Assembly: GCA_040755755.1 (NCBI GenBank)
Contig: JBFLZW010000031.1
Coordinates: 62,001 to 126,000 of the forward strand
Direction: 5' to 3'
DNA from: a bacterium
Lineage (GTDB): Bacteria; SZUA-182; DTGQ01
Length of the DNA: 64,000 bases
Below are positions 1 through 64,000 of the stretch, in pieces. Every line of letters starts with the position of its first letter. The first letter of the stretch is position 1. The notes beneath the pieces are model-generated. The model searched no databases, was not told the origin of the DNA, and saw only the letters and a list, made by a program, of their open reading frames with translations. The translations under genes and the position numbers were made by a program.

Positions 1-1
1 G

Positions 2-604
2 GAAAAAACCCTGGAGCATGAATATATGGACAATGTCAAGTGCCTGGTAGGCATGTCAGTCCGCGAGCGTGGTGCGGCTGCACCGGGTATGGACGAGGAG
101 CACTATCATGCCCTTTTGGCCAATGCGGCTGATTTCATGGTTGACCGCTTTGATGCCGACATACTCTTTATTCCGATGGAGCGCAAGATGCTGGACATGC
201 AGCAATCGCACGCCGTTCTCTCGAGGATGGCGAGAGTGCACAGGGCACGGGTACTGAAGGGTGAGTATACCAGCAGGCAATTGCTCACCCTGGTAGGGCA
301 TTTAAAATTTGCTGTCGGCATGCGTCTTCATTTTCTGATTTTTGCTGCGCTTCAGGGTGTACCTTTTGTAGCCCTGCCCTATGCCTCCAAAGTAATGGGA
401 TTTCTTGAAGCTCTGGACCTGGAGACTCCGCCGACCCACTTTGTCAACCCCGGTATGTTGATTGCCTACATAGATCACTCATGGGACAGGCGGACTTACC
501 TCCAGGACCGGATACAGCGTGCCCTTCCCTGGCTTCAGAAGCTTGCCCGGGAACCAAACGATATCGTTGTCAATTTGCTGAAGGGCAGCTATGAGACGAT
601 ATAA
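2..604 (+). CDS. Polysaccharide pyruvyl transferase family protein, C-terminal part
   Basis: The reading frame is open to the left edge, so the N-terminus lies outside the window; about 200 residues are visible. The segment MSVRERG, the later VGMRLHFLIFAALQGVP and the LPYASKVMGFLEALDL-type tail match the C-terminal domain of polysaccharide pyruvyl transferases (CsaB/WcaK type). These enzymes move a pyruvyl ketal from phosphoenolpyruvate onto cell-surface sugars. The conserved R-x-H after VGM is the family hallmark. The acceptor sugar cannot be told from this fragment. It ends 24 bases before a decayed FAD oxidoreductase on the same strand and could belong to a surface-polysaccharide locus to the left. 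Confidence 0.82.
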   Translation, partial: EKTLEHEYMDNVKCLVGMSVRERGAAAPGMDEEHYHALLANAADFMVDRFDADILFIPMERKMLDMQQSHAVLSRMARVHRARVLKGEYTSRQLLTLVGHLKFAVGMRLHFLIFAALQGVPFVALPYASKVMGFLEALDLETPPTHFVNPGMLIAYIDHSWDRRTYLQDRIQRALPWLQKLAREPNDIVVNLLKGSYETI

Positions 605-628
605 GGTTTTATTTCGAAAGAGAGGCAT

Positions 629-1525
629 ATGGCAGATTTCCCCGCCGGATCGGAGGGTATGGTGTATGCGTTTTCCTGCAACCGCAGGGATTTTCTTAAA
701 CTGTGCGGTTTCCTGGCGGTTGGGTCCGGGTTCCCAATGCTGATCGCCAGGGCATGCAAACCCGAGGGGGTCGGAAATGAGGTAACTGCCGATATGTTTA
801 TCGCCGGAGGCGGGCTGGGCGGGTGCGCTGCAGCTCTGGCGGCGACGCGCCGGGGATTTCGCGTGGTCATGGCCGAGCCGACCGACTGGATCGGCGGACA
901 GGCCACCCAGCAGGGAGTATCGGCCCTGGATGATCACCCCTGGATCGAATCTTTTGGCCGCACCCGATCATACGCCGAATTCCGCACCCGGATCCGTGAC
1001 TATTACCGCAAACATTACCCGCTGACACCTGAGACGATGGCCTGCAGGTATTTTAATCCCGGTGACTGTCTGGTCTCGAAACTGTGCTTTGAACCCAAAG
1101 TGGCCCTGGCCGTACTTCAGGAAATGCTGGCCCCGGCAGTCAGAGACGGCCTGCTGGTGCTGCTTCCGAACACCACCCCGACGAAGCGCCGATGTGGATC
1201 ATGACCGGGTCCGGGCAGTTCGGCTTTTCAACCAGCGGGAAGGGCGGTGGATAGTGGTCTGGGCAAAGTACTTCATCGACGCATCAGAGACCGGGGAACG
1301 TGCAGGGAAGTGCTCGGCACGGATGACGGACTGGCCAAATTCCCCTCCATTCGTGAGTCACGCAGGATCAGGGCCGAGTTTACTGTCTTCGAACAAGACG
1401 TCTGCGAGGAGGCACCGAATCTTGAATACACCCCAAAAAATAGGCGAGATCACATCTTATTCAACCCAATCAAGCAGAAAAATTACATAATTTTTGTTTC
1501 TGTTAACATAGGAAAAGTGGTATAA
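629..1525 (+). pseudogene. Decayed FAD-dependent oxidoreductase with Tat-like signal
   Basis: It starts at an ATG with GAGAGG just upstream. Residues near 20 read NRRDFLKLCGF, a twin-arginine export motif, followed by an FAD dinucleotide-binding region (FIAGGGLGGCAAALAATRRG). The frame stops at a TGA at 1202. The homologous sequence (LFNQREGRWIVV, FIDASETGE) carries on in the +1 frame from about 1185. It then returns to the first frame near 1310 with GLAKFPSIRESRRIRAEF, typical of the family C-terminal half. About 150-200 residues between FIDASETGE and GLAKFP are missing, and the tail is cut. Two frame changes plus an internal deletion mean this is not a working gene, unless the assembly is wrong here. 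An intact relative follows at 1624. Confidence 0.8.
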
Positions 1526-1526
1526 T
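1498..1526 (+). promoter_or_regulatory. Possible sigma-70 promoter for the FAD oxidoreductase
   Basis: A perfect TATAAT at 1521-1526 lies about 98 bases before the ATG at 1624. The -35 is weak: TTCTGT at 1498-1503 has 17-base spacing. A short palindrome, GGCCAG-AG-CTGGCC (1551-1564), follows in the leader. Only the -10 is strong. Confidence 0.35.
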
Positions 1527-1623
1527 GGTTTGATTGTTATCTGAAAGACCGGCCAGAGCTGGCCTTTCTCAAGGATCTGAAACACTGTACCAAAGAAGAG
1601 AATTTTCATAAGGAGAAAGAAAA

Positions 1624-3255
1624 ATGCCTGCTCTTCCAAGCCCTGAAAGTTCCGATACCATCCCTTTGCCACCCCGGCGAGCCAGGGTTGCCGCTGAAAC
1701 CGATGTCCTGATAGTTGGCGGTGGACCTGCCGGGATTGGTGCTGCCCTTGGGGCAGCCATGTCCGGGGTTAAAGTGGTTCTGGCAGAGCGATACGGCTTT
1801 CTCGGCGGCAGTGCCACCGCTGCTCTGGTCACGATTTTCATGTCCTATTATACTCGTCGGCCGCGAGCGGAGCAGCCCGGATCGACCACCCTCCTTCCAA
1901 CAGATCATGGCGGAGGAGAACCAGTTATCGAGGGGGTTCTCAAAACGCTGGTAAACCGGATGGTCGAGCGGGGTGGAGCCATTCCTCCCTCTCCCGAAAC
2001 CGGTTTTGTCGTACCGTTTGACCCGGAAGTATTGAAACTGGTCACCCTCGAATTACTCGATGAGGCCGGGGTACAGTTTCTGCTTCACTCACTGGCCACC
2101 GGCGTTATCGGCGAAGGCAAGCTGGAAGGTGTTGTTTTCGAGACGAAATCCGGTCCGCTAGCCATCAAGGCCAAGACTGTTGTAGACTGCACCGGTGATG
2201 GGGATATTGCCGAAAAGGCGGGAGCACCCTTTCAGATCGGGCGCGCTGTTGATGGATCGGTGCAGCCCATGACCCTGATGTTTACCATGGGTGAATTCAA
2301 CAAAAATGAATTCGAGGGCTATGTGAGACGGCATCCGGATCAATGGCATGGTGTTCACGGGTTACGGGATCTGGTGCAGGATGCGACTGAGGCCGAAGAC
2401 CTTGAGCTGGAACGGGAAGATGTCCTGTTCTTTGCCACCCCTCACCGGCGTGAGGTGAGCGTCAACAGCACGCGGGTAATCAAAGTGCTGGGTACGAATG
2501 TCTGGGATCTGACCTATGCGGAATCCGAAGGCCGACGGCAGATGGGCCAGATCGCCGCTTTTCTGCGCCGTTATGTTCCCGGATTTGAAAAGGCTCACAT
2601 CGCCCAGAGCGGATCTACAATTGGCGTGCGGGAAACTCGCAGAATCATGGGAGAATATCAACTGACGATCGACGATATTCTGACAGCACGAAAGTTTGAC
2701 GATGTCATTGCCCGGGGCTCCTACCCGATCGATATCCATAATCCGGACGGGGCTGGAACCACCTTGAAGCAGCTTCCCCCCGGCGAGGCATACGATATCC
2801 CGCTGCGCTGCCTTATTCCCCGGGGAACGGAAAACCTCCTGGTTGCCGGGCGATGTATCTCCGGGACGCATGAGGCGCACTCCTCCTACCGGGTCATGCC
2901 CATTGCCATAGCCACCGGCCAGGCAGCCGGGGTGTGCGCTGCCATCGCCGCCCGTGCAGGCAGGGCTGTACGGGACATCCCCACCTGGGTCGTGCAGGAT
3001 GAGCTTATCCTCCAGGGAGCCAATCTGGGTGCTGGACTGGAGAGCGACGCTGTGGTGGGCGATGTGATGATACATGAGGAGATTAATGAGAAGCCTCAGG
3101 TGAGAACCGGTGAAGAGAACGCTCTGGAGTCCGGGGGGAAAGAGATATGCCTGGTAGGCAGCGAAAAAGAGATATACCCGCTCGACGGTGATATCAGAAA
3201 AGTTGAGGCAGATGATATTCTTGTTGAGCCAGACGTTGACGCAGATAAATGGTAA
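1624..3255 (+). CDS. FAD-dependent oxidoreductase (FAD_oxidored family)
   Basis: The 543-residue protein starts at an ATG preceded by AAGGAGAAAG. An FAD-binding Rossmann motif (DVLIVGGGPAGIGAA) lies at about residues 28-42, followed by ERYGFLGGSATAALV, and a conserved TVVDCTGDGDIAEKAGAP sits in the middle. Near the C-terminus GRCISGTHEAHSSYR and an AIATGQAAGVCAA helix close the FAD site. This pattern is that of the large FAD_oxidored family found in many environmental bacteria. The substrates are mostly unknown. The last 60 residues are acidic and look unstructured. Unlike the decayed relative upstream it has no Tat signal, so it is probably cytoplasmic. Confidence 0.85.
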   Translation: MPALPSPESSDTIPLPPRRARVAAETDVLIVGGGPAGIGAALGAAMSGVKVVLAERYGFLGGSATAALVTIFMSYYTRRPRAEQPGSTTLLPTDHGGGEPVIEGVLKTLVNRMVERGGAIPPSPETGFVVPFDPEVLKLVTLELLDEAGVQFLLHSLATGVIGEGKLEGVVFETKSGPLAIKAKTVVDCTGDGDIAEKAGAPFQIGRAVDGSVQPMTLMFTMGEFNKNEFEGYVRRHPDQWHGVHGLRDLVQDATEAEDLELEREDVLFFATPHRREVSVNSTRVIKVLGTNVWDLTYAESEGRRQMGQIAAFLRRYVPGFEKAHIAQSGSTIGVRETRRIMGEYQLTIDDILTARKFDDVIARGSYPIDIHNPDGAGTTLKQLPPGEAYDIPLRCLIPRGTENLLVAGRCISGTHEAHSSYRVMPIAIATGQAAGVCAAIAARAGRAVRDIPTWVVQDELILQGANLGAGLESDAVVGDVMIHEEINEKPQVRTGEENALESGGKEICLVGSEKEIYPLDGDIRKVEADDILVEPDVDADKW

Positions 3256-3732
3256 TAAGCAATGGAGCCTCACATTCTCAGGATGGAAACTTTGTGGTTC
3301 AGATCGAAACAGATGGGCGCTCTGTCCCTGAATAGTTCCGAATGGGGGAGAAATGCCGGGAGAGAGGGGTTAGGCTATTGTCCCTCTCCCGGCATCTCCC
3401 ATCAGGGAGTATGGTGGCGCTCCCGGGAAATTGCAGCCTGACCCCCGATTATGAAACCGAGGGGCCAAGCTGTGCTGGGGATGGAGAAGGCGAGACCACC
3501 GGCCCAAAGGGGTCCTGCCTGTTTCTTCTGAGCCGCTGTAAGTCAACAAGTTTCTTGATCCCCCCGGAAATCCTCGATGGTCCCGCACCTGGGAGTTGTG
3601 GCTTACTGCTTCCGGTGTCTGTTCTCATGCCTGTTGTTCCTCCCTATCGAGGAATTCCGAGGGGTTCCGATGGCATAACCTGGTATTTTCTATGTACTGA
3701 AGCTCAATTCTTCACTTTACTGTTTCTTATTA
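3256..3732. other. Intergenic region of 477 bases between convergent genes
   Basis: No convincing gene is seen. The open frames here have unnatural composition. The only structure is the long hairpin listed at 3344-3400. The FAD oxidoreductase and the NifX-like gene converge on this region. Confidence 0.6.
3344..3400. repeat. Long inverted repeat, hairpin
   Basis: ATGCCGGGAGAG (3353-3364) and its exact complement CTCTCCCGGCAT (3384-3395) flank a 19-base loop. The pairing extends outward through GGGAG and CTCCC. No T-run follows on either strand, so a classic rho-independent terminator is not supported. It may still protect or end the transcripts of the two converging genes. Confidence 0.6.
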
Positions 3733-4095
3733 TTACCTGCCCTGCAATCTCCTGCACCTTCTCAGGCAGCCTGGCATAGCCATTGCCGGATTGGGTAGAT
3801 TACCTGCAAGATAGGCCGAAATGACATCCTCGGCTTCGCCGGCGATGAACGGTATTATCCGGATGCCGTATGCTGCCAGTAAGTTGGACAGACATCGGGA
3901 AATGGCTCCGCAGAGCAGCGTTTCCACTTTCATGTCAGCCAATCTGCCTGCCCTTCGAAGCGGATCATTGTCATCCAGTACCTGCCTGTTTCTGGCGATA
4001 ACGGTTCCATTCTCGATGTCCAAAATAAGGATCTGCCGGGATACATCGAAAACCGGCGAAACCCTTCCATTCCAGATTGCCAGGGCTGTTCTCAT
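3733..4095 (-). CDS. NifX/NifB-like dinitrogenase Fe-Mo cofactor domain protein
   Basis: The 120-residue protein starts MRTALAIWNGRVSPVFDVSR, the typical opening of the dinitrogenase iron-molybdenum cofactor family. LCGAISRCLSNLLAAYGIRI and a DVISAYLAGNLPN stretch complete the small RNase H-like fold. Stand-alone members bind Fe-S or metal clusters or act in regulation, and are common outside nitrogen fixers. No nif genes are seen here. The C-terminus is short and basic with two cysteines. The start has GGAGAG 9 bases upstream. A well-matched sigma-54 promoter lies 35-51 bases upstream, and a sigma-54 activator is the next gene upstream, so control by that activator is a natural inference. 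Confidence 0.82.
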   Translation of the reverse strand: MRTALAIWNGRVSPVFDVSRQILILDIENGTVIARNRQVLDDNDPLRRAGRLADMKVETLLCGAISRCLSNLLAAYGIRIIPFIAGEAEDVISAYLAGNLPNPAMAMPGCLRRCRRLQGR

Positions 4096-4129
4096 GGTGC
4101 ATTCTCTCCAGTATCACTTCCGAAGAGTA

Positions 4130-4146
4130 AGCATCTGATGTGCCAG
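4130..4146 (-). promoter_or_regulatory. Sigma-54 (-24/-12) promoter of the NifX-like gene
   Basis: Read on the minus strand the sequence is CTGGCACATCAGATGCT. The GG (-24) and GC (-12) are exactly 10 bases apart, as the sigma-54 consensus requires, and TGGCAC is a perfect -24 box. The predicted start near 4119 leaves a leader of about 24 bases carrying the GGAGAG ribosome site. The gene for a sigma-54 activator ends 150 bases upstream. Confidence 0.75.
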
Positions 4147-4295
4147 CTTGAGGAGAATACAAAACGAGGCAGGTAAGTAAAGCAATTACAAATGGTTCAC
4201 AAGTTTTTTACTGACTGGTAAGGCATCATGCGCTGTCTTTTCAGTCGCAGGGATGCGACCCTATGCACGAATGAAGTTGCTTCTCTGCTACTGTG

Positions 4296-5693
4296 CTACT
4301 GCTCGAAGCGATGGCGTCCATCTTTTTCAGGAAGGATAATGCCGAGCGCCTTGATCTTGCGAAACAGGGTGCTCTTGTGCATACCCAGCTCACGCGCTGC
4401 CGCCAGACGGTTAAAGCGGTTTCGCTGGAGAGCTTCCCGGATTGCCTGGGCTTCGACCGTCCGGATAGCGGTAGTTATTTCGCCCGCACTGGAAGGCAGG
4501 GGATCGCGGGCGATGAATTCATCCGGGAGATGGCAGAGCTCGATCCGGTCCTGATCGCAGAGAACAAAGGCATATTCGATGATATTTTCCAGTTCGCGGA
4601 TATTGCCGGGATAGTCGTGGGCCATAAGAAAGGCCATTACCTGCGGGCTGACGCCGGGGATGGATTTACCCTGCGTGCGGTTGAATCGCGATACGAAATG
4701 CTCCACCAGAAGAGGGATATCCTCTTTGCGTTTTCGCAAGGGAGGAAGATCCATCCTGACCACGTTGATCCGATAGTACAGATCCTGCCGGAAAGCACCT
4801 TTCTTGACCTGTGCGGCAAGGTTGCGGTTGGTGGCGGCGATCACCCGGACATTGGCTTTTACGGATGCCGTACCACCGAGGGGTTCATAGACTCTTTCCT
4901 GCAATACCCGCAGCAGCCGGATCTGCAAAGCCTGACTCACCTCGGCGATTTCATCCAGAAAGAGCGTCCCCCCTTCGGCCAGGGCAAAACGGCCTGGTTT
5001 ATCTTTATCCGCTCCGGTGAAAGCACCTGCCTTGTAGCCAAAGAGCTCCGATTCCAGAAGGGTATCGGGCAGCGCACCGCAATTGATGGCCACGAAGGGG
5101 TTATTGCGCCGGGGGCTGAGATTGTGCAGCGTGCGGGCCAGAAGCTCCTTGCCGGACCCTGTCTCTCCCTGAATGAGGACGGTACTGTCACTTGCCGACA
5201 CCTGGGGCAGGACATCGAATATCCTGCGCATCGAGGTGCTGCGGCTCACCAGGTCACCCGCCTGGAAGCGGCCTTCCAGTTCTTTGCGAAGCTCCTCGAC
5301 CAGGCTCAGGTCACGGAAGGTTTCCGCACCACCGATTACCTGCCCCCTTTCGTTTCGCAAAAGAGCCGTAGACAGACTGATGGGAATGCGCCTTCCTCCG
5401 GCATCAACGATAAAGGCGGACCTGTTGATGATCGGAATTCCCGTTTCCAGGGTGCATCGCAGGGCACAATCCACTTCGCACATGCTGGAGCGAAAGACCT
5501 CCGAGCACAGCCTGCCGATGGCTTCCTCGCGGTCAATCCCCATGATTTCCTCCGCGGCACGGTTGAAGGAGGTAATCCGCCAGCTACTGTCCACGGTAAA
5601 TACCCCGTCGGAAATACTCTCCAGGATGATTTCAGTCGGGTTGGAAGTACTCTGTTGTATCGTTATTTTGCTCTTTTCATGCAGCTTTCTCAT
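4296..5693 (-). CDS. Sigma-54-dependent transcriptional activator with PAS sensor
   Basis: The 465-residue protein has an N-terminal PAS domain (about 18-135) containing a cysteine trio CEVDCALRC (residues 72-80), suggestive of redox or metal sensing. An AAA+ domain follows, with Walker A GETGSGKE (176-183), the sigma-54 contact loop GAFTGA (223-228) and Walker B LFLDE. A Fis-type helix-turn-helix (LAAARELGMHKSTLFRKIK) closes the protein. There is no receiver domain, so it senses its signal directly. It is the last gene of a TPR-DUF1232-patatin run (18-base gap to patatin) and lies just upstream of the NifX-like gene, which has a sigma-54 promoter. Confidence 0.93.
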   Translation of the reverse strand: MRKLHEKSKITIQQSTSNPTEIILESISDGVFTVDSSWRITSFNRAAEEIMGIDREEAIGRLCSEVFRSSMCEVDCALRCTLETGIPIINRSAFIVDAGGRRIPISLSTALLRNERGQVIGGAETFRDLSLVEELRKELEGRFQAGDLVSRSTSMRRIFDVLPQVSASDSTVLIQGETGSGKELLARTLHNLSPRRNNPFVAINCGALPDTLLESELFGYKAGAFTGADKDKPGRFALAEGGTLFLDEIAEVSQALQIRLLRVLQERVYEPLGGTASVKANVRVIAATNRNLAAQVKKGAFRQDLYYRINVVRMDLPPLRKRKEDIPLLVEHFVSRFNRTQGKSIPGVSPQVMAFLMAHDYPGNIRELENIIEYAFVLCDQDRIELCHLPDEFIARDPLPSSAGEITTAIRTVEAQAIREALQRNRFNRLAAARELGMHKSTLFRKIKALGIILPEKDGRHRFEQ

Positions 5694-5711
5694 GGCATGT
5701 ACTATCCTTCA

Positions 5712-6635
5712 TCAAGGGCTGAAAAGAAAAAGGCGGCGGATCCGCTTCCACAGCTTTTTTTTCCTGATCTCACGGATAGCCTGGCGGGCGGCCTTCTCTC
5801 CTTCCTGGATACATTCTCTGGCCCGGGAAAAATCAGCCCAGTTAAACTCTCCCACTCTTGGGCAGATCAGCACATCAGCCTCCCGCAGTTGGTTATTCCG
5901 CAGGGAAAACAGGGTGATATCATAGGAGCGCATGACCACGTCGAGCCCGCTCTTCAAAGAATGCAGGGGCTTCAACCGGCTCTTGCCCACGTTGCAGGCT
6001 ATGACCAGATCAGCTCCCAACTGGCGGGACGCATGGATGGGAACCAGACTGATGCAGCCCCCGTCAACCAGGGTTCTCCCGCCAATGCAGACCGGCGGCA
6101 GGATTGACGGTATGGCACAGGAGGCGGCGACAGCTTCCCGGATAAGCCCCTGACTTAAAATGATTTCCGTGCCTGATTCGATATCCGTGGCTACCAGATA
6201 GAGGGGTATACGGCTCTCCTGAAACCTGGCCTCACCAAAAAGATACGAGCTGTTCTCCCGGACAACGTCGGGAGAAATAAACGACAGCCTGGTCAATGAC
6301 CGGCTGAAGAAAATACCCTTTTCCAGTAAGCCGGTGGGGATGACAGGCAGCAGCCATTTCCTGGGCTTGTTCCCGCTCTCCTCTGCACCCTCCCTGATAA
6401 AAGAATCTATCCGGAGTTTTTTAAACGGCTCGCTCTCGAGATACTCCAAAACTCTCTTCTCAAGACTGTCAGCCCTCGGGTCCAGAGCATAGAGCCCGCC
6501 GATAATGGCACCGATGCTGGTACCGACAAGCAGGTCGAATTGGAACCTCTCCTCTTCCAGCACCTTGAGAACCCCGATATGGGCCAGCCCCCGTGCAGCT
6601 CCACCTCCCAGGGCCAATGCAATTTTCATAGCCAT
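5712..6635 (-). CDS. Patatin-like phospholipase (RssA type)
   Basis: Patatin hydrolases cleave acyl chains from phospholipids at the membrane. With the start at 6635 (MAMKIALALGGGAARG) the oxyanion hole is GGGAARG at residues 10-16, the nucleophile is Ser40 in GTSIG, and the catalytic Asp191 is in the LVDGG motif, so the Ser-Asp dyad is complete. A longer frame begins at 6701 but would overlap the upstream gene and adds only a basic tail, so the shorter start is preferred. The protein is about 307 residues, normal for bacterial RssA/YchK relatives. It lacks a signal peptide and probably acts from the cytoplasm. It sits between DUF1232 and the sigma-54 activator. Confidence 0.88.
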   Translation of the reverse strand: MAMKIALALGGGAARGLAHIGVLKVLEEERFQFDLLVGTSIGAIIGGLYALDPRADSLEKRVLEYLESEPFKKLRIDSFIREGAEESGNKPRKWLLPVIPTGLLEKGIFFSRSLTRLSFISPDVVRENSSYLFGEARFQESRIPLYLVATDIESGTEIILSQGLIREAVAASCAIPSILPPVCIGGRTLVDGGCISLVPIHASRQLGADLVIACNVGKSRLKPLHSLKSGLDVVMRSYDITLFSLRNNQLREADVLICPRVGEFNWADFSRARECIQEGEKAARQAIREIRKKKLWKRIRRLFLFSP

Positions 6636-6666
6636 CGATCGCTTTTCGAGCCAGCGGTTTGCTTGT

Positions 6667-7029
6667 TTATTTCTGGTTTTTGAGCCGCTTTTCCCGGTCA
6701 ATGCGGGCTACCTGCTCCCGCACTGCCTCTGGCGGCGACCAGGACAAAAACATTCGTAAGCCAAGGATCAGTACAATAATGTCATCAATCCCCCCGATCA
6801 CGGGTATGAGAAAACCCGGTATCAAATCGATAGGGCTGATGATATACAGGAAAATCCCTGCCAGGAATAATTTCAGATACACAGGGACCCGGCTATCCAG
6901 AAACAGGCGGTAAAAGAGCTTGAGAAAATCCGGCAGATGCCAGAGAAGCCGGAAGAGGTGCAAGGGATTAAGCAGTTGTAAACCAAAGGGATTTTCCAGC
7001 AATTTTTGCTCCTCTCCCCATATGATCAC
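6667..7029 (-). CDS. DUF1232 (YkvA-like) small membrane protein
   Basis: The 120-residue protein contains VPVYLKLFLAGIFLYIISP, then the DUF1232 core IDLIPGFLIPVIGGIDDIIV and a hydrophobic LILGLRMFL. Two membrane-associated helices are likely. The IDLIPDxIPxxGxxDD pattern is the hallmark of the family, whose function is unknown. It overlaps the end of the TPR gene by 4 bases, so translational coupling is expected. Confidence 0.85.
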   Translation of the reverse strand: MIIWGEEQKLLENPFGLQLLNPLHLFRLLWHLPDFLKLFYRLFLDSRVPVYLKLFLAGIFLYIISPIDLIPGFLIPVIGGIDDIIVLILGLRMFLSWSPPEAVREQVARIDREKRLKNQK

Positions 7030-8315
7030 TCCCCTGCTCCGGCAAGGTTACGGCCTATGTAACGCTGCATCTCCTCTTCTCCTTCAGTATGTATATGGCC
7101 TTTGAGATAAAGATTCCAGTGGAGAGCAGCCTGCTCTTTTTTGCCCTGCTTCTCATAGGCCATGGCCAAGGCAGCCCGGCATTCCGGGTAATCGGGATTG
7201 ATGGCCAGCGCCTTTTCAAACTCTCCCACAGCATCCGGCATATTTCCCTTCTCGGCATAGAGAGTCCCCAGATAGTAATGAAGGTCCGGATAATGAGGCT
7301 GAGCAGCAATTGCCTTGAGTATCATACTGATACTCTGATCGATCTCTCCCGCTTTCAGGTAAGTCAGGGCCAGGCTGATCATCGCCTGGACATAGCCGGG
7401 ATTGATCTTGAGAGATTTGAGAAAGGTTTCGATAGCCCGCTGATGGAGACCCTTTTTAGCGTAATACATCCCAAGCTGATAGTGAAGGTCTGCATAGTTT
7501 GGATTTACCAGTACGGCCTTTTCGTAAAACAGGATGGTATTGGAGATAATGTCGTCGCCTTCAGTCAGTTGAACCGACGGGCCAAGAAGAGGCCGAGAGA
7601 CATCAATTGGTGGAGCGGCAAAAACCCTTGAAAATTCTTCGAGTAATTTCTGATTGCAGTCGGTCTTCCGAAGCTCGCCGCCCCGGTCAGACAGGGAGCA
7701 TTCCTCGATAAGGGCCATTTTTATCCTGGCTTCCCGGTAATGAGGATTAACTTCGAGCGCCTTCTGGAATTCCTTCATGGCTGCATTGAACCGGTGGGCA
7801 AGACCATGAATCGAACCAAGCAGGTAGTAGAAATCAGCATAGCGGGGATTAATTTCCAGGGCTTTCCGGTAGCATTCCGCGGCCTCGTTCAGGCGGCGGA
7901 GCTTAACATAGGTAAATCCCAGAAGGGAAATAGCCGCCGTATAGCGGGGATTGATTTCCAGCGCCCTGCGAAGCTCCTGTTCCGCCCGGTCAAATTCCCC
8001 AAGAGAGCACAAGCACTGTCCCAGATGGTAGTGAATGTCCGCGTAGTTGCCGCTGATCCGCGCGGCAGCAGCCAAATGCTCCACTGCCTTGTCGTACATC
8101 CCCAGGTGCTCGTATGCAAACCCCAGGTGCAGATAGGATTCCTTCAGATAAAAGAGAGAAAAGGTATGGAAAATACCTGCTTTTTTAGGCTGGGAAATGA
8201 TTCTGCTGAATCCCTCGATAGCCTGTTCGAAATTTCCCTGCTCATAATGCCCGAGGGCTTGAGAATAGATGCTATTCTGGCCAAGAAACGGGAACTTGCC
8301 AACGATCTGGTTCAT
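7026..8315 (-). CDS. TPR-repeat protein
   Basis: The 429 residues consist almost wholly of tetratricopeptide repeats, about ten, with motifs such as YHLGQCLCSLGEFDRAEQEL and ALEINPRYTAA recurring every 34 residues. An insert near residues 205-245 breaks the array (SLSDRGGELRKTDC to TEGDD). No signal peptide or enzyme domain is present, so it is probably a cytoplasmic scaffold. It is the first gene of the operon with DUF1232, patatin and the sigma-54 activator. The start ATG lies directly at the predicted transcription start and has no Shine-Dalgarno sequence, which suggests leaderless translation. Confidence 0.88.
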   Translation of the reverse strand: MNQIVGKFPFLGQNSIYSQALGHYEQGNFEQAIEGFSRIISQPKKAGIFHTFSLFYLKESYLHLGFAYEHLGMYDKAVEHLAAAARISGNYADIHYHLGQCLCSLGEFDRAEQELRRALEINPRYTAAISLLGFTYVKLRRLNEAAECYRKALEINPRYADFYYLLGSIHGLAHRFNAAMKEFQKALEVNPHYREARIKMALIEECSLSDRGGELRKTDCNQKLLEEFSRVFAAPPIDVSRPLLGPSVQLTEGDDIISNTILFYEKAVLVNPNYADLHYQLGMYYAKKGLHQRAIETFLKSLKINPGYVQAMISLALTYLKAGEIDQSISMILKAIAAQPHYPDLHYYLGTLYAEKGNMPDAVGEFEKALAINPDYPECRAALAMAYEKQGKKEQAALHWNLYLKGHIHTEGEEEMQRYIGRNLAGAGE

Positions 8316-8322
8316 AGGATGA

Positions 8323-8351
8323 ACTATAGAGTATCACCGGAAAAAAGTCAA
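8323..8351 (-). promoter_or_regulatory. Sigma-70 promoter of the TPR-patatin operon
   Basis: On the minus strand TTGACT (8346-8351) and TATAGT (8323-8328) are separated by exactly 17 bases. The expected start point is about 8316, one base before the ATG at 8315. Confidence 0.7.
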
Positions 8352-8531
8352 GAGGAGGAGTCGGGATCAGCAAAAAGTTCAATATTCACCCGTTCGTAGT
8401 ATAAATATGTTGGCCATTATGTCAGCCACCGGATTCATTCTCTGTCATTCCCGCCTCCGCTGGAATGACGGGATTGGAGGCTTGTGAGAGGTATTGGGTG
8501 GGGCAAGAGCCTGGAAGTACCTAAGATATTT

Positions 8532-8650
8532 GGTAGACACAAGCCCCACCCTCCATTCTACATTTAAGGTCAAGAAGAGCAATAGCTCAACACCTCTGGG
8601 TTTGTATCCCACCGAACACCTTGAATGGAGGGTGGGGCTTGTACCTACCG
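8532..8650. repeat. Inverted repeat pair with 20-base perfect arms
   Basis: ACAAGCCCCACCCTCCATTC (8539-8558) returns as its exact complement at 8623-8642. GGTAG extensions lie outside both arms, with two mismatches between them and the perfect arms. The spacer is 64 bases. The GGTGGGGC core recurs singly at about 8499, and GCCCCACC at about 8673 and 16249. It may be a small non-autonomous mobile element or an RNA structure. Confidence 0.65.
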
Positions 8651-8943
8651 GACCCCATATCCTCCCATGCCCTGTAGCCCCACCGGATACCTGATAAATG
8701 AGAGCTCCAATTTGCGTTTGACCGAATAGTATCCATAGCGAACCTGCCGCTCTCTGTGTCTCTATGGTGTCCTTATGTCTTTGCCTTTGCCTCTGTCTTT
8801 GTCTTTCTTGAGTAATTGCTCATTGAAATAGTAATAATAGGGTTGATTTGGCCGAAGAGATTTGGTAAGGTAATGTGTAAGCAATTTAAGCTGAAAATGA
8901 ACATAATTATCATCTTTTTCCGCACTTAAATTGAGTAATTATT

Positions 8944-10935
8944 ATGCCTGATGAAGGAAGAAAAAGAGTCAGTATCGAGGGGGTCAAGCCGGAAATCGAC
9001 GGCGGACGTTTTCCAATTAAAAGAGTTGCCGGAGAAAAGGTCATCGTGCAGGCGGATATCTTCGCCGATGGGCATGACTCGATTTCAGCCAATCTTTTAT
9101 ACCGCAAAGGAGCTGAAACCGACTGGCAGGAGACTCCCCTGCAATTCCTGGTCAATGACCGGTGGCAGGGAGAATTTGTGGTTGACGGTCCGGCTGTCTA
9201 TTTCTACACGATCGAAGGCTGGATCGATCACTTCAAAACCTGGCAGAAAGACCTGAGAAAGAAATTCGAGGCCGGACAGGACTTACGGGTAGATATCCTC
9301 ATCGGTATCGAACACCTTGAATCGGCCGCGAAGAGGGCTCCGGCGAGCGAAGCCGCAAGGCTCCTCGAATTTGCCGGTATTTTCAGAAACGCGACGGATG
9401 TTCAGACAGTGGTCTTGGCCGCTCTTGGCCGTGAGCTTGGCGAATTGATGGCCCAAAATCCCGACAAAAAATTGTCTACCCGCTACGGGCGGGAGCTCGA
9501 GGTTGTGGTCGATCGAAAGCGCGCTCTGTTCAGCTCCTGGTATGAGCGGTTTCCCCGCAGTTGTTCCCCGCAGCCTGATCGTCCGGGAACCTTGCGGGAT
9601 TGTGAGCAGCTCATTCCGGAAATAGCCAAAATGGGCTTTGATGTTTTCTACCTTCCTCCCATTCATCCGATATCCGAAACCAGCCGCAAAGGCAGAAACA
9701 ATTCGCCGAACGCCAGTCCAGGTGATGTCGGCAGCCCCTGGGCTATCGGATCAAAGGAAGGGGGGCATCGGGCGATTCACCCTCAGCTTGGGACGATGGA
9801 GGATTTTGAACGGCTGCTCAGGAGGGCTGAAAGCTTTGGAATAGAGATCGCCATGGATCTGGCCTTCCAGTGCGGCTGCGACCATCCTTACGTTCAGGAG
9901 CACCCTGAGTGGTTCAGATGGCGGCCTGACGGCACGGTTCAGTATGCCGAGAATCCTCCCAAAAAGTATGAGGATATCCTCCCGCTCAATTTTGAAACAG
10001 CCTCCTGGCAGATGCTCTGGGAGGAGCTGAAGGGGGTGGTGCTGTTCTGGATCGGGAAGGGAGTGCGGATCTTCCGGGTCGATAATCCCCATACCAAACC
10101 CTTTCCCTTTTGGGAGTGGCTGATCAGGGAAATTAAAAGGGATTACCCCGATGTTATTTTCCTGGCCGAGGCTTTCACCCGGCCAAAGCTCATGCAGCGC
10201 CTGGCCAAGCTTGGATTTACGCAAAGCTACACCTATTTCACCTGGAGAAACAGCCGGCATGAGTTGACCGCCTATCTCGAGGAACTGACTAAGACCGACA
10301 TGGCCGAGTATTTCAGGCCGAACTTCTGGCCCAACACACCGGACATTCTCCCTGAGCACCTCCAGTATGGGGGAAGGCCGGCCTTTATCATCAGGCTTGT
10401 TCTGGCGGCAACCCTTTCTTCCAGCTATGGCGTCTACGGGCCTGCCTTTGAGCTGTGCGTGAGCGAGGGCCTGCCAGGCAGGGAAGAGTATGCGAACTCG
10501 GAAAAATACGAGATTAGATACTGGGGGGATTTGAGCCGGCAGGCGGGAAACCTGCGGGATTATCTGCGCAAGATCAACAGTATCAGGAGGGATAACCCGG
10601 CTCTGCAGACTACCCGGAACCTGCAATTTTACGAAACGGAGAACGAGTATCTCATTGCCTATGGGAAGGCCACCGATGACCTTTCCAATATCGTCCTGGT
10701 GGTGGTCAACCTCGACCCCTTCCATATCCAGTCCGGATGGGTAAAACTTCCCCTCTCCCAATTCGGCATAGGCCCGGACCAGCCATACCTGGTTCACGAT
10801 CTGATCAGCGAGATCAAATATATCTGGTATGGCGAGAGAAATTATATAGAGCTTAATCCCAATCTTCTTCCTGCACATATTTTGAGAATCAGGAAGAGGC
10901 TGAAAAGAGAAACCGACTTCGATTATTTCGTGTGA
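8944..10935 (+). CDS. glgE: Alpha-1,4-glucan:maltose-1-phosphate maltosyltransferase GlgE
   Basis: GlgE extends alpha-1,4-glucans with maltose from maltose-1-phosphate. The 663-residue length is typical of the family. After an N-terminal beta-sandwich, the GH13_3 barrel carries FDVFYLPPIHPI, the family segment ENPPKKYEDILPLNFE, the nucleophile Asp380 in FRVDNPHTK and the acid/base Glu409 in FLAEAFTRP. It is the first gene of the cassette and is followed after 9 bases by the treS-maltokinase fusion that makes its substrate, then glgB. No strong Shine-Dalgarno precedes the ATG. The start matches the usual GlgE N-terminus. Confidence 0.96.
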   Translation: MPDEGRKRVSIEGVKPEIDGGRFPIKRVAGEKVIVQADIFADGHDSISANLLYRKGAETDWQETPLQFLVNDRWQGEFVVDGPAVYFYTIEGWIDHFKTWQKDLRKKFEAGQDLRVDILIGIEHLESAAKRAPASEAARLLEFAGIFRNATDVQTVVLAALGRELGELMAQNPDKKLSTRYGRELEVVVDRKRALFSSWYERFPRSCSPQPDRPGTLRDCEQLIPEIAKMGFDVFYLPPIHPISETSRKGRNNSPNASPGDVGSPWAIGSKEGGHRAIHPQLGTMEDFERLLRRAESFGIEIAMDLAFQCGCDHPYVQEHPEWFRWRPDGTVQYAENPPKKYEDILPLNFETASWQMLWEELKGVVLFWIGKGVRIFRVDNPHTKPFPFWEWLIREIKRDYPDVIFLAEAFTRPKLMQRLAKLGFTQSYTYFTWRNSRHELTAYLEELTKTDMAEYFRPNFWPNTPDILPEHLQYGGRPAFIIRLVLAATLSSSYGVYGPAFELCVSEGLPGREEYANSEKYEIRYWGDLSRQAGNLRDYLRKINSIRRDNPALQTTRNLQFYETENEYLIAYGKATDDLSNIVLVVVNLDPFHIQSGWVKLPLSQFGIGPDQPYLVHDLISEIKYIWYGERNYIELNPNLLPAHILRIRKRLKRETDFDYFV

Positions 10936-10944
10936 GGAAGGGAA

Positions 10945-13900
10945 TTGAAATCACGAAAAGCCGCTTACCTTGAAGAGGATCCCCTCTGGTATAAGGATGC
11001 GATCATTTATGAGCTCCATGTAAAGACCTTTTACGATAGCAATAATGACGGCATCGGAGATTTTCAGGGACTTACCCAGAAACTCGACCATCTGGCAAAC
11101 CTTGGAATTACGGCTGTCTGGCTTCTCCCCTTTTATCCATCTCCCCTGAAGGATGATGGCTATGATATAGCCAATTATTTTGAAGTCCATCCTGATTATG
11201 GCACGCTGCGGGACTTCAAGGAATTTCTCAAGGAAGCCCATCGGCGGGGAATACGGGTCATTACCGAGCTTGTTTTAAACCACACTTCCGATCAGCATGA
11301 CTGGTTTCAGAAGGCCCGAAGAGCAAAACCCGGCTCCAGATGGAGAAATTATTATGTCTGGGATTCACCGGAAAAGTATAAAGATGCCAGAATTATCTTT
11401 AAAGACTTCGAAACTTCCAACTGGGCCTGGGACCCTGTAGCCAAGGCTTACTACTGGCATCGTTTTTACTCCCATCAGCCGGATCTGAATTACAATCATC
11501 CGCATGTCCAGAAAAGCATGCTGCGGGTCATCGACTACTGGTTGAATATGGGTGTGGACGGGATGCGCCTTGATGCCGTTCCCTACCTTTATGAACGGGA
11601 GGGAACCAATTGCGAAAATCTGCCGGAAACCTATGAGTATCTGAAGAAACTGAGGTCGCATATCGACAGCAAGTTCAGAGGCAGGATGCTTCTGGCCGAG
11701 GCCAACCAGTGGCCGGAAGATGCGGTCAACTATTTCGGAAATGGTGACGAGTGTCATATGGCCTTTCATTTTCCGCTGATGCCCAGGATGTTCATGGCCA
11801 TCCGGATGGAAAACCGGTATCCAATCATGGAAATCCTCAATCAGACCCCGGCGATCCCTGATGTCTGTCAGTGGGCGCTCTTTTTGAGGAATCACGATGA
11901 GCTTACCCTCGAAATGGTGACCGACGAGGAGCGGGACTATATGTACAGGATCTACGCCAAAGACCGCACGGCACGGATTAACCTCGGCATTCGAAGGCGT
12001 CTGGCACCGCTCCTTGGCAATGACAGAAAAAAGATAGAATTGATGAATTTTCTGCTCCTTTCCCTGCCGGGGACCCCGGTTATCTATTACGGGGATGAAA
12101 TCGGCATGGGAGACAACTACTATCTGGGAGACAGAAACGGCGTCAGGACCCCGATGCAGTGGAGTGGAGACAGAAATGCCGGTTTCTCGCGGGCCAATCC
12201 CCAGAAACTCTACCTGCCGGTGATCATTGATCCTGAATACCATTATGAAGCCGTCAATGTGGAAAACCAGGACAGAAGCCAGGCTTCCCTGCTATGGTGG
12301 ATGAAGCATTTTATCGCCATGAGAAACAATTTCAAGGCCTTTGGCCGGGGAACGATCGAATTCCTCTTTCCGGAGAATATGAAGGTTCTGGCCTTTATCC
12401 GGCAGTACCAGGATGAGAACATCCTGGTGGTCGTGAACCTGTCACGGCACCCGCAGCTCGTCGAGCTTGACCTGGCAAAGTATGCCGGGTATGTGCCGGT
12501 GGAGGCTTTCAGCAAGAATTCATTCATTGTTATTAAAAATCATCCCTACGCCCTGACCCTTGGATCGTATGGCTACTACCTGTTTCTGCTCCAGAGGCAG
12601 GAGGAGGGGGGGGCAGTCCGGACCCCGAGGATCCTGCCGGAAATCAAGGTAAGCTGGAAGTGGGAGATGGTTTTGGCCGGAAAAGCGGGGGAGGAGCTTG
12701 AGCGTGAAGTATTGCCGCTTTTCCTGAAAAGTGCCCGGTGGTTCGGAGGGAAGACCCGTCTGGTCCAGCAGGTCAAGATAGCCAGGGATATCCAGCTCGG
12801 CAAGGGCAGCCAGGTCACGCATCTTTTGTTCCTCGATGTTCAGTACACGGAAGGGGTGTCCGACCTCTATCTTCTTCCCCTCTCTTTTGCTCAGGCAGAT
12901 CAGGCGCAAAAGATCCTGGAGGAGTCGCCTCAGGGGGTGGTGGCCAGGCTCGTGGTCGATGAGACGAGGGGAATCATCTATGACGGCATCTATAACGAGA
13001 AATTCCGCCAGGATCTTCTGATGATGATTGTCAGACGGTATAAAATCCGGGATAAGGAAGGGGAGGTGGCTGCCTATCCGGGGAAGGACCTTCGGGGTTC
13101 CATCAGGGGAATGCAATTACCTTCCGAATCCCAGGTACTGCGGGGTGAGCAGAGCAACTCGTCGATTATCTACGGGAACAGGTTTTTTCTCAAGCTGTTC
13201 AGGCGTCTTGAGGAGGGAATGAACTCGGAGCTCGAAATGCTGTGGTTCCTGACTGAAAAGCTATCCTGTCCTCATGTGCCGCCGTTTGCAGGAGTGATCG
13301 AGTATCGAAAGCCGCATGCCGAATCGACCATTCTGGCCATTCTTCAAGGGCTTGTGCCCAATGCAGGGGATGCCTGGAGCTATACTCTCGATGCTCTGGA
13401 GAGGTATTTTACCGGTGTCCTCTCGAAGTCAGGCGAGATTCAGGAGGTCCCGAAGGCTCCAGCTTCGCTCCTTGAGATAGCTTATCAGGAAATCCCTCCG
13501 CTCATGCAGGAGCTCATCTCGGGTTATCTTGAAATGATAAGCCTGCTGGGCACAAGAACCGGAGAGCTTCACCTTGCTCTGGCCTCGGACCCGGAAGATC
13601 CGTTTTTTGCGCTGGAACCCTATTCACTCCTTCACCAGAGGGCCATTTATCAGTCACTGCAAACCGGGGCTCAGCGGACTTTTCATCTTCTGGAAAAGAG
13701 CCTTGCACATCTGCCTGAGGATGAAAGGAACCTGGTGCAGGAGATCCTGAGCTTAAAGAAACAGGTGGTCAGTCTGTTCAAAGCCATTCTCCAGAAGAAG
13801 ATCTCCGGCGGGAAGATCAGGATCCACGGGGATTACCATCTGGGCCAGGTGCTCTACACGGGAAAGGACTTTGCGATCATCGATTTTGAAGGCGAGCCGG

Positions 13901-14274
13901 CCCGGTCGTTGAGCGAGCGGCGATTGAAAAGGTCCCCCCTGCGGGATATAGCCGGTATGCTCAGATCGCTCCACTATGCAGCCTATACCGCTCTCTTGAA
14001 AAAAGCGCTGATCAGGGCTGAAGACAGGGTACAGCTTGAGCCCTGGGCTGACCTGTGGTACAAATATACGGGGGGTGCTTTCCTGAGATCGTATCTCGAT
14101 ACGGTCAAAGATGCACCCTTTATCCCCCGGGAAAAGAACGAGCTGCAGATCATGCTCAATGCCTTTCTCCTCGATAAGGCAATTTACGAGGTCAGATATG
14201 AATTGAACAACCGGCCAGAATGGCTGGCCATTCCCTTGCGGGGGATAAAACACCTGCTGGAGGAAAACAAGTAG
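10945..14274 (+). CDS. treS: Trehalose synthase / maltokinase fusion (TreS-Mak)
   Basis: Residues 1-550 form a GH13_16 trehalose synthase (DPLWYKDAIIYELHVKTFYD, nucleophile Asp210 in GMRLDAVPYLY, Glu252 in LLAEANQWP), which interconverts trehalose and maltose. Residues 560-1109 form a maltokinase with a phosphotransferase fold: His961-Gly-Asp963 in HGDYHLGQV and the metal-binding Asp980 in IIDFEGEPAR. Together they convert trehalose to maltose-1-phosphate for GlgE. The start is TTG at 10945, chosen because AGGAAGGG lies just before it and the glgE stop is 9 bases upstream. The fusion is known in many bacteria. The 1109-residue length fits. Confidence 0.95.
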   Translation: MKSRKAAYLEEDPLWYKDAIIYELHVKTFYDSNNDGIGDFQGLTQKLDHLANLGITAVWLLPFYPSPLKDDGYDIANYFEVHPDYGTLRDFKEFLKEAHRRGIRVITELVLNHTSDQHDWFQKARRAKPGSRWRNYYVWDSPEKYKDARIIFKDFETSNWAWDPVAKAYYWHRFYSHQPDLNYNHPHVQKSMLRVIDYWLNMGVDGMRLDAVPYLYEREGTNCENLPETYEYLKKLRSHIDSKFRGRMLLAEANQWPEDAVNYFGNGDECHMAFHFPLMPRMFMAIRMENRYPIMEILNQTPAIPDVCQWALFLRNHDELTLEMVTDEERDYMYRIYAKDRTARINLGIRRRLAPLLGNDRKKIELMNFLLLSLPGTPVIYYGDEIGMGDNYYLGDRNGVRTPMQWSGDRNAGFSRANPQKLYLPVIIDPEYHYEAVNVENQDRSQASLLWWMKHFIAMRNNFKAFGRGTIEFLFPENMKVLAFIRQYQDENILVVVNLSRHPQLVELDLAKYAGYVPVEAFSKNSFIVIKNHPYALTLGSYGYYLFLLQRQEEGGAVRTPRILPEIKVSWKWEMVLAGKAGEELEREVLPLFLKSARWFGGKTRLVQQVKIARDIQLGKGSQVTHLLFLDVQYTEGVSDLYLLPLSFAQADQAQKILEESPQGVVARLVVDETRGIIYDGIYNEKFRQDLLMMIVRRYKIRDKEGEVAAYPGKDLRGSIRGMQLPSESQVLRGEQSNSSIIYGNRFFLKLFRRLEEGMNSELEMLWFLTEKLSCPHVPPFAGVIEYRKPHAESTILAILQGLVPNAGDAWSYTLDALERYFTGVLSKSGEIQEVPKAPASLLEIAYQEIPPLMQELISGYLEMISLLGTRTGELHLALASDPEDPFFALEPYSLLHQRAIYQSLQTGAQRTFHLLEKSLAHLPEDERNLVQEILSLKKQVVSLFKAILQKKISGGKIRIHGDYHLGQVLYTGKDFAIIDFEGEPARSLSERRLKRSPLRDIAGMLRSLHYAAYTALLKKALIRAEDRVQLEPWADLWYKYTGGAFLRSYLDTVKDAPFIPREKNELQIMLNAFLLDKAIYEVRYELNNRPEWLAIPLRGIKHLLEENK

Positions 14275-14308
14275 CGGGGAGAAAAAATGAGAAAGGAGAG
14301 AGAGGGCG

Positions 14309-16231
14309 ATGGATATCGGGAGCCTTTTGACTGAGAATGATATTTACCTGTTCAGGGAAGGGAGCCACTTTCGGCTCTATGATAAGCTCGGCTCTCATCT
14401 GGTAACCGTTGACGGAGTCAGCGGAGCGTACTTTGCGGTCTGGGCTCCGAATGCCGAGGGGGTTACGGTGATGGGAAAATTTAATGGCTGGAACCCGGAT
14501 TCCCATTCTCTGGCCTTGAGAATGGATGGCTCAGGGATCTGGGAGGGCTTTATTCCCGGTATCGCTCATGGTGCTCCGTACAAGTATCATATCAGATCAC
14601 GCTATCGGCATTACCGGGTCGATAAAGGAGACCCTTATGCCTTCCGCTGGGAGCCTGCGCCGGAAACAGCCTCGGTGGTCTGGGACCTCAAGTATGCATG
14701 GGGAGATGGCGAGTGGATGAAAAACCGCGCCGGGGCCAATGCCTTCAATGCACCCATGTCTATCTACGAGGTGCATCTTGGATCGTGGAGACGGGTTCCG
14801 GAAGAGGACGGGCGGTTTCTTACCTACCGGGAAATGGCTGAAAGCCTGGCTGATTACGTCGAGAAGATGGGTTTTACCCATGTCGAGTTTCTGCCGGTCA
14901 TGGAGCATCCCTTCTATGGTTCCTGGGGATATCAGATCGTGGGCTTCTTTGCTCCGAGCAGCAGGTTCGGCACTCCGCAGGACTTCATGGCGATGGTCGA
15001 TTACCTCCATCAGCGGGGGATAGGAGTTATCCTTGACTGGGTGCCTTCGCATTTTCCCGATAATATCCAGGGGCTGGTCTTCTTTGACGGCACTCACCTG
15101 TACGAGCATGCAGACCCACGGAAAGGATTTCATCCCGAATGGAAGAGCTATATCTTTAACTATGGCCGCCAGGAAGTCAGGGCATTCCTGATCAGTGCCG
15201 CACTCTTCTGGTTTGACAAGTATCATATCGACGGTCTCAGGGTGGATGCCGTAGCCTCCATGCTCTACCTGGACTATGCGCGCAAATGGGGTGAATGGAT
15301 CCCGAACGAATTCGGCGGCAAGGAGAATATCGAGGCCATCAGCTTCATCAAACGGCTGAACGAGGCCATATACAGCGCATACCCCGATGTTCAGACCATT
15401 GCCGAAGAGTCGACCGCCTGGCCCATGGTTTCCCGTCCGACCTATATCGGCGGTCTGGGATTTGGTCTGAAGTGGAATATGGGCTGGATGCACGATACCC
15501 TGTCCTACTTTTCCAAGGACGCCGTTTACCGCAAGTACCATCAGGGCCAGCTCACGTTCAGTATCTGGTACGCCTTCTGGGAAAATTTCGTGCTTCCTCT
15601 CTCCCACGATGAGGTGGTATACGGGAAAGGCTCGCTGATCGGGAAAATGCCGGGGGACGACTGGCAGAAATTCGCCAACCTGCGGCTGTTATTCGGATAT
15701 ATGTATGGTCATCCGGGCAAGAAGCTTCTGTTCATGGGGGGAGAGTTTGCCCAGTGGCGGGAGTGGAACCACGATCTCAGCCTTGACTGGCACCTCCTCG
15801 AATATTTCCCTCATCAGGGAGTGCAAAAGTGGGTCGCGGACTTAAACCGCATGTATGCCACTGAACCGGCCCTTCACGAGCTGGACTTTTCCAGTGAAGG
15901 ATTCGAATGGGTGGATTTTCACGATGCCGAATCGAGCGTCATCAGCTTCATCAGAAAAGGGAAAACCACCGGCGACCTGATCATGGCAGTCTGCAATTTC
16001 ACCCCCGTGCCCCGGGAAAACTACCGGCTGGGAGTGCCGTGGAGCGGCATCTGGAAAGAGATCCTGAACAGCGATGCCAGGGTCTATGGCGGAAGCGGCC
16101 ACGGAAACTTTGGCCAGGTTGAGGCCACACCGCTTCCTGCACACGGAAAAAGCTGCTCCCTATCCCTGCTCCTGCCTCCCCTGGGCATTATTTTCCTCAA
16201 GGGTGAGGAGAGTGAGAAATTTCAGTTGTAA
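14309..16231 (+). CDS. glgB: 1,4-alpha-glucan branching enzyme GlgB
   Basis: The 640-residue GH13_9 enzyme introduces alpha-1,6 branches into the glucan made by GlgE. A CBM48 domain ([20 protein letters not shown]) is followed by the catalytic barrel, with Asp313 in [14 protein letters not shown], the Glu366/Glu367 pair in [10 protein letters not shown] and [13 protein letters not shown]. It lacks the extra N-terminal domain of the Escherichia coli enzyme. The ATG has GGAGAGAGAGGG upstream. It closes the glgE-treS/mak-glgB unit after a 34-base gap. Confidence 0.96.
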
Positions 16232-16235
16232 AATG

Positions 16236-16256
16236 TAGGGGGGCTCTTCGCCCCAC
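16236..16256. repeat. Short GC-rich hairpin after glgB
   Basis: GGGGC-TCTTC-GCCCC sits a few bases after the glgB stop. No T-run follows, so it is only a weak candidate for transcript-end protection. The outer GCCCCACC repeats the core of the inverted repeat at 8532-8650. Confidence 0.35.
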
Positions 16257-16300
16257 CAAACGCCACGCCGTCTACAGTATAGATCAGAGAGGGTAGTAAA

Positions 16301-16665
16301 TTGAAAACCAGGGAATATATTGCCGAGGTCATGTTGGACGGCCATCTTTCTTTACCTGAAAAGGTAATTCAAGATCCAGGTCTTCAACCACATACCAAGG
16401 TCAGGGTAACCATTGAAAAAGCCGAATCAGAAGCACATGGAATATATTGCTTGATATAGACCTTTCTCAAATTGTTTCTATTGATAAGCAATTGGAAGAG
16501 CAAGCCGTTGATCTCTTTTGGAAGTATCAGGATAAAAGGTGGGGAATCGTGGATTGCTCTTCAATTTAGTGATGGAGATGGCAAACTGTTCGCTCTCATT
16601 TGGCTATGACCATCATTATTGTAGAGGCCGCAAGGCAGTTTGGTTTTGCTTTACTCGACAGTTAA
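16301..16665 (+). pseudogene. Broken antitoxin/PIN-toxin (VapBC-like) pair
   Basis: A TTG start with GAGAGG upstream opens a 52-residue antitoxin-like frame (EVMLDGHLSLPEKVIQD) that ends at 16459 and looks AbrB-like. After that come pieces of a PIN-domain toxin: QAVDLFWKYQDKRWGIVDCS ends at a stop. Then GYDHHY and QFGFALLDS appear in two different frames, matching the usual PIN C-terminal order (IVDCxSF, then FDHHF, then GF). At least two frameshifts or deletions separate the pieces, so the toxin is dead. The N-terminal catalytic Asp of the PIN fold is not visible either. Confidence 0.6.
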
Positions 16666-16730
16666 TTTTGATTGTGGATTAAACTTTAACATCCCCTTTA
16701 AAGTCAGTTGGGATTTATGGTGATTTCCAG

Positions 16731-17432
16731 ATGTACTATCAGGATATTCACCCCTGGGAGGTCAGCTATCAGGAGGCACTGGAGATTCAGCGAAAGCTCA
16801 GCCGTATGGTTGAGACCGGGCCGCTCAGCCAGCCGGTGACCTTGGTCGCCGGGGCCGATATCTCTTACTCGAAGATGGATGAGCGCCTGTTTGCCGCAGT
16901 TGTGGCCTTTACCTTTCCGGACCTTGAAATCGTGGAACAGGCCAAGGCCGAAGGGCGGGCCACCTTTCCCTATATTCCGGGATTGCTCAGCTTTCGCGAA
17001 GCACCGACACTGCTGACAGCTTTTGCCCGGCTCCGGCATGAGCCCGATGTCATTCTTGTTGACGGCCAGGGTATTGCTCACCCGCGACGGCTGGGTATTG
17101 CCTCTCACCTTGGGATACTCCTTGACCGCCCGACCATAGGCTGTGCCAAAACCCGGCTGAGCGGAAACTATGTCGAACCCGGAGAGCACAAAGGAGAGAA
17201 ATCCCCCTTGCAGCATGGCAGGGAAACAATCGGCATGGTGCTCAGAACCCGCACCAGGACCAGGCCTCTCTTCATCTCGGTTGGCCATAAAATCGATCTT
17301 GAGACAGCAGTGTCGATTGTTTTGGCCTGCACCCGCACCTTCCGGCTTCCTGAACCCACCCGGCAGGCCCACCTGCTTGCCAATCGTCTCCGAAGGGAAT
17401 TTTCTCCTGCCCATCGATTACCCGGTGAATGA
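16731..17432 (+). CDS. nfi: Endonuclease V
   Basis: Endonuclease V nicks DNA (or RNA) next to deaminated adenine (inosine). The 233-residue protein shows the three metal-binding residues of the family: Asp43 in VAGADISYS, Glu90 in YIPGLLSFRE and Asp111 in LVDGQGIAHPRRLGIASH. The late ISVGHKIDLETA motif is also conserved. It stands alone between the dead toxin-antitoxin remnant and galU, and its own promoter is not evident. Confidence 0.95.
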   Translation: MYYQDIHPWEVSYQEALEIQRKLSRMVETGPLSQPVTLVAGADISYSKMDERLFAAVVAFTFPDLEIVEQAKAEGRATFPYIPGLLSFREAPTLLTAFARLRHEPDVILVDGQGIAHPRRLGIASHLGILLDRPTIGCAKTRLSGNYVEPGEHKGEKSPLQHGRETIGMVLRTRTRTRPLFISVGHKIDLETAVSIVLACTRTFRLPEPTRQAHLLANRLRREFSPAHRLPGE

Positions 17433-17443
17433 TATCTTTATCC

Positions 17444-17494
17444 TGATCAGGCAAAAGATAAATCCTTATTAGACCGTGCTGTATTGCCTGATCA
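17444..17494. repeat. Inverted repeat downstream of nfi
   Basis: TGATCAGGCAA (17444-17454) and TTGCCTGATCA (17484-17494) are perfect 11-base arms with a 29-base loop. The T-run expected for a terminator is absent. Confidence 0.5.
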
Positions 17495-17625
17495 CTTCTC
17501 CTTGCAGCTAATCGCCGCTCCTTGCAGTTTATCTCTGCCTTTGAATATGATCAATTTTCGCCGGGTTGTACTGGCCATTCCCGAAAAATTCTCATGAGCT
17601 CCATCACTATTAGAGATATTATACC

Positions 17626-17654
17626 TTGACTTTTTAAGACCTTATCTATAAGAT
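17626..17654 (+). promoter_or_regulatory. Sigma-70 promoter of galU
   Basis: TTGACT (17626-17631) and TAAGAT (17649-17654) lie 17 bases apart, 78 bases before the galU ATG. That ATG has AAAGGAG as ribosome site. Confidence 0.7.
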
Positions 17655-17731
17655 AGCATAAATCAGGTAGTGGAGTGCCATCTTTCATTTCGTGATGTAT
17701 TGTGAAACTCTGAGTAAAGGAGTGTTACCGA

Positions 17732-18667
17732 ATGAACGAGTGCTCAAATATCAAAAAGGCGATATTCCCCGCCGCAGGTCTTGGAACCAGGTTTCTTCCA
17801 GCCACCAAATCCTCTCCAAAAGAAATGCTGCCTCTGGTTGATAAGCCGATGATTCAATACGTAGTTGAGGAGGCGGTTGCCTCCGGCATCGAGGATATTA
17901 CTATTGTCACCGGTCGAGGGAAACGGGCGATCGAGGATTTTTTTGATATTTCCTTTGAGCTGGAATATGAGCTGCGCAAAAGGGGCAAGGCCGAAATTCT
18001 GGAACAGATGCAAATGATATCCCATATGGCAAAAATTTCCTATATCCGGCAGAAAGAGCCACTCGGTCTTGGCCATGCCATCCTGGTGCCACGGGATCTT
18101 GTCGGAAATCAGGCATTCGCCGTCCTTCTCGGAGACGACATTATCGATGCCGATGTTCCCTGTCTCAAGCAATTGATCGAAGTTTATAACCGATACAAAT
18201 GCTCGGTCATCGCCGTGCAAAGAGTACATGACGATATCTCACAGTATGGCGTTATCAAGCCGAGACATCTGGAAAACAACGTTTATCAGGTTTTAGACCT
18301 GGTTGAAAAGCCATCACCGAGTGAGGCCCCTTCCGATCTGGCTATCATTGGCCGATACATTTTAACTCCCGAGATATTCGACGTTCTCGAAAGGATAGGA
18401 ATGGATAAGACCGGCGAAATTCAACTGACCAACGGTTTGCGCGAATTAAGCAAACGCCAGGCCATCTATGCCTGTGAATTTCAAGGGAAGCGCTACGACG
18501 CCGGAAGCAAGCTTGGCTTTCTCCAGGCCACAGTTGAATTTGCCCTGAAATGCCCTGGTCTGGGCGAAGAGTTCGCTCAGTATCTGGCAAGCCGAAACCT
18601 GGCGGATTTACTCGCTGAAAAAAAGACCTCTCAGGTTCCTCACAAAGCGAGTGACCATATCCAATGA
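17732..18667 (+). CDS. galU: UTP-glucose-1-phosphate uridylyltransferase
   Basis: GalU makes UDP-glucose from UTP and glucose-1-phosphate, feeding surface sugars and trehalose/glucan synthesis. The 311-residue protein has the nucleotidyltransferase signature AAGLGTRFLPATKSSPKEML at residues 14-33, the family segment DKPMIQYVVEEAVASGIEDI, the metal-binding Asp in VLLGDDI, and the VEKP motif. It has its own promoter. The reading frame ends 277 bases before lon, and that gap holds no visible gene. Confidence 0.96.
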   Translation: MNECSNIKKAIFPAAGLGTRFLPATKSSPKEMLPLVDKPMIQYVVEEAVASGIEDITIVTGRGKRAIEDFFDISFELEYELRKRGKAEILEQMQMISHMAKISYIRQKEPLGLGHAILVPRDLVGNQAFAVLLGDDIIDADVPCLKQLIEVYNRYKCSVIAVQRVHDDISQYGVIKPRHLENNVYQVLDLVEKPSPSEAPSDLAIIGRYILTPEIFDVLERIGMDKTGEIQLTNGLRELSKRQAIYACEFQGKRYDAGSKLGFLQATVEFALKCPGLGEEFAQYLASRNLADLLAEKKTSQVPHKASDHIQ

Positions 18668-18944
18668 TAAGTCTTGAGCGATCATCTGCCACGAGGCAGT
18701 AAAGCCAGATATGCCGGCTGCTTGCCGGTGTAATATTGGGGTAAACAGGATTGATACTCTGACATGGGGAGAAGGAATGGTTTTGCCGATAACACTTATG
18801 AGCACTGTTAAGCTCAATCGGAACCGTTCTTTCACCAACATCATCCAATTCCAATGTCGTCGGATAACTGTATGTTCAGCAGGCATTACTTCAGGGTGAC
18901 CCGTTAATCGAAGGGATCGTGAAATCTAGTAAGGAGGATATGCT

Positions 18945-21317
18945 GTGGCCGAGGGTGATACCAAAAAGAACGTGCTTTTGGATAATATACCATGCTGTTT
19001 GCCACTTTTGCCGGTTAGAGATATCGTTGTTTACCCCTATATGATTCTGCCTCTCTTCGTAGGGAGAGAAAAATCCATCAAAGCTGTCGAGCAGGCCGTT
19101 GCCGAGTACGATCGCAAAATCTTCCTTGTCGCTCAGAAAGACTCGAAAGTCGAAGACCCCAGTCCCGAGGAAATATTCCGGTTCGGAACGGTCGGCAACA
19201 TCATGAAACTCCTGAAACTACCTGACGGCAGGCTGAAAATCCTGATTCACGGCCTGATACGGGCTGAGCTGAAAAAGTACAAGGAAGACAAAAACTGCTT
19301 CATTGCCAAAATAAAGAAGATCATCGAGAAGGAGAATACCGAGCATACTCTCGAAGTTGAAGCCCTGATGCGGAATGTAAAATCGCAGATGGAAAAAAGC
19401 CTCTCGCTCGGAAAAGCTCTGCTGCCGGATGTCGTGGTTATCGCCAGCAACATCGATGATCCCGGCAAGCTGGCTGACCTGATCGTATCCAACCTGGTTC
19501 TGAAGACCGATGAAACCCAGAGTGTTCTTGAGATCATCGATCCTGTCCAGCGGCTCAAAAGAGTCAATGAGCTTTTGTCGAAGGAGCTGGAAGTTCTGGC
19601 CATGCAAAAAAAGATCCAGTCCCAGGCCAAAGAGGAGATGGACAAGGATCACCGGGAGTATTACCTTCGCCAGCAGTTGAAAGCCATCCAGCACGAGCTG
19701 GGCCAGGTGGATGAGCGCACCGAAGAAATCAATGACCTGAAATCCAAGATAGAGAAGGCCAACCTGCCGGATGAGGCCAGGAACGAGGCCGAGAAGCAAT
19801 TGTCCCGCCTGGCCAAGATGCACCCTGAAGCCGCGGAATCCGGTATGGTCCGGTCCTATCTGGAATGGCTGGTCGAGCTTCCGTGGAGCATATCAACCGA
19901 GGATAATCTCGACATTGCCCAGGCTTCCAGGGTGCTTAACGAGGATCATTATGACCTGGAAAAGGTCAAGGAAAGAATCCTTGAATACCTGAGCGTCAGA
20001 AAGCTCAAGAAAAATAAAATGAAAGGGCCTATTCTCTGCTTTGTCGGCCCTCCGGGAGTTGGGAAAACCTCCCTGGGAAAATCCATTGCCCGCTCTCTGG
20101 GAAGAAAATTCGTGCGCATCTCCCTTGGCGGTGTCCGGGACGAAGCGGAAATCCGGGGCCATCGCCGGACCTATATCGGCTCCCTGCCGGGCCGGATTAT
20201 TCAGGGAATCAGACAGGCGGGCTCCAACAATCCGATTTTCATGATGGATGAAGTAGATAAAATCGGTGCTGATTTTCGCGGGGACCCTTCGGCAGCCCTG
20301 CTGGAGGTTCTGGACCCTGAGCAAAATTCAGCCTTCACCGACCATTACCTGGGGATACCCTTCGATTTGAGCAATGTCATGTTTATCGCTACCGCCAACC
20401 TCCTCGATCCAATTCTGCCGGCCTTCCGGGACCGGATGGAGATCATCCATCTGTCCGGCTACACCGAGATAGAAAAAATGAAAATCGCCAGACGATACCT
20501 GATTCCCAAGCAGCTGGAGGAGAATGGAATTACCGATAAAGACCTCTCTATCTCGGATCAGGCCACCCTGAAAATTATTAATGAGTATACGCGGGAGGCG
20601 GGATTGCGAAATCTGGAGCGGGAAATCGCCACCATCTGCCGCAAATGTGCAAAACGCAAAGCCGAAGGATCAACTGGCAAGATGAGTGTCGTGCCGAGAA
20701 ACGTCCACCATTTCCTCGGCATCCCCTCCTATCAGAGGGAGCTGGAGTATAAATCGGACGAAGTTGGTGTCGCTACCGGATTGGCATGGACCGAGTCCGG
20801 AGGAGATATTATTCATATCGAAGCTACCACCATGAGAGGCAAAGGAGCTTTGATCCTGACCGGACATCTGGGAGATATCATGAAAGAATCCGCTCAGGCA
20901 GCCCTGAGCTTTGCACGTTCCGAAGCCGAGCACCTGGGTATTGACGGAAACTTCAATGCTGAAAAAGATATCCATATCCATATCCCGGCAGGTGCCATTC
21001 CCAAGGATGGCCCTTCGGCTGGAGTAACCATGGCTACCTCGCTGGTTTCGCTCTTCACTAATAAACCGGTCCGCAAGGATGTGGCCATGACTGGCGAAAT
21101 CACCCTGCGAGGTCATGTCCTGCCGGTTGGAGGGCTGAAGCAGAAGGTTCTGGCTGCCAAGCGAATGGGCATTAACAATATCATTGTCCCCGCACGGAAT
21201 AAAAAAGATATCCAGGATATTCCGAAACAGGTACGTCAGAATATCCATTTTACCTTTGCGGAAAATATGGAAGATATTCTGAATGTTGCCCTGAAGAATA
21301 CGAATGGAAATTCGTAA
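18945..21317 (+). CDS. lon: ATP-dependent Lon protease
   Basis: The 790-residue protein has the full LonA layout: an N-terminal substrate domain (LPLLPVRDIVVYPYMILPLF), a coiled middle region (EYYLRQQLKAIQHELG), an AAA+ domain with Walker A GPPGVGKT (Lys374) and a serine protease domain. The catalytic Ser691 lies in KDGPSAGVTM and Lys734 in GGLKQKVLAAK, 43 residues apart as in Escherichia coli. The start is GTG at 18945 with AAGGAGG ideally placed. The ATG 5 bases earlier is out of frame. It degrades misfolded and regulatory proteins in the cytoplasm. No heat-shock promoter was recognised upstream. Confidence 0.97.
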   Translation: MAEGDTKKNVLLDNIPCCLPLLPVRDIVVYPYMILPLFVGREKSIKAVEQAVAEYDRKIFLVAQKDSKVEDPSPEEIFRFGTVGNIMKLLKLPDGRLKILIHGLIRAELKKYKEDKNCFIAKIKKIIEKENTEHTLEVEALMRNVKSQMEKSLSLGKALLPDVVVIASNIDDPGKLADLIVSNLVLKTDETQSVLEIIDPVQRLKRVNELLSKELEVLAMQKKIQSQAKEEMDKDHREYYLRQQLKAIQHELGQVDERTEEINDLKSKIEKANLPDEARNEAEKQLSRLAKMHPEAAESGMVRSYLEWLVELPWSISTEDNLDIAQASRVLNEDHYDLEKVKERILEYLSVRKLKKNKMKGPILCFVGPPGVGKTSLGKSIARSLGRKFVRISLGGVRDEAEIRGHRRTYIGSLPGRIIQGIRQAGSNNPIFMMDEVDKIGADFRGDPSAALLEVLDPEQNSAFTDHYLGIPFDLSNVMFIATANLLDPILPAFRDRMEIIHLSGYTEIEKMKIARRYLIPKQLEENGITDKDLSISDQATLKIINEYTREAGLRNLEREIATICRKCAKRKAEGSTGKMSVVPRNVHHFLGIPSYQRELEYKSDEVGVATGLAWTESGGDIIHIEATTMRGKGALILTGHLGDIMKESAQAALSFARSEAEHLGIDGNFNAEKDIHIHIPAGAIPKDGPSAGVTMATSLVSLFTNKPVRKDVAMTGEITLRGHVLPVGGLKQKVLAAKRMGINNIIVPARNKKDIQDIPKQVRQNIHFTFAENMEDILNVALKNTNGNS

Positions 21318-21346
21318 TTGGTGACTTCTCACTCTAAGGAGAACAG

Positions 21347-22528
21347 GTGTTTCATATCGCCACTGAGGATGAGATCAAGGCCGGGGCGGTCACGGATGTT
21401 TATTTCCAGCGCACTGAAGAAATCCTGCGGCATGAAGGGATCAATCACCAGGTTGTAGCCGAGGTGACCATGAAGGATGCTTCCCCAGGATGGAATTGGG
21501 GGATTCTGGCCGGCACGGAAGAAGTCACCCGCCTGCTGGAGGGGCTGCCGGTCAATGTCTGGGCCATGTCCGAAGGGACCCTGTTTGGCCTGGAGCAGCC
21601 GGTTCTGGTCATCGAAGGGAAATACCTTGATTTTCTAAAGTATGAAACCTCCCTGCTCGGCCTCCTCTGCCAGGCTTCCGGAATCGCCACCAAATCCTCC
21701 CGCTGCCGCAAGGCAGCCGGAAACCGGATATTAGCCAGTTTCGGAGCACGCAGAATGCACCCCGCCATTGCTCCCATGATCGAGCGCAGCGCCTTTATCG
21801 GCGGATGTGATGGCGTGGCGGTAATCAAGAGCGCCGAGCTCATTCATGAGCTGCCGGTCGGAACCATGCCCCATTCGCTGATTCTGATGCTTGGAGACAC
21901 CGTCAGCGCCTGTCGTGCCTTTCACGAAACCATTGACCAGCAGATACGGCGGGTAGCCCTGATCGATACCTTCTGCGATGAAAAAGAGGAGGCCCTTCGG
22001 GTAGCCGGGCAGCTTGGTCAGAACCTGTTTGCCGTTCGTCTGGATACCCCTTCCTCCCGCCGGGGCAACATGCGGCAGATCCTTGAGGAAGTCCGGTGGG
22101 AATTGAATCTGCGGGGCTTCCAGCACGTTAAATTATTTGTCAGCGGAGGGATCGATGAGCGCAGGATCCTTGAGCTCAACCCGGTGGCTGACGCCTATGG
22201 CGTGGGGACCGCCATCAGCAACGCCCCGGTTTCGGATTTCGCCCTCGATATTGTAGAAGTCGCAGGCAAGCCGATAGCCAAACGAGGGAAAAAATCTGGC
22301 CGGAAAACGGTGCTGCGATGCCCTGACTGCTTTCAGACTCAAGTCCTGGCCGCAACCGCTGAAGGCCTCGGCATTGCTCAACAGGAAGTCATCTGCTCCT
22401 GCGGAACCCCTCTTGAACCCCTCCTCACCCCGCTCATCCACCAGGGAAACGTAGTCCGCCCCCTTCCCTCACCCCAGGAAATCCGCTCCTTCGTCCTCCG
22501 GCAACTTGAGCAGGTGACGTTAGTCTAG
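21347..22528 (+). CDS. pncB: Nicotinate phosphoribosyltransferase
   Basis: The 393-residue protein adds phosphoribose to nicotinate in NAD salvage. It resembles the shorter PncB form related to quinolinate phosphoribosyltransferase (SLLGLLCQASGIAT, FGARRMHPAIAPMIERSAFI, LFVSGGIDE, YGVGTAI). A C-terminal CPDC and CSCG pair looks like a zinc-binding knuckle. The GTG start has AAGGAG 5 bases upstream and follows lon by 29 bases, so they may be cotranscribed. The stop codon TAG is part of a CTAG that is the target duplication of an IS5-type remnant, so the native C-terminus may once have been different. Confidence 0.87.
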   Translation: MFHIATEDEIKAGAVTDVYFQRTEEILRHEGINHQVVAEVTMKDASPGWNWGILAGTEEVTRLLEGLPVNVWAMSEGTLFGLEQPVLVIEGKYLDFLKYETSLLGLLCQASGIATKSSRCRKAAGNRILASFGARRMHPAIAPMIERSAFIGGCDGVAVIKSAELIHELPVGTMPHSLILMLGDTVSACRAFHETIDQQIRRVALIDTFCDEKEEALRVAGQLGQNLFAVRLDTPSSRRGNMRQILEEVRWELNLRGFQHVKLFVSGGIDERRILELNPVADAYGVGTAISNAPVSDFALDIVEVAGKPIAKRGKKSGRKTVLRCPDCFQTQVLAATAEGLGIAQQEVICSCGTPLEPLLTPLIHQGNVVRPLPSPQEIRSFVLRQLEQVTLV

Positions 22529-23141
22529 GTAGTGTATGCAAAGCCTGTAATTTATGTTAAGTCTTTGATATAATGAAAGTATGGAGAAGAACAACAGAGG
22601 AGAATTAACCGATGGACAATGGGAGAGGCTGAAGGCATTGCTTCCCCCACAAAAACCAAAGACAGGGAGACCTGTGGCGTAAGGCTGGTGTCTGGGACAA
22701 GATATTTTCTGTCCTCCAGGCACAGGGTGAGGCTCAAGGTGCTATAGAGTGGGAGGTGAACTTTGTTGATAGCACCATCATCAGAGCCTACCAGCATGCG
22801 GCTGGGGCAAAAGGGGAGACCAATCCACAGAGGCTCTTGACTACAGCCAGGGGGGATTCAGCACCAAGGTACACCTCAGATGTGGTTATGAGTTTACCCC
22901 AGGAGGTATAAGGAATCTCCAGAGGTCGGAGTAAAGATTTTCCCACAAGCTGGTTCAGCAAGGAGAGAGGTCTATACTTTATCCCCTGCTGCTAAGGCCA
23001 CCTCCCTTTCAGGGACTCACTTGTGTTCGCCGCCTTGACAGCGCTTTCGTTTCGCGTAAAGGGCTGCTCAAGTGGTGCAGAGAATTTTCTTTATCGGTGG
23101 CTATGGAAACCCGTTTACCACTGAGGCTTTGCATACACTGC
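22529..23141 (+). mobile_element. Deleted IS5-family insertion sequence
   Basis: Eighteen-base terminal repeats, GTAGTGTATGCAAAGCCT (22529-22546) and its near complement (23124-23141), match at 17 of 18 positions. CTAG duplications (22525-22528 and 23142-23145) flank them. Inside, transposase pieces run plus-strand: ELTDGQWERLKALLPPQKPK with TGRPV at its end (from 22581), then KAGVWDKIFSVLQAQGEAQG with a WEVNFVDSTIIRAYQHAAG motif, then SQGGFSTKVHLRC. About 120 bases are missing between the first two pieces, and stops break the rest. At 613 bases it is too short and too broken to move on its own. Confidence 0.88.
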
Positions 23142-23241
23142 CTAGAAACAGTAGGAATAGGGAATAAAGAAAAGTTTATATGAAGTCATGTTCAAACATT
23201 CAACCATTGACTTACAAAAATTAGAAAAAGGAGGATTAAAA

Positions 23242-23457
23242 ATGGTTGATAGCATTGATGTCCATGATTTACCGGAAGAGGAAGTTAAATTTATTCAGGA
23301 ATTCACAGAGTTTATAAGACAGAAAGTAAGGAGCAATAAAGTGCAAAAAGGAGAAGAAGGGATAGAAGAAGAGATAACAGAAGAAAAAGCCCTTACCGCC
23401 CATTCTTCAAATGTAATTGGTAAACTTACGAGAAGAGAAATCTATGACTACCTCTAA
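23242..23457 (+). CDS. Antitoxin of a VapBC-type pair
   Basis: The 71-residue acidic protein (MVDSIDVHDLPEEEVKFIQE) starts at ATG 23242 with AAGGAGG upstream. An earlier in-frame ATG at 23188 lacks a ribosome site. A run of Glu and Lys in the middle and a C-terminal KLTRREIYDYL, which probably wraps the toxin, are typical of small antitoxins paired with PIN toxins. It overlaps the toxin gene by 14 bases, which implies coupled translation. Confidence 0.75.
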   Translation: MVDSIDVHDLPEEEVKFIQEFTEFIRQKVRSNKVQKGEEGIEEEITEEKALTAHSSNVIGKLTRREIYDYL

Positions 23458-23887
23458 TCTTGCACTCTTGGATAGTAACATTCTCATTTATAGACATCAG
23501 GCTCTTTCGGAGTTTCACACCAGGACAAGAGCACTGTTAAGGAAAGGATTTAAAGGTGATTTGCTTCTTGGTATCTGTCCTCAGGTTCTCAATGAATTTT
23601 ATGCGGTAATTACCAATCCCAGACGGGTGACCGATCCTATATCGCCAGCAGAGGCGGTTAGAGAAATTGAGACATACATTAAAGCTAAAAATATCATAAA
23701 AGTATATCCTAAAGAGGATATCTTTGATGTAACTATCCATCTCTTGAAAACCTATAAGATCAACGATAGAGATATTTTTGACCTGCAATTAGTGGCTACG
23801 ATGATCTCTAATGATATTACCTGCCTTTATCCATATAACCAAAATGATTTTTCCAGATTTAAAGAGATAGAAGTATTAACACCGTAG
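23444..23887 (+). CDS. PIN-domain toxin (VapC-like ribonuclease)
   Basis: The 147-residue protein starts MTTSNLALLDSNILIY at ATG 23444. The PIN acidic residues are visible: Asp in LLDSN, Glu in QVLNEFY, Asp in DRDIFDLQL, with a final NQNDF. Family members cleave tRNA or rRNA when the antitoxin is lost. The partner gene overlaps upstream. A longer frame from 23417 lies inside the antitoxin and is less likely. The AT-rich base use differs from the neighbouring housekeeping genes, consistent with horizontal arrival. Confidence 0.85.
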   Translation: MTTSNLALLDSNILIYRHQALSEFHTRTRALLRKGFKGDLLLGICPQVLNEFYAVITNPRRVTDPISPAEAVREIETYIKAKNIIKVYPKEDIFDVTIHLLKTYKINDRDIFDLQLVATMISNDITCLYPYNQNDFSRFKEIEVLTP

Positions 23888-23956
23888 ATTATAGACTTTC
23901 TCCCCGTTGGTTGCCTTAACCGTCCACAAGGAAAGCGGTATCGTGCTGCCGCAGTC

Positions 23957-24000
23957 CAAAGCGGCTGCCGCTGCTTTTTGCCTTGTTCGTTTGCAAAAAG
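23957..24000. terminator. Possible bidirectional terminator
   Basis: AGCGG-CTG-CCGCT followed by GCTTTTT is terminator-like on the plus strand after the toxin gene. CTTTTTGC (23974-23981) and GCAAAAAG (23993-24000) also pair perfectly and could work on both strands. The converging radical SAM gene ends at 24057. Confidence 0.45.
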
Positions 24001-24056
24001 ATGAGGAACCTGTGCCTGGCAAGGAGGATTGAACCCTTACCTTACCCCATCCCCCT

Positions 24057-25841
24057 CTAACAGCTCCACTGCCCGCGGTTTCTGATGGCCTGGAAGCGGT
24101 GCCAGATCTCAATGAGGAACCAGTTTTTCAGGATCCATCCGATATTCATCCGCAGCAGGCGGGTGGGCCATTCGAGCTCTTTTTTCTCACAGATGGTGTT
24201 TTCACTCAGCTTGCGGACCCTGGCTTTGAGCTTCTGCATTTGCCGGTCCCGCTCGGCATCGTCGGATATCAGCATGATGTCGTCGATCTCCTTCATGGCC
24301 TTGATGGCCAGTTGCATCCGCTTCTCCGTCCGCTCGGCCTTTTTCGGATTTATCAGGCCATAGCGGGCCTTCAGGCGGTTGAGGATCATTCCGGCCTCAT
24401 AGGAGCTGTCGACGATCTCGCTTCTGGTCATCCACCTGGTTTCGTAGCTCAAGACATATTTCCAACTGGGGCTTTCCATTGCCCGGCGATGCTCTTCCAC
24501 CGTGCGGCAGAGGATTTTGTAGCCGAATTTTTCGGGATCCTCGTAGGCCTCGCTCCCCGGATCGATAAAGGGGGCATAGGGAGAGATAAAGGGGATCAGC
24601 CGTCTGGTATGGCCAAATCGTTCCAGCAACAGGCGGCAGTAGTCAACGGTGTTCAGAACCGACTGATAGGTCTGCTTTGAAAGGCCGATCATGAAAAAAA
24701 GGTCGATGCGCCGGCAGCCAAGGCGCAGCGAGGTATCGATCATCCGCTCCAGTTCCTCGTTGCCGTAGGGGCGGCCAAAGGTCCTTCGGACCTCTTCATC
24801 GTGGGATTCAGGGGACATTTCGATATTGAAGTTTGGCACTGCATCGGCTATCATTTCGAGGATATCGTCGGCGGGCGGGACAAAGAACTCCACGGCTACG
24901 GGATTGCGGATTTTCTGTTTCTTCAGCTCCTTCAGCAGCCGCAGGGCATACTGACGGCCCGGCTGCATCATGTCGCCGATGATGATGATCGGGGCATTCA
25001 GGTTGTTGTCGATGGTCTTCATGTCCCTGGCCAGCAATTCAGGATCCCGGTAGGCGGGCTTGGGGCGGTTGCAGTTTTTCCGGAAGGCGTAAGCCGCTCC
25101 TCCGCAGGTCCGGCAGGTGTGGGTGCAGCCCCGGACATTGAAAACCGCCGTAGCAGGATAGTTCAGCCAGTTCTGGTAGGGAGTATATCCGTGGAGGTCA
25201 CGGTATCGCATGACCTTTTTCATGATATGGGAATAATCGATTTTAATGTCGTCAAGATCGGCCGGTACATTGGTCAGGGGATTGACCTGCACCTTTCCCT
25301 GACTGTCCCGCCAGGTGAGGTTGGGAATATGGTCAACCTTGGGGGCAGTGTGGCCATCGGCTTCCTTGAGCGCCGAGATGAGCTGGCGCAGCGGCTCCTC
25401 GGTCGAGTCTCCCCGCATGACGTAGTCGATCTGGGGATAGCAGCGGATCAGTTCTTCATGGAAGTAGGTGGAAGAAAGCCCTCCGAAGATAACCGGTGTT
25501 GCGGGATGGTATTTTTTTACAATCTCAGCCAGAGCAAGACTCCCCTGGACATGGGGCATCCAGTGCAGGTCGATACCGAAGATGCGGGGATGGAGGTTTT
25601 TAATCTCCTCTTCCACATTGTATCGTTTGCTTCGCAGCATCTTCAGGGCGATGTTGATGATCCGGACATGGAATCCGAACCGGCTGAGGTATTCGGAAAT
25701 GCTGGTAAAGCCGATCGGATACATCTCAAAAACCGGTGTCGAAGGAACCAGATCGCTGATGGGTCCAAAGAGAATGGCTTTTTCTCGAAAATCATAAACG
25801 GTTGGCGGATGAAGCAATATCAAATCTGCTTCCTGTCTCAT
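24057..25841 (-). CDS. B12-binding-domain radical SAM protein
   Basis: The 594-residue protein has an N-terminal cobalamin-binding Rossmann region (residues 1-160; GIDLHWMPHVQG, PVIFGGLSSTYF) and a radical SAM barrel with the cluster motif Cys239-x3-Cys243-x2-Cys246 (CTHTCRTC). The C-terminal 100 residues are helical and basic. It resembles the TIGR04190-type group of unknown substrate, a placement made from memory of the family. It starts inside the 3-prime end of selB (4-base overlap), so it is part of the selA-selB transcription unit. Whether its chemistry involves selenium is open: the context suggests it, the sequence does not prove it. Confidence 0.85.
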   Translation of the reverse strand: MRQEADLILLHPPTVYDFREKAILFGPISDLVPSTPVFEMYPIGFTSISEYLSRFGFHVRIINIALKMLRSKRYNVEEEIKNLHPRIFGIDLHWMPHVQGSLALAEIVKKYHPATPVIFGGLSSTYFHEELIRCYPQIDYVMRGDSTEEPLRQLISALKEADGHTAPKVDHIPNLTWRDSQGKVQVNPLTNVPADLDDIKIDYSHIMKKVMRYRDLHGYTPYQNWLNYPATAVFNVRGCTHTCRTCGGAAYAFRKNCNRPKPAYRDPELLARDMKTIDNNLNAPIIIIGDMMQPGRQYALRLLKELKKQKIRNPVAVEFFVPPADDILEMIADAVPNFNIEMSPESHDEEVRRTFGRPYGNEELERMIDTSLRLGCRRIDLFFMIGLSKQTYQSVLNTVDYCRLLLERFGHTRRLIPFISPYAPFIDPGSEAYEDPEKFGYKILCRTVEEHRRAMESPSWKYVLSYETRWMTRSEIVDSSYEAGMILNRLKARYGLINPKKAERTEKRMQLAIKAMKEIDDIMLISDDAERDRQMQKLKARVRKLSENTICEKKELEWPTRLLRMNIGWILKNWFLIEIWHRFQAIRNRGQWSC

Positions 25842-27769
25842 GGTGCTTCCCTTCTTTTTTTCAAAATTCTTTTATCCCCCAGTCTCATAGTCAAATTCGA
25901 AGTGTCGAAATATTCGAGCAGAGCAATAGCGTACTTTCTGGAAAATCCGAATAAATCCTTAAACTCGGCTACCGAGATATCAGTTTTGTGCTGAAGATAG
26001 CTCTGCAGCTTCTGCTGGATCTGCGACAGGGCCTGCTGATGAAATAACAGTCCTTCTTTCAGCTTGATCAATGTGCCTTCGTCGATCAGGTGCTGGATCA
26101 GTCTGGCAACATCGATGCCGGACGCATGGCAGGTCTGTGCCACTTCATCGAGGCCCGGAGGCTGATAGCCTGCCTGGCGGCACATGTCCAGGATTTTGGC
26201 TTTCTGTTTTTCCTCCTCCGGGGTCAATCTGATCTGGTGAGTAGACAGGCTCAGGGTTTTCTCCTGGACAATGATTTTCCCCTGCTCCAGCAGCGAGGAA
26301 ATGATCCGGGCATACAGCCGGGAATCAAGGTCCGGATGCAGGCGGACTTTCAGCTCCTCCCTGGACATTCCCGATTTCAGGGCAAACCGCTGGTGAAAGC
26401 TGGTCAAGGTGTCAATTGCCGCACTCACCAGGCCGTGGAAGACCTCCTGATGAATGACCCATTGGTCGAGCGGATCGATGACAACAATCCGCTGCTTTGC
26501 CTGCAAATGTCCAAGATGACCGGCTATTCTGTCCTGATCGAGATTGAGGCGGGTTGTCAGACGGGCATTGTTGATTCCCTGGATTCCCGCCTGACGGACG
26601 ATGAATTCAAGGCGCGTCAGATCATCTCCCTCTTCCAGAATACGGAGCCCAGAAAGGACCGCCGCATCAGACCGCCGGTGCCGGGATGGAAGGTTGTCGA
26701 TGATGTTTCCGCCTCCGATGGTGATGACCGGAGAATAGGAGCGCACCACAAAGCGGTCTTTGGCCATCAGGGCCAGGGGGGATTCGAGCTGGAATTGAAC
26801 CAGGGCCTCCTGACCGGGTGCAAGCTCCTCCTCCTTGTCGAGCAGGACCGCTCTGGCCAGCACCTCCGATGTTCCGGCATGAAACCGCAGGCGGGCCCGG
26901 TTCTTCAGCGGATGAGGAGCGGACGGGAGAAGGGAAATTCGCCCGTCGAGAAGATAGGAGGCCTGCAAATGGGAAGGCAGTGATACCACATCCCCGCGGG
27001 TCAGGTCTGCCTTTTCCACGCCATGCAGGTTAATGGCCACCCGCTGTCCGGCCAGGGCCTCTTCCACCGACTGGTTATAGACCTGAATTCCCCGGATCTT
27101 GGCCTGTTTCCCGCCGGGGAATATTTCAACGGTCAGGCCCTTTTTCAAAGTCCCCGATAAGAGCGTACCGGTAACTACCGTCCCGAATCCTTTCATGGTG
27201 AATATCCGGTCAACCGGCAGCCGGCAGATACCTCCCGGATTCCGGGGCGAAACGCTTTTGGCCAGTTCTTCAAGGCCCTTGAGCAGAGCCGGGATCCCCT
27301 GGCCGGTCGTGGCCGAGACCGGAAAGATGGGGGCGTTTTCCAGGAAGGATTCCCGGACAAAACTCCTGACATCATCAAGGACCAGCTCCAGCCACTCCGG
27401 ATCAACCATGTCTGTCTTGGTGACCACCACGATCCCCTTCTGGACCTGGAGCAGACGGCAGATATCGAAGTGCTCGCTGGTCTGGGGCATGACCCCTTCA
27501 TCAGCGGCGATAATCAGCATCACCGCATCGATGCCGGTCACTCCGGCCACCATATGCCGCACAAACCGCTCATGACCCGGCACATCGACAATGCCAAGGC
27601 GCTCTCCATCCGGCAGGTCCAGATGGGCAAATCCCAGCTCGATCGTGATTCCCCGCTCTTTTTCCTCCTTCAGCCTGTCCGTGTCAATGCCGGTCAAGGC
27701 CCGAACCAGGGTCGTTTTCCCATGATCAATGTGCCCGGCGGTCCCCAGGATAATCCACTTAGAGTCCAT
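25838..27769 (-). CDS. selB: Selenocysteine-specific elongation factor SelB
   Basis: SelB brings selenocysteinyl-tRNA to UGA codons marked by a SECIS hairpin. The GTPase starts at once ([20 protein letters not shown]) with G2 [12 protein letters not shown]3 DVPGHERF and G4 TKTD, followed by the beta-barrel domains and C-terminal winged helices ([20 protein letters not shown]). The start chosen at 27769 (MDSKWI) has GGAG upstream. A frame 12 codons longer has no signal. The protein is about 643 residues, normal for the family. It lies downstream of selA (98-base gap containing a CAGAGACACAGAG string) and overlaps the radical SAM gene. Confidence 0.96.
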
Positions 27770-27867
27770 CCCAAAGCTCCATTCCAAATAAAGAAAAGAC
27801 ACCACACAGACACAGAGACACAGAGAAAAGCACAGGATGTCGCGGTGTCTTTATCTTTTTCAAGGTA

Positions 27868-29310
27868 TCACCTCGCATCGCTTCCCCACTGTTCGAGAAT
27901 TTGTCTGCCTGCCTGGATAATCTCCGGCACATCCTCATCCTGAATGGTCCGCAGGCTCAAAAGAAACCGTCCATGATTGATGCGCCCCAGAACAGGAGGC
28001 TGATTCAGGCGAAACCGCTCCTCGAGCTGGTTGATTTCTTTTCCGGATGAGGAGATGGCCACCGAAAGGGAAGGAATGTTGTGCAGGGGAAAGGAGCCGC
28101 CGCCCACCTGGGCATCGTCATCGACCATCTCGATACTGACAGTATCATCATCATGCCGGTCTGAGGCCAGACCTTCCAGTATCCGTCTCCCCCGCTCCTC
28201 AAGCTGCTGACGGGAGGCGGTGATCATGCGCAGGGTGGGAATTTTCTGCAGAACGTCCGGTTCCCGGTACAGCTTGAGCGTACTCTCAAGAGCGGCCAGG
28301 GTCATTTTGTCAGGCCGCACAGCCCTGGTCAGAGGATTTTTCCGCAGAAGTCCGGCATATTTTCCCCTGCACAGGATAATCCCTGCCTGCGGCCCGCCCA
28401 GGAGCTTATCGCCGCTGAAGGTTACAATCTCTGCCCCCTGCTGAATGATCCGGGAAACAAGGGGCTCATCCAGCCCGTAAGGGGAAAGGTCGGCCAGCAT
28501 GCCGCTTCCAAGGTCGCAGATGACGATCAGCCCCCGTTCCTTACCCAGGTGAACCAGTTCCGGAAGGCTTGTTTCTTCCGTGAAGCCCACAATCCGGAAA
28601 TTACTGGGGTGTACTTTCAGAATGGCTGCACTGTCTGATGTAATCGCCTGCCGGTAATCCTCGATGCGGGTTTTATTGGTGGTGCCGACCTCCACCAGCC
28701 TGGCCCCTCCCTTTTTCATAACCTCCGGAACCCGGAAAGATCCGCCGATTTCTACCAGCTCTCCCCGGGAAACGATTACTTCCCGGGATTCGGCCAGGGT
28801 ATTGAGAACCAGCAGAACCGCAGCCGCATTGTTATTTACCACCAGAGCATCTTCTGCGCCGGTCAGATGACAGAGCAGCCGGGTGATGGAATCCCCGCGC
28901 TTTCCCCTCTTTCCGGTCAGGAGGTCATACTCGAGGTTCGTGAAGCAACTGGCCGCCGTGGTAACCCTTTCCACCGCCTCACCGGCTAAAACAGCCCGTC
29001 CGAGATTGGTATGCAGAATAATCCCCGTAGCATTGATCACTCTTCCCAATTCAGCATACTGGGTTCTCTGAAAGTACAGGTCCACTTCTTCCAGGACAGA
29101 GCTTGCCGAAACCCGGAATTCTTCAAGCTCCTGCGGGCTGGTACAGGATAAAATCCACCCTCTTTTCCCATCAAGAACCTGCCTGATCCCCTCAACCAGA
29201 ATCCACCTGGGATACCAGGAAAATCTTTCCCCCCTGGCTGCGGCATGGTGAAGGATTGATTCCACCGAAGGTATCGATCTGAGGCAGGCAGTTTGCAATT
29301 CACTCAGCAT
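27868..29310 (-). CDS. selA: L-seryl-tRNA(Sec) selenium transferase SelA
   Basis: SelA converts Ser-tRNA(Sec) to Sec-tRNA(Sec) with selenophosphate. The 480-residue PLP enzyme shows VINATGIILHTNLGRA at residues 91-106, the NNNAAAVLL motif and the cofactor lysine Lys302 in FSGDKLLGGPQAG. It is upstream of selB. A sigma-54 activator lies 145 bases upstream on the same strand. No selD or selC (tRNA-Sec) was found in the window. The ATG lacks a clear Shine-Dalgarno. A possible promoter (TTGAGA, 17 bases, TACCTT) lies in the gap. Confidence 0.95.
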   Translation of the reverse strand: MLSELQTACLRSIPSVESILHHAAARGERFSWYPRWILVEGIRQVLDGKRGWILSCTSPQELEEFRVSASSVLEEVDLYFQRTQYAELGRVINATGIILHTNLGRAVLAGEAVERVTTAASCFTNLEYDLLTGKRGKRGDSITRLLCHLTGAEDALVVNNNAAAVLLVLNTLAESREVIVSRGELVEIGGSFRVPEVMKKGGARLVEVGTTNKTRIEDYRQAITSDSAAILKVHPSNFRIVGFTEETSLPELVHLGKERGLIVICDLGSGMLADLSPYGLDEPLVSRIIQQGAEIVTFSGDKLLGGPQAGIILCRGKYAGLLRKNPLTRAVRPDKMTLAALESTLKLYREPDVLQKIPTLRMITASRQQLEERGRRILEGLASDRHDDDTVSIEMVDDDAQVGGGSFPLHNIPSLSVAISSSGKEINQLEERFRLNQPPVLGRINHGRFLLSLRTIQDEDVPEIIQAGRQILEQWGSDAR

Positions 29311-29455
29311 ACAAGCCTGTAACAGTCAGATAATTAATTCATAAGGTGCCGGTAAATGTCAGTAATTACTTTTGGGACTATTCGTCTTATCTATAAAGGT
29401 ATCACAGCCCGGCCAAAATCTCAAGGCTTGATTTGGAAGTCCCTGGAAAGTCTCA

Positions 29456-30523
29456 TCAGGCATCCGAGCGGCTTTCGCGCTCCGGCGGCATCAAAATATG
29501 ATGCTTTTTCATGAAATATCCCAGGTTCCTTCGGTCAATTCCCAGCAGCTTGGCTGTTCTGCTTTTAACCCAATTGGCCCGGTCAAGGGCATTGAGGATT
29601 ATGATTCTCTCGTACATCAATAACTGGTTTCGTAAATTAAGATCCTTGGCCAGCAGCTTCCTGTCCATCGGGATGCTTTCAGTCGGAGAGACCGCAGGCT
29701 GGTGATTCTCCCTGATATGGGCAGGAAGAATATCCGGATATATTTTATCCCTGCTTTCGATAATCATGGCATTCTCGATAACATTTTTCAATTCCCGGAT
29801 ATTGCCCGGCCAGTCATACTTTACGAGCAGTTCCATAGCCTCGCTGGAAACTCCCTTCACTTTAGTCTCCATTTCATTGCTGTTATGCTGAATGAAATGC
29901 TCCAGCAGGGAAGGGATATCCTCACGCCGATCTCTCAGGGGAGGAAGAAAAATAGTAATGACGCTCAGCCGGTAATAGAGGTCTTCGCGGAAGGTTCCCT
30001 TTTGAGCGGCATCCTTGAGAATGACATTGGTCGTGGCGATAACCCGGACATCCACCTTAATGGTTTTACTGCTTCCCACCGGCACGATCTCGTCTTCCTG
30101 GAGCACACGCAACAGCTTGGCCTGTCCGGCCAGCGGCATATTTCCAATTTCATCGAGCAGTATGGTCCCTTTATTGGCCAGCTCAAACCGGCCCTTTCGA
30201 TCCGACAGGGCACCGGTATAGGATCCCTTCACATGACCGAACAGTTCACTTTCCAGCAATGTCTCGCTTAAAGCCGCGCAGTTCACCTTGATAAAGGGCC
30301 GCCCATTCCGTAAACTGTGCTTATAAATCGCATTAGCCACCACTTCCTTGCCTGTTCCGCTCTCGCCCTGAACCAGTACTGTTGACTTTGTCTTGGCAAT
30401 GATTCCAATCAGGCGGCAAATCTCTTTGATCTTCTCGCTCTTACCGATGATATCTGCTTGAACGTAATCCTGACCCATAATCAATACATCCCCCCGATCA
30501 ATGTGAACAGGTTCCAGTTTCAT
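29456..30523 (-). CDS. Sigma-54-dependent activator without sensor domain, GSYTGA variant
   Basis: The 355-residue protein is almost only an AAA+ domain (residues 22-265) and a Fis-type helix-turn-helix (SRTAKLLGIDRRNLGYFMKK). Walker A is GESGTGKE (53-60) and Walker B ILLDE. The sigma-54 contact loop reads GSYTGA (100-105) instead of the usual GAFTGA; Tyr for Phe is known to be tolerated in some members. With only about 20 residues before the AAA+ domain it has no receiver or PAS sensor, so activity may be set by its own level or by a partner. It has its own sigma-54 promoter and upstream palindromes, which suggests self-activation. selA is the next gene. Confidence 0.93.
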   Translation of the reverse strand: MKLEPVHIDRGDVLIMGQDYVQADIIGKSEKIKEICRLIGIIAKTKSTVLVQGESGTGKEVVANAIYKHSLRNGRPFIKVNCAALSETLLESELFGHVKGSYTGALSDRKGRFELANKGTILLDEIGNMPLAGQAKLLRVLQEDEIVPVGSSKTIKVDVRVIATTNVILKDAAQKGTFREDLYYRLSVITIFLPPLRDRREDIPSLLEHFIQHNSNEMETKVKGVSSEAMELLVKYDWPGNIRELKNVIENAMIIESRDKIYPDILPAHIRENHQPAVSPTESIPMDRKLLAKDLNLRNQLLMYERIIILNALDRANWVKSRTAKLLGIDRRNLGYFMKKHHILMPPERESRSDA

Positions 30524-30555
30524 AAGGGATCTTTCTCGCGCACCTCCATAAGGTG

Positions 30556-30572
30556 AGCAAATCCTATGCCAG
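30556..30572 (-). promoter_or_regulatory. Sigma-54 promoter of the GSYTGA activator
   Basis: The minus strand reads CTGGCATAGGATTTGCT. The -24 GG and -12 GC are 10 bases apart, and the -12 box TTGCT matches consensus. The predicted start is near 30546, about 23 bases before the ATG at 30523. Confidence 0.75.
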
Positions 30573-30691
30573 CTTAAATTTTATCCCCCCCGCTCATTTT
30601 TATGCCCATAGGTGACTATAATTCTTCAGACAATCTATCCGACCTCATGAGGCTGCACGGCGCTCCAGACAACGGGAGAGAGCCGCCTGGC

Positions 30692-30725
30692 ATGAAATAG
30701 ATTTCATATATGAAAATATTTTCAT
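30692..30725. promoter_or_regulatory. Tandem palindromes, likely activator-binding (enhancer) sites
   Basis: ATGAAAT-AG-ATTTCAT (30692-30707) is followed by the perfect palindrome ATGAAAATATTTTCAT (30710-30725), with centres 18 bases apart. They lie about 145-180 bases upstream of the predicted sigma-54 start at 30546, the usual distance for enhancer sites. They also lie 70-100 bases upstream of the NusG-like promoter. Confidence 0.6.
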
Positions 30726-30792
30726 ACTAGTTCAGAAATAGTATATTTCCATTCATAGTGGCATTTTTACGAACTCACGGCTATCTTATCTG

Positions 30793-30821
30793 TTGATTTT
30801 CTGATCTCGATACGATAAACT
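30793..30821 (+). promoter_or_regulatory. Sigma-70 promoter of the NusG-like gene
   Basis: TTGATT (30793-30798), 17 bases, TAAACT (30816-30821). The leader before the ATG at 30865 would be only about 37 bases. Confidence 0.5.
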
Positions 30822-30864
30822 AGAGTATTCTGATAGTATACTTTTTTCCCTTAACGCGAGGAGC

Positions 30865-31422
30865 ATGAAGTCGAGTATGGAAGAAATAATTCAACTTGAT
30901 CCGATCATCCAGCCATCGCCAGACCAATGGTATGGCGTGCATACCCGATCTCGTCATGAGCAGGCGGTTTACGAGCGACTGACAAGTAAATCCATCCATA
31001 CCTTTCTCCCCAAAATGGAGGTCTGGAGTGCGCGAAAGGACAGGCAAAAGCGGATTAGAGTGCCGATGTTTCGGGGGTACCTCTTTATCCGGGCCAACCT
31101 GGAAAACCGGCTCTGGCTTACTGTCCTGCAAACTCCGGGAGTCGCCCGGATCATCAGTAGCAACGGCAAGCCGGTACCTATCCCGGAAAACCAGATTTCC
31201 TCGATCCAGACCATTCTGGAAAACGATACGGTCGTCACTCCCTATCCTTATTTGAATATTGGCGAAAAGGTACGAATTGTGGCCGGCCCCCTTAAGGGGG
31301 TGGAAGGAATTCTTCAGCGATTTAAGTCGAATAAACAAAGACTTATTCTCTCGGTAGACCTTCTTCAGCAGTCAATCTGTGTTGAATTGAATACCATTGA
31401 AGTAGAGCCGATTAATTTCTAA
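30865..31422 (+). CDS. NusG-paralogue transcription antiterminator (UpxY/RfaH-like)
   Basis: The 185-residue protein has an NGN domain (residues 20-115: WYGVHTRSRHEQAVYERL, VPMFRGYLFIRANL) and a C-terminal KOW domain (IGEKVRIVAGPLKGVEGILQ). Specialised NusG paralogues of this type let RNA polymerase read through long polysaccharide operons and normally sit first in such an operon. Here the next gene converges (tsaD, stop codons overlapping by 4 bases), so there is no downstream target in cis. It may act elsewhere or be a relic. GAGGAG lies very close to the first ATG; the ATG at 30877 is a possible alternative start. Confidence 0.88.
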   Translation: MKSSMEEIIQLDPIIQPSPDQWYGVHTRSRHEQAVYERLTSKSIHTFLPKMEVWSARKDRQKRIRVPMFRGYLFIRANLENRLWLTVLQTPGVARIISSNGKPVPIPENQISSIQTILENDTVVTPYPYLNIGEKVRIVAGPLKGVEGILQRFKSNKQRLILSVDLLQQSICVELNTIEVEPINF

Positions 31423-32471
31423 CTGCCGAGGGGAAGACTGCTTACCGCGTTCAGAGGAAAAATTTCTTTTCCCTCGATAAAATTCCCCGCCATTTTCCGA
31501 AAAAAACCCGCACTGGCAATCATGGCTGCATTATCGGTACACAGGAGCGGCGGGGGGTAAAAGAGCCGCAAGTTCAATTTTTGCGCACTGTGCTCCGCCC
31601 TGGTCCGGAGGCAGGAATTACAGGCCACGCCGCCGACCAGAACCAGTTGCTCTATCCCCTTGATCCGGCAGGCCCTGACGGCTTTGGTAACCAGGATATC
31701 CACCACCGCCTCCTGGAAGGAGGCGGCAATATTCCGCACCTCAGGAGAAACCTCGTCGTGCGGGGAGCCCGCTTCAGGAAGCACCAGGGAACCCTGCCGG
31801 GAGCGGACATGGTTTAAAACCGCCGTCTTTAATCCGCTGAAACTGAAATCGAAGCTGTCTTTTTCCAGGTATGCGCGAGGGAATTTAACCGCCGCCGGAT
31901 TGGCGGTTTTGGCGAGCCGGTCAATTATCGGCCCTCCCGGATAGCCCAGTTGCAGGATCTTGGCAACCTTGTCAAAAGCCTCGCCTGCCGCATCGTCCCT
32001 GGTTCCGCCCAGGAATTCGTAATCCGTATGACTGTGAACGGCAAAAAGGCTGGTATGCCCGCCGGAAACCAAAAGAGCGATAAAGGGGAATTCCAGGGTG
32101 GGATAAGCCAGGAAGATCGCCTTGATGTGCCCTTCGATATGATTGACGGGAATAAGGGGCTTATGCTTCAGGTAAGCAAGCGCTTTGGCGACCGATACTC
32201 CCACCAGCAGTGAGCCGATCAGTCCTGGGCCAACGGTCACGGCAATGGCCTCGAGGTCATCGAAATCCATCCGTGCTTCCTGAAACACCTGATCCAGGAT
32301 CGGAATGATGGCTTCCATAGCCTTGCGGGCTGCAATTTCCGGCACTACCCCCCCGAATCTGTGATGGACTGCAATCTGGGAGGCTATCTCCTGGGCCACA
32401 ATGTGCACTCCATCCCGGACAATGGCCACTGATGTTTCATCGCAGGAGGATTCTATGCCTAAGATGTTCAT
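31419..32471 (-). CDS. tsaD: tRNA threonylcarbamoyladenosine synthase subunit TsaD
   Basis: TsaD transfers the threonylcarbamoyl group to A37 of ANN-decoding tRNAs. The 350-residue protein has the opening GIESSCDETSVAIV, the metal-binding His111 and His115 in NHIEGHIKAIF, VSGGHTSLF and the FSFSGLKTAV segment. Its length is normal. It is transcribed on the minus strand just after the yibQ/ctp block on the map but with a separate start. A long inverted repeat lies in its upstream region. Confidence 0.96.
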   Translation of the reverse strand: MNILGIESSCDETSVAIVRDGVHIVAQEIASQIAVHHRFGGVVPEIAARKAMEAIIPILDQVFQEARMDFDDLEAIAVTVGPGLIGSLLVGVSVAKALAYLKHKPLIPVNHIEGHIKAIFLAYPTLEFPFIALLVSGGHTSLFAVHSHTDYEFLGGTRDDAAGEAFDKVAKILQLGYPGGPIIDRLAKTANPAAVKFPRAYLEKDSFDFSFSGLKTAVLNHVRSRQGSLVLPEAGSPHDEVSPEVRNIAASFQEAVVDILVTKAVRACRIKGIEQLVLVGGVACNSCLRTRAEHSAQKLNLRLFYPPPLLCTDNAAMIASAGFFRKMAGNFIEGKEIFPLNAVSSLPLGS

Positions 32472-32531
32472 ACTAATACCCCCCCATGAACAAGCAATAA
32501 CCCGCTATAACACTAACTGATTTAGTATTTC

Positions 32532-32658
32532 TCCCGCAGAGACGCAGAGGCGCAGAGGATATCATTTGCCAGTTGACATATGGCCATGACAAGATCAACA
32601 CTATAGTTATCTCTATATCATTTTTGGTCATTCTCTGCGCCTCTGCGTCTCTGCGGGA
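32532..32658. repeat. Inverted repeat with 26-base perfect arms
   Basis: The left arm (32532-32557, starting TCCCGCAGAGACGCAGAG) and the right arm (32633-32658, ending CTCTGCGGGA) are exact complements over 26 bases, with a 75-base spacer. The arms are themselves built from GCAGAG-type units. Related CAGAGACACAGAG strings occur at about 27803 and 8750. It lies between tsaD and the YibQ-like gene. Confidence 0.75.
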
Positions 32659-32695
32659 AATCGTTTACATTTTGTATTTCTGGGCAACCCCTTAC

Positions 32696-33937
32696 TTATT
32701 TCACCAGCTCCGATACCCTGACCAGGGTGATACCCTTGTCCCGGAACTTCGAAGCCGACTCCCTCAATGCCTGAATGGTCGCCGGATGAAGATGCCCTAT
32801 GCCCACGGCCTGGCCATCCTTCAATGCCGTGTCGATCAGGAGGTCAATCTGACGACGGATAGAGCTGACACTCTTCTGGTTGTCTAAAAATACCTGCCGG
32901 CGGGCACTCGGAACCTCAAGGGCCTGGGCGATTTCATAGCCGACGCTTCCTGGCGTGGTCCTGCTGTCAAGAAAATATAATCCACGGCTTTTCAGCTCTT
33001 CGAGAATCACCTGCATGGATTTTCGGTCCTCCAGCATCAGGGAGCCCATGTGATTATTCACTCCCCTGGCCCCCGGCACATCCCGCAGGCCGGAGTCAAG
33101 GATTTTGAGCATCTCCTCTTTACTCATGCCAACCTGTAAGGTGTTCTTTTCCCAATAGGCCAAAGCGCATTGGCGTGGCTGCATGGGAAGGTGGAGGATG
33201 ATTTCCCATGAGCGGTCATGGGCCATCTGGGCGCACTGCCGGGAAAAAGGGTGATGGGGCAGAATGGATACATTCAGGATGAGGTTCAGGTCAAACAGTG
33301 CCCTGGCCAGCTGGCGGTTATACCCCAGGTCATCGATCACCAGGGCGACCCTGGCTCTCTGCTTTCGCCTGGCCGCAGGATGCCGCTCTTCGGAGAGAAT
33401 CCTGCTCTGGAAGATCAGGATGTAGCTTGCGGTATTTGTGTCTTTACTCCCCAGGAAGAAAACCATCTGCCGGTGCGAAGGGGAAATCGTTTCTTCATGG
33501 CTGGTGAAGACTTTTCCGCCACGGGCTTGAACCAGATCAAGAACTGTCTTACGGATTTTCGTCCACAGGCCCCTGTCCCCAAGCTCGATTACCCGCTTCA
33601 GCGGCAGCGAAGAAGAATCCTCGCCGCCGCTGGCAGTAACACCTTCAAGCCCCAAATCAGACAGGGCTGTTTGAAGAGCTGAATCGAATTCCTGTGCCCA
33701 AAAGAAGCGTTTTTCTTCTTCATTCAGAATATCCGGCGGTGGCGGGATAAGCGGGGAGCCCTTCCCCCGGCTGAAGAACAGGGACTTTGCATATTCAGCG
33801 CCCTGGTGGAATTTATCCGCAAGCCTGCTCGTGGTGATGGAGAGGAAGCCCAGGATCAGGAAGAAACCTGCCAGAGCCAGAATGATGCCGGCAGGTTTCC
33901 CTTTGTCGCTTCGCTTTCTTTTTTTCCTTCTTCCCAT
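32696..33937 (-). CDS. Divergent polysaccharide deacetylase (YibQ-like) membrane protein
   Basis: The 413-residue protein has a basic N-terminus, one membrane anchor (GIILALAGFFLILGFLSI), a linker and, from about residue 190, a divergent polysaccharide deacetylase domain: VALVIDDLGYNRQLARAL, VSILPHHPFS, ILHLPMQP, GVNNHMGSLML, YFLDSRTTPGS, AVGIGHLHPATI. This COG2861 type is regularly found next to ctpA and envC. The catalytic domain should face the periplasm. The substrate is unknown and is probably cell-wall glycan. It follows ctpA after 18 bases. Confidence 0.9.
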   Translation of the reverse strand: MGRRKKRKRSDKGKPAGIILALAGFFLILGFLSITTSRLADKFHQGAEYAKSLFFSRGKGSPLIPPPPDILNEEEKRFFWAQEFDSALQTALSDLGLEGVTASGGEDSSSLPLKRVIELGDRGLWTKIRKTVLDLVQARGGKVFTSHEETISPSHRQMVFFLGSKDTNTASYILIFQSRILSEERHPAARRKQRARVALVIDDLGYNRQLARALFDLNLILNVSILPHHPFSRQCAQMAHDRSWEIILHLPMQPRQCALAYWEKNTLQVGMSKEEMLKILDSGLRDVPGARGVNNHMGSLMLEDRKSMQVILEELKSRGLYFLDSRTTPGSVGYEIAQALEVPSARRQVFLDNQKSVSSIRRQIDLLIDTALKDGQAVGIGHLHPATIQALRESASKFRDKGITLVRVSELVK

Positions 33938-33955
33938 CTTCTTCTCTGGACAAGC

Positions 33956-35320
33956 TTACAGTTTTTTGCTTGCCTCGAGAATTTTGGAAGCTTTAATAAT
34001 ATCGATGGCACGCTGCAGCTGCAGGTCCTCGAAGTATTTGGCCTCATCACCCTCTTTGGTCTTCGGTGAGTTGGGATCAGGCTGCGGCTCTGGCGGGGGA
34101 GCCTCTTCTTCACCCTCCGGCTCCAGATTCTTTTTCCGGTTTTCCATATCGACCAGATCCTTTTCCCTGATGGCATGCTCCTCCGAAATGACCATTTTCT
34201 TATCTTCCAGGCGCATGTTCTCAACGACGATATCCGGTGTAATTCCCTTGGCATGGATGGAGGTGCCTTTTGGAGTATAATATTTGGCCGTGGTCAGGCG
34301 CAGGGCGGAACCATCCGATAAGGGGTAGATAGTCTGAACCGACCCCTTGCCGAAGGTTTTGGTTCCCACCAGTACCGCCCGGCCCCAGTCCTGCAAGGCC
34401 CCGGCCACGATCTCGGAAGCGCTGGCACTGCCTGCATTGACCAGGACAACCATGGGCATGCCCTTGGGGATGAGAGGATCATGGGTTGATTTGAAGGTAA
34501 TGGTCTGCTCCTCCCCTCTCCCTCTGGTGGTGACAATCACCAGTCCTTTAGGCAAAAACTTGTCGGCCACATCTACCGCCACGCTCAGCAGTCCGCCGGC
34601 ATTGAACCGCTCATCGAGAATAAGTCCGTCAAGTTCCTGAATCTTCATGCCCTTGAGCTCTTTCACCATGTCCGTGGCGGTATTTTCCTGAAACTGGCGC
34701 AGCCGGATGTAGCCGATTTTCTTGTCGATGACCTTTGAGCTGACACTGGCCAGTTTGATGATTCCCCGGGTAACGGTGAAATCCTTGGGTTTTTCGAACT
34801 CCTTGCGCATTATGGTCAGGGTCACTTTGGTCCCTTTCGGTCCCTTGATTCTCTTGGCCGCTTCGGTCAACGACATGTCACGGGTCGAGACATCGTCGAT
34901 TTTTAAAATCTGGTCTTCGGATTTCAGACCCATCTGAAAAGCAGGCGTACCTTCAATCGGAGAAACAATGATCAGCACCCCGTCACGGATGGAGATTTCG
35001 ATTCCGATGCCCTCGAACTTGCCCTGAGTATCAACCTGCATCTCCTTATACATGTCCGGTGTCATGAAGGAGCTGTGAGGATCAAGGGTCTGGAGCATGC
35101 CTTTGATAGCGCCGTAGACCAGATCCTTGACCTGGAATTCATCCACGTAGTTGCCCTGCACCTTGGAGAGCACCTCACTGAAGATCCTGAGATCCTCATA
35201 GGATTCCTTTCCGGATACTACGGCCCGGCTGCCCAGACTGAAGATTCCTCCCATGAATAAAGCCATAATGAGAAGAGCATAGAGAATAATTCTTTTCTTC
35301 CTGTGCACTGCTTTTTCCAT
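33956..35320 (-). CDS. ctpA: Carboxy-terminal processing protease CtpA (S41) with PDZ domain
   Basis: The 454-residue periplasmic protease has an N-terminal anchor (IILYALLIMALFMGGIFSL), a PDZ domain (about 95-180) and the S41 core. The catalytic Ser300 in NAGSASASEIV and Lys325 in FGKGSVQTIYPL are 25 residues apart as in known Ctp enzymes. The usual DLRNNPGG segment reads DERFNAGGLL, a mild departure. The acidic, proline-rich C-terminal 50 residues look flexible. It lies downstream of the envC-like gene. In other bacteria Ctp proteases trim cell-wall hydrolases, which fits this neighbourhood. Confidence 0.95.
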   Translation of the reverse strand: MEKAVHRKKRIILYALLIMALFMGGIFSLGSRAVVSGKESYEDLRIFSEVLSKVQGNYVDEFQVKDLVYGAIKGMLQTLDPHSSFMTPDMYKEMQVDTQGKFEGIGIEISIRDGVLIIVSPIEGTPAFQMGLKSEDQILKIDDVSTRDMSLTEAAKRIKGPKGTKVTLTIMRKEFEKPKDFTVTRGIIKLASVSSKVIDKKIGYIRLRQFQENTATDMVKELKGMKIQELDGLILDERFNAGGLLSVAVDVADKFLPKGLVIVTTRGRGEEQTITFKSTHDPLIPKGMPMVVLVNAGSASASEIVAGALQDWGRAVLVGTKTFGKGSVQTIYPLSDGSALRLTTAKYYTPKGTSIHAKGITPDIVVENMRLEDKKMVISEEHAIREKDLVDMENRKKNLEPEGEEEAPPPEPQPDPNSPKTKEGDEAKYFEDLQLQRAIDIIKASKILEASKKL

Positions 35321-35370
35321 TTGTATCTCCTTAAAGTTTTTATCTATAACTTTAGTTACCTGCCATTAGG

Positions 35371-36588
35371 TTACTGTAGCCATATTAAGGGGTCTACAGG
35401 ATTTCCCCGGAAGCGGATCTCAAAATAGACCTGCGGACTGCTCACACCTCCGGTATCACCAATCCGGGCGATGGGTTGTTTCTCCTGGACGGAGTCCCCG
35501 GAATTTACCAGCAATTCCGAGGCATGGGCATAGACACTGCAATACCCTTCTCCGTGGTCCACAATCAGCAATTTCCCATATCCAAGACACCAGTCCGCAT
35601 AGGCCACTCTTCCTGGATAAATAGAGCAGATTTCCTTCCCAGCCGGGGCCTGAATAGTGACTCCTTTTCTCCAGGTTGCATTCCCCGCTGTGCCGGTGGG
35701 TTGTTTGCCGAAAGGAGAAGAGGAAACGATCTTTCCCTGGACAGGCCAGGGGAGCTTGCCCCTTCTGGCTGCAAATCCGGACGCAGGAGAAGGTTTGATC
35801 TGCTGCAGGCGGCGCTTCTTTTCCAGATCGGTCAATAATGCCTGAAGATCGTTTAATCGGTTCGATAATCCCTGATGGGCAAGACGGTATTCATTTTCCC
35901 GGGCCCGAAGTGCCTTGAGGTGCTTTTCTTTCTCATTTTTCTTTTGGATCCACGCTCTTTCCTGTTCGGCTGCGCTTTTTTGAAGCTCCTCGATTTCCTG
36001 CTGATGAAGATACATCTTTTCTTTTTTAATCTTAAGCTCTTCTATTTGATGGGAAAACCGCTGGATCAATCGGGAATCCTCTTCGGCAATCAATTTCATG
36101 TAGCTCACCTTCCGCCAAAGTTCAGTCATGGACTCAGCTCCCAGAATCACCCGCCAGAATCTCAAGGGTCCTGCCTGATATACTGATCGAAGGCGTAAGG
36201 CCAGGAGATTTTTCTGCCTGGCCACAGAGCCCTGCTCTCGGTTGATCTCAAGGCTCAATTCTTCCTGCTTCAGCTTAACACTATTTATTTTATCGTCCAG
36301 TATGGCGCGTTTATACTTGTACTTTTCCGCTAATTGATCGCAGAGTTCAATTTTGCGGAGAACTTCCTCCTCTCCGGCCCGGGTTTTTTTCAATCTGTTC
36401 TCACTCTCCCGGATTTGCTGCTCAATCGCCTTTACCTTTCCCTGCGCCTGATTGATTTGCTGCTGCAGCGAGTCCTTTTTATTTGCCGCATACCCTGGGG
36501 AACTGAAAAGAGCCGCCAGAAAAAGTACCACGGTTTTCAACAACAGGATATCATAGCTGTTTTCTCTCCAAAAAGCAATCATTTCCAA
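35371..36588 (-). CDS. envC: EnvC-like murein hydrolase activator, degenerate LytM domain
   Basis: The 405-residue secreted protein has a signal peptide (LKTVVLFLAALFSSPGYA), a long coiled coil (about 38-265) and a C-terminal M23/LytM domain. The zinc ligands of active M23 enzymes are mostly lost: WRKGVTI lacks the first His and VYFEIR replaces HLHFE, while YAHAS keeps one His. This loss is typical of EnvC, which activates amidases rather than cutting murein itself. It follows ftsX by 14 bases, and EnvC is controlled by FtsEX at the division site in model bacteria. Confidence 0.88.
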   Translation of the reverse strand: MEMIAFWRENSYDILLLKTVVLFLAALFSSPGYAANKKDSLQQQINQAQGKVKAIEQQIRESENRLKKTRAGEEEVLRKIELCDQLAEKYKYKRAILDDKINSVKLKQEELSLEINREQGSVARQKNLLALRLRSVYQAGPLRFWRVILGAESMTELWRKVSYMKLIAEEDSRLIQRFSHQIEELKIKKEKMYLHQQEIEELQKSAAEQERAWIQKKNEKEKHLKALRARENEYRLAHQGLSNRLNDLQALLTDLEKKRRLQQIKPSPASGFAARRGKLPWPVQGKIVSSSPFGKQPTGTAGNATWRKGVTIQAPAGKEICSIYPGRVAYADWCLGYGKLLIVDHGEGYCSVYAHASELLVNSGDSVQEKQPIARIGDTGGVSSPQVYFEIRFRGNPVDPLIWLQ

Positions 36589-36602
36589 GCATTATCCTAT
36601 CT

Positions 36603-37505
36603 TTAGGCCGAGCGGAGGGATAATGAAACCACGGCCCCGAACCCCCCGATAACCGAACCCAGAACAAGGACCAGAATCACTTTTTCCAGTTCCAGAAAGG
36701 TGATGGCAGATGCCCCGAAAATCAGATTTACCAGGGGGCTCACTTTCCAGCAGAAGGCATGGTATACTGCGGCTGAGATCGCAATCGCCAACCCCCCGCC
36801 GAGAAAGCCCTCAAACATCCCCTCAAAGAGAAAGGGAAGACGGATATACCACTCGCTTGCGCCTATGAGTCGCATGATCGAAATTTCCTCCCGCCGCCGG
36901 TCAATGGTCAGATGAATCGTGCTGGCAGTGATAAACAGGGAAATGATGGCCAGTATGGCCCCCAGGAGGGACAGAACCAGACGGCTGACCGATACCAGGC
37001 TGGATAACCTTTCCACCCATTCAACTCCCCCCTGGATACTTTCCACTTCGGGCTGTCTGGACAGATACTTCATCAGGGACTTTAACCGGGCAGGCTCTTT
37101 CAGAGCGGGATCCAGGAATAATTCAAAAGAGGCAGGCAGCGGGTTGGTATCAAGGCCATCCAGAAGTCGTGCATCCCTGCCGAGCGAATTTCTGAATTCC
37201 TCCAAGGCCATAGCCTTGGAAACATAGCGGACTCTGGAGATTTCAGTTATGCTGGCGAGTACCTGCTGCAGCCGCCCGGTTTGCTCGCGGGTAAGATTGT
37301 CCCGCAGGTACACAACAACCTGAAGATTGCTGGCTGAGTCAAGGGCTTTGGAAAGATTGGAAAGGGCCATGAAGTACAGGCACAGAAGAAGCATCGAGCA
37401 GGCGATGCTCATTACGGCGATACCGGCGGGTATTCCGGCAGATCGAAGATCCTGGAGCCCCTGGCGAAGGAGGTAGGACAGTTGGCGAACCTTAGCAGTG
37501 AACAA
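36603..37505 (-). CDS. ftsX: Cell division protein FtsX
   Basis: The 300-residue inner-membrane protein has four predicted helices (residues about 27-47, 176-198, 226-248 and 269-292) and a periplasmic loop after the first (SKALDSASNLQVVVYLRDNL). The conserved RREEISIMRLIGASEWYIR lies between helices 2 and 3. It starts with TTG at 37505, 14 bases inside ftsE, with GAAGG upstream. With FtsE it relays a division signal to the EnvC-like protein downstream. Confidence 0.93.
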   Translation of the reverse strand: MFTAKVRQLSYLLRQGLQDLRSAGIPAGIAVMSIACSMLLLCLYFMALSNLSKALDSASNLQVVVYLRDNLTREQTGRLQQVLASITEISRVRYVSKAMALEEFRNSLGRDARLLDGLDTNPLPASFELFLDPALKEPARLKSLMKYLSRQPEVESIQGGVEWVERLSSLVSVSRLVLSLLGAILAIISLFITASTIHLTIDRRREEISIMRLIGASEWYIRLPFLFEGMFEGFLGGGLAIAISAAVYHAFCWKVSPLVNLIFGASAITFLELEKVILVLVLGSVIGGFGAVVSLSLRSA

Positions 37506-38190
37506 TTTTACCTTCTCGCAGGTAAATGACCCGCTTTTTCATCTCCTCAATGATCCGCAGGTTATGCGTTGCCATCAGCACCGTTGTCCCCTGGATATTG
37601 ATATCGGTAAAAATCCTCATCACGTCCCTGGCCGCGTCCATATCCAGGTTTCCCGTCGGCTCATCCGCCAGGAGTAAGACCGGATCATTGACCACGGCCC
37701 GGGCAATGGCTACCCGCTGCTGCTCGCCCCCCGACAGCCTCTTCGGATAGTAATCCATCTTGCGCTCGAGGCCAACCCGCCTGAGGCAATTCCATACCTT
37801 CCGCTCGATTTCGGGTTTTGGTTTGCCCAGGACCTGCAACAGGTAGGCGACGTTCTCAAACACCGTTTTGGAGTGAATCAGTTTGAAATCCTGAAAGACT
37901 ACCCCCATTTTCCGGCGCAGATGGCAGATCTGGCTGCTCTTGATCTTACCGATATTCCTGCCGTTAACGATGATTTGTCCGGAAGATGCCTGCTCCTCCC
38001 GGAGAATGAGCCGCATCAGGGTCGTCTTTCCGGCTCCGCTCGGCCCGGCCAGGAAAACCATCTCTCCCGGATCGATTCGCAGATTGATGTCAGTCAGAGC
38101 ACTGCAATGGCCATCGAATGTTTTATGGACATGAAACATTTGGACGATAGCCGATAAAGAGGCCGAGATCGGGGCCGAAAGCGGTTGCAC
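37492..38190 (-). CDS. ftsE: Cell division ATP-binding protein FtsE
   Basis: The 232-residue ABC ATPase has Walker [10 protein letters not shown], signature [14 protein letters not shown], Walker [10 protein letters not shown] and H-loop ATHN. Its close pairing with ftsX identifies it as FtsE rather than a lipoprotein exporter. The GTG start at 38190 has AAGGAT 8 bases upstream and gives an extra 17 residues before the usual [10 protein letters not shown] start, so the inner ATG at 38139 is an alternative. Confidence 0.93.
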
Positions 38191-38202
38191 GGGAGCTATC
38201 CT

Positions 38203-39150
38203 TTAATTCCTCTTCTTTCTGGCCACTATTTCCCTGACGGCTTTAACGACCGCCTCAGCGGTCAGGCCATAATGGGTCAGCAGTTTTTCTGCATCTCCGG
38301 AAACTCCGAAGCTATCATTCAGGCCGATTCTTTTCAGGGGAACCGGGCATTGTTCTGAAATGACTTCAGCCACCGCGCTTCCCAGTCCTCCAATAATCGA
38401 ATGCTCTTCAGCGGTCACGATACAGCCGGTCTCCCGGGCTGCGGCCAGGATAGCCTGCTGATCGATGGGCTTCAGGGTGGACATATTCAGGACGCGGACA
38501 GAAATGCCCTCGCTTTTCAGTATCTCGCTGGCCTTCAGTGCCCGGCTGACCATGACCCCAATGGCGATCACGGTGGCATCGCTGCCATCTTCAAGCAGAG
38601 CGGCCTTTCCCTTCTGGAAAGTGTAGTCGGAACCCAAAACCACCGGGAACTTGCATCTGCTCAGCCGCACATAGACAGGGCTTTTGTCATTGACCAGATA
38701 TTCCAGCACCTTCTCCGTTTCAATTCCATCTGCGGGTACGATAATATTCATATTGGGCAGACTCCGCATCAGGGCAATATCCTCATTGGCCTGGTGGGTA
38801 GCGCTGTCTTCTCCCACGGTCACGCCTGCATGGGTGGCTACGATCTTAACGTTCTGCATGGAATAACAAAGAGATTGCCGGATCTGGTCCCAGGCCCTTC
38901 CGGTAGCGAAAACGGCAAAGGTGCTGACGAACGGAATCTTCCCGAAGGCAGCCAGCCCGGCTGCCGTGGCAATCATATCCTGCTCGGCGATTCCGATATT
39001 AAAAAACCTGTCCGGAAAGGCCCTGGCAAATTTTTCGGTCCGGGTAGAACAGGAAAGGTCTGCGTCGAGCACGACAATGTCAGGATTCTGCTGTCCCAGT
39101 CTCACCAATACGTCTCCATAAACATCACGAGTACCTAAACTTTGACTCAT
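38203..39150 (-). CDS. Transketolase, C-terminal subunit
   Basis: The 315-residue protein carries the pyrimidine-binding (FNIGIAEQDMIATAAGLAAF) and C-terminal domains of transketolase (EEHSIIGGLGSAVAE, GLNDSFGVSGDAEKLL). It works with the separate N-terminal subunit encoded 3 bases upstream. The pair moves two-carbon units in the pentose phosphate pathway. Split transketolases are common in archaea, clostridia and many candidate phyla. Confidence 0.94.
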   Translation of the reverse strand: MSQSLGTRDVYGDVLVRLGQQNPDIVVLDADLSCSTRTEKFARAFPDRFFNIGIAEQDMIATAAGLAAFGKIPFVSTFAVFATGRAWDQIRQSLCYSMQNVKIVATHAGVTVGEDSATHQANEDIALMRSLPNMNIIVPADGIETEKVLEYLVNDKSPVYVRLSRCKFPVVLGSDYTFQKGKAALLEDGSDATVIAIGVMVSRALKASEILKSEGISVRVLNMSTLKPIDQQAILAAARETGCIVTAEEHSIIGGLGSAVAEVISEQCPVPLKRIGLNDSFGVSGDAEKLLTHYGLTAEAVVKAVREIVARKKRN

Positions 39151-39153
39151 AGC

Positions 39154-39981
39154 TCACCTCAACTCCAGTAATGCTTTTTCCAATTCCGCCTCGGTCGGCG
39201 CAACCCCATGATAGTGCACTTTGCCTTCCATAAAGGAAACCCCCTTGCCTTTGACCGTGTGGGCAACGATCAGCGAGGGCTTGCCCTTGACCTGTTCACA
39301 CCGCTCAAATGTCGAGAGGAGAGCCGACAGGTCATGGCCATCGACCTCAAAAACCTGCCAGCCGAAAGATTCCCATTTTGGGGCTATGGGCTCGATATTC
39401 TTTATTTGGGACAGTGAACCATCAATTTGCAGTTTATTGGCATCGATGATGCCGCAGACATTATCGAGCTTATAATGGGCCGCGGTCATGGCCGCCTCCC
39501 ATATCTGGCCCTCCTGAGTCTCTCCGTCCCCCATTAAAACATATATCCTGGCCTCGGATTTGTTCAGTCTGGCAGCCAGGGCCATTCCATTGGCTACGGA
39601 TAATCCCTGCCCCAGGGAGCCGGTTGAAATTTCGACCCCCGGAGTGGTCAGATTAAAGGGATGCCCTTGCAGCATCCCGCCGAGTTTGCGAAGGTTGTCG
39701 AGCTCTGCCTTGTCGAAGTAGCCGAGTCGGGCCAGAGTGGCATACAGGGCCGGCGCTCCGTGTCCTTTCGACAGGACGAACCGGTCGCGGCCGGGCCATC
39801 GGGGATTTTTCGGATCATGGCGTAACTTCACCATGTACAGTGCGACCAGAATCTCGATGATGGATAAAGATCCCCCCGTATGTCCGGATCCGGCGCGGGT
39901 TAACATGCGCAAAACTTCGATGCGTAATTGACGGGCCGTCTCTTTCAATTCTATAATTTTGCTCTCCGGCAATGATGACAT
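39154..39981 (-). CDS. Transketolase, N-terminal subunit
   Basis: The 275-residue thiamine-diphosphate-binding half has SGHTGGSLSIIEILVALYM, the FVLSKGHGAPALYA motif and the cofactor-Mg motif GDGETQEGQIWEAA ending in IIDANKLQ. The start at 39981 (MSSLPESK) has GAGGA 8 bases upstream and is preferred over a TTG 9 codons earlier. It is encoded with its C-terminal partner, just upstream of ftsE on the same strand. Confidence 0.94.
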   Translation of the reverse strand: MSSLPESKIIELKETARQLRIEVLRMLTRAGSGHTGGSLSIIEILVALYMVKLRHDPKNPRWPGRDRFVLSKGHGAPALYATLARLGYFDKAELDNLRKLGGMLQGHPFNLTTPGVEISTGSLGQGLSVANGMALAARLNKSEARIYVLMGDGETQEGQIWEAAMTAAHYKLDNVCGIIDANKLQIDGSLSQIKNIEPIAPKWESFGWQVFEVDGHDLSALLSTFERCEQVKGKPSLIVAHTVKGKGVSFMEGKVHYHGVAPTEAELEKALLELR

Positions 39982-40179
39982 AAATTCTTCCTCTTTACTA
40001 GGGCTCAATCAATCTGACAGTTCCAGCGCGAATAGGCTCAACCTGAATGCAAAGAAAAATACCCAACATATCTCACACATCGGTATTCTTCAAGGCAAAA
40101 TACGAGGGACGAATTACTCCGTGGTAGAATGGAAAACACTTGCGTTGGCTGGACCTTACTGATAATAGGTTGAATAATA

Positions 40180-40413
40180 TTATTCTTCAATTAATTCCAA
40201 CACGTATCTCATTTTTTCTTTCCCGCCGGCGCTGGCCAGCAGAGTTCGGATAGCCGATATGGTACGGCCTTTTTTCCCGATTACCTTCCCAATATCATCT
40301 TTTGCTACCTTAAGTTCAATAATCGTCGTTCTGCCTCCATCGATCTCGCTGATATTCACATCTTCCGGGCTGTCCACAATCGCTTTCACAATTTTTCTAA
40401 TAATGTCTCTCAT
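40180..40413 (-). CDS. khpA: KH-domain RNA-binding protein KhpA
   Basis: The 77-residue protein is one KH domain with the GxxG loop in VIGKKGRTISAIRTLL. It is the usual length of KhpA, which binds small and messenger RNAs with KhpB and affects cell division in Gram-positives. The start at 40413 (MRDIIRKIVKAIV) is preferred, with AGAGGT upstream. The longer frame from 40497 adds only a highly charged stretch. Confidence 0.9.
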   Translation of the reverse strand: MRDIIRKIVKAIVDSPEDVNISEIDGGRTTIIELKVAKDDIGKVIGKKGRTISAIRTLLASAGGKEKMRYVLELIEE

Positions 40414-40572
40414 ACAACCGTACCTCTTTCTACCTTGATCTTCCTTGCTCTTTTCTTCATTTTCTTTTGATCTGTCTCGAAAAAATTTTCCTAGCATAAT
40501 GGATTCATTTTATAACAATTGGCATCATATTTGTCAACAAAAATAGTGAATCGTGAAAAATCCCGGTTTTCC

Positions 40573-41376
40573 TCACGCCATATCCTTTTTTGCCTCTTCC
40601 CACAGCTCATCCATCTCCTGAAGAGACATTTCCTGAAGAACCTTTCCCCTCTCCCTGGCCTTTTTTTCAATGAGCTGAAAGCGGCATATGAACCGGGTGA
40701 TAGACCGGCTTAACGCCCTGTCTGGATCGACCTTGATGAACCGGGCCATATTTACTAAGGCGAATAATATATCTCCTAACTCATCTTCCATCTCCTGGGT
40801 GTTTTTCCGAAAAAAAGCATCTTCAAATTCCGATATCTCCTCCCGGACCTTGTCAAGGACCTGGTCCGCGTGCTCCCAATCGAATCCTGCTCTGGCTGCC
40901 TTCTCCTGAAGCCTGTGCGCCCGCAGAAGAGCCGGCAACTGCCGGGGGACTCCATCCAGTACCGATTCTCTTGGTTTTTTCCCCTCAGACTGCTTGATCT
41001 GCTCCCATCTGGTCAGTACTTCCCGGCTGCTGGTCGCTGTTTCTTTACCGAATACATGAGGATGCCTGCGGATGAGTTTGGCACAGATAGTTTCAATTAC
41101 CTCGACAATGGTAAACCTGTCCTCTTCGGCAGAAAGTTGAGCGAGGAAAATTATCTGAAACAGCAAATCCCCCAATTCTTCCTTGAGATGATTACCATCA
41201 TCCTCGTCAATCGCCTCCAGAACTTCGTAGCTTTCCTCGAGAAGGAGGGGTTTTACCGAAGCGAAGGTTTGCTCTTTATCCCAGACACAGCCATGCTCTC
41301 CCCGGAGTGTGGCCGCGATCTGAACCAGGCGGGTAAAAGCTTCGCCGACAGTATGCCGATTCTTATCCTCGTGCAC
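40573..41376 (-). CDS. mazG: Nucleoside triphosphate pyrophosphohydrolase MazG
   Basis: The 267-residue protein has two MazG domains, each with the metal-binding EExxE...ExxD pattern: LLLEESYEVLEAI with EELGDLLFQI in the first, and EEISEFEDAF with EDELGDILFAL in the second. It hydrolyses (d)NTPs, including damaged ones, to monophosphates. The GTG start at 41376 places CVWDKEQTFASVKP at the usual distance. It is divergent from hrcA. Confidence 0.95.
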   Translation of the reverse strand: MHEDKNRHTVGEAFTRLVQIAATLRGEHGCVWDKEQTFASVKPLLLEESYEVLEAIDEDDGNHLKEELGDLLFQIIFLAQLSAEEDRFTIVEVIETICAKLIRRHPHVFGKETATSSREVLTRWEQIKQSEGKKPRESVLDGVPRQLPALLRAHRLQEKAARAGFDWEHADQVLDKVREEISEFEDAFFRKNTQEMEDELGDILFALVNMARFIKVDPDRALSRSITRFICRFQLIEKKARERGKVLQEMSLQEMDELWEEAKKDMA

Positions 41377-41523
41377 CGTGCTGATGTGGTCTCCTTTACG
41401 ATCTTTTTATTATGAGGGCAGTTGTCTGATTATTCTGTAATGGACGGTACCACCTAAATTATATATCGATGCTCATTGGATTTTCAAATTAAATATGTCT
41501 CATTCTGCATTATTTTTTACCTC

Positions 41524-41552
41524 TTGACATTAAAAATGAATCTTGTTATTTT
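41524..41552 (+). promoter_or_regulatory. Sigma-70 promoter of hrcA-grpE
   Basis: TTGACA (41524-41529), 17 bases, TATTTT (41547-41552). The expected start near 41559 is just before the CIRCE operator. Confidence 0.7.
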
Positions 41553-41562
41553 TATTCTGATG

Positions 41563-41589
41563 TTAGCACTCTATTTAATAGAGTGCTAA
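41563..41589 (+). promoter_or_regulatory. CIRCE operator (HrcA binding site)
   Basis: TTAGCACTC-N9-GAGTGCTAA, a perfect match to the CIRCE consensus. It lies right after the predicted transcription start and before hrcA, so HrcA represses its own operon. Confidence 0.97.
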
Positions 41590-41612
41590 TTTGCTATCAT
41601 GGAGACATCGAC

Positions 41613-42638
41613 GTGATTGAGGAACTTACTGAACGAGAAAAATTTATCCTTGAAGCAATTATCAGGCAATATATCGGTATGGCTGAACCGATCGGTTCCC
41701 GGACCATTTCCAAAAAAATCAACCTGCCGCTCTCCCCGGCCACCATCCGTAATATTATGGCTGATCTGGAAGAGAAGGGATACCTTCAACACCCTCATAC
41801 CTCTGCCGGGAGGATCCCGACGGATCAGGGCTATCGATATTATGTTGACAACCTTCTCAAATCAAGTAGCCGGAAAAAGTCCAGAAAGACAGGGCTTGAG
41901 CCCCTGTCAAAAATTCATGAGCGGGAGGAGCTCATGGAAGGAGCCTGCCGGCTCTTATCCCTGCTGTCCAAATATGTCGGTATCGTCATTCCACCCAAGA
42001 TCACTGACCTGCGGATGAAGCGCATGGATTTTATCCCCTTGAGCTCACACCGGATACTGGCGGTATTTGTATCTGAGACCGGCCTGGTGTACAACAAGAT
42101 TATCGAGGCCAGGGAACCGTACACCGAGCGAGAGCTGAATATGATGAACCAGTTCATCAATGAACGGTATCAGCATATGAATATCGTGCAAATCAGGGAT
42201 AAACTCATGGAAGTAGTGTCCGAAGAGGGGAGACTGTACAAGAACCTGTTTGACAATATCAACCTCCTCAGTGAGGAAATCTCCAGAAGTCAGACAGACA
42301 GCCTCTATCTGCAGGGGCAGTCGAATATTCTGAAGCATCCAGAGTTTGCCGATGTCCAGAAGATCAGGGCGCTGTTCGATGCCTTCGAGGAAAAGATCAA
42401 GCTCATCCGGCTGCTGGATAAATGCATCGATTACGAGGGAGTAAGGGTTATCATCGGAGCGGAAAACGATAACCCTGATATTCAGGATTGCAGCATTGTC
42501 GCGGCACGCTACCAGATGGGAACCCTAGCCAGCGGCGTTATCGGCGTTATCGGGCCTACCAGGATGCGGTATCAGGAAGTTATCGAGCTGGTAGGCAGTG
42601 CAGCGAAAATCATCGATACGCTTTTCTCCGAAGAATAA
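41613..42638 (+). CDS. hrcA: Heat-inducible transcription repressor HrcA
   Basis: The protein is about 341 residues: an N-terminal winged helix (LTEREKFILEAIIRQYI, PLSPATIRNIMADLEEKGYL, HTSAGRIPTDQGYRYYV) and the C-terminal GAF-like/dimerisation region (VRVIIGAENDNPD, GVIGVIGPTRMRY). The start is taken as GTG 41613 with GGAG 8 bases upstream. A longer frame would begin inside the CIRCE site. It represses class I heat-shock genes with GroEL as co-sensor. Confidence 0.96.
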   Translation: MIEELTEREKFILEAIIRQYIGMAEPIGSRTISKKINLPLSPATIRNIMADLEEKGYLQHPHTSAGRIPTDQGYRYYVDNLLKSSSRKKSRKTGLEPLSKIHEREELMEGACRLLSLLSKYVGIVIPPKITDLRMKRMDFIPLSSHRILAVFVSETGLVYNKIIEAREPYTERELNMMNQFINERYQHMNIVQIRDKLMEVVSEEGRLYKNLFDNINLLSEEISRSQTDSLYLQGQSNILKHPEFADVQKIRALFDAFEEKIKLIRLLDKCIDYEGVRVIIGAENDNPDIQDCSIVAARYQMGTLASGVIGVIGPTRMRYQEVIELVGSAAKIIDTLFSEE

Positions 42639-42697
42639 CAGATTATCAATCCATATGAATTCAAAAGAACATCAGTAATAACAGGAGGAATTATCTT

Positions 42698-43255
42698 TTG
42701 GCTGAACCAGAAATACAATCAGCCCAGGCCGATGATCAGCAGGAAGCGCTGAGTGCACTTCATCAGGAACTCAATAACCTGAAGCGGCAGCTCGAACACT
42801 GTCAAAGTGCGCTCCAGAAGGAAAAGGAAATAAATAGAGAGCTTTCCGATAAGTCGTTGCGCCTTCAGGCGGAGTTTGAGAATTTTCGCCAGCGGATGCA
42901 GAAAGAAAAATCTGATTTCATGCGGTATGCACTCGAAAACCTCTTCAAAAATCTCCTGCCCCTGATCGATAACTTCGAGTTGGCCCTGGAATCGGCTGAA
43001 AAATCCTCGTGCTTCGAGGGGCTTTCCGAAGGAGTGAAACTTATTCACAGCCAGTTCCTGGATACTCTCCAGAAAGAGGGCCTGACCCGCTTTTCCTCTC
43101 TCGGCGAGCTCTTTGATCCCCGAAAGCATGAGGCTGTTATCCAGGTAGACTCTGACGGTCATGGTGAAAATACCGTCGTAGAAGAATTCAAGAAGGGATA
43201 TTGCCTCCATGACCGGCTTTTACGGCCCGCTCTGGTGGCCGTTGTTAAGGGCTGA
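42698..43255 (+). CDS. grpE: Nucleotide exchange factor GrpE
   Basis: The 185-residue protein has a coiled-coil N-terminal half (about 15-70) and the family motifs EFENFRQRMQKEK, LLPLIDNFELAL, and the C-terminal VVEEFKKGYCLHDRLLRPALV. It starts with TTG at 42698 with AGGAGG upstream. GrpE releases ADP from DnaK, but dnaK and dnaJ, which normally follow, are not in this operon. Confidence 0.95.
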   Translation: MAEPEIQSAQADDQQEALSALHQELNNLKRQLEHCQSALQKEKEINRELSDKSLRLQAEFENFRQRMQKEKSDFMRYALENLFKNLLPLIDNFELALESAEKSSCFEGLSEGVKLIHSQFLDTLQKEGLTRFSSLGELFDPRKHEAVIQVDSDGHGENTVVEEFKKGYCLHDRLLRPALVAVVKG

Positions 43256-43274
43256 CCCCTTAACCCATGAAAAA

Positions 43275-44063
43275 ATGCCCAAATTTTTTATACTCCCGAA
43301 GGATATTTCCTCCGATCAGGCAATTATCAGAGGTGGTGACGCCCATCACATCCGCCGTGTTCTCCGCTTGAAGGCGAACGATGAGATAACGATCAATTGT
43401 CAGGGCAGAGACCTCCTGGCCCGGATTGAAACCATCTCTCCCTCCGAGGTCCGGCTTCGGATCATGGAGCATCTTCCCTCCCCCTTCCAGAACAAAAATT
43501 CCCTCGTCCTGGTCCAGGGGATTCCCAAGCACTCGACCATGGACCTGATCCTCCAGAAATCCACCGAGCTCGGAGTTGAGGAAATCATGCCCCTGGCCTC
43601 AAGCCGCAGCTTCGTCAATGAACAAAGGACAGTATCTGAAGGAAGGTGGCAGCGATGGCAAAAAATCTGCCAGGAGGCTGCCAAGCAATGCGGCCGAAGC
43701 ACGGTTCCCAAGCTCCATCATCCGCTCGACCTTCCCGCCGTGTGCAGCCAGGTGGTCAAAGAGAACCGCATTCTTCCCCTGCTCCTGTGGGAGAAAGCCC
43801 AGCAGAGCCCCCTGAAATCCATCCTGGCTGGGAGGAGAAGAGTACACGGCAGAGAAGAAGAGGAAGATAGAGAATCAGGGACCAGAGAAGGAAATAAAAT
43901 CTTTATCCTGGTTGGACCGGAAGGGAGCTTTTCCGGGGATGAAATTCAAATGGCCATACAGGCCGGGTTCATCCCCGTATCCTGTGCTCCCTGGATACTT
44001 CGGGCCGAGACTGCTGCCCTCTATGCACTATCCATTATTCAGTACGAGTTCAATTTCCCATAG
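43275..44063 (+). CDS. rsmE: 16S rRNA m3U1498 methyltransferase RsmE
   Basis: RsmE methylates U1498 of 16S rRNA. The 262-residue protein has the N-terminal PUA-like part (DAHHIRRVLRLKANDEITI) and the SPOUT knot (LVQGIPKHSTMDLILQKSTE, LGVEEIMPLAS, LVGPEGSFSGDEI, LRAETAALYALSI). A charged insert of about 20 residues (RVHGREEEEDRESGTREG) before the IFILVGPEG strand is longer than usual. The start at 43275 follows grpE by 19 bases. Confidence 0.93.
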   Translation: MPKFFILPKDISSDQAIIRGGDAHHIRRVLRLKANDEITINCQGRDLLARIETISPSEVRLRIMEHLPSPFQNKNSLVLVQGIPKHSTMDLILQKSTELGVEEIMPLASSRSFVNEQRTVSEGRWQRWQKICQEAAKQCGRSTVPKLHHPLDLPAVCSQVVKENRILPLLLWEKAQQSPLKSILAGRRRVHGREEEEDRESGTREGNKIFILVGPEGSFSGDEIQMAIQAGFIPVSCAPWILRAETAALYALSIIQYEFNFP

Positions 44064-44126
44064 GCACCCCGGGATGAGCCGGATATGCAGGGTATGCAGA
44101 GCGCGCTGAAGCCGCCTTCTTTCTCC

Positions 44127-44158
44127 CTCGCCCCTTCGGGGAGAGGGCCGGGGTGAGG
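44127..44158. repeat. GC-rich hairpin of a common intergenic type
   Basis: CCCTCGCCCC-TTC-GGGGAGAGGG, followed by CCGGGGTGAGGGG, is a dispersed intergenic motif known from many genomes. It lies between convergent genes and could end rsmE transcripts, but it has no T-run. Confidence 0.5.
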
Positions 44159-44233
44159 GGCTTTCTCGGTACGTAGCCTAAAGCTATTGACATTGCCCAC
44201 TGGGGCTCCCTGCAGGCTGCCCACACAAGGGGC

Positions 44234-44261
44234 AAGGGCAGGCACATGAATGCCTGCCCTT
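44234..44261. terminator. Hairpin downstream of the secreted-protein gene
   Basis: AAGGGCAGGC (44234-44243) and GCCTGCCCTT (44252-44261) are perfect 10-base arms with an 8-base loop, 39 bases past the stop of the minus-strand gene at 44300. There is no strong T-run. Confidence 0.45.
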
Positions 44262-44299
44262 CCAGGTGATAAAAATCATTACCCCCACATTGGCGCAGA

Positions 44300-44725
44300 T
44301 TAGATTCCAAGTGCCAGCAGGGTAGTGGTAGATGTGCTTCCTCCCAGGAGAAGAGCAGTAGCTATACCGATACTGGTAGAACTGGTGGTGTAGGTTGGAT
44401 AGGAGTAAGTAGGTGTTGGAGTGGGCGTAGAATAGGTAGTATAGGGAGTATAGCTCGTATAGGGAGTAGTGCTGTAAAGAGTGGTGGAGGAAGTGGGAAG
44501 TACGCCTAACAGGGCAAGTGTGGTCAATAGTGCCTGAGCACCCCGGTAAGGAATAAGCTCTGGAGGAACGGGAACATAGGGAGAATACCCAAAGGGGCTG
44601 TAAACATAGGTATAATAGGGACCGGAAGCACTGTAGTAGGCATCGGCAGTGGATACAAAAGCCGGGGAGGATATTAACACTACCATAAAAAGCCACAAAG
44701 CTGCTTTTCCAATTTTTGCTCTCAT
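44300..44725 (-). CDS. Secreted Ser/Thr/Tyr-rich protein of unknown function
   Basis: The 141-residue protein has a clear signal peptide (KAALWLFMVVLISSPAF, then VSTADA). The mature part is low-complexity: first Tyr/Pro (YYTYVYSPFGYSPYVPVPPE), then a short hydrophobic helix, then about 40 residues of Thr, Tyr, Ser and Pro (TTLYSTTPYTSYTPYTTY). It ends in a hydrophobic Gly/Leu/Thr tail (IGIATALLLGG). I do not recognise a family. It could be a small surface or outer-membrane-linked protein. A partly overlapping frame upstream is not a gene but contains a ClpB scrap. Confidence 0.65.
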   Translation of the reverse strand: MRAKIGKAALWLFMVVLISSPAFVSTADAYYSASGPYYTYVYSPFGYSPYVPVPPELIPYRGAQALLTTLALLGVLPTSSTTLYSTTPYTSYTPYTTYSTPTPTPTYSYPTYTTSSTSIGIATALLLGGSTSTTTLLALGI

Positions 44726-45070
44726 TGCGTTTCCCTTTCATAATCTTGAAGCTTTCCGATTTGTTTTCTCATAAACCCTGACCTGCTTACCACGGGCAAA
44801 GCATAATAGCCATCTCTCACCCCCTTTGTGAACTCAGTGCGAACACTCTTCTCGCCGGAAAAATGAGAAAAACAGATGCATGAAAATAGCTGGAGAAGAA
44901 GTCGCTTAATTAAAGAGATTGTTAAAAAAGGCTGGGGAACTGGGGAGAAATAATTATTGTATCGTATGAGCCGTTGAATGAATGAAAATATGTGTCTATT
45001 ATATTGAGACGAATTTTTTTCGATTTCGTTATGGAACGGCCTTTGTTTAATTGAGAGGCTATCTGAAAAT

Positions 45071-45188
45071 CTCCCTCCAGATGAAGAACTGTACCTGCCG
45101 TCATCGAGAAGCTGGAGAAAAAGGTTAAAAACATCCGGCCTCAATGTCCTTTTTCCATTTCATCCAGTAAAATAACGCTGTAGGACCT
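45071..45188 (-). pseudogene. Fragment of a ClpB/ClpC-type AAA+ ATPase gene
   Basis: On the minus strand RSYSVILLDEMEKGH (Walker B of the second AAA+ domain) ends at a stop. RPDVFNLFLQLLDDGRYSSS then continues one frame over, offset by a TGAGG insertion. The order and spacing match ClpB (SVILLDEVEKAH then PDVFNLLLQVLDDGR). Nothing else of the gene is seen on either side, so it is a relic of about 118 bases. Confidence 0.7.
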
Positions 45189-45274
45189 AACAGTTTTAAC
45201 TTATACTGAAATATGTTAAGGATTAATCTATTAATATATAATTAATCGTGGGCACATCTCCTTCCAGAATCAAA

Positions 45275-45310
45275 TTGACATTTATGCATAAATGATGCAT
45301 ACTTGTGCAT
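45275..45310 (+). promoter_or_regulatory. vapB promoter with phased TGCAT operator repeats
   Basis: TTGACA (45275-45280), 17 bases, CATACT (45298-45303). ATGCAT at 45284 and 45295 and GTGCAT at 45305 recur every 10-11 bases, one helical turn, across the promoter to the start codon. This is a likely site for autorepression by the VapBC complex. Confidence 0.6.
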
Positions 45311-45508
45311 ATGAGGACGACATTAAACATTGATGACAAAATTTTAGAGAAGGCTTCACTGTTAACAGGTGTAAAGGAAAAGACAGCCTTAGTGCGTCTT
45401 GGATTAGAGGCCCTTATAGCTCGTGAAAGCAGTAAGCGACTCGCAAGGCTGGGTGGCTCTGAAAAGAATCTTCGGCCTATTCCAAGACGAAGGTTTAAAG
45501 AATCATAA
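45311..45508 (+). CDS. vapB: VapB-type antitoxin
   Basis: The 65-residue protein (MRTTLNIDDKILEKASLLTG) has a ribbon-helix-helix N-terminus and a basic C-terminal tail (RLARLGGSEKNLRPIPRRRF) that typically occupies the toxin. The ATG at 45311 lies at the predicted transcription start and lacks a ribosome site, suggesting leaderless translation. A GTG two codons earlier is the alternative. The vapC gene follows after 2 bases. Confidence 0.85.
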   Translation: MRTTLNIDDKILEKASLLTGVKEKTALVRLGLEALIARESSKRLARLGGSEKNLRPIPRRRFKES

Positions 45509-45510
45509 TC

Positions 45511-45888
45511 ATGGTTATCGTCGATACTTCTCTTTGGGTTACCCACCTGAGAGAAGGCAACAACCACCTTGAAGAATTGCTGCTGAATGGAGAAGTACTC
45601 TGTCATCCCTTCATCGTCGGTGAATTGGCGTGTGGGAACATCAAAAACAGAGTTGAATTACTGACGCTTCTTCAATCACTTGAGATGGCTCCAACTGTCA
45701 CCTTGGATGAACTATTGTATTTTATTGAGCGAAATAGATTAATGGGCAAAGGGGTCGGTTTTGTTGATGCACACCTATTAGCCTCAGCCCAATTAGCGGA
45801 AGTGCCCTTATGGACTTCTGATAAGAGATTGAAATCATCGGCAATTGACCTTAAAGTCGCCTATAAAGACGGGGCTGTTATATTCTGA
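45511..45888 (+). CDS. vapC: VapC PIN-domain toxin
   Basis: The 125-residue protein has the four PIN acidic sites: Asp5 in VIVDTSLWV, Glu in FIVGELACG, Asp in GVGFVDAHLLAS and Asp in LWTSDKRL. All appear intact. VapC toxins cut tRNA or rRNA. It is encoded directly after vapB, which should neutralise it. Confidence 0.92.
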   Translation: MVIVDTSLWVTHLREGNNHLEELLLNGEVLCHPFIVGELACGNIKNRVELLTLLQSLEMAPTVTLDELLYFIERNRLMGKGVGFVDAHLLASAQLAEVPLWTSDKRLKSSAIDLKVAYKDGAVIF

Positions 45889-45928
45889 AGGGCGAAATGT
45901 AACCCTGTCCCCCTTACCCCCTTCAGCC

Positions 45929-46894
45929 TTAATGTTTCCAGAGCTTCTTCAAAATGGAAAGCGGGCCTTTGGTGTCTTTATTCTCAGGGGCATCCTTGTG
46001 CTGGTGTCCTTCCCCTTTTTGATCGGAGGAAGGGGAACCCGGACGCTCATTGGAGGAGGGCTTTGGTATTTCAGCCAGGCGGCCGCTGCCCAGAAAGCGA
46101 AACAGGGGCCCCAAGGGGCCGAGGGACAGCTCATCGCCGGGATTGAGCGGTGACTGAAGGTCGATGGGCTGCCGGTTGACCATAATCAATCGTTGTCCCG
46201 TGAGGTCCTTGACCCAGTAGCGATCCTGACTGTAGAAGACCTGGACATGCTGACCCTGGATACCAGGATGGTCAAGCTGAAAATCGCAGCTTGCCTCTTT
46301 TCCCATGGTAACCGGCACCGCTTTGTATGAGCGCAGCGTAGGGCCATACTGGATAATGAGGGGGACTCTCACGTTGTGCACCACGACTTTGCCTGCTGCC
46401 TCGACAGGCTCAGGATGAAGGGGTGGGGGTTCGGGCTGGAGGAAGGGGTGCTCAGGCTCCAGCCGGGAAGATGAATCCGGTTCACTCTCCGGGGGATGAT
46501 GCGGCGGTGAAGGCAGGGGGCCGCTTTGCTGCGGAGCCGGGAGAACGCTTTCTTTCCCGGCTTGGTTTTCCTGAATCTGGGTCAGGAAGCTGACCTTTGG
46601 CCCGCCTTCGGCAAAAGACAACACGTCTCCGTTCTTCAGGTACGCCTCTTCAACCACTCTCTTGCCGTTGACAAAGGTGCCATTGGTGCTGTGGTCTACC
46701 AATTTAAAGCGATTTCCGTCTCGGACTATTTCGGCATGGTTGCGGGAAATTATGGTCAGATCCGCCGGGAACTTCAAATGACATGACTGGTGGCGGCCAA
46801 TGGCAATCCTGGCTTCGGAAAACTCCTGAATTTCGCCCTTGAGAGGCCCTTGAATATGAACGAGTTGAACGGTAATAACCGGCTGTTGCTTCAT
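45929..46894 (-). CDS. Double FHA-domain protein
   Basis: The 321-residue protein has a canonical N-terminal FHA domain (residues 20-100: IGRHQSCHLKFP, ISRNHAEI, DHSTNGTFVNGKRV), a proline-rich linker (about 118-165) and a second, weaker FHA-like domain (about 178-270: VTMGKEASCDFQLDHPGIQG, HVQVFY). The tail is charged. FHA domains bind phosphothreonine peptides. It is divergent from the PP2C gene, with the kinase further along, so it is a likely reader of the kinase's marks. No membrane segment is seen. Confidence 0.88.
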   Translation of the reverse strand: MKQQPVITVQLVHIQGPLKGEIQEFSEARIAIGRHQSCHLKFPADLTIISRNHAEIVRDGNRFKLVDHSTNGTFVNGKRVVEEAYLKNGDVLSFAEGGPKVSFLTQIQENQAGKESVLPAPQQSGPLPSPPHHPPESEPDSSSRLEPEHPFLQPEPPPLHPEPVEAAGKVVVHNVRVPLIIQYGPTLRSYKAVPVTMGKEASCDFQLDHPGIQGQHVQVFYSQDRYWVKDLTGQRLIMVNRQPIDLQSPLNPGDELSLGPLGPLFRFLGSGRLAEIPKPSSNERPGSPSSDQKGEGHQHKDAPENKDTKGPLSILKKLWKH

Positions 46895-46954
46895 TGGGAA
46901 TAAAAATTATCTGATGGTAAATGGTTTATCATCCTGTTTGCAGTCCAGAACTCA

Positions 46955-46984
46955 ATTATAGCCTGAATCTCGCATTTCTTGCAA
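46955..46984 (-). promoter_or_regulatory. Sigma-70 promoter of the FHA gene
   Basis: On the minus strand TTGCAA (46979-46984), 18 bases, and a perfect TATAAT (46955-46960). The leader to the ATG at 46894 is about 54 bases. Confidence 0.6.
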
Positions 46985-47087
46985 GAAAATAATTATTTAC
47001 AACCTGCCATAAGTTTACTAAAATAGGATTGACTTTTAACCTTTCTCATGAGAGGATCTATAACCACCAAATTGAAAGGCGATGCCT

Positions 47088-47810
47088 ATGACAGTCTCAT
47101 TTGGACAATCAGATCCTGGCCTCAGACGCTCGAATAATGAAGATGCTTTCATCATCATATCCGAAGCGGACCTTCTGGCAGTGGCCGATGGAATGGGCGG
47201 GGCAGCGGCTGGTGAGGTGGCCAGCCGGATATTTATTGAATCCGCCTCGGCACTTTCCGGCGGTGCGAAGTGTCAATCCGAGCAGGAAGCCCTTGTCAGG
47301 GTCCAGGATATCTTCAGATCAGCCAATGAAAAAATTATTAACCATGCCAGGCAGAACCCTCAGTGCCGGGGAATGGGGTGTACCGCCGAAGTCATTGTCT
47401 TCACCAGCCAGGGTTATGTTCTTGGCCATGTAGGAGACAGCCGCACCTATCTGCTGCGAGCGGGACAACTGAAACGATTGACGCATGATCACTCTGTGGT
47501 CCAGGAGCAGATCGACCAGGGCCTCATCACGCCAGAGGATGCCAGAAAACATCCCCTCAAAAGTGTTATCCTCAGAGCTGTAGGTGTCAACGAACAGTTG
47601 GCCCTTGACCTGATACGGGATAAAACCGTTCCCGGCGACCTTTTTCTCCTCTGCTCCGACGGTCTGACAGATATGATTGACGATTCCTTCATCAAGGATA
47701 TCCTTTCCCGTCCCCTGACTCTTTCTCAAAAGGGAACCCAGTTAATCGAGGCTGCCAAATCAGCCGGGGGGTATGACAACGTAACGGTAGTTCTCGGTGA
47801 AGTAAAGTGA
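47088..47810 (+). CDS. PP2C-family Ser/Thr protein phosphatase
   Basis: The 240-residue protein has the metal-binding motifs of bacterial PP2C (Stp/PphA type): RRSNNEDAF, LLAVADGMGGAAAGE, VGDSRTYLLR, LLCSDGLTDM and the final GGYDNVTVV. It is a single cytoplasmic domain. The second ATG (47088) has AAAGG at proper distance; the first (47082) is too close to it. It should remove the phosphates set by the kinase encoded two genes downstream. It opens the plus-strand run PP2C, protease-like, kinase, TPR/CsgG, lipoprotein. Confidence 0.94.
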   Translation: MTVSFGQSDPGLRRSNNEDAFIIISEADLLAVADGMGGAAAGEVASRIFIESASALSGGAKCQSEQEALVRVQDIFRSANEKIINHARQNPQCRGMGCTAEVIVFTSQGYVLGHVGDSRTYLLRAGQLKRLTHDHSVVQEQIDQGLITPEDARKHPLKSVILRAVGVNEQLALDLIRDKTVPGDLFLLCSDGLTDMIDDSFIKDILSRPLTLSQKGTQLIEAAKSAGGYDNVTVVLGEVK

Positions 47811-47816
47811 TTGACC

Positions 47817-48764
47817 ATGAGCAAGTTCACTCGGGCGTGGATGGTCCTGGCCGTTGCCGCTGTCACGGTTTTTCTGCTGTTTGCGTTTGCCGGGGCTGGA
47901 AGCGCGGACGTGGAGTTCAGATCGTATCCTTTTCCTCTGCCGGAGGTGGAGGATGTCATTTCACGATGGCTGCACAGCAACGGCTTTGAGATCGTCCGTG
48001 CTTGCCGGGAAGGGGGCCAGGTCCACCTGGGAGCGATGAAAGAAGGCGAGCGCTGGCAGATCATGCTCAAGCCCCGCTCTCCCCTGGCCTCGGAGGTCCA
48101 GGCCGAATACTTCCGGCAGGGGCAGCCCGATCAGGCGCTCCAGAAAGAACTATGGGCCCATCTGCAAAGATATGCCCGGAATCCTGCTGCCGAACAAGAG
48201 GATTACGGTGTCCCCTCCCCGGTTTTGGCCCACAGTGAATCGGTGGTCTGCATCAAAGCCGAGCGGGGAGGAAAACCGATTCAGTTCTCCGGTTTCATTA
48301 TTGACCGGGAGGGGTTAATATTAGGAACAGCCCATGACCTTGAAGGGATCCAGGAGGTCAGGGTTATTCTCGATAACGGCCATGAGCTGAACGGACAACT
48401 ATGCAGGGCCGATCATGACCGGGATTTGGCTCTTATTGCCGTCAAGACCAGGTTCGATGCCTGCATTTCTCTTTCCCGGGGACGAAACCTCCTGAGCATG
48501 GGTGAAAAGGTGTTTTCGATCGGATGTCCCGTCAATCTGCAGGGAACGGTCCATGCCGGTTTCATCGACGGCCCTCCGAGGAAGGTGAATACTCTGCTCC
48601 TGTGGCAGGTGAATATGGAAGTCCTGCCGGGAAGCAGCGGCAGCCCGGTGTTTGATACCCAGGGAAACGTGGTGGCTGTTGTCAAGGGCAGATACCGCGG
48701 CACGGATTCAGTGGGCTTTCTGATCCCAATGGAGACGATCAGAGAATTTATGGGACAAAAATAG
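47817..48764 (+). CDS. Membrane-anchored trypsin-like (S1C) serine protease
   Basis: The 315-residue protein has an N-terminal anchor or signal (AWMVLAVAAVTVFLLFAFAG), an unrecognised domain (residues 31-135) and a trypsin fold with a complete triad: His173 in TAHDL, Asp203 in DRDLALI and Ser276 in GSSGSPVFD. There is no PDZ domain, unlike DegP. The active site should be periplasmic. The ATG at 47817 comes 6 bases after the phosphatase stop; a TTG directly after that stop is the alternative. The kinase gene follows after 13 bases, so the three are surely cotranscribed. Confidence 0.86.
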   Translation: MSKFTRAWMVLAVAAVTVFLLFAFAGAGSADVEFRSYPFPLPEVEDVISRWLHSNGFEIVRACREGGQVHLGAMKEGERWQIMLKPRSPLASEVQAEYFRQGQPDQALQKELWAHLQRYARNPAAEQEDYGVPSPVLAHSESVVCIKAERGGKPIQFSGFIIDREGLILGTAHDLEGIQEVRVILDNGHELNGQLCRADHDRDLALIAVKTRFDACISLSRGRNLLSMGEKVFSIGCPVNLQGTVHAGFIDGPPRKVNTLLLWQVNMEVLPGSSGSPVFDTQGNVVAVVKGRYRGTDSVGFLIPMETIREFMGQK

Positions 48765-48777
48765 GACGGAAGTTAGC

Positions 48778-50010
48778 ATGTTATTACAGTATGGACGGTA
48801 TCAGATCGAAAATGAGCTTGGCAAGGGAGCTATGGGGGTGGTCTACCGGGCCCATGATCCCCGGATTGACCGGTCAGTCGCTTTGAAGGTCCTGCGTCCG
48901 GACCGGGTCACCAACGAGGATTTCGTCCAGCGGTTCCTCAAGGAGGCTAAAGCGATTGGCAGGCTTTCGCATCCCAATATCGTTACTGTCTATGACGTCG
49001 GGCAGGATCAGGACACGATCTTTATTGCCATGGAATTTCTCGATGGCAAACCTCTTCATACGATCTTGCAGGAAGCAAAACCGGATATTGGCACCATCGT
49101 CGATCTTGGCATCCAGGTAGCCTGTGCCCTCGATTATGCCCACCAGAAGGGAATCGTTCACCGGGATATCAAGCCCGGCAATATTATTGTCCAGCCCGAT
49201 GGCCGGGTGAAAATAACCGACTTCGGAATTGCCCATATCGAAGATTCCTCGGCCACGCAGCAGACCAGGGCGGGAGAGATTCTCGGCAGCCCGGCTTATA
49301 TGTCCCCCGAACAGGTGATGGGCCAGCCGGTGGACGGACGCTCAGATCTGTATTCGCTGGGCGTTGTCCTCTACGAGCTGTGCGCCGGGAAGCGGCCCTT
49401 CCAGGAAGATAACCTGGCCGCTCTTTTCAGGGCCATTACTCAGGATAATCCCCCTGAACTGTCAGCTCTCGACCCGGCAATCCCCCCCCTGCTTTCGCAG
49501 ACAATCGTAAAGTGCCTGAGCAAGCAGCCGGAGAAACGCTTTCAGACCGGCCTTGCCCTGGCCGATGCCCTGAAGACCTGCCTGAAGAAGACAAAAGCCG
49601 CCCCGACCGGACAGGATCGGCCAAAGGGCAGGTTCCTGGTGCTCCTGATCGCGGTTTTCCTGATCAGTATCACGGCGGGGATTTTGGTCTATTTCTTCGG
49701 CTCAGCCAGGGATGATCGTCTTCCTCCTCCTTCTCCTCCTCCGTCGGTTACGGAGCAGCAACCGCCGCCGACTGGAGAAGCGCCTCCGGTGATTGCTTTT
49801 CTCAAGGTCGAAAGTACGCCCGTCGGTGCCCAGATTTTCGTGGATGGAACCCTGCACGGGAAAACGCCTGCCCGGCTTGAGCTTGCGCCCGGAAAACATG
49901 AGGTCCGGCTGACTTTGCCCGCTTATTTTGACTGGGAAGCCCAGGTTCAGTTACCCGAAAAGGTCGAGACCCCTCTCCTGGTCCGGCTGATGCCGACCGA
50001 GGAGGAGTAG
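48778..50010 (+). CDS. Transmembrane Ser/Thr protein kinase with PEGA domain
   Basis: The 410-residue protein has a PknB-type kinase domain (residues 7-268) with the glycine loop GKGAMGVVY, Lys37 in VALKVLR, catalytic Asp130 in HRDIKPGN, Asp148 in TDFG, and SPAYMSPEQ. One membrane helix (about 285-307) follows, then a proline-rich spacer and an extracytoplasmic PEGA domain (341-405: LKVESTPVGAQIFVDGTLHG). PEGA domains are usually surface or cell-wall associated. All catalytic residues are present, so it is an active transmembrane kinase with a possible wall sensor. Confidence 0.95.
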   Translation: MLLQYGRYQIENELGKGAMGVVYRAHDPRIDRSVALKVLRPDRVTNEDFVQRFLKEAKAIGRLSHPNIVTVYDVGQDQDTIFIAMEFLDGKPLHTILQEAKPDIGTIVDLGIQVACALDYAHQKGIVHRDIKPGNIIVQPDGRVKITDFGIAHIEDSSATQQTRAGEILGSPAYMSPEQVMGQPVDGRSDLYSLGVVLYELCAGKRPFQEDNLAALFRAITQDNPPELSALDPAIPPLLSQTIVKCLSKQPEKRFQTGLALADALKTCLKKTKAAPTGQDRPKGRFLVLLIAVFLISITAGILVYFFGSARDDRLPPPSPPPSVTEQQPPPTGEAPPVIAFLKVESTPVGAQIFVDGTLHGKTPARLELAPGKHEVRLTLPAYFDWEAQVQLPEKVETPLLVRLMPTEEE

Positions 50011-50100
50011 TGGTCAGTGGTCAGTGATCAGTGGTTAGTGGCTGGAATCCAGAAGTCAGGAGAAAAACAGCCCTTATTCTGACTCCTGACTCCTGAATTC
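50011..50100. repeat. Degenerate heptamer tandem repeat
   Basis: A string of GTCAGTG-type units (GTGGTCAGTGGTCAGTGATC) is followed by GACTCCTGACTCCTGA units. Similar strings occur at 59645-59740 and 61681-61735. It separates the kinase gene from the TPR/CsgG gene without a visible promoter. Confidence 0.75.
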
Positions 50101-50121
50101 TTTAAAAAAAAGGAGTGTCAG

Positions 50122-52116
50122 ATGAAGATTACCCGAAAATGCCGTGCCGTCAGTTTGATCCTCACCCTTGGTTTTTTCCTCTCGGGAATGGGCGTAAGCT
50201 ATGGCCAGATCGCACCCGGCCAGTCCGCTCCGCTCTTTTCCCTGAAGGATATCGCCGGAAAATCCCATGACCTGGCCCAGATGAAAAATCAGCCCATGAT
50301 TATTCTCTACTTCTTCGATGCAGAATCGAGGCCGAGCCAGGAAGGAATCGTAAGCCTGAATCAATTGGCCAGACAATACAAGGGCTATGACCTGACCACC
50401 CTGGCCATTACCCTCTCTCCGCGGGCCAAGATCGATCAGTTCAGGAAGCAGACCGACCTAGGGTTTCCCATCATCCAGGACCAGTCCGGGATCAGCGACC
50501 GGTATCAGGCCCGGCAGATACTGCCCACGGTCTGCATTATCGGGCCGGGTCTTCGCGTTCTCGACCATTTTCAGGGCGGAGGCAAAACCACCGAAGTGAT
50601 GCTGGTCAGGCTGGCCGAGAGGGAATTACAGAGAAAACAGACCACGCTGGCTAAAGCCATCAGCGCCGAGGTGGTAAAAAAGAACCCTCACAATACCAGG
50701 GCCAAAACAGTGGCTGGTTATGCAGCCCTCAGGGAGGGGAACCTCAAGCAGGCGCAGGAGGTTTTCCAGAACCTGGCCAAAGACAGCGGACAGGCAGAGG
50801 TACTTGGCAAAGAAGGGCTGGCCGCCGTTCATGTCCAGAAGGGAGAGGCGGCCAGAGCCCTTGAGCTGGCCAGAGAGATAGAGCACAAAGCTCCTGAAAG
50901 ATCCTATGTCCATGTCATCAAGGGAGATATTCTCGCCAGTCAGGATAAAAAGCAGGAGGCCGAGGCGGAATATCAGAAAGCGATAGCCAAGAAGGATGCC
51001 GAGCCGTACCAGGAAGCGGTCAGGCATAACCAGCTTGGCCGGTTGTATGCAAGCAGCGGACAGTATCAAAAGGCGCGTGAGCTTTACGACCAGGCGGTGG
51101 CCATCGATCCTTATTACATCGAGGGGACGACCAACAAGGGGATAACCTACCAGAAAGAAGGCAATTGGGATAAAGCCCTGGAATCCTTTCAGCAGGCCGT
51201 CACCCTTGACAAGGGCGATACCTTTGCGGTTGTCCTGGCCAAAAAAGCCCAGGAGATGCTGGAGTTCCAGAAAGACAACGAGCGTAAAAAACGGGTTGAC
51301 CAACTGGTGAAAGACCTGGCCGAGCGGTACCGCAGTCAGGAGAAGTCCAGGCCAAAGGATGAAGATACCTGGACCTCCCGGCCCATGATTATCTCCTTTG
51401 TCGATTTTCAGGAAAAAGGCGGCCTGGCCGAGCGGGATGGCTTCTCGACCGTGATGACCAGCCAGTTAAGCGATTCCCTGACCGCCTCGAACCGGGTCCA
51501 GGTGGTGGAGCGGGTGCTGATCGAGCGTCTCATGGAGGAGTTGAACCTTGGTTCTTCGGATCTGGCTGATCAGGAAACTGCGCTCAAGCTTGGCCGGGTA
51601 CTGGCCGCCAAACTGATCGGCACCGGATCCCTCTTTTACCTGCCCAACGGGACGCTCCTGAATCTCAGGCTCATCGACAGCGAAACCTCAGCCATCCCTT
51701 TGGTGATCACCCGGCAAATCAGCCCCCAGGCATCTCTGGAAAAAGAGCTTTACGCCCTCAACCGGCAGATATTAAGGACAGTCATGGAAAAGTATCCCCT
51801 GCACGGGTATCTGGTTGAAGTCACAGGAGATCAGGCCCTGGTTAACCTCGGCTCCCGCCAGGGAGTGGTTCAGGGGACACGGTTTGAAGTGCTGGAAGAA
51901 GGCAAGCCGATCACCTACAAGGGGAAGACGCTCCAGAGCTCACCAAAAATCATCGCCCAGGCCGAGGTTGTCCGGGTTGAGCCTGACCTGTGCCATATCC
52001 GGATCATCAGCCAGGAAAGACCCCTGAAAACCGATGACAAGGTCCAGGAGAGAATCGCGGAAGCGGTCCTGGGAGAAGGCAGCGAAGAAGGTAGTGGAAG
52101 CAGGGATCATGAATAG
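50122..52116 (+). CDS. Secreted thioredoxin-fold / TPR / CsgG-domain protein
   Basis: The 664-residue protein has a signal peptide (ISLI-type hydrophobic core, LILTLGFFLSGMGVSYG), a peroxiredoxin/TlpA-like domain (28-170), TPR repeats (about 185-375) and a CsgG-like domain (415-540: IISFVDFQEKGGLAERDGF, VQVVERVLIERLMEELNLG). An OB-like C-terminal part (VNLGSRQGVVQGTRFEVL) follows. The redox site is missing: FFDAESRPSQEG stands where WCxxC should be, so it is probably a binding rather than a redox domain. AAGGAG precedes the ATG. It overlaps the lipoprotein gene by 8 bases. Confidence 0.85.
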   Translation: MKITRKCRAVSLILTLGFFLSGMGVSYGQIAPGQSAPLFSLKDIAGKSHDLAQMKNQPMIILYFFDAESRPSQEGIVSLNQLARQYKGYDLTTLAITLSPRAKIDQFRKQTDLGFPIIQDQSGISDRYQARQILPTVCIIGPGLRVLDHFQGGGKTTEVMLVRLAERELQRKQTTLAKAISAEVVKKNPHNTRAKTVAGYAALREGNLKQAQEVFQNLAKDSGQAEVLGKEGLAAVHVQKGEAARALELAREIEHKAPERSYVHVIKGDILASQDKKQEAEAEYQKAIAKKDAEPYQEAVRHNQLGRLYASSGQYQKARELYDQAVAIDPYYIEGTTNKGITYQKEGNWDKALESFQQAVTLDKGDTFAVVLAKKAQEMLEFQKDNERKKRVDQLVKDLAERYRSQEKSRPKDEDTWTSRPMIISFVDFQEKGGLAERDGFSTVMTSQLSDSLTASNRVQVVERVLIERLMEELNLGSSDLADQETALKLGRVLAAKLIGTGSLFYLPNGTLLNLRLIDSETSAIPLVITRQISPQASLEKELYALNRQILRTVMEKYPLHGYLVEVTGDQALVNLGSRQGVVQGTRFEVLEEGKPITYKGKTLQSSPKIIAQAEVVRVEPDLCHIRIISQERPLKTDDKVQERIAEAVLGEGSEEGSGSRDHE

Positions 52117-52642
52117 AAGAGCATGGCTGACAGGTCTTATCCTGGTTGGATTTTTTTGCGCCTCCTGCACGTTGCGTCAATCCCTGCCCCTTGGGCAGGG
52201 CACAGCGATGGAAAAGGATACTGCAATTGAAAAGGGTGCTGCGGTAGCTGTCTGGGATTTCGATAACTTGAGCCCATCTGCCGAAGGCCAGCCGCCTTCA
52301 CTGGGAGAGCTTCTCTCCGCTCAGGTTATGGAATCGCTCCAGTCTCGCGGGGATGTAACGGTCATCGAGCGGCAGCGGCTGCACCTGGCCCTTGAGGAGC
52401 TTAAATTGGGATCGACCTCACTGGCGGATGAGGCCACACGGTTAAAGCTCGGCCATCTGGTGGGAGCCCGGCTGATGGTTTTTGGAGCCTACCAGGCGAT
52501 CGCCGGCACCATGCGCCTCGACCTGCGGCTGGTCGAAGTGGAAACCGGCAAGGTGCGTAATGCTGTCAAAGGAACGGCTTCGAGCGGGGATATGGCCGAA
52601 TGGCTGAAGACCGCCAGGGAAGCCGCGGCAGGGCTGCTGTAG
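52109..52642 (+). CDS. CsgG-domain lipoprotein
   Basis: The 177-residue protein has a short signal ending FFCASC, a plausible lipobox with Cys20. It then has one CsgG-like domain (VAVWDFDNLSPS, VTVIERQRLHLALEELKLGS, LARL-type core HLVGARLMVFGAY, LRLVEVETGKV) similar to that in the upstream protein (same ELxLGSxxLAD pattern). It may form or line an outer-membrane structure with that partner. The ATG at 52109 overlaps the upstream stop; the earlier frame is a shadow. Confidence 0.85.
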   Translation: MNRRAWLTGLILVGFFCASCTLRQSLPLGQGTAMEKDTAIEKGAAVAVWDFDNLSPSAEGQPPSLGELLSAQVMESLQSRGDVTVIERQRLHLALEELKLGSTSLADEATRLKLGHLVGARLMVFGAYQAIAGTMRLDLRLVEVETGKVRNAVKGTASSGDMAEWLKTAREAAAGLL

Positions 52643-52667
52643 GGCACACATTCTCCGAAAATTCTAT

Positions 52668-52961
52668 TCAGGGATGAGAAGTTATTGCAATGATGGTAAT
52701 TTGACCTGCATCAGGACCATAATACCAAAAGACCCTATATGCCGCAGGAGTGGATTGTTCAGCATAAGCTTCAAAGACTTTTTCTTTTTCGGGTCCTTTT
52801 AAGCTGGTGAATTCATGGGTTTCAAGACTTTTATGTCTTGGATTTTCAGCTAATAAATGGACAGTCCTGGTTACTGCCTTGTACCTTTTTTCGAGTCCCT
52901 TGTCAGTTTTAAGCCTCTCTAATTGCTTTTTTGCCTGATCAGTAAGGAAGATTTCAAACAA
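52668..52961 (-). CDS. RelE/ParE-superfamily toxin
   Basis: The 97-residue protein begins FEIFLTDQAKKQLERL, has a helical middle (RYKAVTRTVHLLAENPRHKSLETHEF) and beta strands ending AAYRVFWYYGPDAGQITIIAI, the usual order of RelE/ParE toxins. Which target it has (ribosome-bound mRNA or gyrase) cannot be told. The antitoxin gene is 11 bases upstream. Confidence 0.85.
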   Translation of the reverse strand: MFEIFLTDQAKKQLERLKTDKGLEKRYKAVTRTVHLLAENPRHKSLETHEFTSLKGPEKEKVFEAYAEQSTPAAYRVFWYYGPDAGQITIIAITSHP

Positions 52962-52972
52962 AACTGGCTATC

Positions 52973-53254
52973 CTAAAATTCATCAAGATTAAGTTTCGAT
53001 ATCTTGCCCTCGGATGCATCCTTTAAGCCGTCCATAACACTTTCAAGGGCTTCTTTATTTTGAAAAAGCCAAACCTCTGAAGCTGGAATTTCTGCTATAG
53101 GTTGTAAGAGAATCTCTCCCCGGTTATTTTTATATAGTCTGACTCTTTTATAACCCTTCAAAAGATCACCCAGAGTAATTCGTGTTCTGTCGTCAATTGT
53201 TTTAGTATCAACCTCTTGAAATTCATCATTAATCTGCAGGGTATTATTTTTCAT
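52973..53254 (-). CDS. Antitoxin partner of the RelE/ParE toxin
   Basis: The 93-residue protein starts at 53254 (MKNNTLQINDEFQEVD) where AGGAGGT is ideally placed. A longer frame from 53302 is not supported. The DDRTRITLGDLL and LYKNNRGEILLQPIAEIP segments resemble an AbrB-like swapped hairpin, and the acidic helix ESVMDGLKDASEGKISKLNL probably binds the toxin. Confidence 0.8.
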   Translation of the reverse strand: MKNNTLQINDEFQEVDTKTIDDRTRITLGDLLKGYKRVRLYKNNRGEILLQPIAEIPASEVWLFQNKEALESVMDGLKDASEGKISKLNLDEF

Positions 53255-53411
53255 AGTATCACCTCCTGAACAGAATATACTATAATTCCCATATTGGGTC
53301 AATGGGCAATTCTATTCCTCCAGCAATTCTAATTATGAACTTTTATGGACAATTTAACCTCACATCTTTCGGGATTGGATAGAGGTTTATAGCGGTTCCC
53401 GGTTGAGTGGA

Positions 53412-53783
53412 CTACCTGATAGTAGTATAACCAGATAGAATAGAATGGCACTGAGAAGCTGTCTGAAAAATACCAAGGCTTGATTGTCTGATTTTATTCA
53501 CTACCGGAGAGAAGAAGGTCTCAATCCGAAATCGTTTCCTGTACCAGTTGCAGGCATCTTGTGTCGATTCAACATTGGTGACCAGAGAGATGGGCTCTTT
53601 GTAGTCCTTCTCCCACCAGAGGATAGCATGAACAGGACCATAGGCTTGGTTGGTGAAAAAGACACCTGGCAGACTCACAGGCTTTTGTCCCTGGGGGACA
53701 AAGATCTTGCCCAGAGGAGAGCTTTTTGTCTCCCTTAAAGAGCACACTGCTTTTGCCCGGGCGACAGGCATACTGCCAGCCAT
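53412..53783 (-). pseudogene. IS4-type transposase fragment
   Basis: The minus-strand frame carries SLVTNVESTQDACNWYRKRF with RIETFF, typical of the C-terminal catalytic region of IS4-family (DDE) transposases (Y-(2)-R-(3)-E-(6)-K region). The N-terminal two thirds are absent. It runs into a sequence, CTGTCTGAAAAATACC (53455-53470), that recurs at 56382-56397 and looks like an IS end. It cannot be functional. Confidence 0.75.
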
Positions 53784-53842
53784 AGCTTTGTAAGAAATTA
53801 TTTTACGTTATTCTGGTTTATTTCAGAGACGAGGCTTCACCT

Positions 53843-54250
53843 TTAAGGAACTAAATAAGGGGACTCAGGTCGTGGCCTGAGTTTTCCTTCCTTGCAGTCA
53901 ACGATCAGGTCGAGTTCCTCCAAAATGGTCTGGCCGAGCAGACCTTCGCTCCCCGGAGGACCGACCACACAATTAACCGGCGTGATTCTGTTTTCAACCC
54001 TGACCATAGCCACTCCAGCCACTTCTCTTTCCTCTTTCCGTTCATCCGCGTAGGTGACGATGACCTTATCCAGCCTTTTCAGGCCGAGTTGCTCCACCAG
54101 GTCCTGGGGCAGGACGAGCATTGTTGAGCCGCTATCGACCAGCACCCTGACCCTTTCCCTGCGGATCTCCTCTATTTTCCTGAGATTGTGCTCATATAAT
54201 ACCCTATCGTCGTAATTCTCAATCTCAAGCTCAACGATGACTTCACCCAT
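53843..54250 (-). CDS. Retropepsin-like (clan AA) aspartic protease
   Basis: The 135-residue protein has one catalytic VDSGST motif (VLVDSGSTMLVLP, around residue 37) and the second-half LLGQTILEEL motif of retroviral-type aspartic proteases. It would act as a homodimer. An N-terminal stretch MGEVIVELEIENYDD lacks a signal peptide, so the enzyme is cytoplasmic. Such proteins occur in many environmental bacteria with unknown substrates, sometimes near toxin-antitoxin genes. It is divergent from sufC. Confidence 0.85.
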   Translation of the reverse strand: MGEVIVELEIENYDDRVLYEHNLRKIEEIRRERVRVLVDSGSTMLVLPQDLVEQLGLKRLDKVIVTYADERKEEREVAGVAMVRVENRITPVNCVVGPPGSEGLLGQTILEELDLIVDCKEGKLRPRPESPYLVP

Positions 54251-54413
54251 GTTCTATCCACTCCTTTCAGTATCCGGTTTTGCTGCCCCCTGAGAGCAAA
54301 TATAGCGAATAACCATGAGTATTGTCAATGAATTATAATGTTTTTCACGACAAGGGATCAGGCAGAAATTTATCGTAACAATGCATCCAATCAAGGAAAG
54401 AGCAAAAAAGAGC

Positions 54414-55172
54414 ATGCTGGCTATCGAAAACCTGAGTGTTCGGCTTTTTAGCCGAACTATCCTGAAAGATGTTAATCTTCATATTCCTCCGGGCGAAGTT
54501 CATGCCCTGTTCGGCCCCAATGGATCAGGGAAAACAACGCTCCTGATGACTATCATGGGCTTTCCTGAGTATGAGGTGATTTCGGGCCGGATTATTCTCA
54601 AGGGAGAGGATATTACGAACCTTCCAGTTTATGAAAGGGCTCAGGCAGGAATCGGCATCTCGTTTCAGCGGCCTCCAACCATCAAGGGAATAAAGACGCA
54701 GCAGATGCTCAAGATCTGCAATCGCAGCCAGCAGGACTTTAGCCCCTTTATCGAGGAGCTGAATTTTCAGGATCTTCTGGCCCGTGATGTCAATCAGGGA
54801 TTTTCAGGGGGAGAAATCAAAAAATCCGAGATGCTGCAGCTCCTGGTCCAGCGCCCCCTGATGGCCCTTCTGGATGAGCCGGAATCGGGGGTGGACCTTG
54901 AAAACATCGCTCTCATCGGTGGGGCTATCAATCAGTTGCTTCACCGGAACTGGCCGGGGGAAGAAACAACCGAATGCCGGCGCAAAGTGCGCGAAGAGCG
55001 CCGTATTGCCGGGCTGATCATTACCCATACCGGCTACATTCTCGACTATGTGGAAGCGGACCGGGGGCATGTGATGATGGACGGCACGATTGCCTGCCAC
55101 GGAAATCCCCGGGAAATACTGCGCTGCATCAAAGAGGTAGGATATGAGGAGTGCGTGCGATGCCTGATCTGA
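54414..55172 (+). CDS. sufC: SufC-type Fe-S assembly ATPase
   Basis: The ABC ATPase has Walker A GPNGSGKTT, the SufC-type Q-loop region GISFQRPPTIKGI, signature GFSGGEIKKSEML, Walker B ALLDEPESGVDLE and the H-loop ITHTGYIL. A short insert (NWPGEETTECRRKVREERR) before the final strand distinguishes this shorter archaeal/clostridial branch. The start is taken at 54414 (MLAIENLSVRL); an ATG at 54381 would add 11 basic residues. A TATAAT at 54334 may be its -10. The sufB gene overlaps its end by 13 bases. Confidence 0.92.
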   Translation: MLAIENLSVRLFSRTILKDVNLHIPPGEVHALFGPNGSGKTTLLMTIMGFPEYEVISGRIILKGEDITNLPVYERAQAGIGISFQRPPTIKGIKTQQMLKICNRSQQDFSPFIEELNFQDLLARDVNQGFSGGEIKKSEMLQLLVQRPLMALLDEPESGVDLENIALIGGAINQLLHRNWPGEETTECRRKVREERRIAGLIITHTGYILDYVEADRGHVMMDGTIACHGNPREILRCIKEVGYEECVRCLI

Positions 55173-56377
55173 GAAAAGAGAGGGCGCAGGCTGCCCTGCA
55201 CAAACAGGCCCTGTACGGCCCGGATATCGACTTGAGGCAGTTTTCCCTGACAGCTCCTGAAGAGCCGTATCAGAAAGACCTTCGGCAGCTCCCGAAGGAG
55301 TTTTCCCGGCAGGTTCTGTCCGCGGGCATTGAAACCGGGGAAAAGGGCCGGTCAGGGACGTATCTCCAGAAAAACCACTCGGTGCTCCACTGCCAGATCC
55401 ATCAGGAAGGGGTCGAGATTCTGAACATCGACGATGCCCTGGCAAGATATGACTGGCTTGGAGACTACTGGTGGAAGATGGTGCCCGTGGACCAGGATAA
55501 ATATACCGCCTGGGCGTATCTTCACCCGCATCACGGATACTTCATCCGGGCACTGCCGGAAGCCAAAACCACCTTCCCGCTTCAGGCCTGCCTGTATATC
55601 GAGCAGGACAACCTGGTGCAGAACGTACACAATATCATCATTGCTGAAGAGGGGTCGGAACTGGATATCATTACCGGCTGTGCCGCCCATTCAGGAATGA
55701 AACGGGGGCTGCATGTGGGAGTATCGGAGTTTTACGTCAAAAAAGGAGCCAGGCTTACCTTTACCATGATCCACAACTGGGCCGAGCAGATGGATGTCAG
55801 GCCCCGATCAGCCGCAGCCGTCGGGCCTTCGGGTATTTTTATCTCCAACTACGTTTCCATGAAGCCGATCCGGTCGTTGCAGATGTATCCGGCCACCTGG
55901 CTGCAGGGGAAAGATGCCCTGGCCCGGTATCATAACATCCTGGTGGCTACCCCTGGCTCTGAGCTGGATGTGGGCTCCACTGTTACCCTGGAGGCACCAG
56001 GCACCCGGGCTGAAGTGGTGAGCCGGGCTATTTCAGCCGGAGGGAAAATATGGGCCAGGGGACGACTGGTCGGGAAAGCGGAAGATATCAAAGCCCATCT
56101 CGAATGCCGCGGCCTGATTCTGGAAGAGGGAGGAACGATTCAGGCCATTCCGGAGCTGGAAGGCCATCTGCCGGGAATAGACCTTTCTCACGAGGCTGCC
56201 GTAGGGAAAATCGCCCAGGAAGAGATCAATTACCTGATGGCCAGGGGGCTTCCCGAATCGGAAGCCATTGCCGCCATTGTCCGGGGCTTCCTGACCGTGG
56301 ATATTGCGGGCCTGCCAGGTGAGCTGCAAACGGAATTGAACCGGGTGATAGAGGAGAGCGAGAAGACGCTTCTGTGA
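55160..56377 (+). CDS. sufB: SufB/SufD-family Fe-S scaffold protein
   Basis: The 405-residue protein has the beta-helix core of SufBD (LYIEQDNLVQNVHNIIIAEE, VGPSGIFISNYVSMKPIRSL, VSRAISAGGKIWARGRLVG, CRGLILEEGGTIQAIPEL) and the C-terminal helices with LMARGLPESEAIAAIVRGFL. Only one SufB/D gene is present, so with SufC it may form the minimal SufBC scaffold that builds Fe-S clusters. ATG 55160 has GAGGA 9 bases upstream. sufS, sufU and sufE are not in the window. IS debris follows directly. Confidence 0.92.
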   Translation: MPDLRKERAQAALHKQALYGPDIDLRQFSLTAPEEPYQKDLRQLPKEFSRQVLSAGIETGEKGRSGTYLQKNHSVLHCQIHQEGVEILNIDDALARYDWLGDYWWKMVPVDQDKYTAWAYLHPHHGYFIRALPEAKTTFPLQACLYIEQDNLVQNVHNIIIAEEGSELDIITGCAAHSGMKRGLHVGVSEFYVKKGARLTFTMIHNWAEQMDVRPRSAAAVGPSGIFISNYVSMKPIRSLQMYPATWLQGKDALARYHNILVATPGSELDVGSTVTLEAPGTRAEVVSRAISAGGKIWARGRLVGKAEDIKAHLECRGLILEEGGTIQAIPELEGHLPGIDLSHEAAVGKIAQEEINYLMARGLPESEAIAAIVRGFLTVDIAGLPGELQTELNRVIEESEKTLL

Positions 56378-56948
56378 GAGGCTGTCTGAAAAATACCAGG
56401 GCTTGATGATTGTGATAATCTAAAATTCCCCCATTTTAGGGGTTTGTGACAACGCAAAATTCCCCCACCCCTGACTGAAGTTTCCGGTATTTATATGGGC
56501 AGAAAAAAACTAAAGACCATGATACCGGAGGCAGGAAGATGATAGGGATGAATAAGTATGAATACATATTCCCCGTGTTAACAGCTTTGAGGAGTTAAAC
56601 GAGTATCTATTGGGGCAATGTCTGTCTCATGATGACCATAAAGTGGAGGGGAAGGAAGGATGTGTTGAGGAGCTTTTTGAGAAGGAGAAATCCCAAAACA
56701 TTACCATGTTATACAATGATATTTCCTTAACTGGAGATATGCTCGTAAGATCTGTTAATTGGAAAAATTACCCTTTTCCGGTTCCGGTAAAAATCATAAT
56801 TCAAATAATGCCATCAGAGCATCGTGATCTTTTACAATTAGCAGATAGGCTTGGAATACCAAAACGTGATTTTCACAAAGTGATTAATCAATGGAGTACG
56901 GAGCCTCTATATCAATTCATCAGCCCAGTAGGCCAGTTTAATTTTTAA
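56378..56948 (+). mobile_element. Mosaic of IS remnants with an IstA (IS21) fragment
   Basis: Right after the sufB stop comes GAGGCTGTCTGAAAAATACC, a solo copy of the IS end seen at 53451. Next are two direct repeats AAAATTCCCCCA (56422 and 56456, 34 bases apart), as at IS21 ends. A frame then reads RVNSFEELNEYLLGQC and continues GKEGCVEELFEKEKSQN, the C-terminal IstA pattern. From about 56700 the frame runs on for 80 residues of unknown kind (MPSEHRDLLQLADRLGIPKR) to 56948. The whole looks like broken mobile DNA. Whether the last part is expressed is unclear. Confidence 0.6.
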
Positions 56949-57001
56949 TGATAAGCGTCACCAATTTTAAATTTTTGGTGACTTTTTGGTGACTTAAACA
57001 C

Positions 57002-57035
57002 AAAAGGGTTACCGACTCTAATCAGTAACCCCTTG
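57002..57035 (-). terminator. Rho-independent terminator after tRNA-Thr
   Basis: On the minus strand GGGTTAC (57025-57031) and GTAACCC (57006-57012) form a stem with a 12-base loop, followed by TTTTG. It starts about 12 bases past the tRNA 3-prime end. Confidence 0.7.
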
Positions 57036-57045
57036 AGTTTACTGA

Positions 57046-57117
57046 AGCCGGCGATGGGATTCGAACCCGCGGCCTGCTGATTACGAATCAGCTGCTCTAC
57101 CCCTGAGCTACGCCGGC
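57046..57117 (-). tRNA. tRNA-Thr (anticodon CGT)
   Basis: The minus strand folds as a cloverleaf: acceptor stem GCCGGCG / CGCCGGC, D-arm GCTC...GAGC, anticodon stem GCTGA / TCAGC with loop TTCGTAA (anticodon CGT, reads ACG) and T-loop TTCGAAT. The T-stem has one C-A mismatch. The discriminator is T and CCA is not encoded. The A37 in this ANN-reading tRNA is a substrate of the TsaD pathway. Confidence 0.93.
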
Positions 57118-57218
57118 GATTACCTGCACATTCAACATCGATGAAGTGGCGAATGATTATCCTTCAACCCTGAACGCTATTATACTCAAGCATCAGGATC
57201 TAAGGCAAGAGAAAAAAC

Positions 57219-57806
57219 TCAGTCAGCCCGGCGAAGATGGTACTGGTTCATGATTTCCTGTTTGCTCAACAGCGCCTCTACCGGGACACCTGCCTCCCGG
57301 ATTCGCTCCAGCCCGTTTTCTTCCTGCCGGTCGATTAAAACGATTGCTTTTTCGACCAGGAGGCCATTGGCCCTGGCCCGTTCAATGGCCGTGATGGTCG
57401 ATTGTCCGGTGGTAACTACGTCATCAACCACCACCACCCGGTCTGCGGGATGCAGGTCTCCCTCGATTTCCCGCTGCAAACCGTGATCTTTTTTCAATTT
57501 GCGGACGATGAAAGCTTTAATATTCTGTTGATGTTGATACGCGACACTCATGACTGCATAGGCGATGGGGTCTGCTCCAAGAGTCAGTCCGCCAATGCCC
57601 TGGATGTTAAGATCCCGTATCATGGCAAAAATCAGATGGCCGATACAATCCATTCCCTCCGGAATCAAGGTTACTTTCCGGCAGTCAAGATAATAATTGC
57701 TTGTCTTCCCGGAGGACAGCATGAAGGGCTTGTCTTCGCTGTAGTTGAAGGCCCGATCCAAAACCAGATTCAATAATCTTTCCTTCATCTCTTTCACGGT
57801 TTTCAT
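57219..57806 (-). CDS. pyrE: Orotate phosphoribosyltransferase
   Basis: PyrE joins orotate and PRPP to form OMP in pyrimidine synthesis. The 195-residue protein has the PRPP-binding motif RVVVVDDVVTTGQST, the SSGKTSNYYLDCRKVTL segment and GLTLGADPIA. The length is normal. It follows ptsI divergently placed in the same minus-strand block and has an ATG start at 57806 with weak ribosome site. No attenuator was seen upstream. Confidence 0.95.
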   Translation of the reverse strand: MKTVKEMKERLLNLVLDRAFNYSEDKPFMLSSGKTSNYYLDCRKVTLIPEGMDCIGHLIFAMIRDLNIQGIGGLTLGADPIAYAVMSVAYQHQQNIKAFIVRKLKKDHGLQREIEGDLHPADRVVVVDDVVTTGQSTITAIERARANGLLVEKAIVLIDRQEENGLERIREAGVPVEALLSKQEIMNQYHLRRAD

Positions 57807-57877
57807 GAACCTTTCTTCTTGTTTTTCAGGAACATTCTTTCTTATAACATTCTTTCTTATGAGGAGGAAAGAGCACG

Positions 57878-59614
57878 TTAGAAAAATTCCGGGAATTTAG
57901 AGCTCATTTCTCTCAAGACAAATTCCTCGATTTCTTTGGCCGTCGAGAAAGACATGGCCTTGTAGGCAAGCTCCGTAGCCTGCTCCAGCCGGACGGAACG
58001 GACAATCTGCTTGATGATCGGGATCGAAGCCGTGTTCATGCTGAACTCATCCAGCTCCAACCCTAACAGAATCAAAGTCGATAGCGGATCCCCTGCCATT
58101 TCTCCGCACATCCCTACCGGGATGCCCTCGGAGTGCCCTGCCTCCACCGTGCGCTTGATCAATCGAAGAACAGCCGGGTGCAGCGGCTCATACAGGTAGG
58201 CCACATGCTCGTTTCCCCGGTCGATGGCGATGGAATACTGGATCAGATCGTTGGTGCCGATGCTGAAAAAATCTGCCTCCTTGGCCAGCAGGTCAGCGGT
58301 AATTGAAGCCGAGGGGATTTCGATCATTACGCCGACCGGGATGTCCTCGTCAAAATAAATTCCCTCCGACGACAACTCGTCCTTGACTTCGGCCAGAATG
58401 AGATTGGCCTGCTGGAGTTCCTCGATACCGGAGATCATGGGGTACATGATGCGCAGTTTTCCATAGGCACTGGCCCGCAGAATTGCCCGCAACTGGAGGC
58501 GGAACAGGTCGGAGTGCTTCAGGGAGAACCGGATGGCGCGAAGGCCCAACACAGGGTTCGGCTCATCCATGACGTGCAGCTTGGATTCGATCTTGTCACC
58601 TCCAAGATCCAGGGTGCGGATAGTTGCCTGTCGGGGACTCACCTGCTCAGCCAGCCGCTTGTAGACACGGAAATGGTCTTCCTCCGTGGGTAATTTGGGG
58701 CTGTTCATATAGAAAAACTCGGTCCGGTACAATCCGATCCCTTCCGCTCCCCGGCTCAGTACATGGGGAATATCATCCAGGAATTCGATATTGGCCATGA
58801 TTTCTATTTTATATCCATCCAGGGTTTCGGCCGGCTGGTCAGTATATTTCAAAAGCTCCTGAATGACATATTTGAATCTGCGCTGCTTTTCCAGATAATC
58901 GCGAAACTCTTCCGGGGTCGGTTTGACGATAACCACCCCATCGGTCCCATCGATGATGATCGGATCTCCGGTCTTGACAAAGGTGCAGATGTTCTCCAGA
59001 CCTACCACTGCCGGGATTTCCAGCGAACGGGCCATAATGGCCGTATGTGAAGTCCGGGCCCCAAGGTCCGTGGCGAAGCCGATTACCCTCCCCCGGTGCA
59101 TCTGAGCGGTATCGGCTGGTGACAAATCGTGGGCAACAACGATAACATCCTCCTCAAACCCGTCGAGGCTCCTCATTTTTTCCCCTACCAGGTTATGCAG
59201 GATCCTTTGCCCTACGTGTTCGATGTCACTTTTGCGCTCCTTCATGTACGGATCTTCGATCTGGTCAAAAATATTGGCGAACCGGGTCAATACCTTTCGT
59301 AATGCCCACTCGGCATTGACCCGTTCTTCCCTGACGATATTTATGGCTTCATTAACCAGCATCTCATCTTCGAGAATAAGAATGTGGACATCCACGATAT
59401 GAGCATGCCCCTGGTCACCAAGGTCGTGGGTGAGTTTCTCCTTTACCTGCAAGAGCTGCTCGCGGGATTTTTGCAGGGCATCCATGAATCGGGCGACTTC
59501 TTCCTCGACCATGTCACCAGCGATGGTAAATTTTTCAACCTTGATTTTTCTTCTATCCAGTAAAAAAGCTTTACCGATGCTGATGCCTGGTGATACCCCT
59601 ACTCCTTTCAGCAT
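57878..59614 (-). CDS. ptsI: PTS enzyme I
   Basis: Enzyme I passes phosphate from phosphoenolpyruvate to HPr. The 578-residue protein has the phospho-histidine His190 in LGARTSHTAIMARS (usually GGRTSH), the PEP-binding barrel (LYRTEFFYMNSPKLPTEEDH, LGGDK, IMYPMISGIEEL, GTNDLIQYSIAIDRGN) and the active-site Cys in GMCGEMAGDP. All key residues are present. It follows the HPr gene by 125 bases containing tandem heptamers. Confidence 0.96.
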   Translation of the reverse strand: MLKGVGVSPGISIGKAFLLDRRKIKVEKFTIAGDMVEEEVARFMDALQKSREQLLQVKEKLTHDLGDQGHAHIVDVHILILEDEMLVNEAINIVREERVNAEWALRKVLTRFANIFDQIEDPYMKERKSDIEHVGQRILHNLVGEKMRSLDGFEEDVIVVAHDLSPADTAQMHRGRVIGFATDLGARTSHTAIMARSLEIPAVVGLENICTFVKTGDPIIIDGTDGVVIVKPTPEEFRDYLEKQRRFKYVIQELLKYTDQPAETLDGYKIEIMANIEFLDDIPHVLSRGAEGIGLYRTEFFYMNSPKLPTEEDHFRVYKRLAEQVSPRQATIRTLDLGGDKIESKLHVMDEPNPVLGLRAIRFSLKHSDLFRLQLRAILRASAYGKLRIMYPMISGIEELQQANLILAEVKDELSSEGIYFDEDIPVGVMIEIPSASITADLLAKEADFFSIGTNDLIQYSIAIDRGNEHVAYLYEPLHPAVLRLIKRTVEAGHSEGIPVGMCGEMAGDPLSTLILLGLELDEFSMNTASIPIIKQIVRSVRLEQATELAYKAMSFSTAKEIEEFVLREMSSKFPEFF

Positions 59615-59644
59615 TAAAAATCAGCCTCCCTGCTTTGACCTCAA

Positions 59645-59740
59645 TCTTGAGGTAAGAATCCAGAATCCAGGAGTCAGAAGTCAGAAGTCAGAATAAATAC
59701 TCTTTTCTCCTGGCTCCTGACTCCTGACTCCTGTCTTTTT
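59645..59740. repeat. Heptamer tandem repeats in inverted orientation
   Basis: AGTCAGA units (59660-59690) are followed, after a 15-base spacer, by CTCCTGA units (59707-59735). The two sides are near complements and could form a long hairpin between HPr and ptsI. Confidence 0.75.
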
Positions 59741-60009
59741 TAATTTTTTTCCCCGAATTTATCTTCAATCAGTTCTATCAGCTTTGTCAGAAGCTCCTGC
59801 GCATCGGAACCATTCACATCGACCAACAGCTCACTGCCCAGTGGAGCATCCAGGGTCAATATTCCGAGGAGGCTTTTCCCATTGGCCGTAACGTCCCCTT
59901 TCTGAATGGTTATTTCTGAAGTATACTTATTGGCCAGATTGACAATCTGACTGGCAGCTCGTGCATGTAAGCCCAACTTATTTTTAATAAATACTGTCTG
60001 CTTTGGCAT
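59740..60009 (-). CDS. ptsH: Phosphocarrier protein HPr
   Basis: The 89-residue protein has His15 in LGLHARAA, the phosphoacceptor, and Ser46 in NGKSLLGIL, the site of HPr kinase in species that have it. No HPr kinase gene is seen in the window. It receives phosphate from enzyme I, encoded downstream. Confidence 0.96.
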   Translation of the reverse strand: MPKQTVFIKNKLGLHARAASQIVNLANKYTSEITIQKGDVTANGKSLLGILTLDAPLGSELLVDVNGSDAQELLTKLIELIEDKFGEKN

Positions 60010-60072
60010 ATCTTCCCCCGGCAGATTGACGAGCGGATGAGAACCACAAAGAGAGAATGTTATACTTTATAC

Positions 60073-60858
60073 CTATATGATATTCAATAATCCTAACAAG
60101 ATACAAGTGCTGCTGGTAATAAGCAATACTTTAATCAAGGTAATCTTTCGACGAAAAAGCTCTGAAATTACGAGAACTCCGAACAGTAATCCCAGCTTGT
60201 CCAGTGCACTGCGCCATGGCCACACTGGTTTACAATCCCATTTTATCACAACTGGGATCATCGCTCCAAGAACAATCATCAGAAAAGATTTCAGATAAGC
60301 GCTGTATCGGAATAAATCGTACTTTCGAATCCTTTCCACAATTCTCCTCTCAAGAACATAACCCTGCCAAAAGCCGAAAAATTTTACGTAGAAGTGAGGG
60401 ATATTGTAGATGAGAAGGAAGGCAAGGGGAGCATATTCCCAGCCGGCCAGGGCCAGAGCGGCAGCCAGGACGCCAAGGAACGGCCGCCAGGAAGCCCAGA
60501 AAAAAGAATCCCCCAAAGCGCCCATCGGCCCCATCATTGCCTTTTTAAACGTCAGGATGTCTTCTGTCCGGATACCTTCGCCCTGAGCATGTTTTTCCTC
60601 CATTTTAATAATAGCCCCCAGAACAAAAGAGGCCATATAGGGGTGGGAATTGTAGAACTCAAGATGCCGCAGCAGGGCTGCCTCCCGTTCTTTCCGGTCC
60701 GGGTAAATTCTCCGGAGGGCAGGAAGAGCGGAAAAGGTAAAACCGAGATTTTGCATTTTCCTGAAATTCCAGCTCCCCTGGAAGATAAACGAACGAAAAA
60801 CAACCCGGAGTAAATCGACCTTCCGCAGGCAGACAGCGCTTTGTGTACGTGATTTCAC
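60073..60858 (-). CDS. PTS mannose-family IID component
   Basis: The 261-residue protein matches EIID: VVFRSFIFQGSWNFRKMQNL with GFTFSALPAL near the N-terminus, FYNSHPYMASFVLGAIIKME, and MMGPMGALGDSFFWASWRPF. Two or three hydrophobic segments lie in the C-terminal third. It forms the membrane part of a mannose/sorbose-type transporter with IIC, encoded immediately upstream (1-base gap). No IIA or IIB is present nearby. Confidence 0.93.
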   Translation of the reverse strand: MKSRTQSAVCLRKVDLLRVVFRSFIFQGSWNFRKMQNLGFTFSALPALRRIYPDRKEREAALLRHLEFYNSHPYMASFVLGAIIKMEEKHAQGEGIRTEDILTFKKAMMGPMGALGDSFFWASWRPFLGVLAAALALAGWEYAPLAFLLIYNIPHFYVKFFGFWQGYVLERRIVERIRKYDLFRYSAYLKSFLMIVLGAMIPVVIKWDCKPVWPWRSALDKLGLLFGVLVISELFRRKITLIKVLLITSSTCILLGLLNII

Positions 60859-60859
60859 A

Positions 60860-61645
60860 TTACCCCCTGCTCCACTTTCCCTTTATGGATTCCTTCAATC
60901 CATACAGCACACTCAGAAGGAGGGACGGGACCCCAAAGGCCATCCAGCACGGAAGAGGCCAGAGAGAGGAAAGCAGTGTGGCCAACAGAAAGCTCAAGGC
61001 AAACAGCCAGTACATATCTTTACTGCGAAAGGCATCGAAGAGCAGGGCGATGCCAATCATCGGATAGGCAAAATACAAAAGCTTTAATCCACGATATAAT
61101 CCCGGGGGAAATAAGGGGGCAATCCGCTGGAGAAGCGGGACGGTAATGAGCAGACTTATCAGGCACAGGCTGAATGAGCGAAGATAGAACAACCCGATCC
61201 CGCTGAAGTGGAGAAGATCGATTTTCCTTGATGTTTTTCCCGTGACCGCTGCCTGGACCTGATCGCAGATCCTGCCATTGGCCTTTCTGACCAGGATGCT
61301 CACCCGCTGGGCAAGGATCGAGAAGGGGATCGCCAATAAAATGGCCAGGCTGATCAGGGACTCGCGGGAGCCTGGAAAAAATGGCCCGGCCAAAAGGCAG
61401 ATTCCGGCAGCAATAACTGCTGCCATCGATCCGTCCAGGGGGACTGAACATCCGATCGGCAAAAGGTAAACCATCATAAGCTCAAGGAATGCCCCTATCA
61501 CCAGTCCGGCATGCAAATCTCCAAACATCCATCCAAGCAGAGGAGCAGCCACAACCGGCTGCGAAATCATTATTTGAGTCAGCGAAACATCATCTAAATT
61601 TATCAGCCCGCCGATGAGACTGATTTCAAGGATTTGCTGAATCAC
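60860..61645 (-). CDS. PTS mannose-family IIC component
   Basis: The 261-residue polytopic protein has six to seven hydrophobic segments and the EIIC signatures MISQPVVAAPLLGWMFGDLH with GLVIGAFLELM and SVPLDGSMAAVIAAG. It is the sugar-conducting subunit of the mannose-family system and is coupled to IID. The sugar is unknown. It is the first PTS gene in the run IIC, IID, HPr, enzyme I. Confidence 0.93.
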   Translation of the reverse strand: MIQQILEISLIGGLINLDDVSLTQIMISQPVVAAPLLGWMFGDLHAGLVIGAFLELMMVYLLPIGCSVPLDGSMAAVIAAGICLLAGPFFPGSRESLISLAILLAIPFSILAQRVSILVRKANGRICDQVQAAVTGKTSRKIDLLHFSGIGLFYLRSFSLCLISLLITVPLLQRIAPLFPPGLYRGLKLLYFAYPMIGIALLFDAFRSKDMYWLFALSFLLATLLSSLWPLPCWMAFGVPSLLLSVLYGLKESIKGKWSRG

Positions 61646-61680
61646 CCTAACCTCTTAATCCTGAGCCTTGCATTGATTTA

Positions 61681-61735
61681 AGTGGTCAGTGGCCAGTAAT
61701 TAGTGACCAGTGGTCAGTAAAAAACTGATAACTGA
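61681..61735. repeat. Heptamer tandem repeat
   Basis: AGTGGTC and AGTGACC-like units (GTGGTCAGTGGCCAGTAATT), then AACTGATAACTGATA. It is of the same kind as at 50011-50100. Confidence 0.7.
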
Positions 61736-61749
61736 TACTTCTCTCTTGC

Positions 61750-63927
61750 CTAGTTATGGCTGTAATTGGAAACCTGCATCCGGAAGCGGCAGGTCCATCC
61801 CTCCCCTGCGGCTAAGTTGATATCCCAGTAGGGAAGGATAACCGAGCTCTGATAAACTCTTTCAAACCCTGATTCAGAATTTGAGGCGGTTTCGATCGGG
61901 AATCTCCAGATGCCGGGGTAGTCAGCAAAATCGAAAGAGACAATCAGACCAAGGGCTTCATCCACCAGTTGAATCTGCTCGACCTGCTCCAGGGTTCCCC
62001 AACTGGCCAGTTGCCGATCCTTGAGGGCAATGCCGGGTACTTGATAATACCTGTCCGCACTTCGTCCGGCCAGAAGGTTCACATTGAATTCTACTCCGAA
62101 TCGGCATCGAACGGTCGATTTCCCTAAATTGACCAGTTGATACTCGAAAGCTAATTCCGATTTATCTGCCTGAACCCTCACCGCTTTTTCAACGCGGAAT
62201 GGGATATGCTCTCCATCGATCAGCAGGGAACCATCCCGGGAAAGAATAAGGTGGAGCATGTCCTGAGTCGATTGAAGTTGCTGTTTCTGGTAATTTCCGG
62301 TAATAAAATCCCCATATTCCTGATGTTGTAACCGGCTGAACTCCTTGAGTGTGGTGACAGGAGGGAAGAAATGATCGAGCAGGCAGTTGCGGGCATATTG
62401 ATCATAATAAAGCAGCTCAGCCAGATCCTTTTCCTTGCTGACCGTAATCTCATGGATGCTCTTTACCCCATAGCTGTCATCCTGATCCACTCCTATGTGT
62501 GCTCCCTGCTGCAGTTTCTGGTGATACGTTTCCCGTCTGCGCATGAGAGAGTTGATCAGGTTAAAGGCTTTTGGCCGGTAGTCCAGTTCGTTGATCGTGC
62601 CCCCTGCGTCCATGTCAAGCCAGAACATCAGACTGGATGTTTTGACCAGGATTTCCTCTCTTCCGTCGCCATCCATGTCCACTGGCAGGCAATCGATCCA
62701 GCTCTCCGTCGGATGAAGCCGCTCATCGATGATGTTCTCTGCCTTGATCAGGTGATTATAGACTCCATCCCGCAAATGCGGGAGGTAGAGCCCGCCAAAA
62801 AGGCCGTGCCAGTAAGCATCATTGCATTGGCCTTTCCAGAGCTCATCCCGTGCCCGATCCAGCCATTGCTGAGAAGAATCCGCGGATGCCCCTTTACTCT
62901 GATACTGTTCGATCTGCTTACTCACCCAGAGCATTTTCTGATAGAGGTTGTTGCTCTCCGAATACTTGCTCAAAAAGTTGCGCCAGAAACCTCCCTTGAC
63001 AAAGGGTTTGGCTCTCTGAGGGAACTCTTTGGTATTACTGATCATTCTTTCCAGAGCAATAAATTCCTCCGCCGTCTGGATCGGCAGTGCCCACTCCTCC
63101 ATCTCCGAATACGAGGCGGTCGGCAAATAAACTTTTCCCAGCGGAGGAAACTTGTCCACATATTCGCCGTAAGTTATTGTTTCAAGAACATCCTGATTTT
63201 CTTCAACCAGGCTGAAGAACTGATCCAGCCAGCCCTGATTATAAACCAGATCATAGGTACCCGGCCAGACACCGAATTTTTCTCCGTCATCGGCCATAAC
63301 CCGCAGATTCCCCCTCCCCCGGTTTTCATGCAGCAGATAATCGATCGTCATCCGGGGGGATTTAAATGGAATCGTATATCGCAGATACTTGCTGCCGGGG
63401 AAGACTTTCAGCAGGTTTCCCTGCTCCTCGGTAAGGTAATAACCCCACAGTTCCTCTTCACGAATGCCGGCGGATCGAAAATGCAGGTCATCTACCGCCA
63501 GATACTCAATTTCAGCCTCTCGAATGTAGCGCACCAGATGCGGCTCCCACACCCGCTCGGCCAGCCACATGCCCCTCGGTGTGGTATGAAAGCGTTCTTT
63601 GAGAAACCGGTTCAATTTTTTAATCTGGCCAACCTTATCCACATCCGGGAGAATCGGTAAAATCGGTTCATAATAGCCGCCGCTCAATAATTCTACCTGT
63701 CCCCGCTCGATCATGTCAGCCACGATATCCAAAAGAGGAGAGGATTTTTCCAAAAACCAGTTCCAGAGTGTTCCTGAATAGTGGAGACTTATCTTGATTC
63801 CGGGATGTCTTTTCAACACCTCCCAAAAGGGAAAATATGCTTTCTGGTAACATCCTTCGAAAACAAAATCAAAGTTTCCTATCGGCTGGTGATTATGAAT
63901 TCCCAAAATAAGGTATTGTTTTTCCAA
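61750..63927 (-). CDS. GH57 4-alpha-glucanotransferase / alpha-amylase
   Basis: The 725-residue protein has the GH57 motifs: HNHQP (residues 11-15), nucleophile Glu124 in GMWLAERVWEPHL, acid/base Asp214 in ADDGEKFGVWP, and the C-terminal beta-sandwich domain (residues about 400-725). These positions fit the Thermococcus litoralis 4-alpha-glucanotransferase (Glu123, Asp214). It would cut and rejoin alpha-1,4-glucans, in line with the glgE cassette. The TTG start at 63927 has GGAGA upstream. There is no signal peptide, so it is cytoplasmic. Confidence 0.93.
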   Translation of the reverse strand: MEKQYLILGIHNHQPIGNFDFVFEGCYQKAYFPFWEVLKRHPGIKISLHYSGTLWNWFLEKSSPLLDIVADMIERGQVELLSGGYYEPILPILPDVDKVGQIKKLNRFLKERFHTTPRGMWLAERVWEPHLVRYIREAEIEYLAVDDLHFRSAGIREEELWGYYLTEEQGNLLKVFPGSKYLRYTIPFKSPRMTIDYLLHENRGRGNLRVMADDGEKFGVWPGTYDLVYNQGWLDQFFSLVEENQDVLETITYGEYVDKFPPLGKVYLPTASYSEMEEWALPIQTAEEFIALERMISNTKEFPQRAKPFVKGGFWRNFLSKYSESNNLYQKMLWVSKQIEQYQSKGASADSSQQWLDRARDELWKGQCNDAYWHGLFGGLYLPHLRDGVYNHLIKAENIIDERLHPTESWIDCLPVDMDGDGREEILVKTSSLMFWLDMDAGGTINELDYRPKAFNLINSLMRRRETYHQKLQQGAHIGVDQDDSYGVKSIHEITVSKEKDLAELLYYDQYARNCLLDHFFPPVTTLKEFSRLQHQEYGDFITGNYQKQQLQSTQDMLHLILSRDGSLLIDGEHIPFRVEKAVRVQADKSELAFEYQLVNLGKSTVRCRFGVEFNVNLLAGRSADRYYQVPGIALKDRQLASWGTLEQVEQIQLVDEALGLIVSFDFADYPGIWRFPIETASNSESGFERVYQSSVILPYWDINLAAGEGWTCRFRMQVSNYSHN

Positions 63928-64000
63928 AATCTATCTCCATCAAAAGTATGAGATACCGTCAATCTGGCTTTGGCCAGGCTTTGATTTTACTTGCGCCCGA

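What the first reader, a model, noticed from the sequence alone, without database searches (positions are those of the whole stretch)
45929..52642. Compact kinase-phosphatase-FHA-protease-CsgG envelope signalling cluster
Seen: six adjacent genes. A double-FHA protein is divergent from a tight run of PP2C phosphatase, membrane-anchored S1 protease, transmembrane Ser/Thr kinase with PEGA, secreted thioredoxin-fold/TPR/CsgG protein and CsgG lipoprotein, with overlaps or gaps of 6-13 bases except one repeat-filled gap. Known: FHA domains bind pThr, PP2C reverses kinases, and PEGA and CsgG domains are envelope-associated. Inference: a writer, eraser and reader in the cytoplasm are joined to an outward-facing protease and a CsgG-based outer-membrane structure. 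I know of no named system with this set; type VI secretion has FHA/PP2C/kinase trios, but no secretion genes are here.
Basis: partly seen in the sequence, partly recalled or inferred. Interest (0 to 1): 0.78.

Follow-up and report, generated by a model that had tools for sequence, protein, structure and literature searches.

The report
Envelope-linked control module for type VI secretion
The six genes are a real, widely conserved set that occurs only in genomes carrying a type VI secretion system (a molecular harpoon used against neighbouring cells), so they most likely form a kinase switch that fires the harpoon in response to events in the cell envelope, using sensor parts not described before.

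Summary
In detail: six adjacent genes with the stated domains, tightly packed. The same order (FHA divergent from PP2C, protease, kinase/PEGA, Trx/TPR/CsgG, CsgG lipoprotein) recurs in about 17 other loci, and protease-kinase-TPR/CsgG is kept in nearly all of about 30. In relatives the cluster lies beside or inside type VI secretion (T6SS) islands. In 296 sampled genomes of one phylum, the protease (16), full-length TPR/CsgG protein (17) and FHA protein (17) occur only in the 36 genomes with the T6SS sheath gene. In the window's phylum the only two genomes with the cluster are the only two of nine with T6SS. The window's genome has a complete T6SS core on another contig, without FHA, kinase or PP2C genes. 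The 'CsgG' proteins are soluble CsgG/LpoB/FlgT-fold domains without pore hairpins, so a CsgG pore is not supported. Best reading: a T6SS threonine-phosphorylation (PpkA-PppA-Fha-like) module with a new envelope arm: PDZ-less HtrA-fold protease, cysteine-free thioredoxin-TPR-FlgT-like protein, CsgG-fold lipoprotein. The linkage is shown; regulation and sensing are inferred.

The parts
45929..46894 (-). Double-FHA protein (321 aa): FHA1 canonical, FHA2 degenerate; conserved lysine-rich C-terminal tail; Fha/TagH-like reader
   Evidence: Pfam FHA x2; best NCBIfam match TIGR03354 T6SS FHA protein TagH, 86.8 bits, below its cut-off of 120; FHA1 G/R/S/H/N kept in 56-57 of 57 relatives, FHA2 lacks them
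46895..47081 (.). Divergent intergenic region with promoter-like sites on both strands (- 46984-46955, + 46996-47024)
   Evidence: consensus scan only
47082..47810 (+). PP2C-type Ser/Thr phosphatase (242 aa), eraser (PppA role)
   Evidence: Pfam PP2C_2; NCBIfam Stp1/IreP PP2C above cut-off
47817..48764 (+). Exported HtrA/Deg-fold serine protease without PDZ, with an N-terminal domain matching no known family; triad H175, D205, S276 (numbered from the TTG at 47811)
   Evidence: Trypsin_2; triad residues invariant in 16 orthologs; AlphaFold mean pLDDT 88; DegP/AlgW fold Z 26.7, rmsd 1.7, 184 residues
48778..50010 (+). Ser/Thr kinase, one transmembrane helix (about 49633-49701), periplasmic PEGA domain; writer (PpkA role)
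   Evidence: Pkinase and PEGA; catalytic residues and activation-loop T163 invariant in 14 orthologs
50011..50121 (.). Intergenic repeat: 14-bp direct repeat and 18-bp inverted repeat
   Evidence: the length of this gap varies widely in relatives
50122..52116 (+). Exported protein (664 aa): cysteine-free thioredoxin/ResA-fold domain, TPR array, CsgG/FlgT-like domain, FlgT_C-like domain
   Evidence: Pfam; alignment of 15 orthologs; AlphaFold mean pLDDT 84.5; Foldseek FlgT 3w1e E 1.8e-8; ResA fold Z about 16
52109..52642 (+). CsgG/LpoB-fold lipoprotein (177 aa), probably outer-membrane, no transmembrane hairpins seen; overlaps the previous gene by 8 bases
   Evidence: Pfam CsgG 9.7e-13 and LpoB 1.5e-5; invariant lipobox cysteine C20 in 10 orthologs

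Best explanation
The cluster is a post-translational control module for type VI secretion. In the cytoplasm a transmembrane kinase (PpkA role), a PP2C phosphatase (PppA role) and an FHA protein (Fha role) would make a phosphothreonine switch: kinase on, FHA1 binds a phosphorylated target, T6SS assembles, PP2C resets it. Outside, the CsgG-fold lipoprotein and the thioredoxin-fold/TPR/FlgT-like protein would form an envelope sensor or scaffold that talks to the kinase's PEGA domain, with the HtrA-like protease cutting or clearing a periplasmic component to set or end the signal. This arm would stand in for TagQRST of Pseudomonas, RtkS of Serratia or TssW of Acidovorax. Shown here: conserved gene set, exclusive co-occurrence with T6SS, physical adjacency to T6SS cores in relatives, intact kinase, FHA1 and protease active-site residues. 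Inferred: regulation of T6SS, direction of signalling, the sensing role and the protease's substrate.
For: T6SS sheath gene TssC is in 36 of 296 genomes of one phylum; the protease is in 16, full-length TPR/CsgG in 17 and the FHA protein in 17, all inside those 36 (hypergeometric 7e-17 for 16 of 16, 5e-18 for 17 of 17). In the window's phylum cluster and TssC coincide: 2 of 2 against 0 of 7. Eight of 16 protease genes lie within 31 kb of TssC; adjacent genes include VgrG, ClpV, DUF2169, PAAR-like, TssJKLM and a TssB-TssC fusion. The window's genome has a full T6SS core on contig C72 (TssA-C, E-G, J-M, Hcp, VgrG, TagF) without FHA, kinase or PP2C genes. That contig also carries orthologs of the barrel and third CsgG protein found beside the cluster elsewhere. 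The kinase-PP2C-Fha pathway is an established T6SS switch fed by envelope sensors (PMC10482370, PMC11881912, PMC12607579).
Against: No experiment. In the window's genome the cluster and the T6SS core lie on different contigs. The FHA protein scores below the TagH cut-off and lacks the T6SS FHA C-terminal domain; the phosphatase is called Stp1-like, a general family. The genome has a second small PP2C-FHA-kinase group on contig C37. Twenty of the 36 T6SS genomes lack the protease, so the module is an option, not a requirement. Counts are not corrected for relatedness.
Confidence: 0.72

Rival explanations
1. The periplasmic genes encode a structural collar, not a sensor: the FlgT-like/CsgG proteins form an envelope ring that anchors and aligns the T6SS membrane complex, as the FlgT-containing H-ring does in the Vibrio flagellum, and the HtrA-like protease opens the way or removes misfolded subunits. 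The kinase, PP2C and FHA regulate its assembly.
For: FlgT is among the best Foldseek matches of the model and the flagellar LPHT ring is also listed; CsgG/TolB-fold proteins often form oligomers (general knowledge); a third CsgG protein and an outer-membrane barrel are linked in many relatives.
Against: Many T6SS genomes lack these genes, so they are not core structure; no ring was modelled; FlgT TM-scores are low (0.17/0.27) because only part of the protein aligns.
Confidence: 0.3
2. A general envelope-stress or cell-wall kinase operon (Stp1/PknB-like) that co-occurs with T6SS only because both sit in the same kinds of genomes.
For: PP2C matches Stp1 above cut-off; the kinase's best model is the PASTA kinase PknB.
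Against: No PASTA domains and below the PknB cut-off; co-occurrence is exclusive in 296 genomes and in a second phylum; physical adjacency to T6SS cores.
Confidence: 0.12
3. One reading: a signalling cluster joined to a CsgG-type secretion pore in the outer membrane.
For: Pfam CsgG matches in two proteins.
Against: Matches stop at about position 98 of 210; the model of the CsgG domain has a tight hairpin (498-507/510-519) where CsgG carries an extra transmembrane hairpin (hairpin position in CsgG from general knowledge); the lipoprotein is only 158 residues from its lipobox cysteine on, against 262 for a mature CsgG chain in the PDB; LpoB, FlgO and FlgT models match the same parts.
Confidence: 0.05

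Closest known systems
T6SS threonine phosphorylation pathway PpkA-PppA-Fha with TagQRST (Pseudomonas aeruginosa H1-T6SS)
   Same: Transmembrane kinase with a periplasmic part, PP2C phosphatase, FHA reader, outer-membrane lipoprotein and periplasmic partner; tied to T6SS; a TagF gene in the T6SS core
   Different: Nothing here was annotated as TagQ, TagR or the TagST ABC transporter (not searched for by name); instead a PDZ-less HtrA-fold protease, a cysteine-free thioredoxin-TPR-FlgT-like protein and a CsgG-fold lipoprotein; PEGA in the kinase; two FHA domains, the Fha C-terminal domain being a separate gene beside TssJ
TssW-PpkA-Fha axis (Acidovorax citrulli, PMC12607579) and RtkS-PpkA (Serratia, PMC10482370)
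   Same: A lineage-specific envelope protein that activates or positions T6SS through the kinase (tssW is encoded between ppkA and fha)
   Different: Single accessory proteins; here three exported proteins in the operon, two more linked in relatives; homology to TssW or RtkS was not tested
FlgT/FlgO flagellar proteins and LpoB
   Same: CsgG/TolB-like domain plus FlgT_C-like domain; lipoprotein with LpoB similarity
   Different: Fused to a thioredoxin-fold domain and TPRs; linked to T6SS, not to flagella or PBP1B
DegS/AlgW/DegP (HtrA) envelope proteases
   Same: Protease fold and triad; exported
   Different: No PDZ; N-terminal domain of no known family; operon with kinase and phosphatase

Membership tests
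T6SS threonine phosphorylation pathway (PpkA-PppA-Fha) | Kinase, PP2C and FHA genes together | tested here: met
T6SS threonine phosphorylation pathway (PpkA-PppA-Fha) | T6SS in the same genome | tested here: met
   TssC in G000 and G003; full core; exclusive co-occurrence
T6SS threonine phosphorylation pathway (PpkA-PppA-Fha) | Encoded in the T6SS gene cluster | tested here: inconclusive
   Other contig in the window's genome; within 31 kb of TssC in 8 of 16 relatives
T6SS threonine phosphorylation pathway (PpkA-PppA-Fha) | FHA protein of the TagH/Fha family including the T6SS_FHA_C domain | tested here: not met
   TIGR03354 is the best match but below cut-off; no FHA_C in this protein; a T6SS_FHA_C-like gene stands alone in the T6SS core (21.6 bits against a cut-off of 23.7)
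T6SS threonine phosphorylation pathway (PpkA-PppA-Fha) | Kinase phosphorylates a target and turns on T6SS | not testable with these tools
   needs experiment
CsgG curli secretion pore | Two transmembrane hairpins forming a barrel | tested here: not met
   Only profile 10-98 of 210 matched; short loops in the model of the larger protein; lipoprotein too short. The lipoprotein itself was not modelled.
HtrA/Deg proteases | Trypsin-like HtrA fold with His-Asp-Ser triad | tested here: met
HtrA/Deg proteases | C-terminal PDZ domain | tested here: not met
   protein ends with the protease domain at residue 317; no PDZ match
Thioredoxin/AhpC/ResA oxidoreductases | Catalytic cysteines | tested here: not met
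   YFFDxxSRPSxEG-type sequence in place of the CxxC region in 15 orthologs
PknB/Stk1 PASTA kinases | Extracellular PASTA repeats | tested here: not met
   PEGA instead; below the NCBIfam cut-off, 328 against 450

The most novel reading that the evidence does not exclude
A distinct T6SS subtype in which the envelope arm is a FlgT/CsgG-fold periplasmic assembly with its own HtrA-like protease, so that proteolysis in the periplasm, read out by a kinase and FHA switch, decides where and when the T6SS is built.
Probability: 0.35. Interest if true: 0.82.

Novelty: new variant of a known kind. Interest (0 to 1): 0.64.

Why it matters
How outer-membrane damage or contact reaches the T6SS kinase is unresolved even in Pseudomonas (PMC11881912 proposes an unknown signal). 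This module offers a different and compact answer with a protease and defined periplasmic partners, found in mostly uncultured lineages, and gives a concrete gene list for testing. It also assigns a likely role to several conserved proteins that carry only generic domain matches.

Tried and rejected
CsgG outer-membrane pore: rejected on model coverage, loop lengths and protein length. Redox sensing by the thioredoxin domain: unlikely, no catalytic cysteines. General cell-wall kinase (PknB/Stp1): disfavoured by the exclusive T6SS co-occurrence. Tree of four concatenated proteins (quick method): the window and G003 fall near each other at an unresolved place, so neither transfer nor vertical descent can be claimed. 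N-terminal domain of the protease: no family or PDB sequence match; it was not folded and searched on its own. Literature: no paper in the library describes this set; absence in that library is not proof.
Full report
Observation. The FHA gene is divergent from the other five. Spacing is 6 bases (PP2C to protease ATG at 47817), 13 bases (protease to kinase), 111 bases (kinase to TPR/CsgG) and an 8-base overlap (TPR/CsgG to lipoprotein). The 111-base gap holds a direct repeat and an inverted repeat. Promoter-like sites face both ways in the divergent gap (consensus only).

Gene order elsewhere. A scan of 84,980 species genomes with the FHA protein gave 50 loci, mostly from records titled Deltaproteobacteria, Desulfobacterales or similar. 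A separate search with the protease gave 16 of 296 genomes in the phylum of G009 (record title 'Deltaproteobacteria bacterium NC_groundwater_1633'; the phylum name is not told). In about 17 distinct loci the full order FHA / PP2C-protease-kinase-TPR/CsgG is kept, usually with overlaps or short gaps. All 16 protease genes have the PEGA kinase and the TPR/CsgG protein next to them. The CsgG lipoprotein follows in most. In some loci FHA and PP2C stand elsewhere or are not seen (L142, L144, L153, L154), or PP2C is missing next to the protease (L106, L108). A variant without the protease has a second kinase, with a Cache-like N-terminal part in the two scanned examples (L094, L100, L103, L109, L113, L119). 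In the window's own family, G003 has FHA / PP2C-protease on one short contig and TPR/CsgG-lipoprotein on another, with the missing kinase presumably in the assembly gap.

The link to type VI secretion. The neighbours of the cluster in relatives include VgrG, ClpV, DUF2169 and PAAR-like proteins, an FHA-transglycosylase, a TssB-TssC fusion, and T6SS core genes. In G009 a core running from TssJ to VgrG is followed by the cluster on the same contig, about 17 kb separating TssC from the protease. Co-occurrence was tested on the same 296 genomes: TssC in 36, protease in 16, full-length TPR/CsgG in 17 (ten further genomes show only weak partial matches), FHA protein in 17. Every one of these genomes is among the 36 (hypergeometric 7e-17 for 16 of 16 and 5e-18 for 17 of 17). 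In the window's phylum, of nine genomes only G000 and G003 have the protease ortholog and only these two have TssC. The congener G002 has neither. These counts treat genomes as independent, which they are not, but two phyla agree and the genes are also physically adjacent in many cases.

The window's own T6SS. Contig C72 of the same genome carries TssJ, K, L, M, TagF, ImpE, TssA, B, C, Hcp, TssE, F, G, a ClpV-like gene, VgrG, a PAAR-like protein and DUF2169. No FHA, kinase or PP2C gene like those of the cluster lies there. A T6SS_FHA_C-like gene without an FHA domain lies beside TssJ (just under its cut-off); relatives have the same short gene beside TssJ. About 30 kb from the core, C72 also encodes orthologs of the outer-membrane barrel (33-43% identity) and the third CsgG-TPR protein (46-55%) that flank the cluster in other genomes.

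Parts. FHA1 keeps its phosphothreonine-binding residues in 56-57 of 57 relatives while FHA2 does not. The kinase is complete, with an invariant activation-loop threonine. The protease keeps its triad in all 16 orthologs, models well and matches HtrA proteases (Z 26.7, rmsd 1.7, 184 residues), but has no PDZ domain and has an N-terminal domain for which no relative was found. The 664-residue protein has a ResA-like thioredoxin fold without the catalytic cysteines, a TPR array, and a C-terminal part that resembles FlgT. The lipoprotein matches CsgG and LpoB models only over the soluble core. In the model of the larger protein the strands that carry the pore hairpin in CsgG are joined by a tight turn; the position of the hairpins in CsgG is from general knowledge. 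An outer-membrane CsgG pore is therefore not supported.

Mechanism. The T6SS threonine phosphorylation pathway is known: PpkA phosphorylates, Fha reads, PppA resets, and envelope proteins (TagQRST, RtkS, TssW) feed the kinase (PMC10482370, PMC11881912, PMC12607579). The cluster supplies the same three cytoplasmic roles and a different envelope arm. That it controls T6SS is a strong inference. That the arm senses envelope damage or contact, and that the protease sets or ends the signal, is a weaker one. A structural collar is the main rival.

Novelty. No paper in the searched library describes this set. It is a new variant of a known kind of switch, with an unfamiliar sensing side.

Noticed in passing
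window 45511-45888 (+) and 52661-53302 (-): A PIN-domain toxin-like gene beside the cluster, and two small genes of toxin-antitoxin look downstream of it; only the PIN gene was confirmed by Pfam.
   Followed up: partly
window 50011-50121: Repeat AGTGGTCAGTGGTC/AGTGATCAGTGGTT plus an 18-bp inverted repeat between the kinase and TPR/CsgG genes; looks like an inserted repeat element; its copies elsewhere in the genome were not counted.
   Followed up: partly
L071:10988-12553 and L149:5216-6790: TssB-TssC fusion-like proteins (about 520 aa) next to the FHA gene in many relatives, in addition to normal TssC; possibly a scaffold or sheath initiator. Not found in the window's genome (one search shows a single TssC match).
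   Followed up: partly
L163:1129-1932 (G000 C72): A gene resembling the T6SS FHA C-terminal domain stands alone beside TssJ, split from any FHA domain.
   Followed up: partly
L183:3847-6753 (G000 C37): A second small group that looks like VWA, PP2C, FHA and kinase-FHA genes on a short contig, followed by a winged-helix-looking gene.
   Followed up: no
L065:1566-4065 (G003 C512): A partial second copy of the TPR/CsgG C-terminus (62% identity) beyond an AAA-type ATPase gene; recombination or assembly repeat.
   Followed up: no
L100:4107-5747, L113:3893-5548: In protease-less variants a second kinase with a Cache-like sensor region takes a place in the operon, suggesting interchangeable sensors.
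   Followed up: partly
L157, L158, L159: Some genomes hold a second TPR/CsgG-lipoprotein pair away from the cluster; there the cluster's own TPR/CsgG protein has a diverged CsgG motif and no adjacent lipoprotein.
   Followed up: partly
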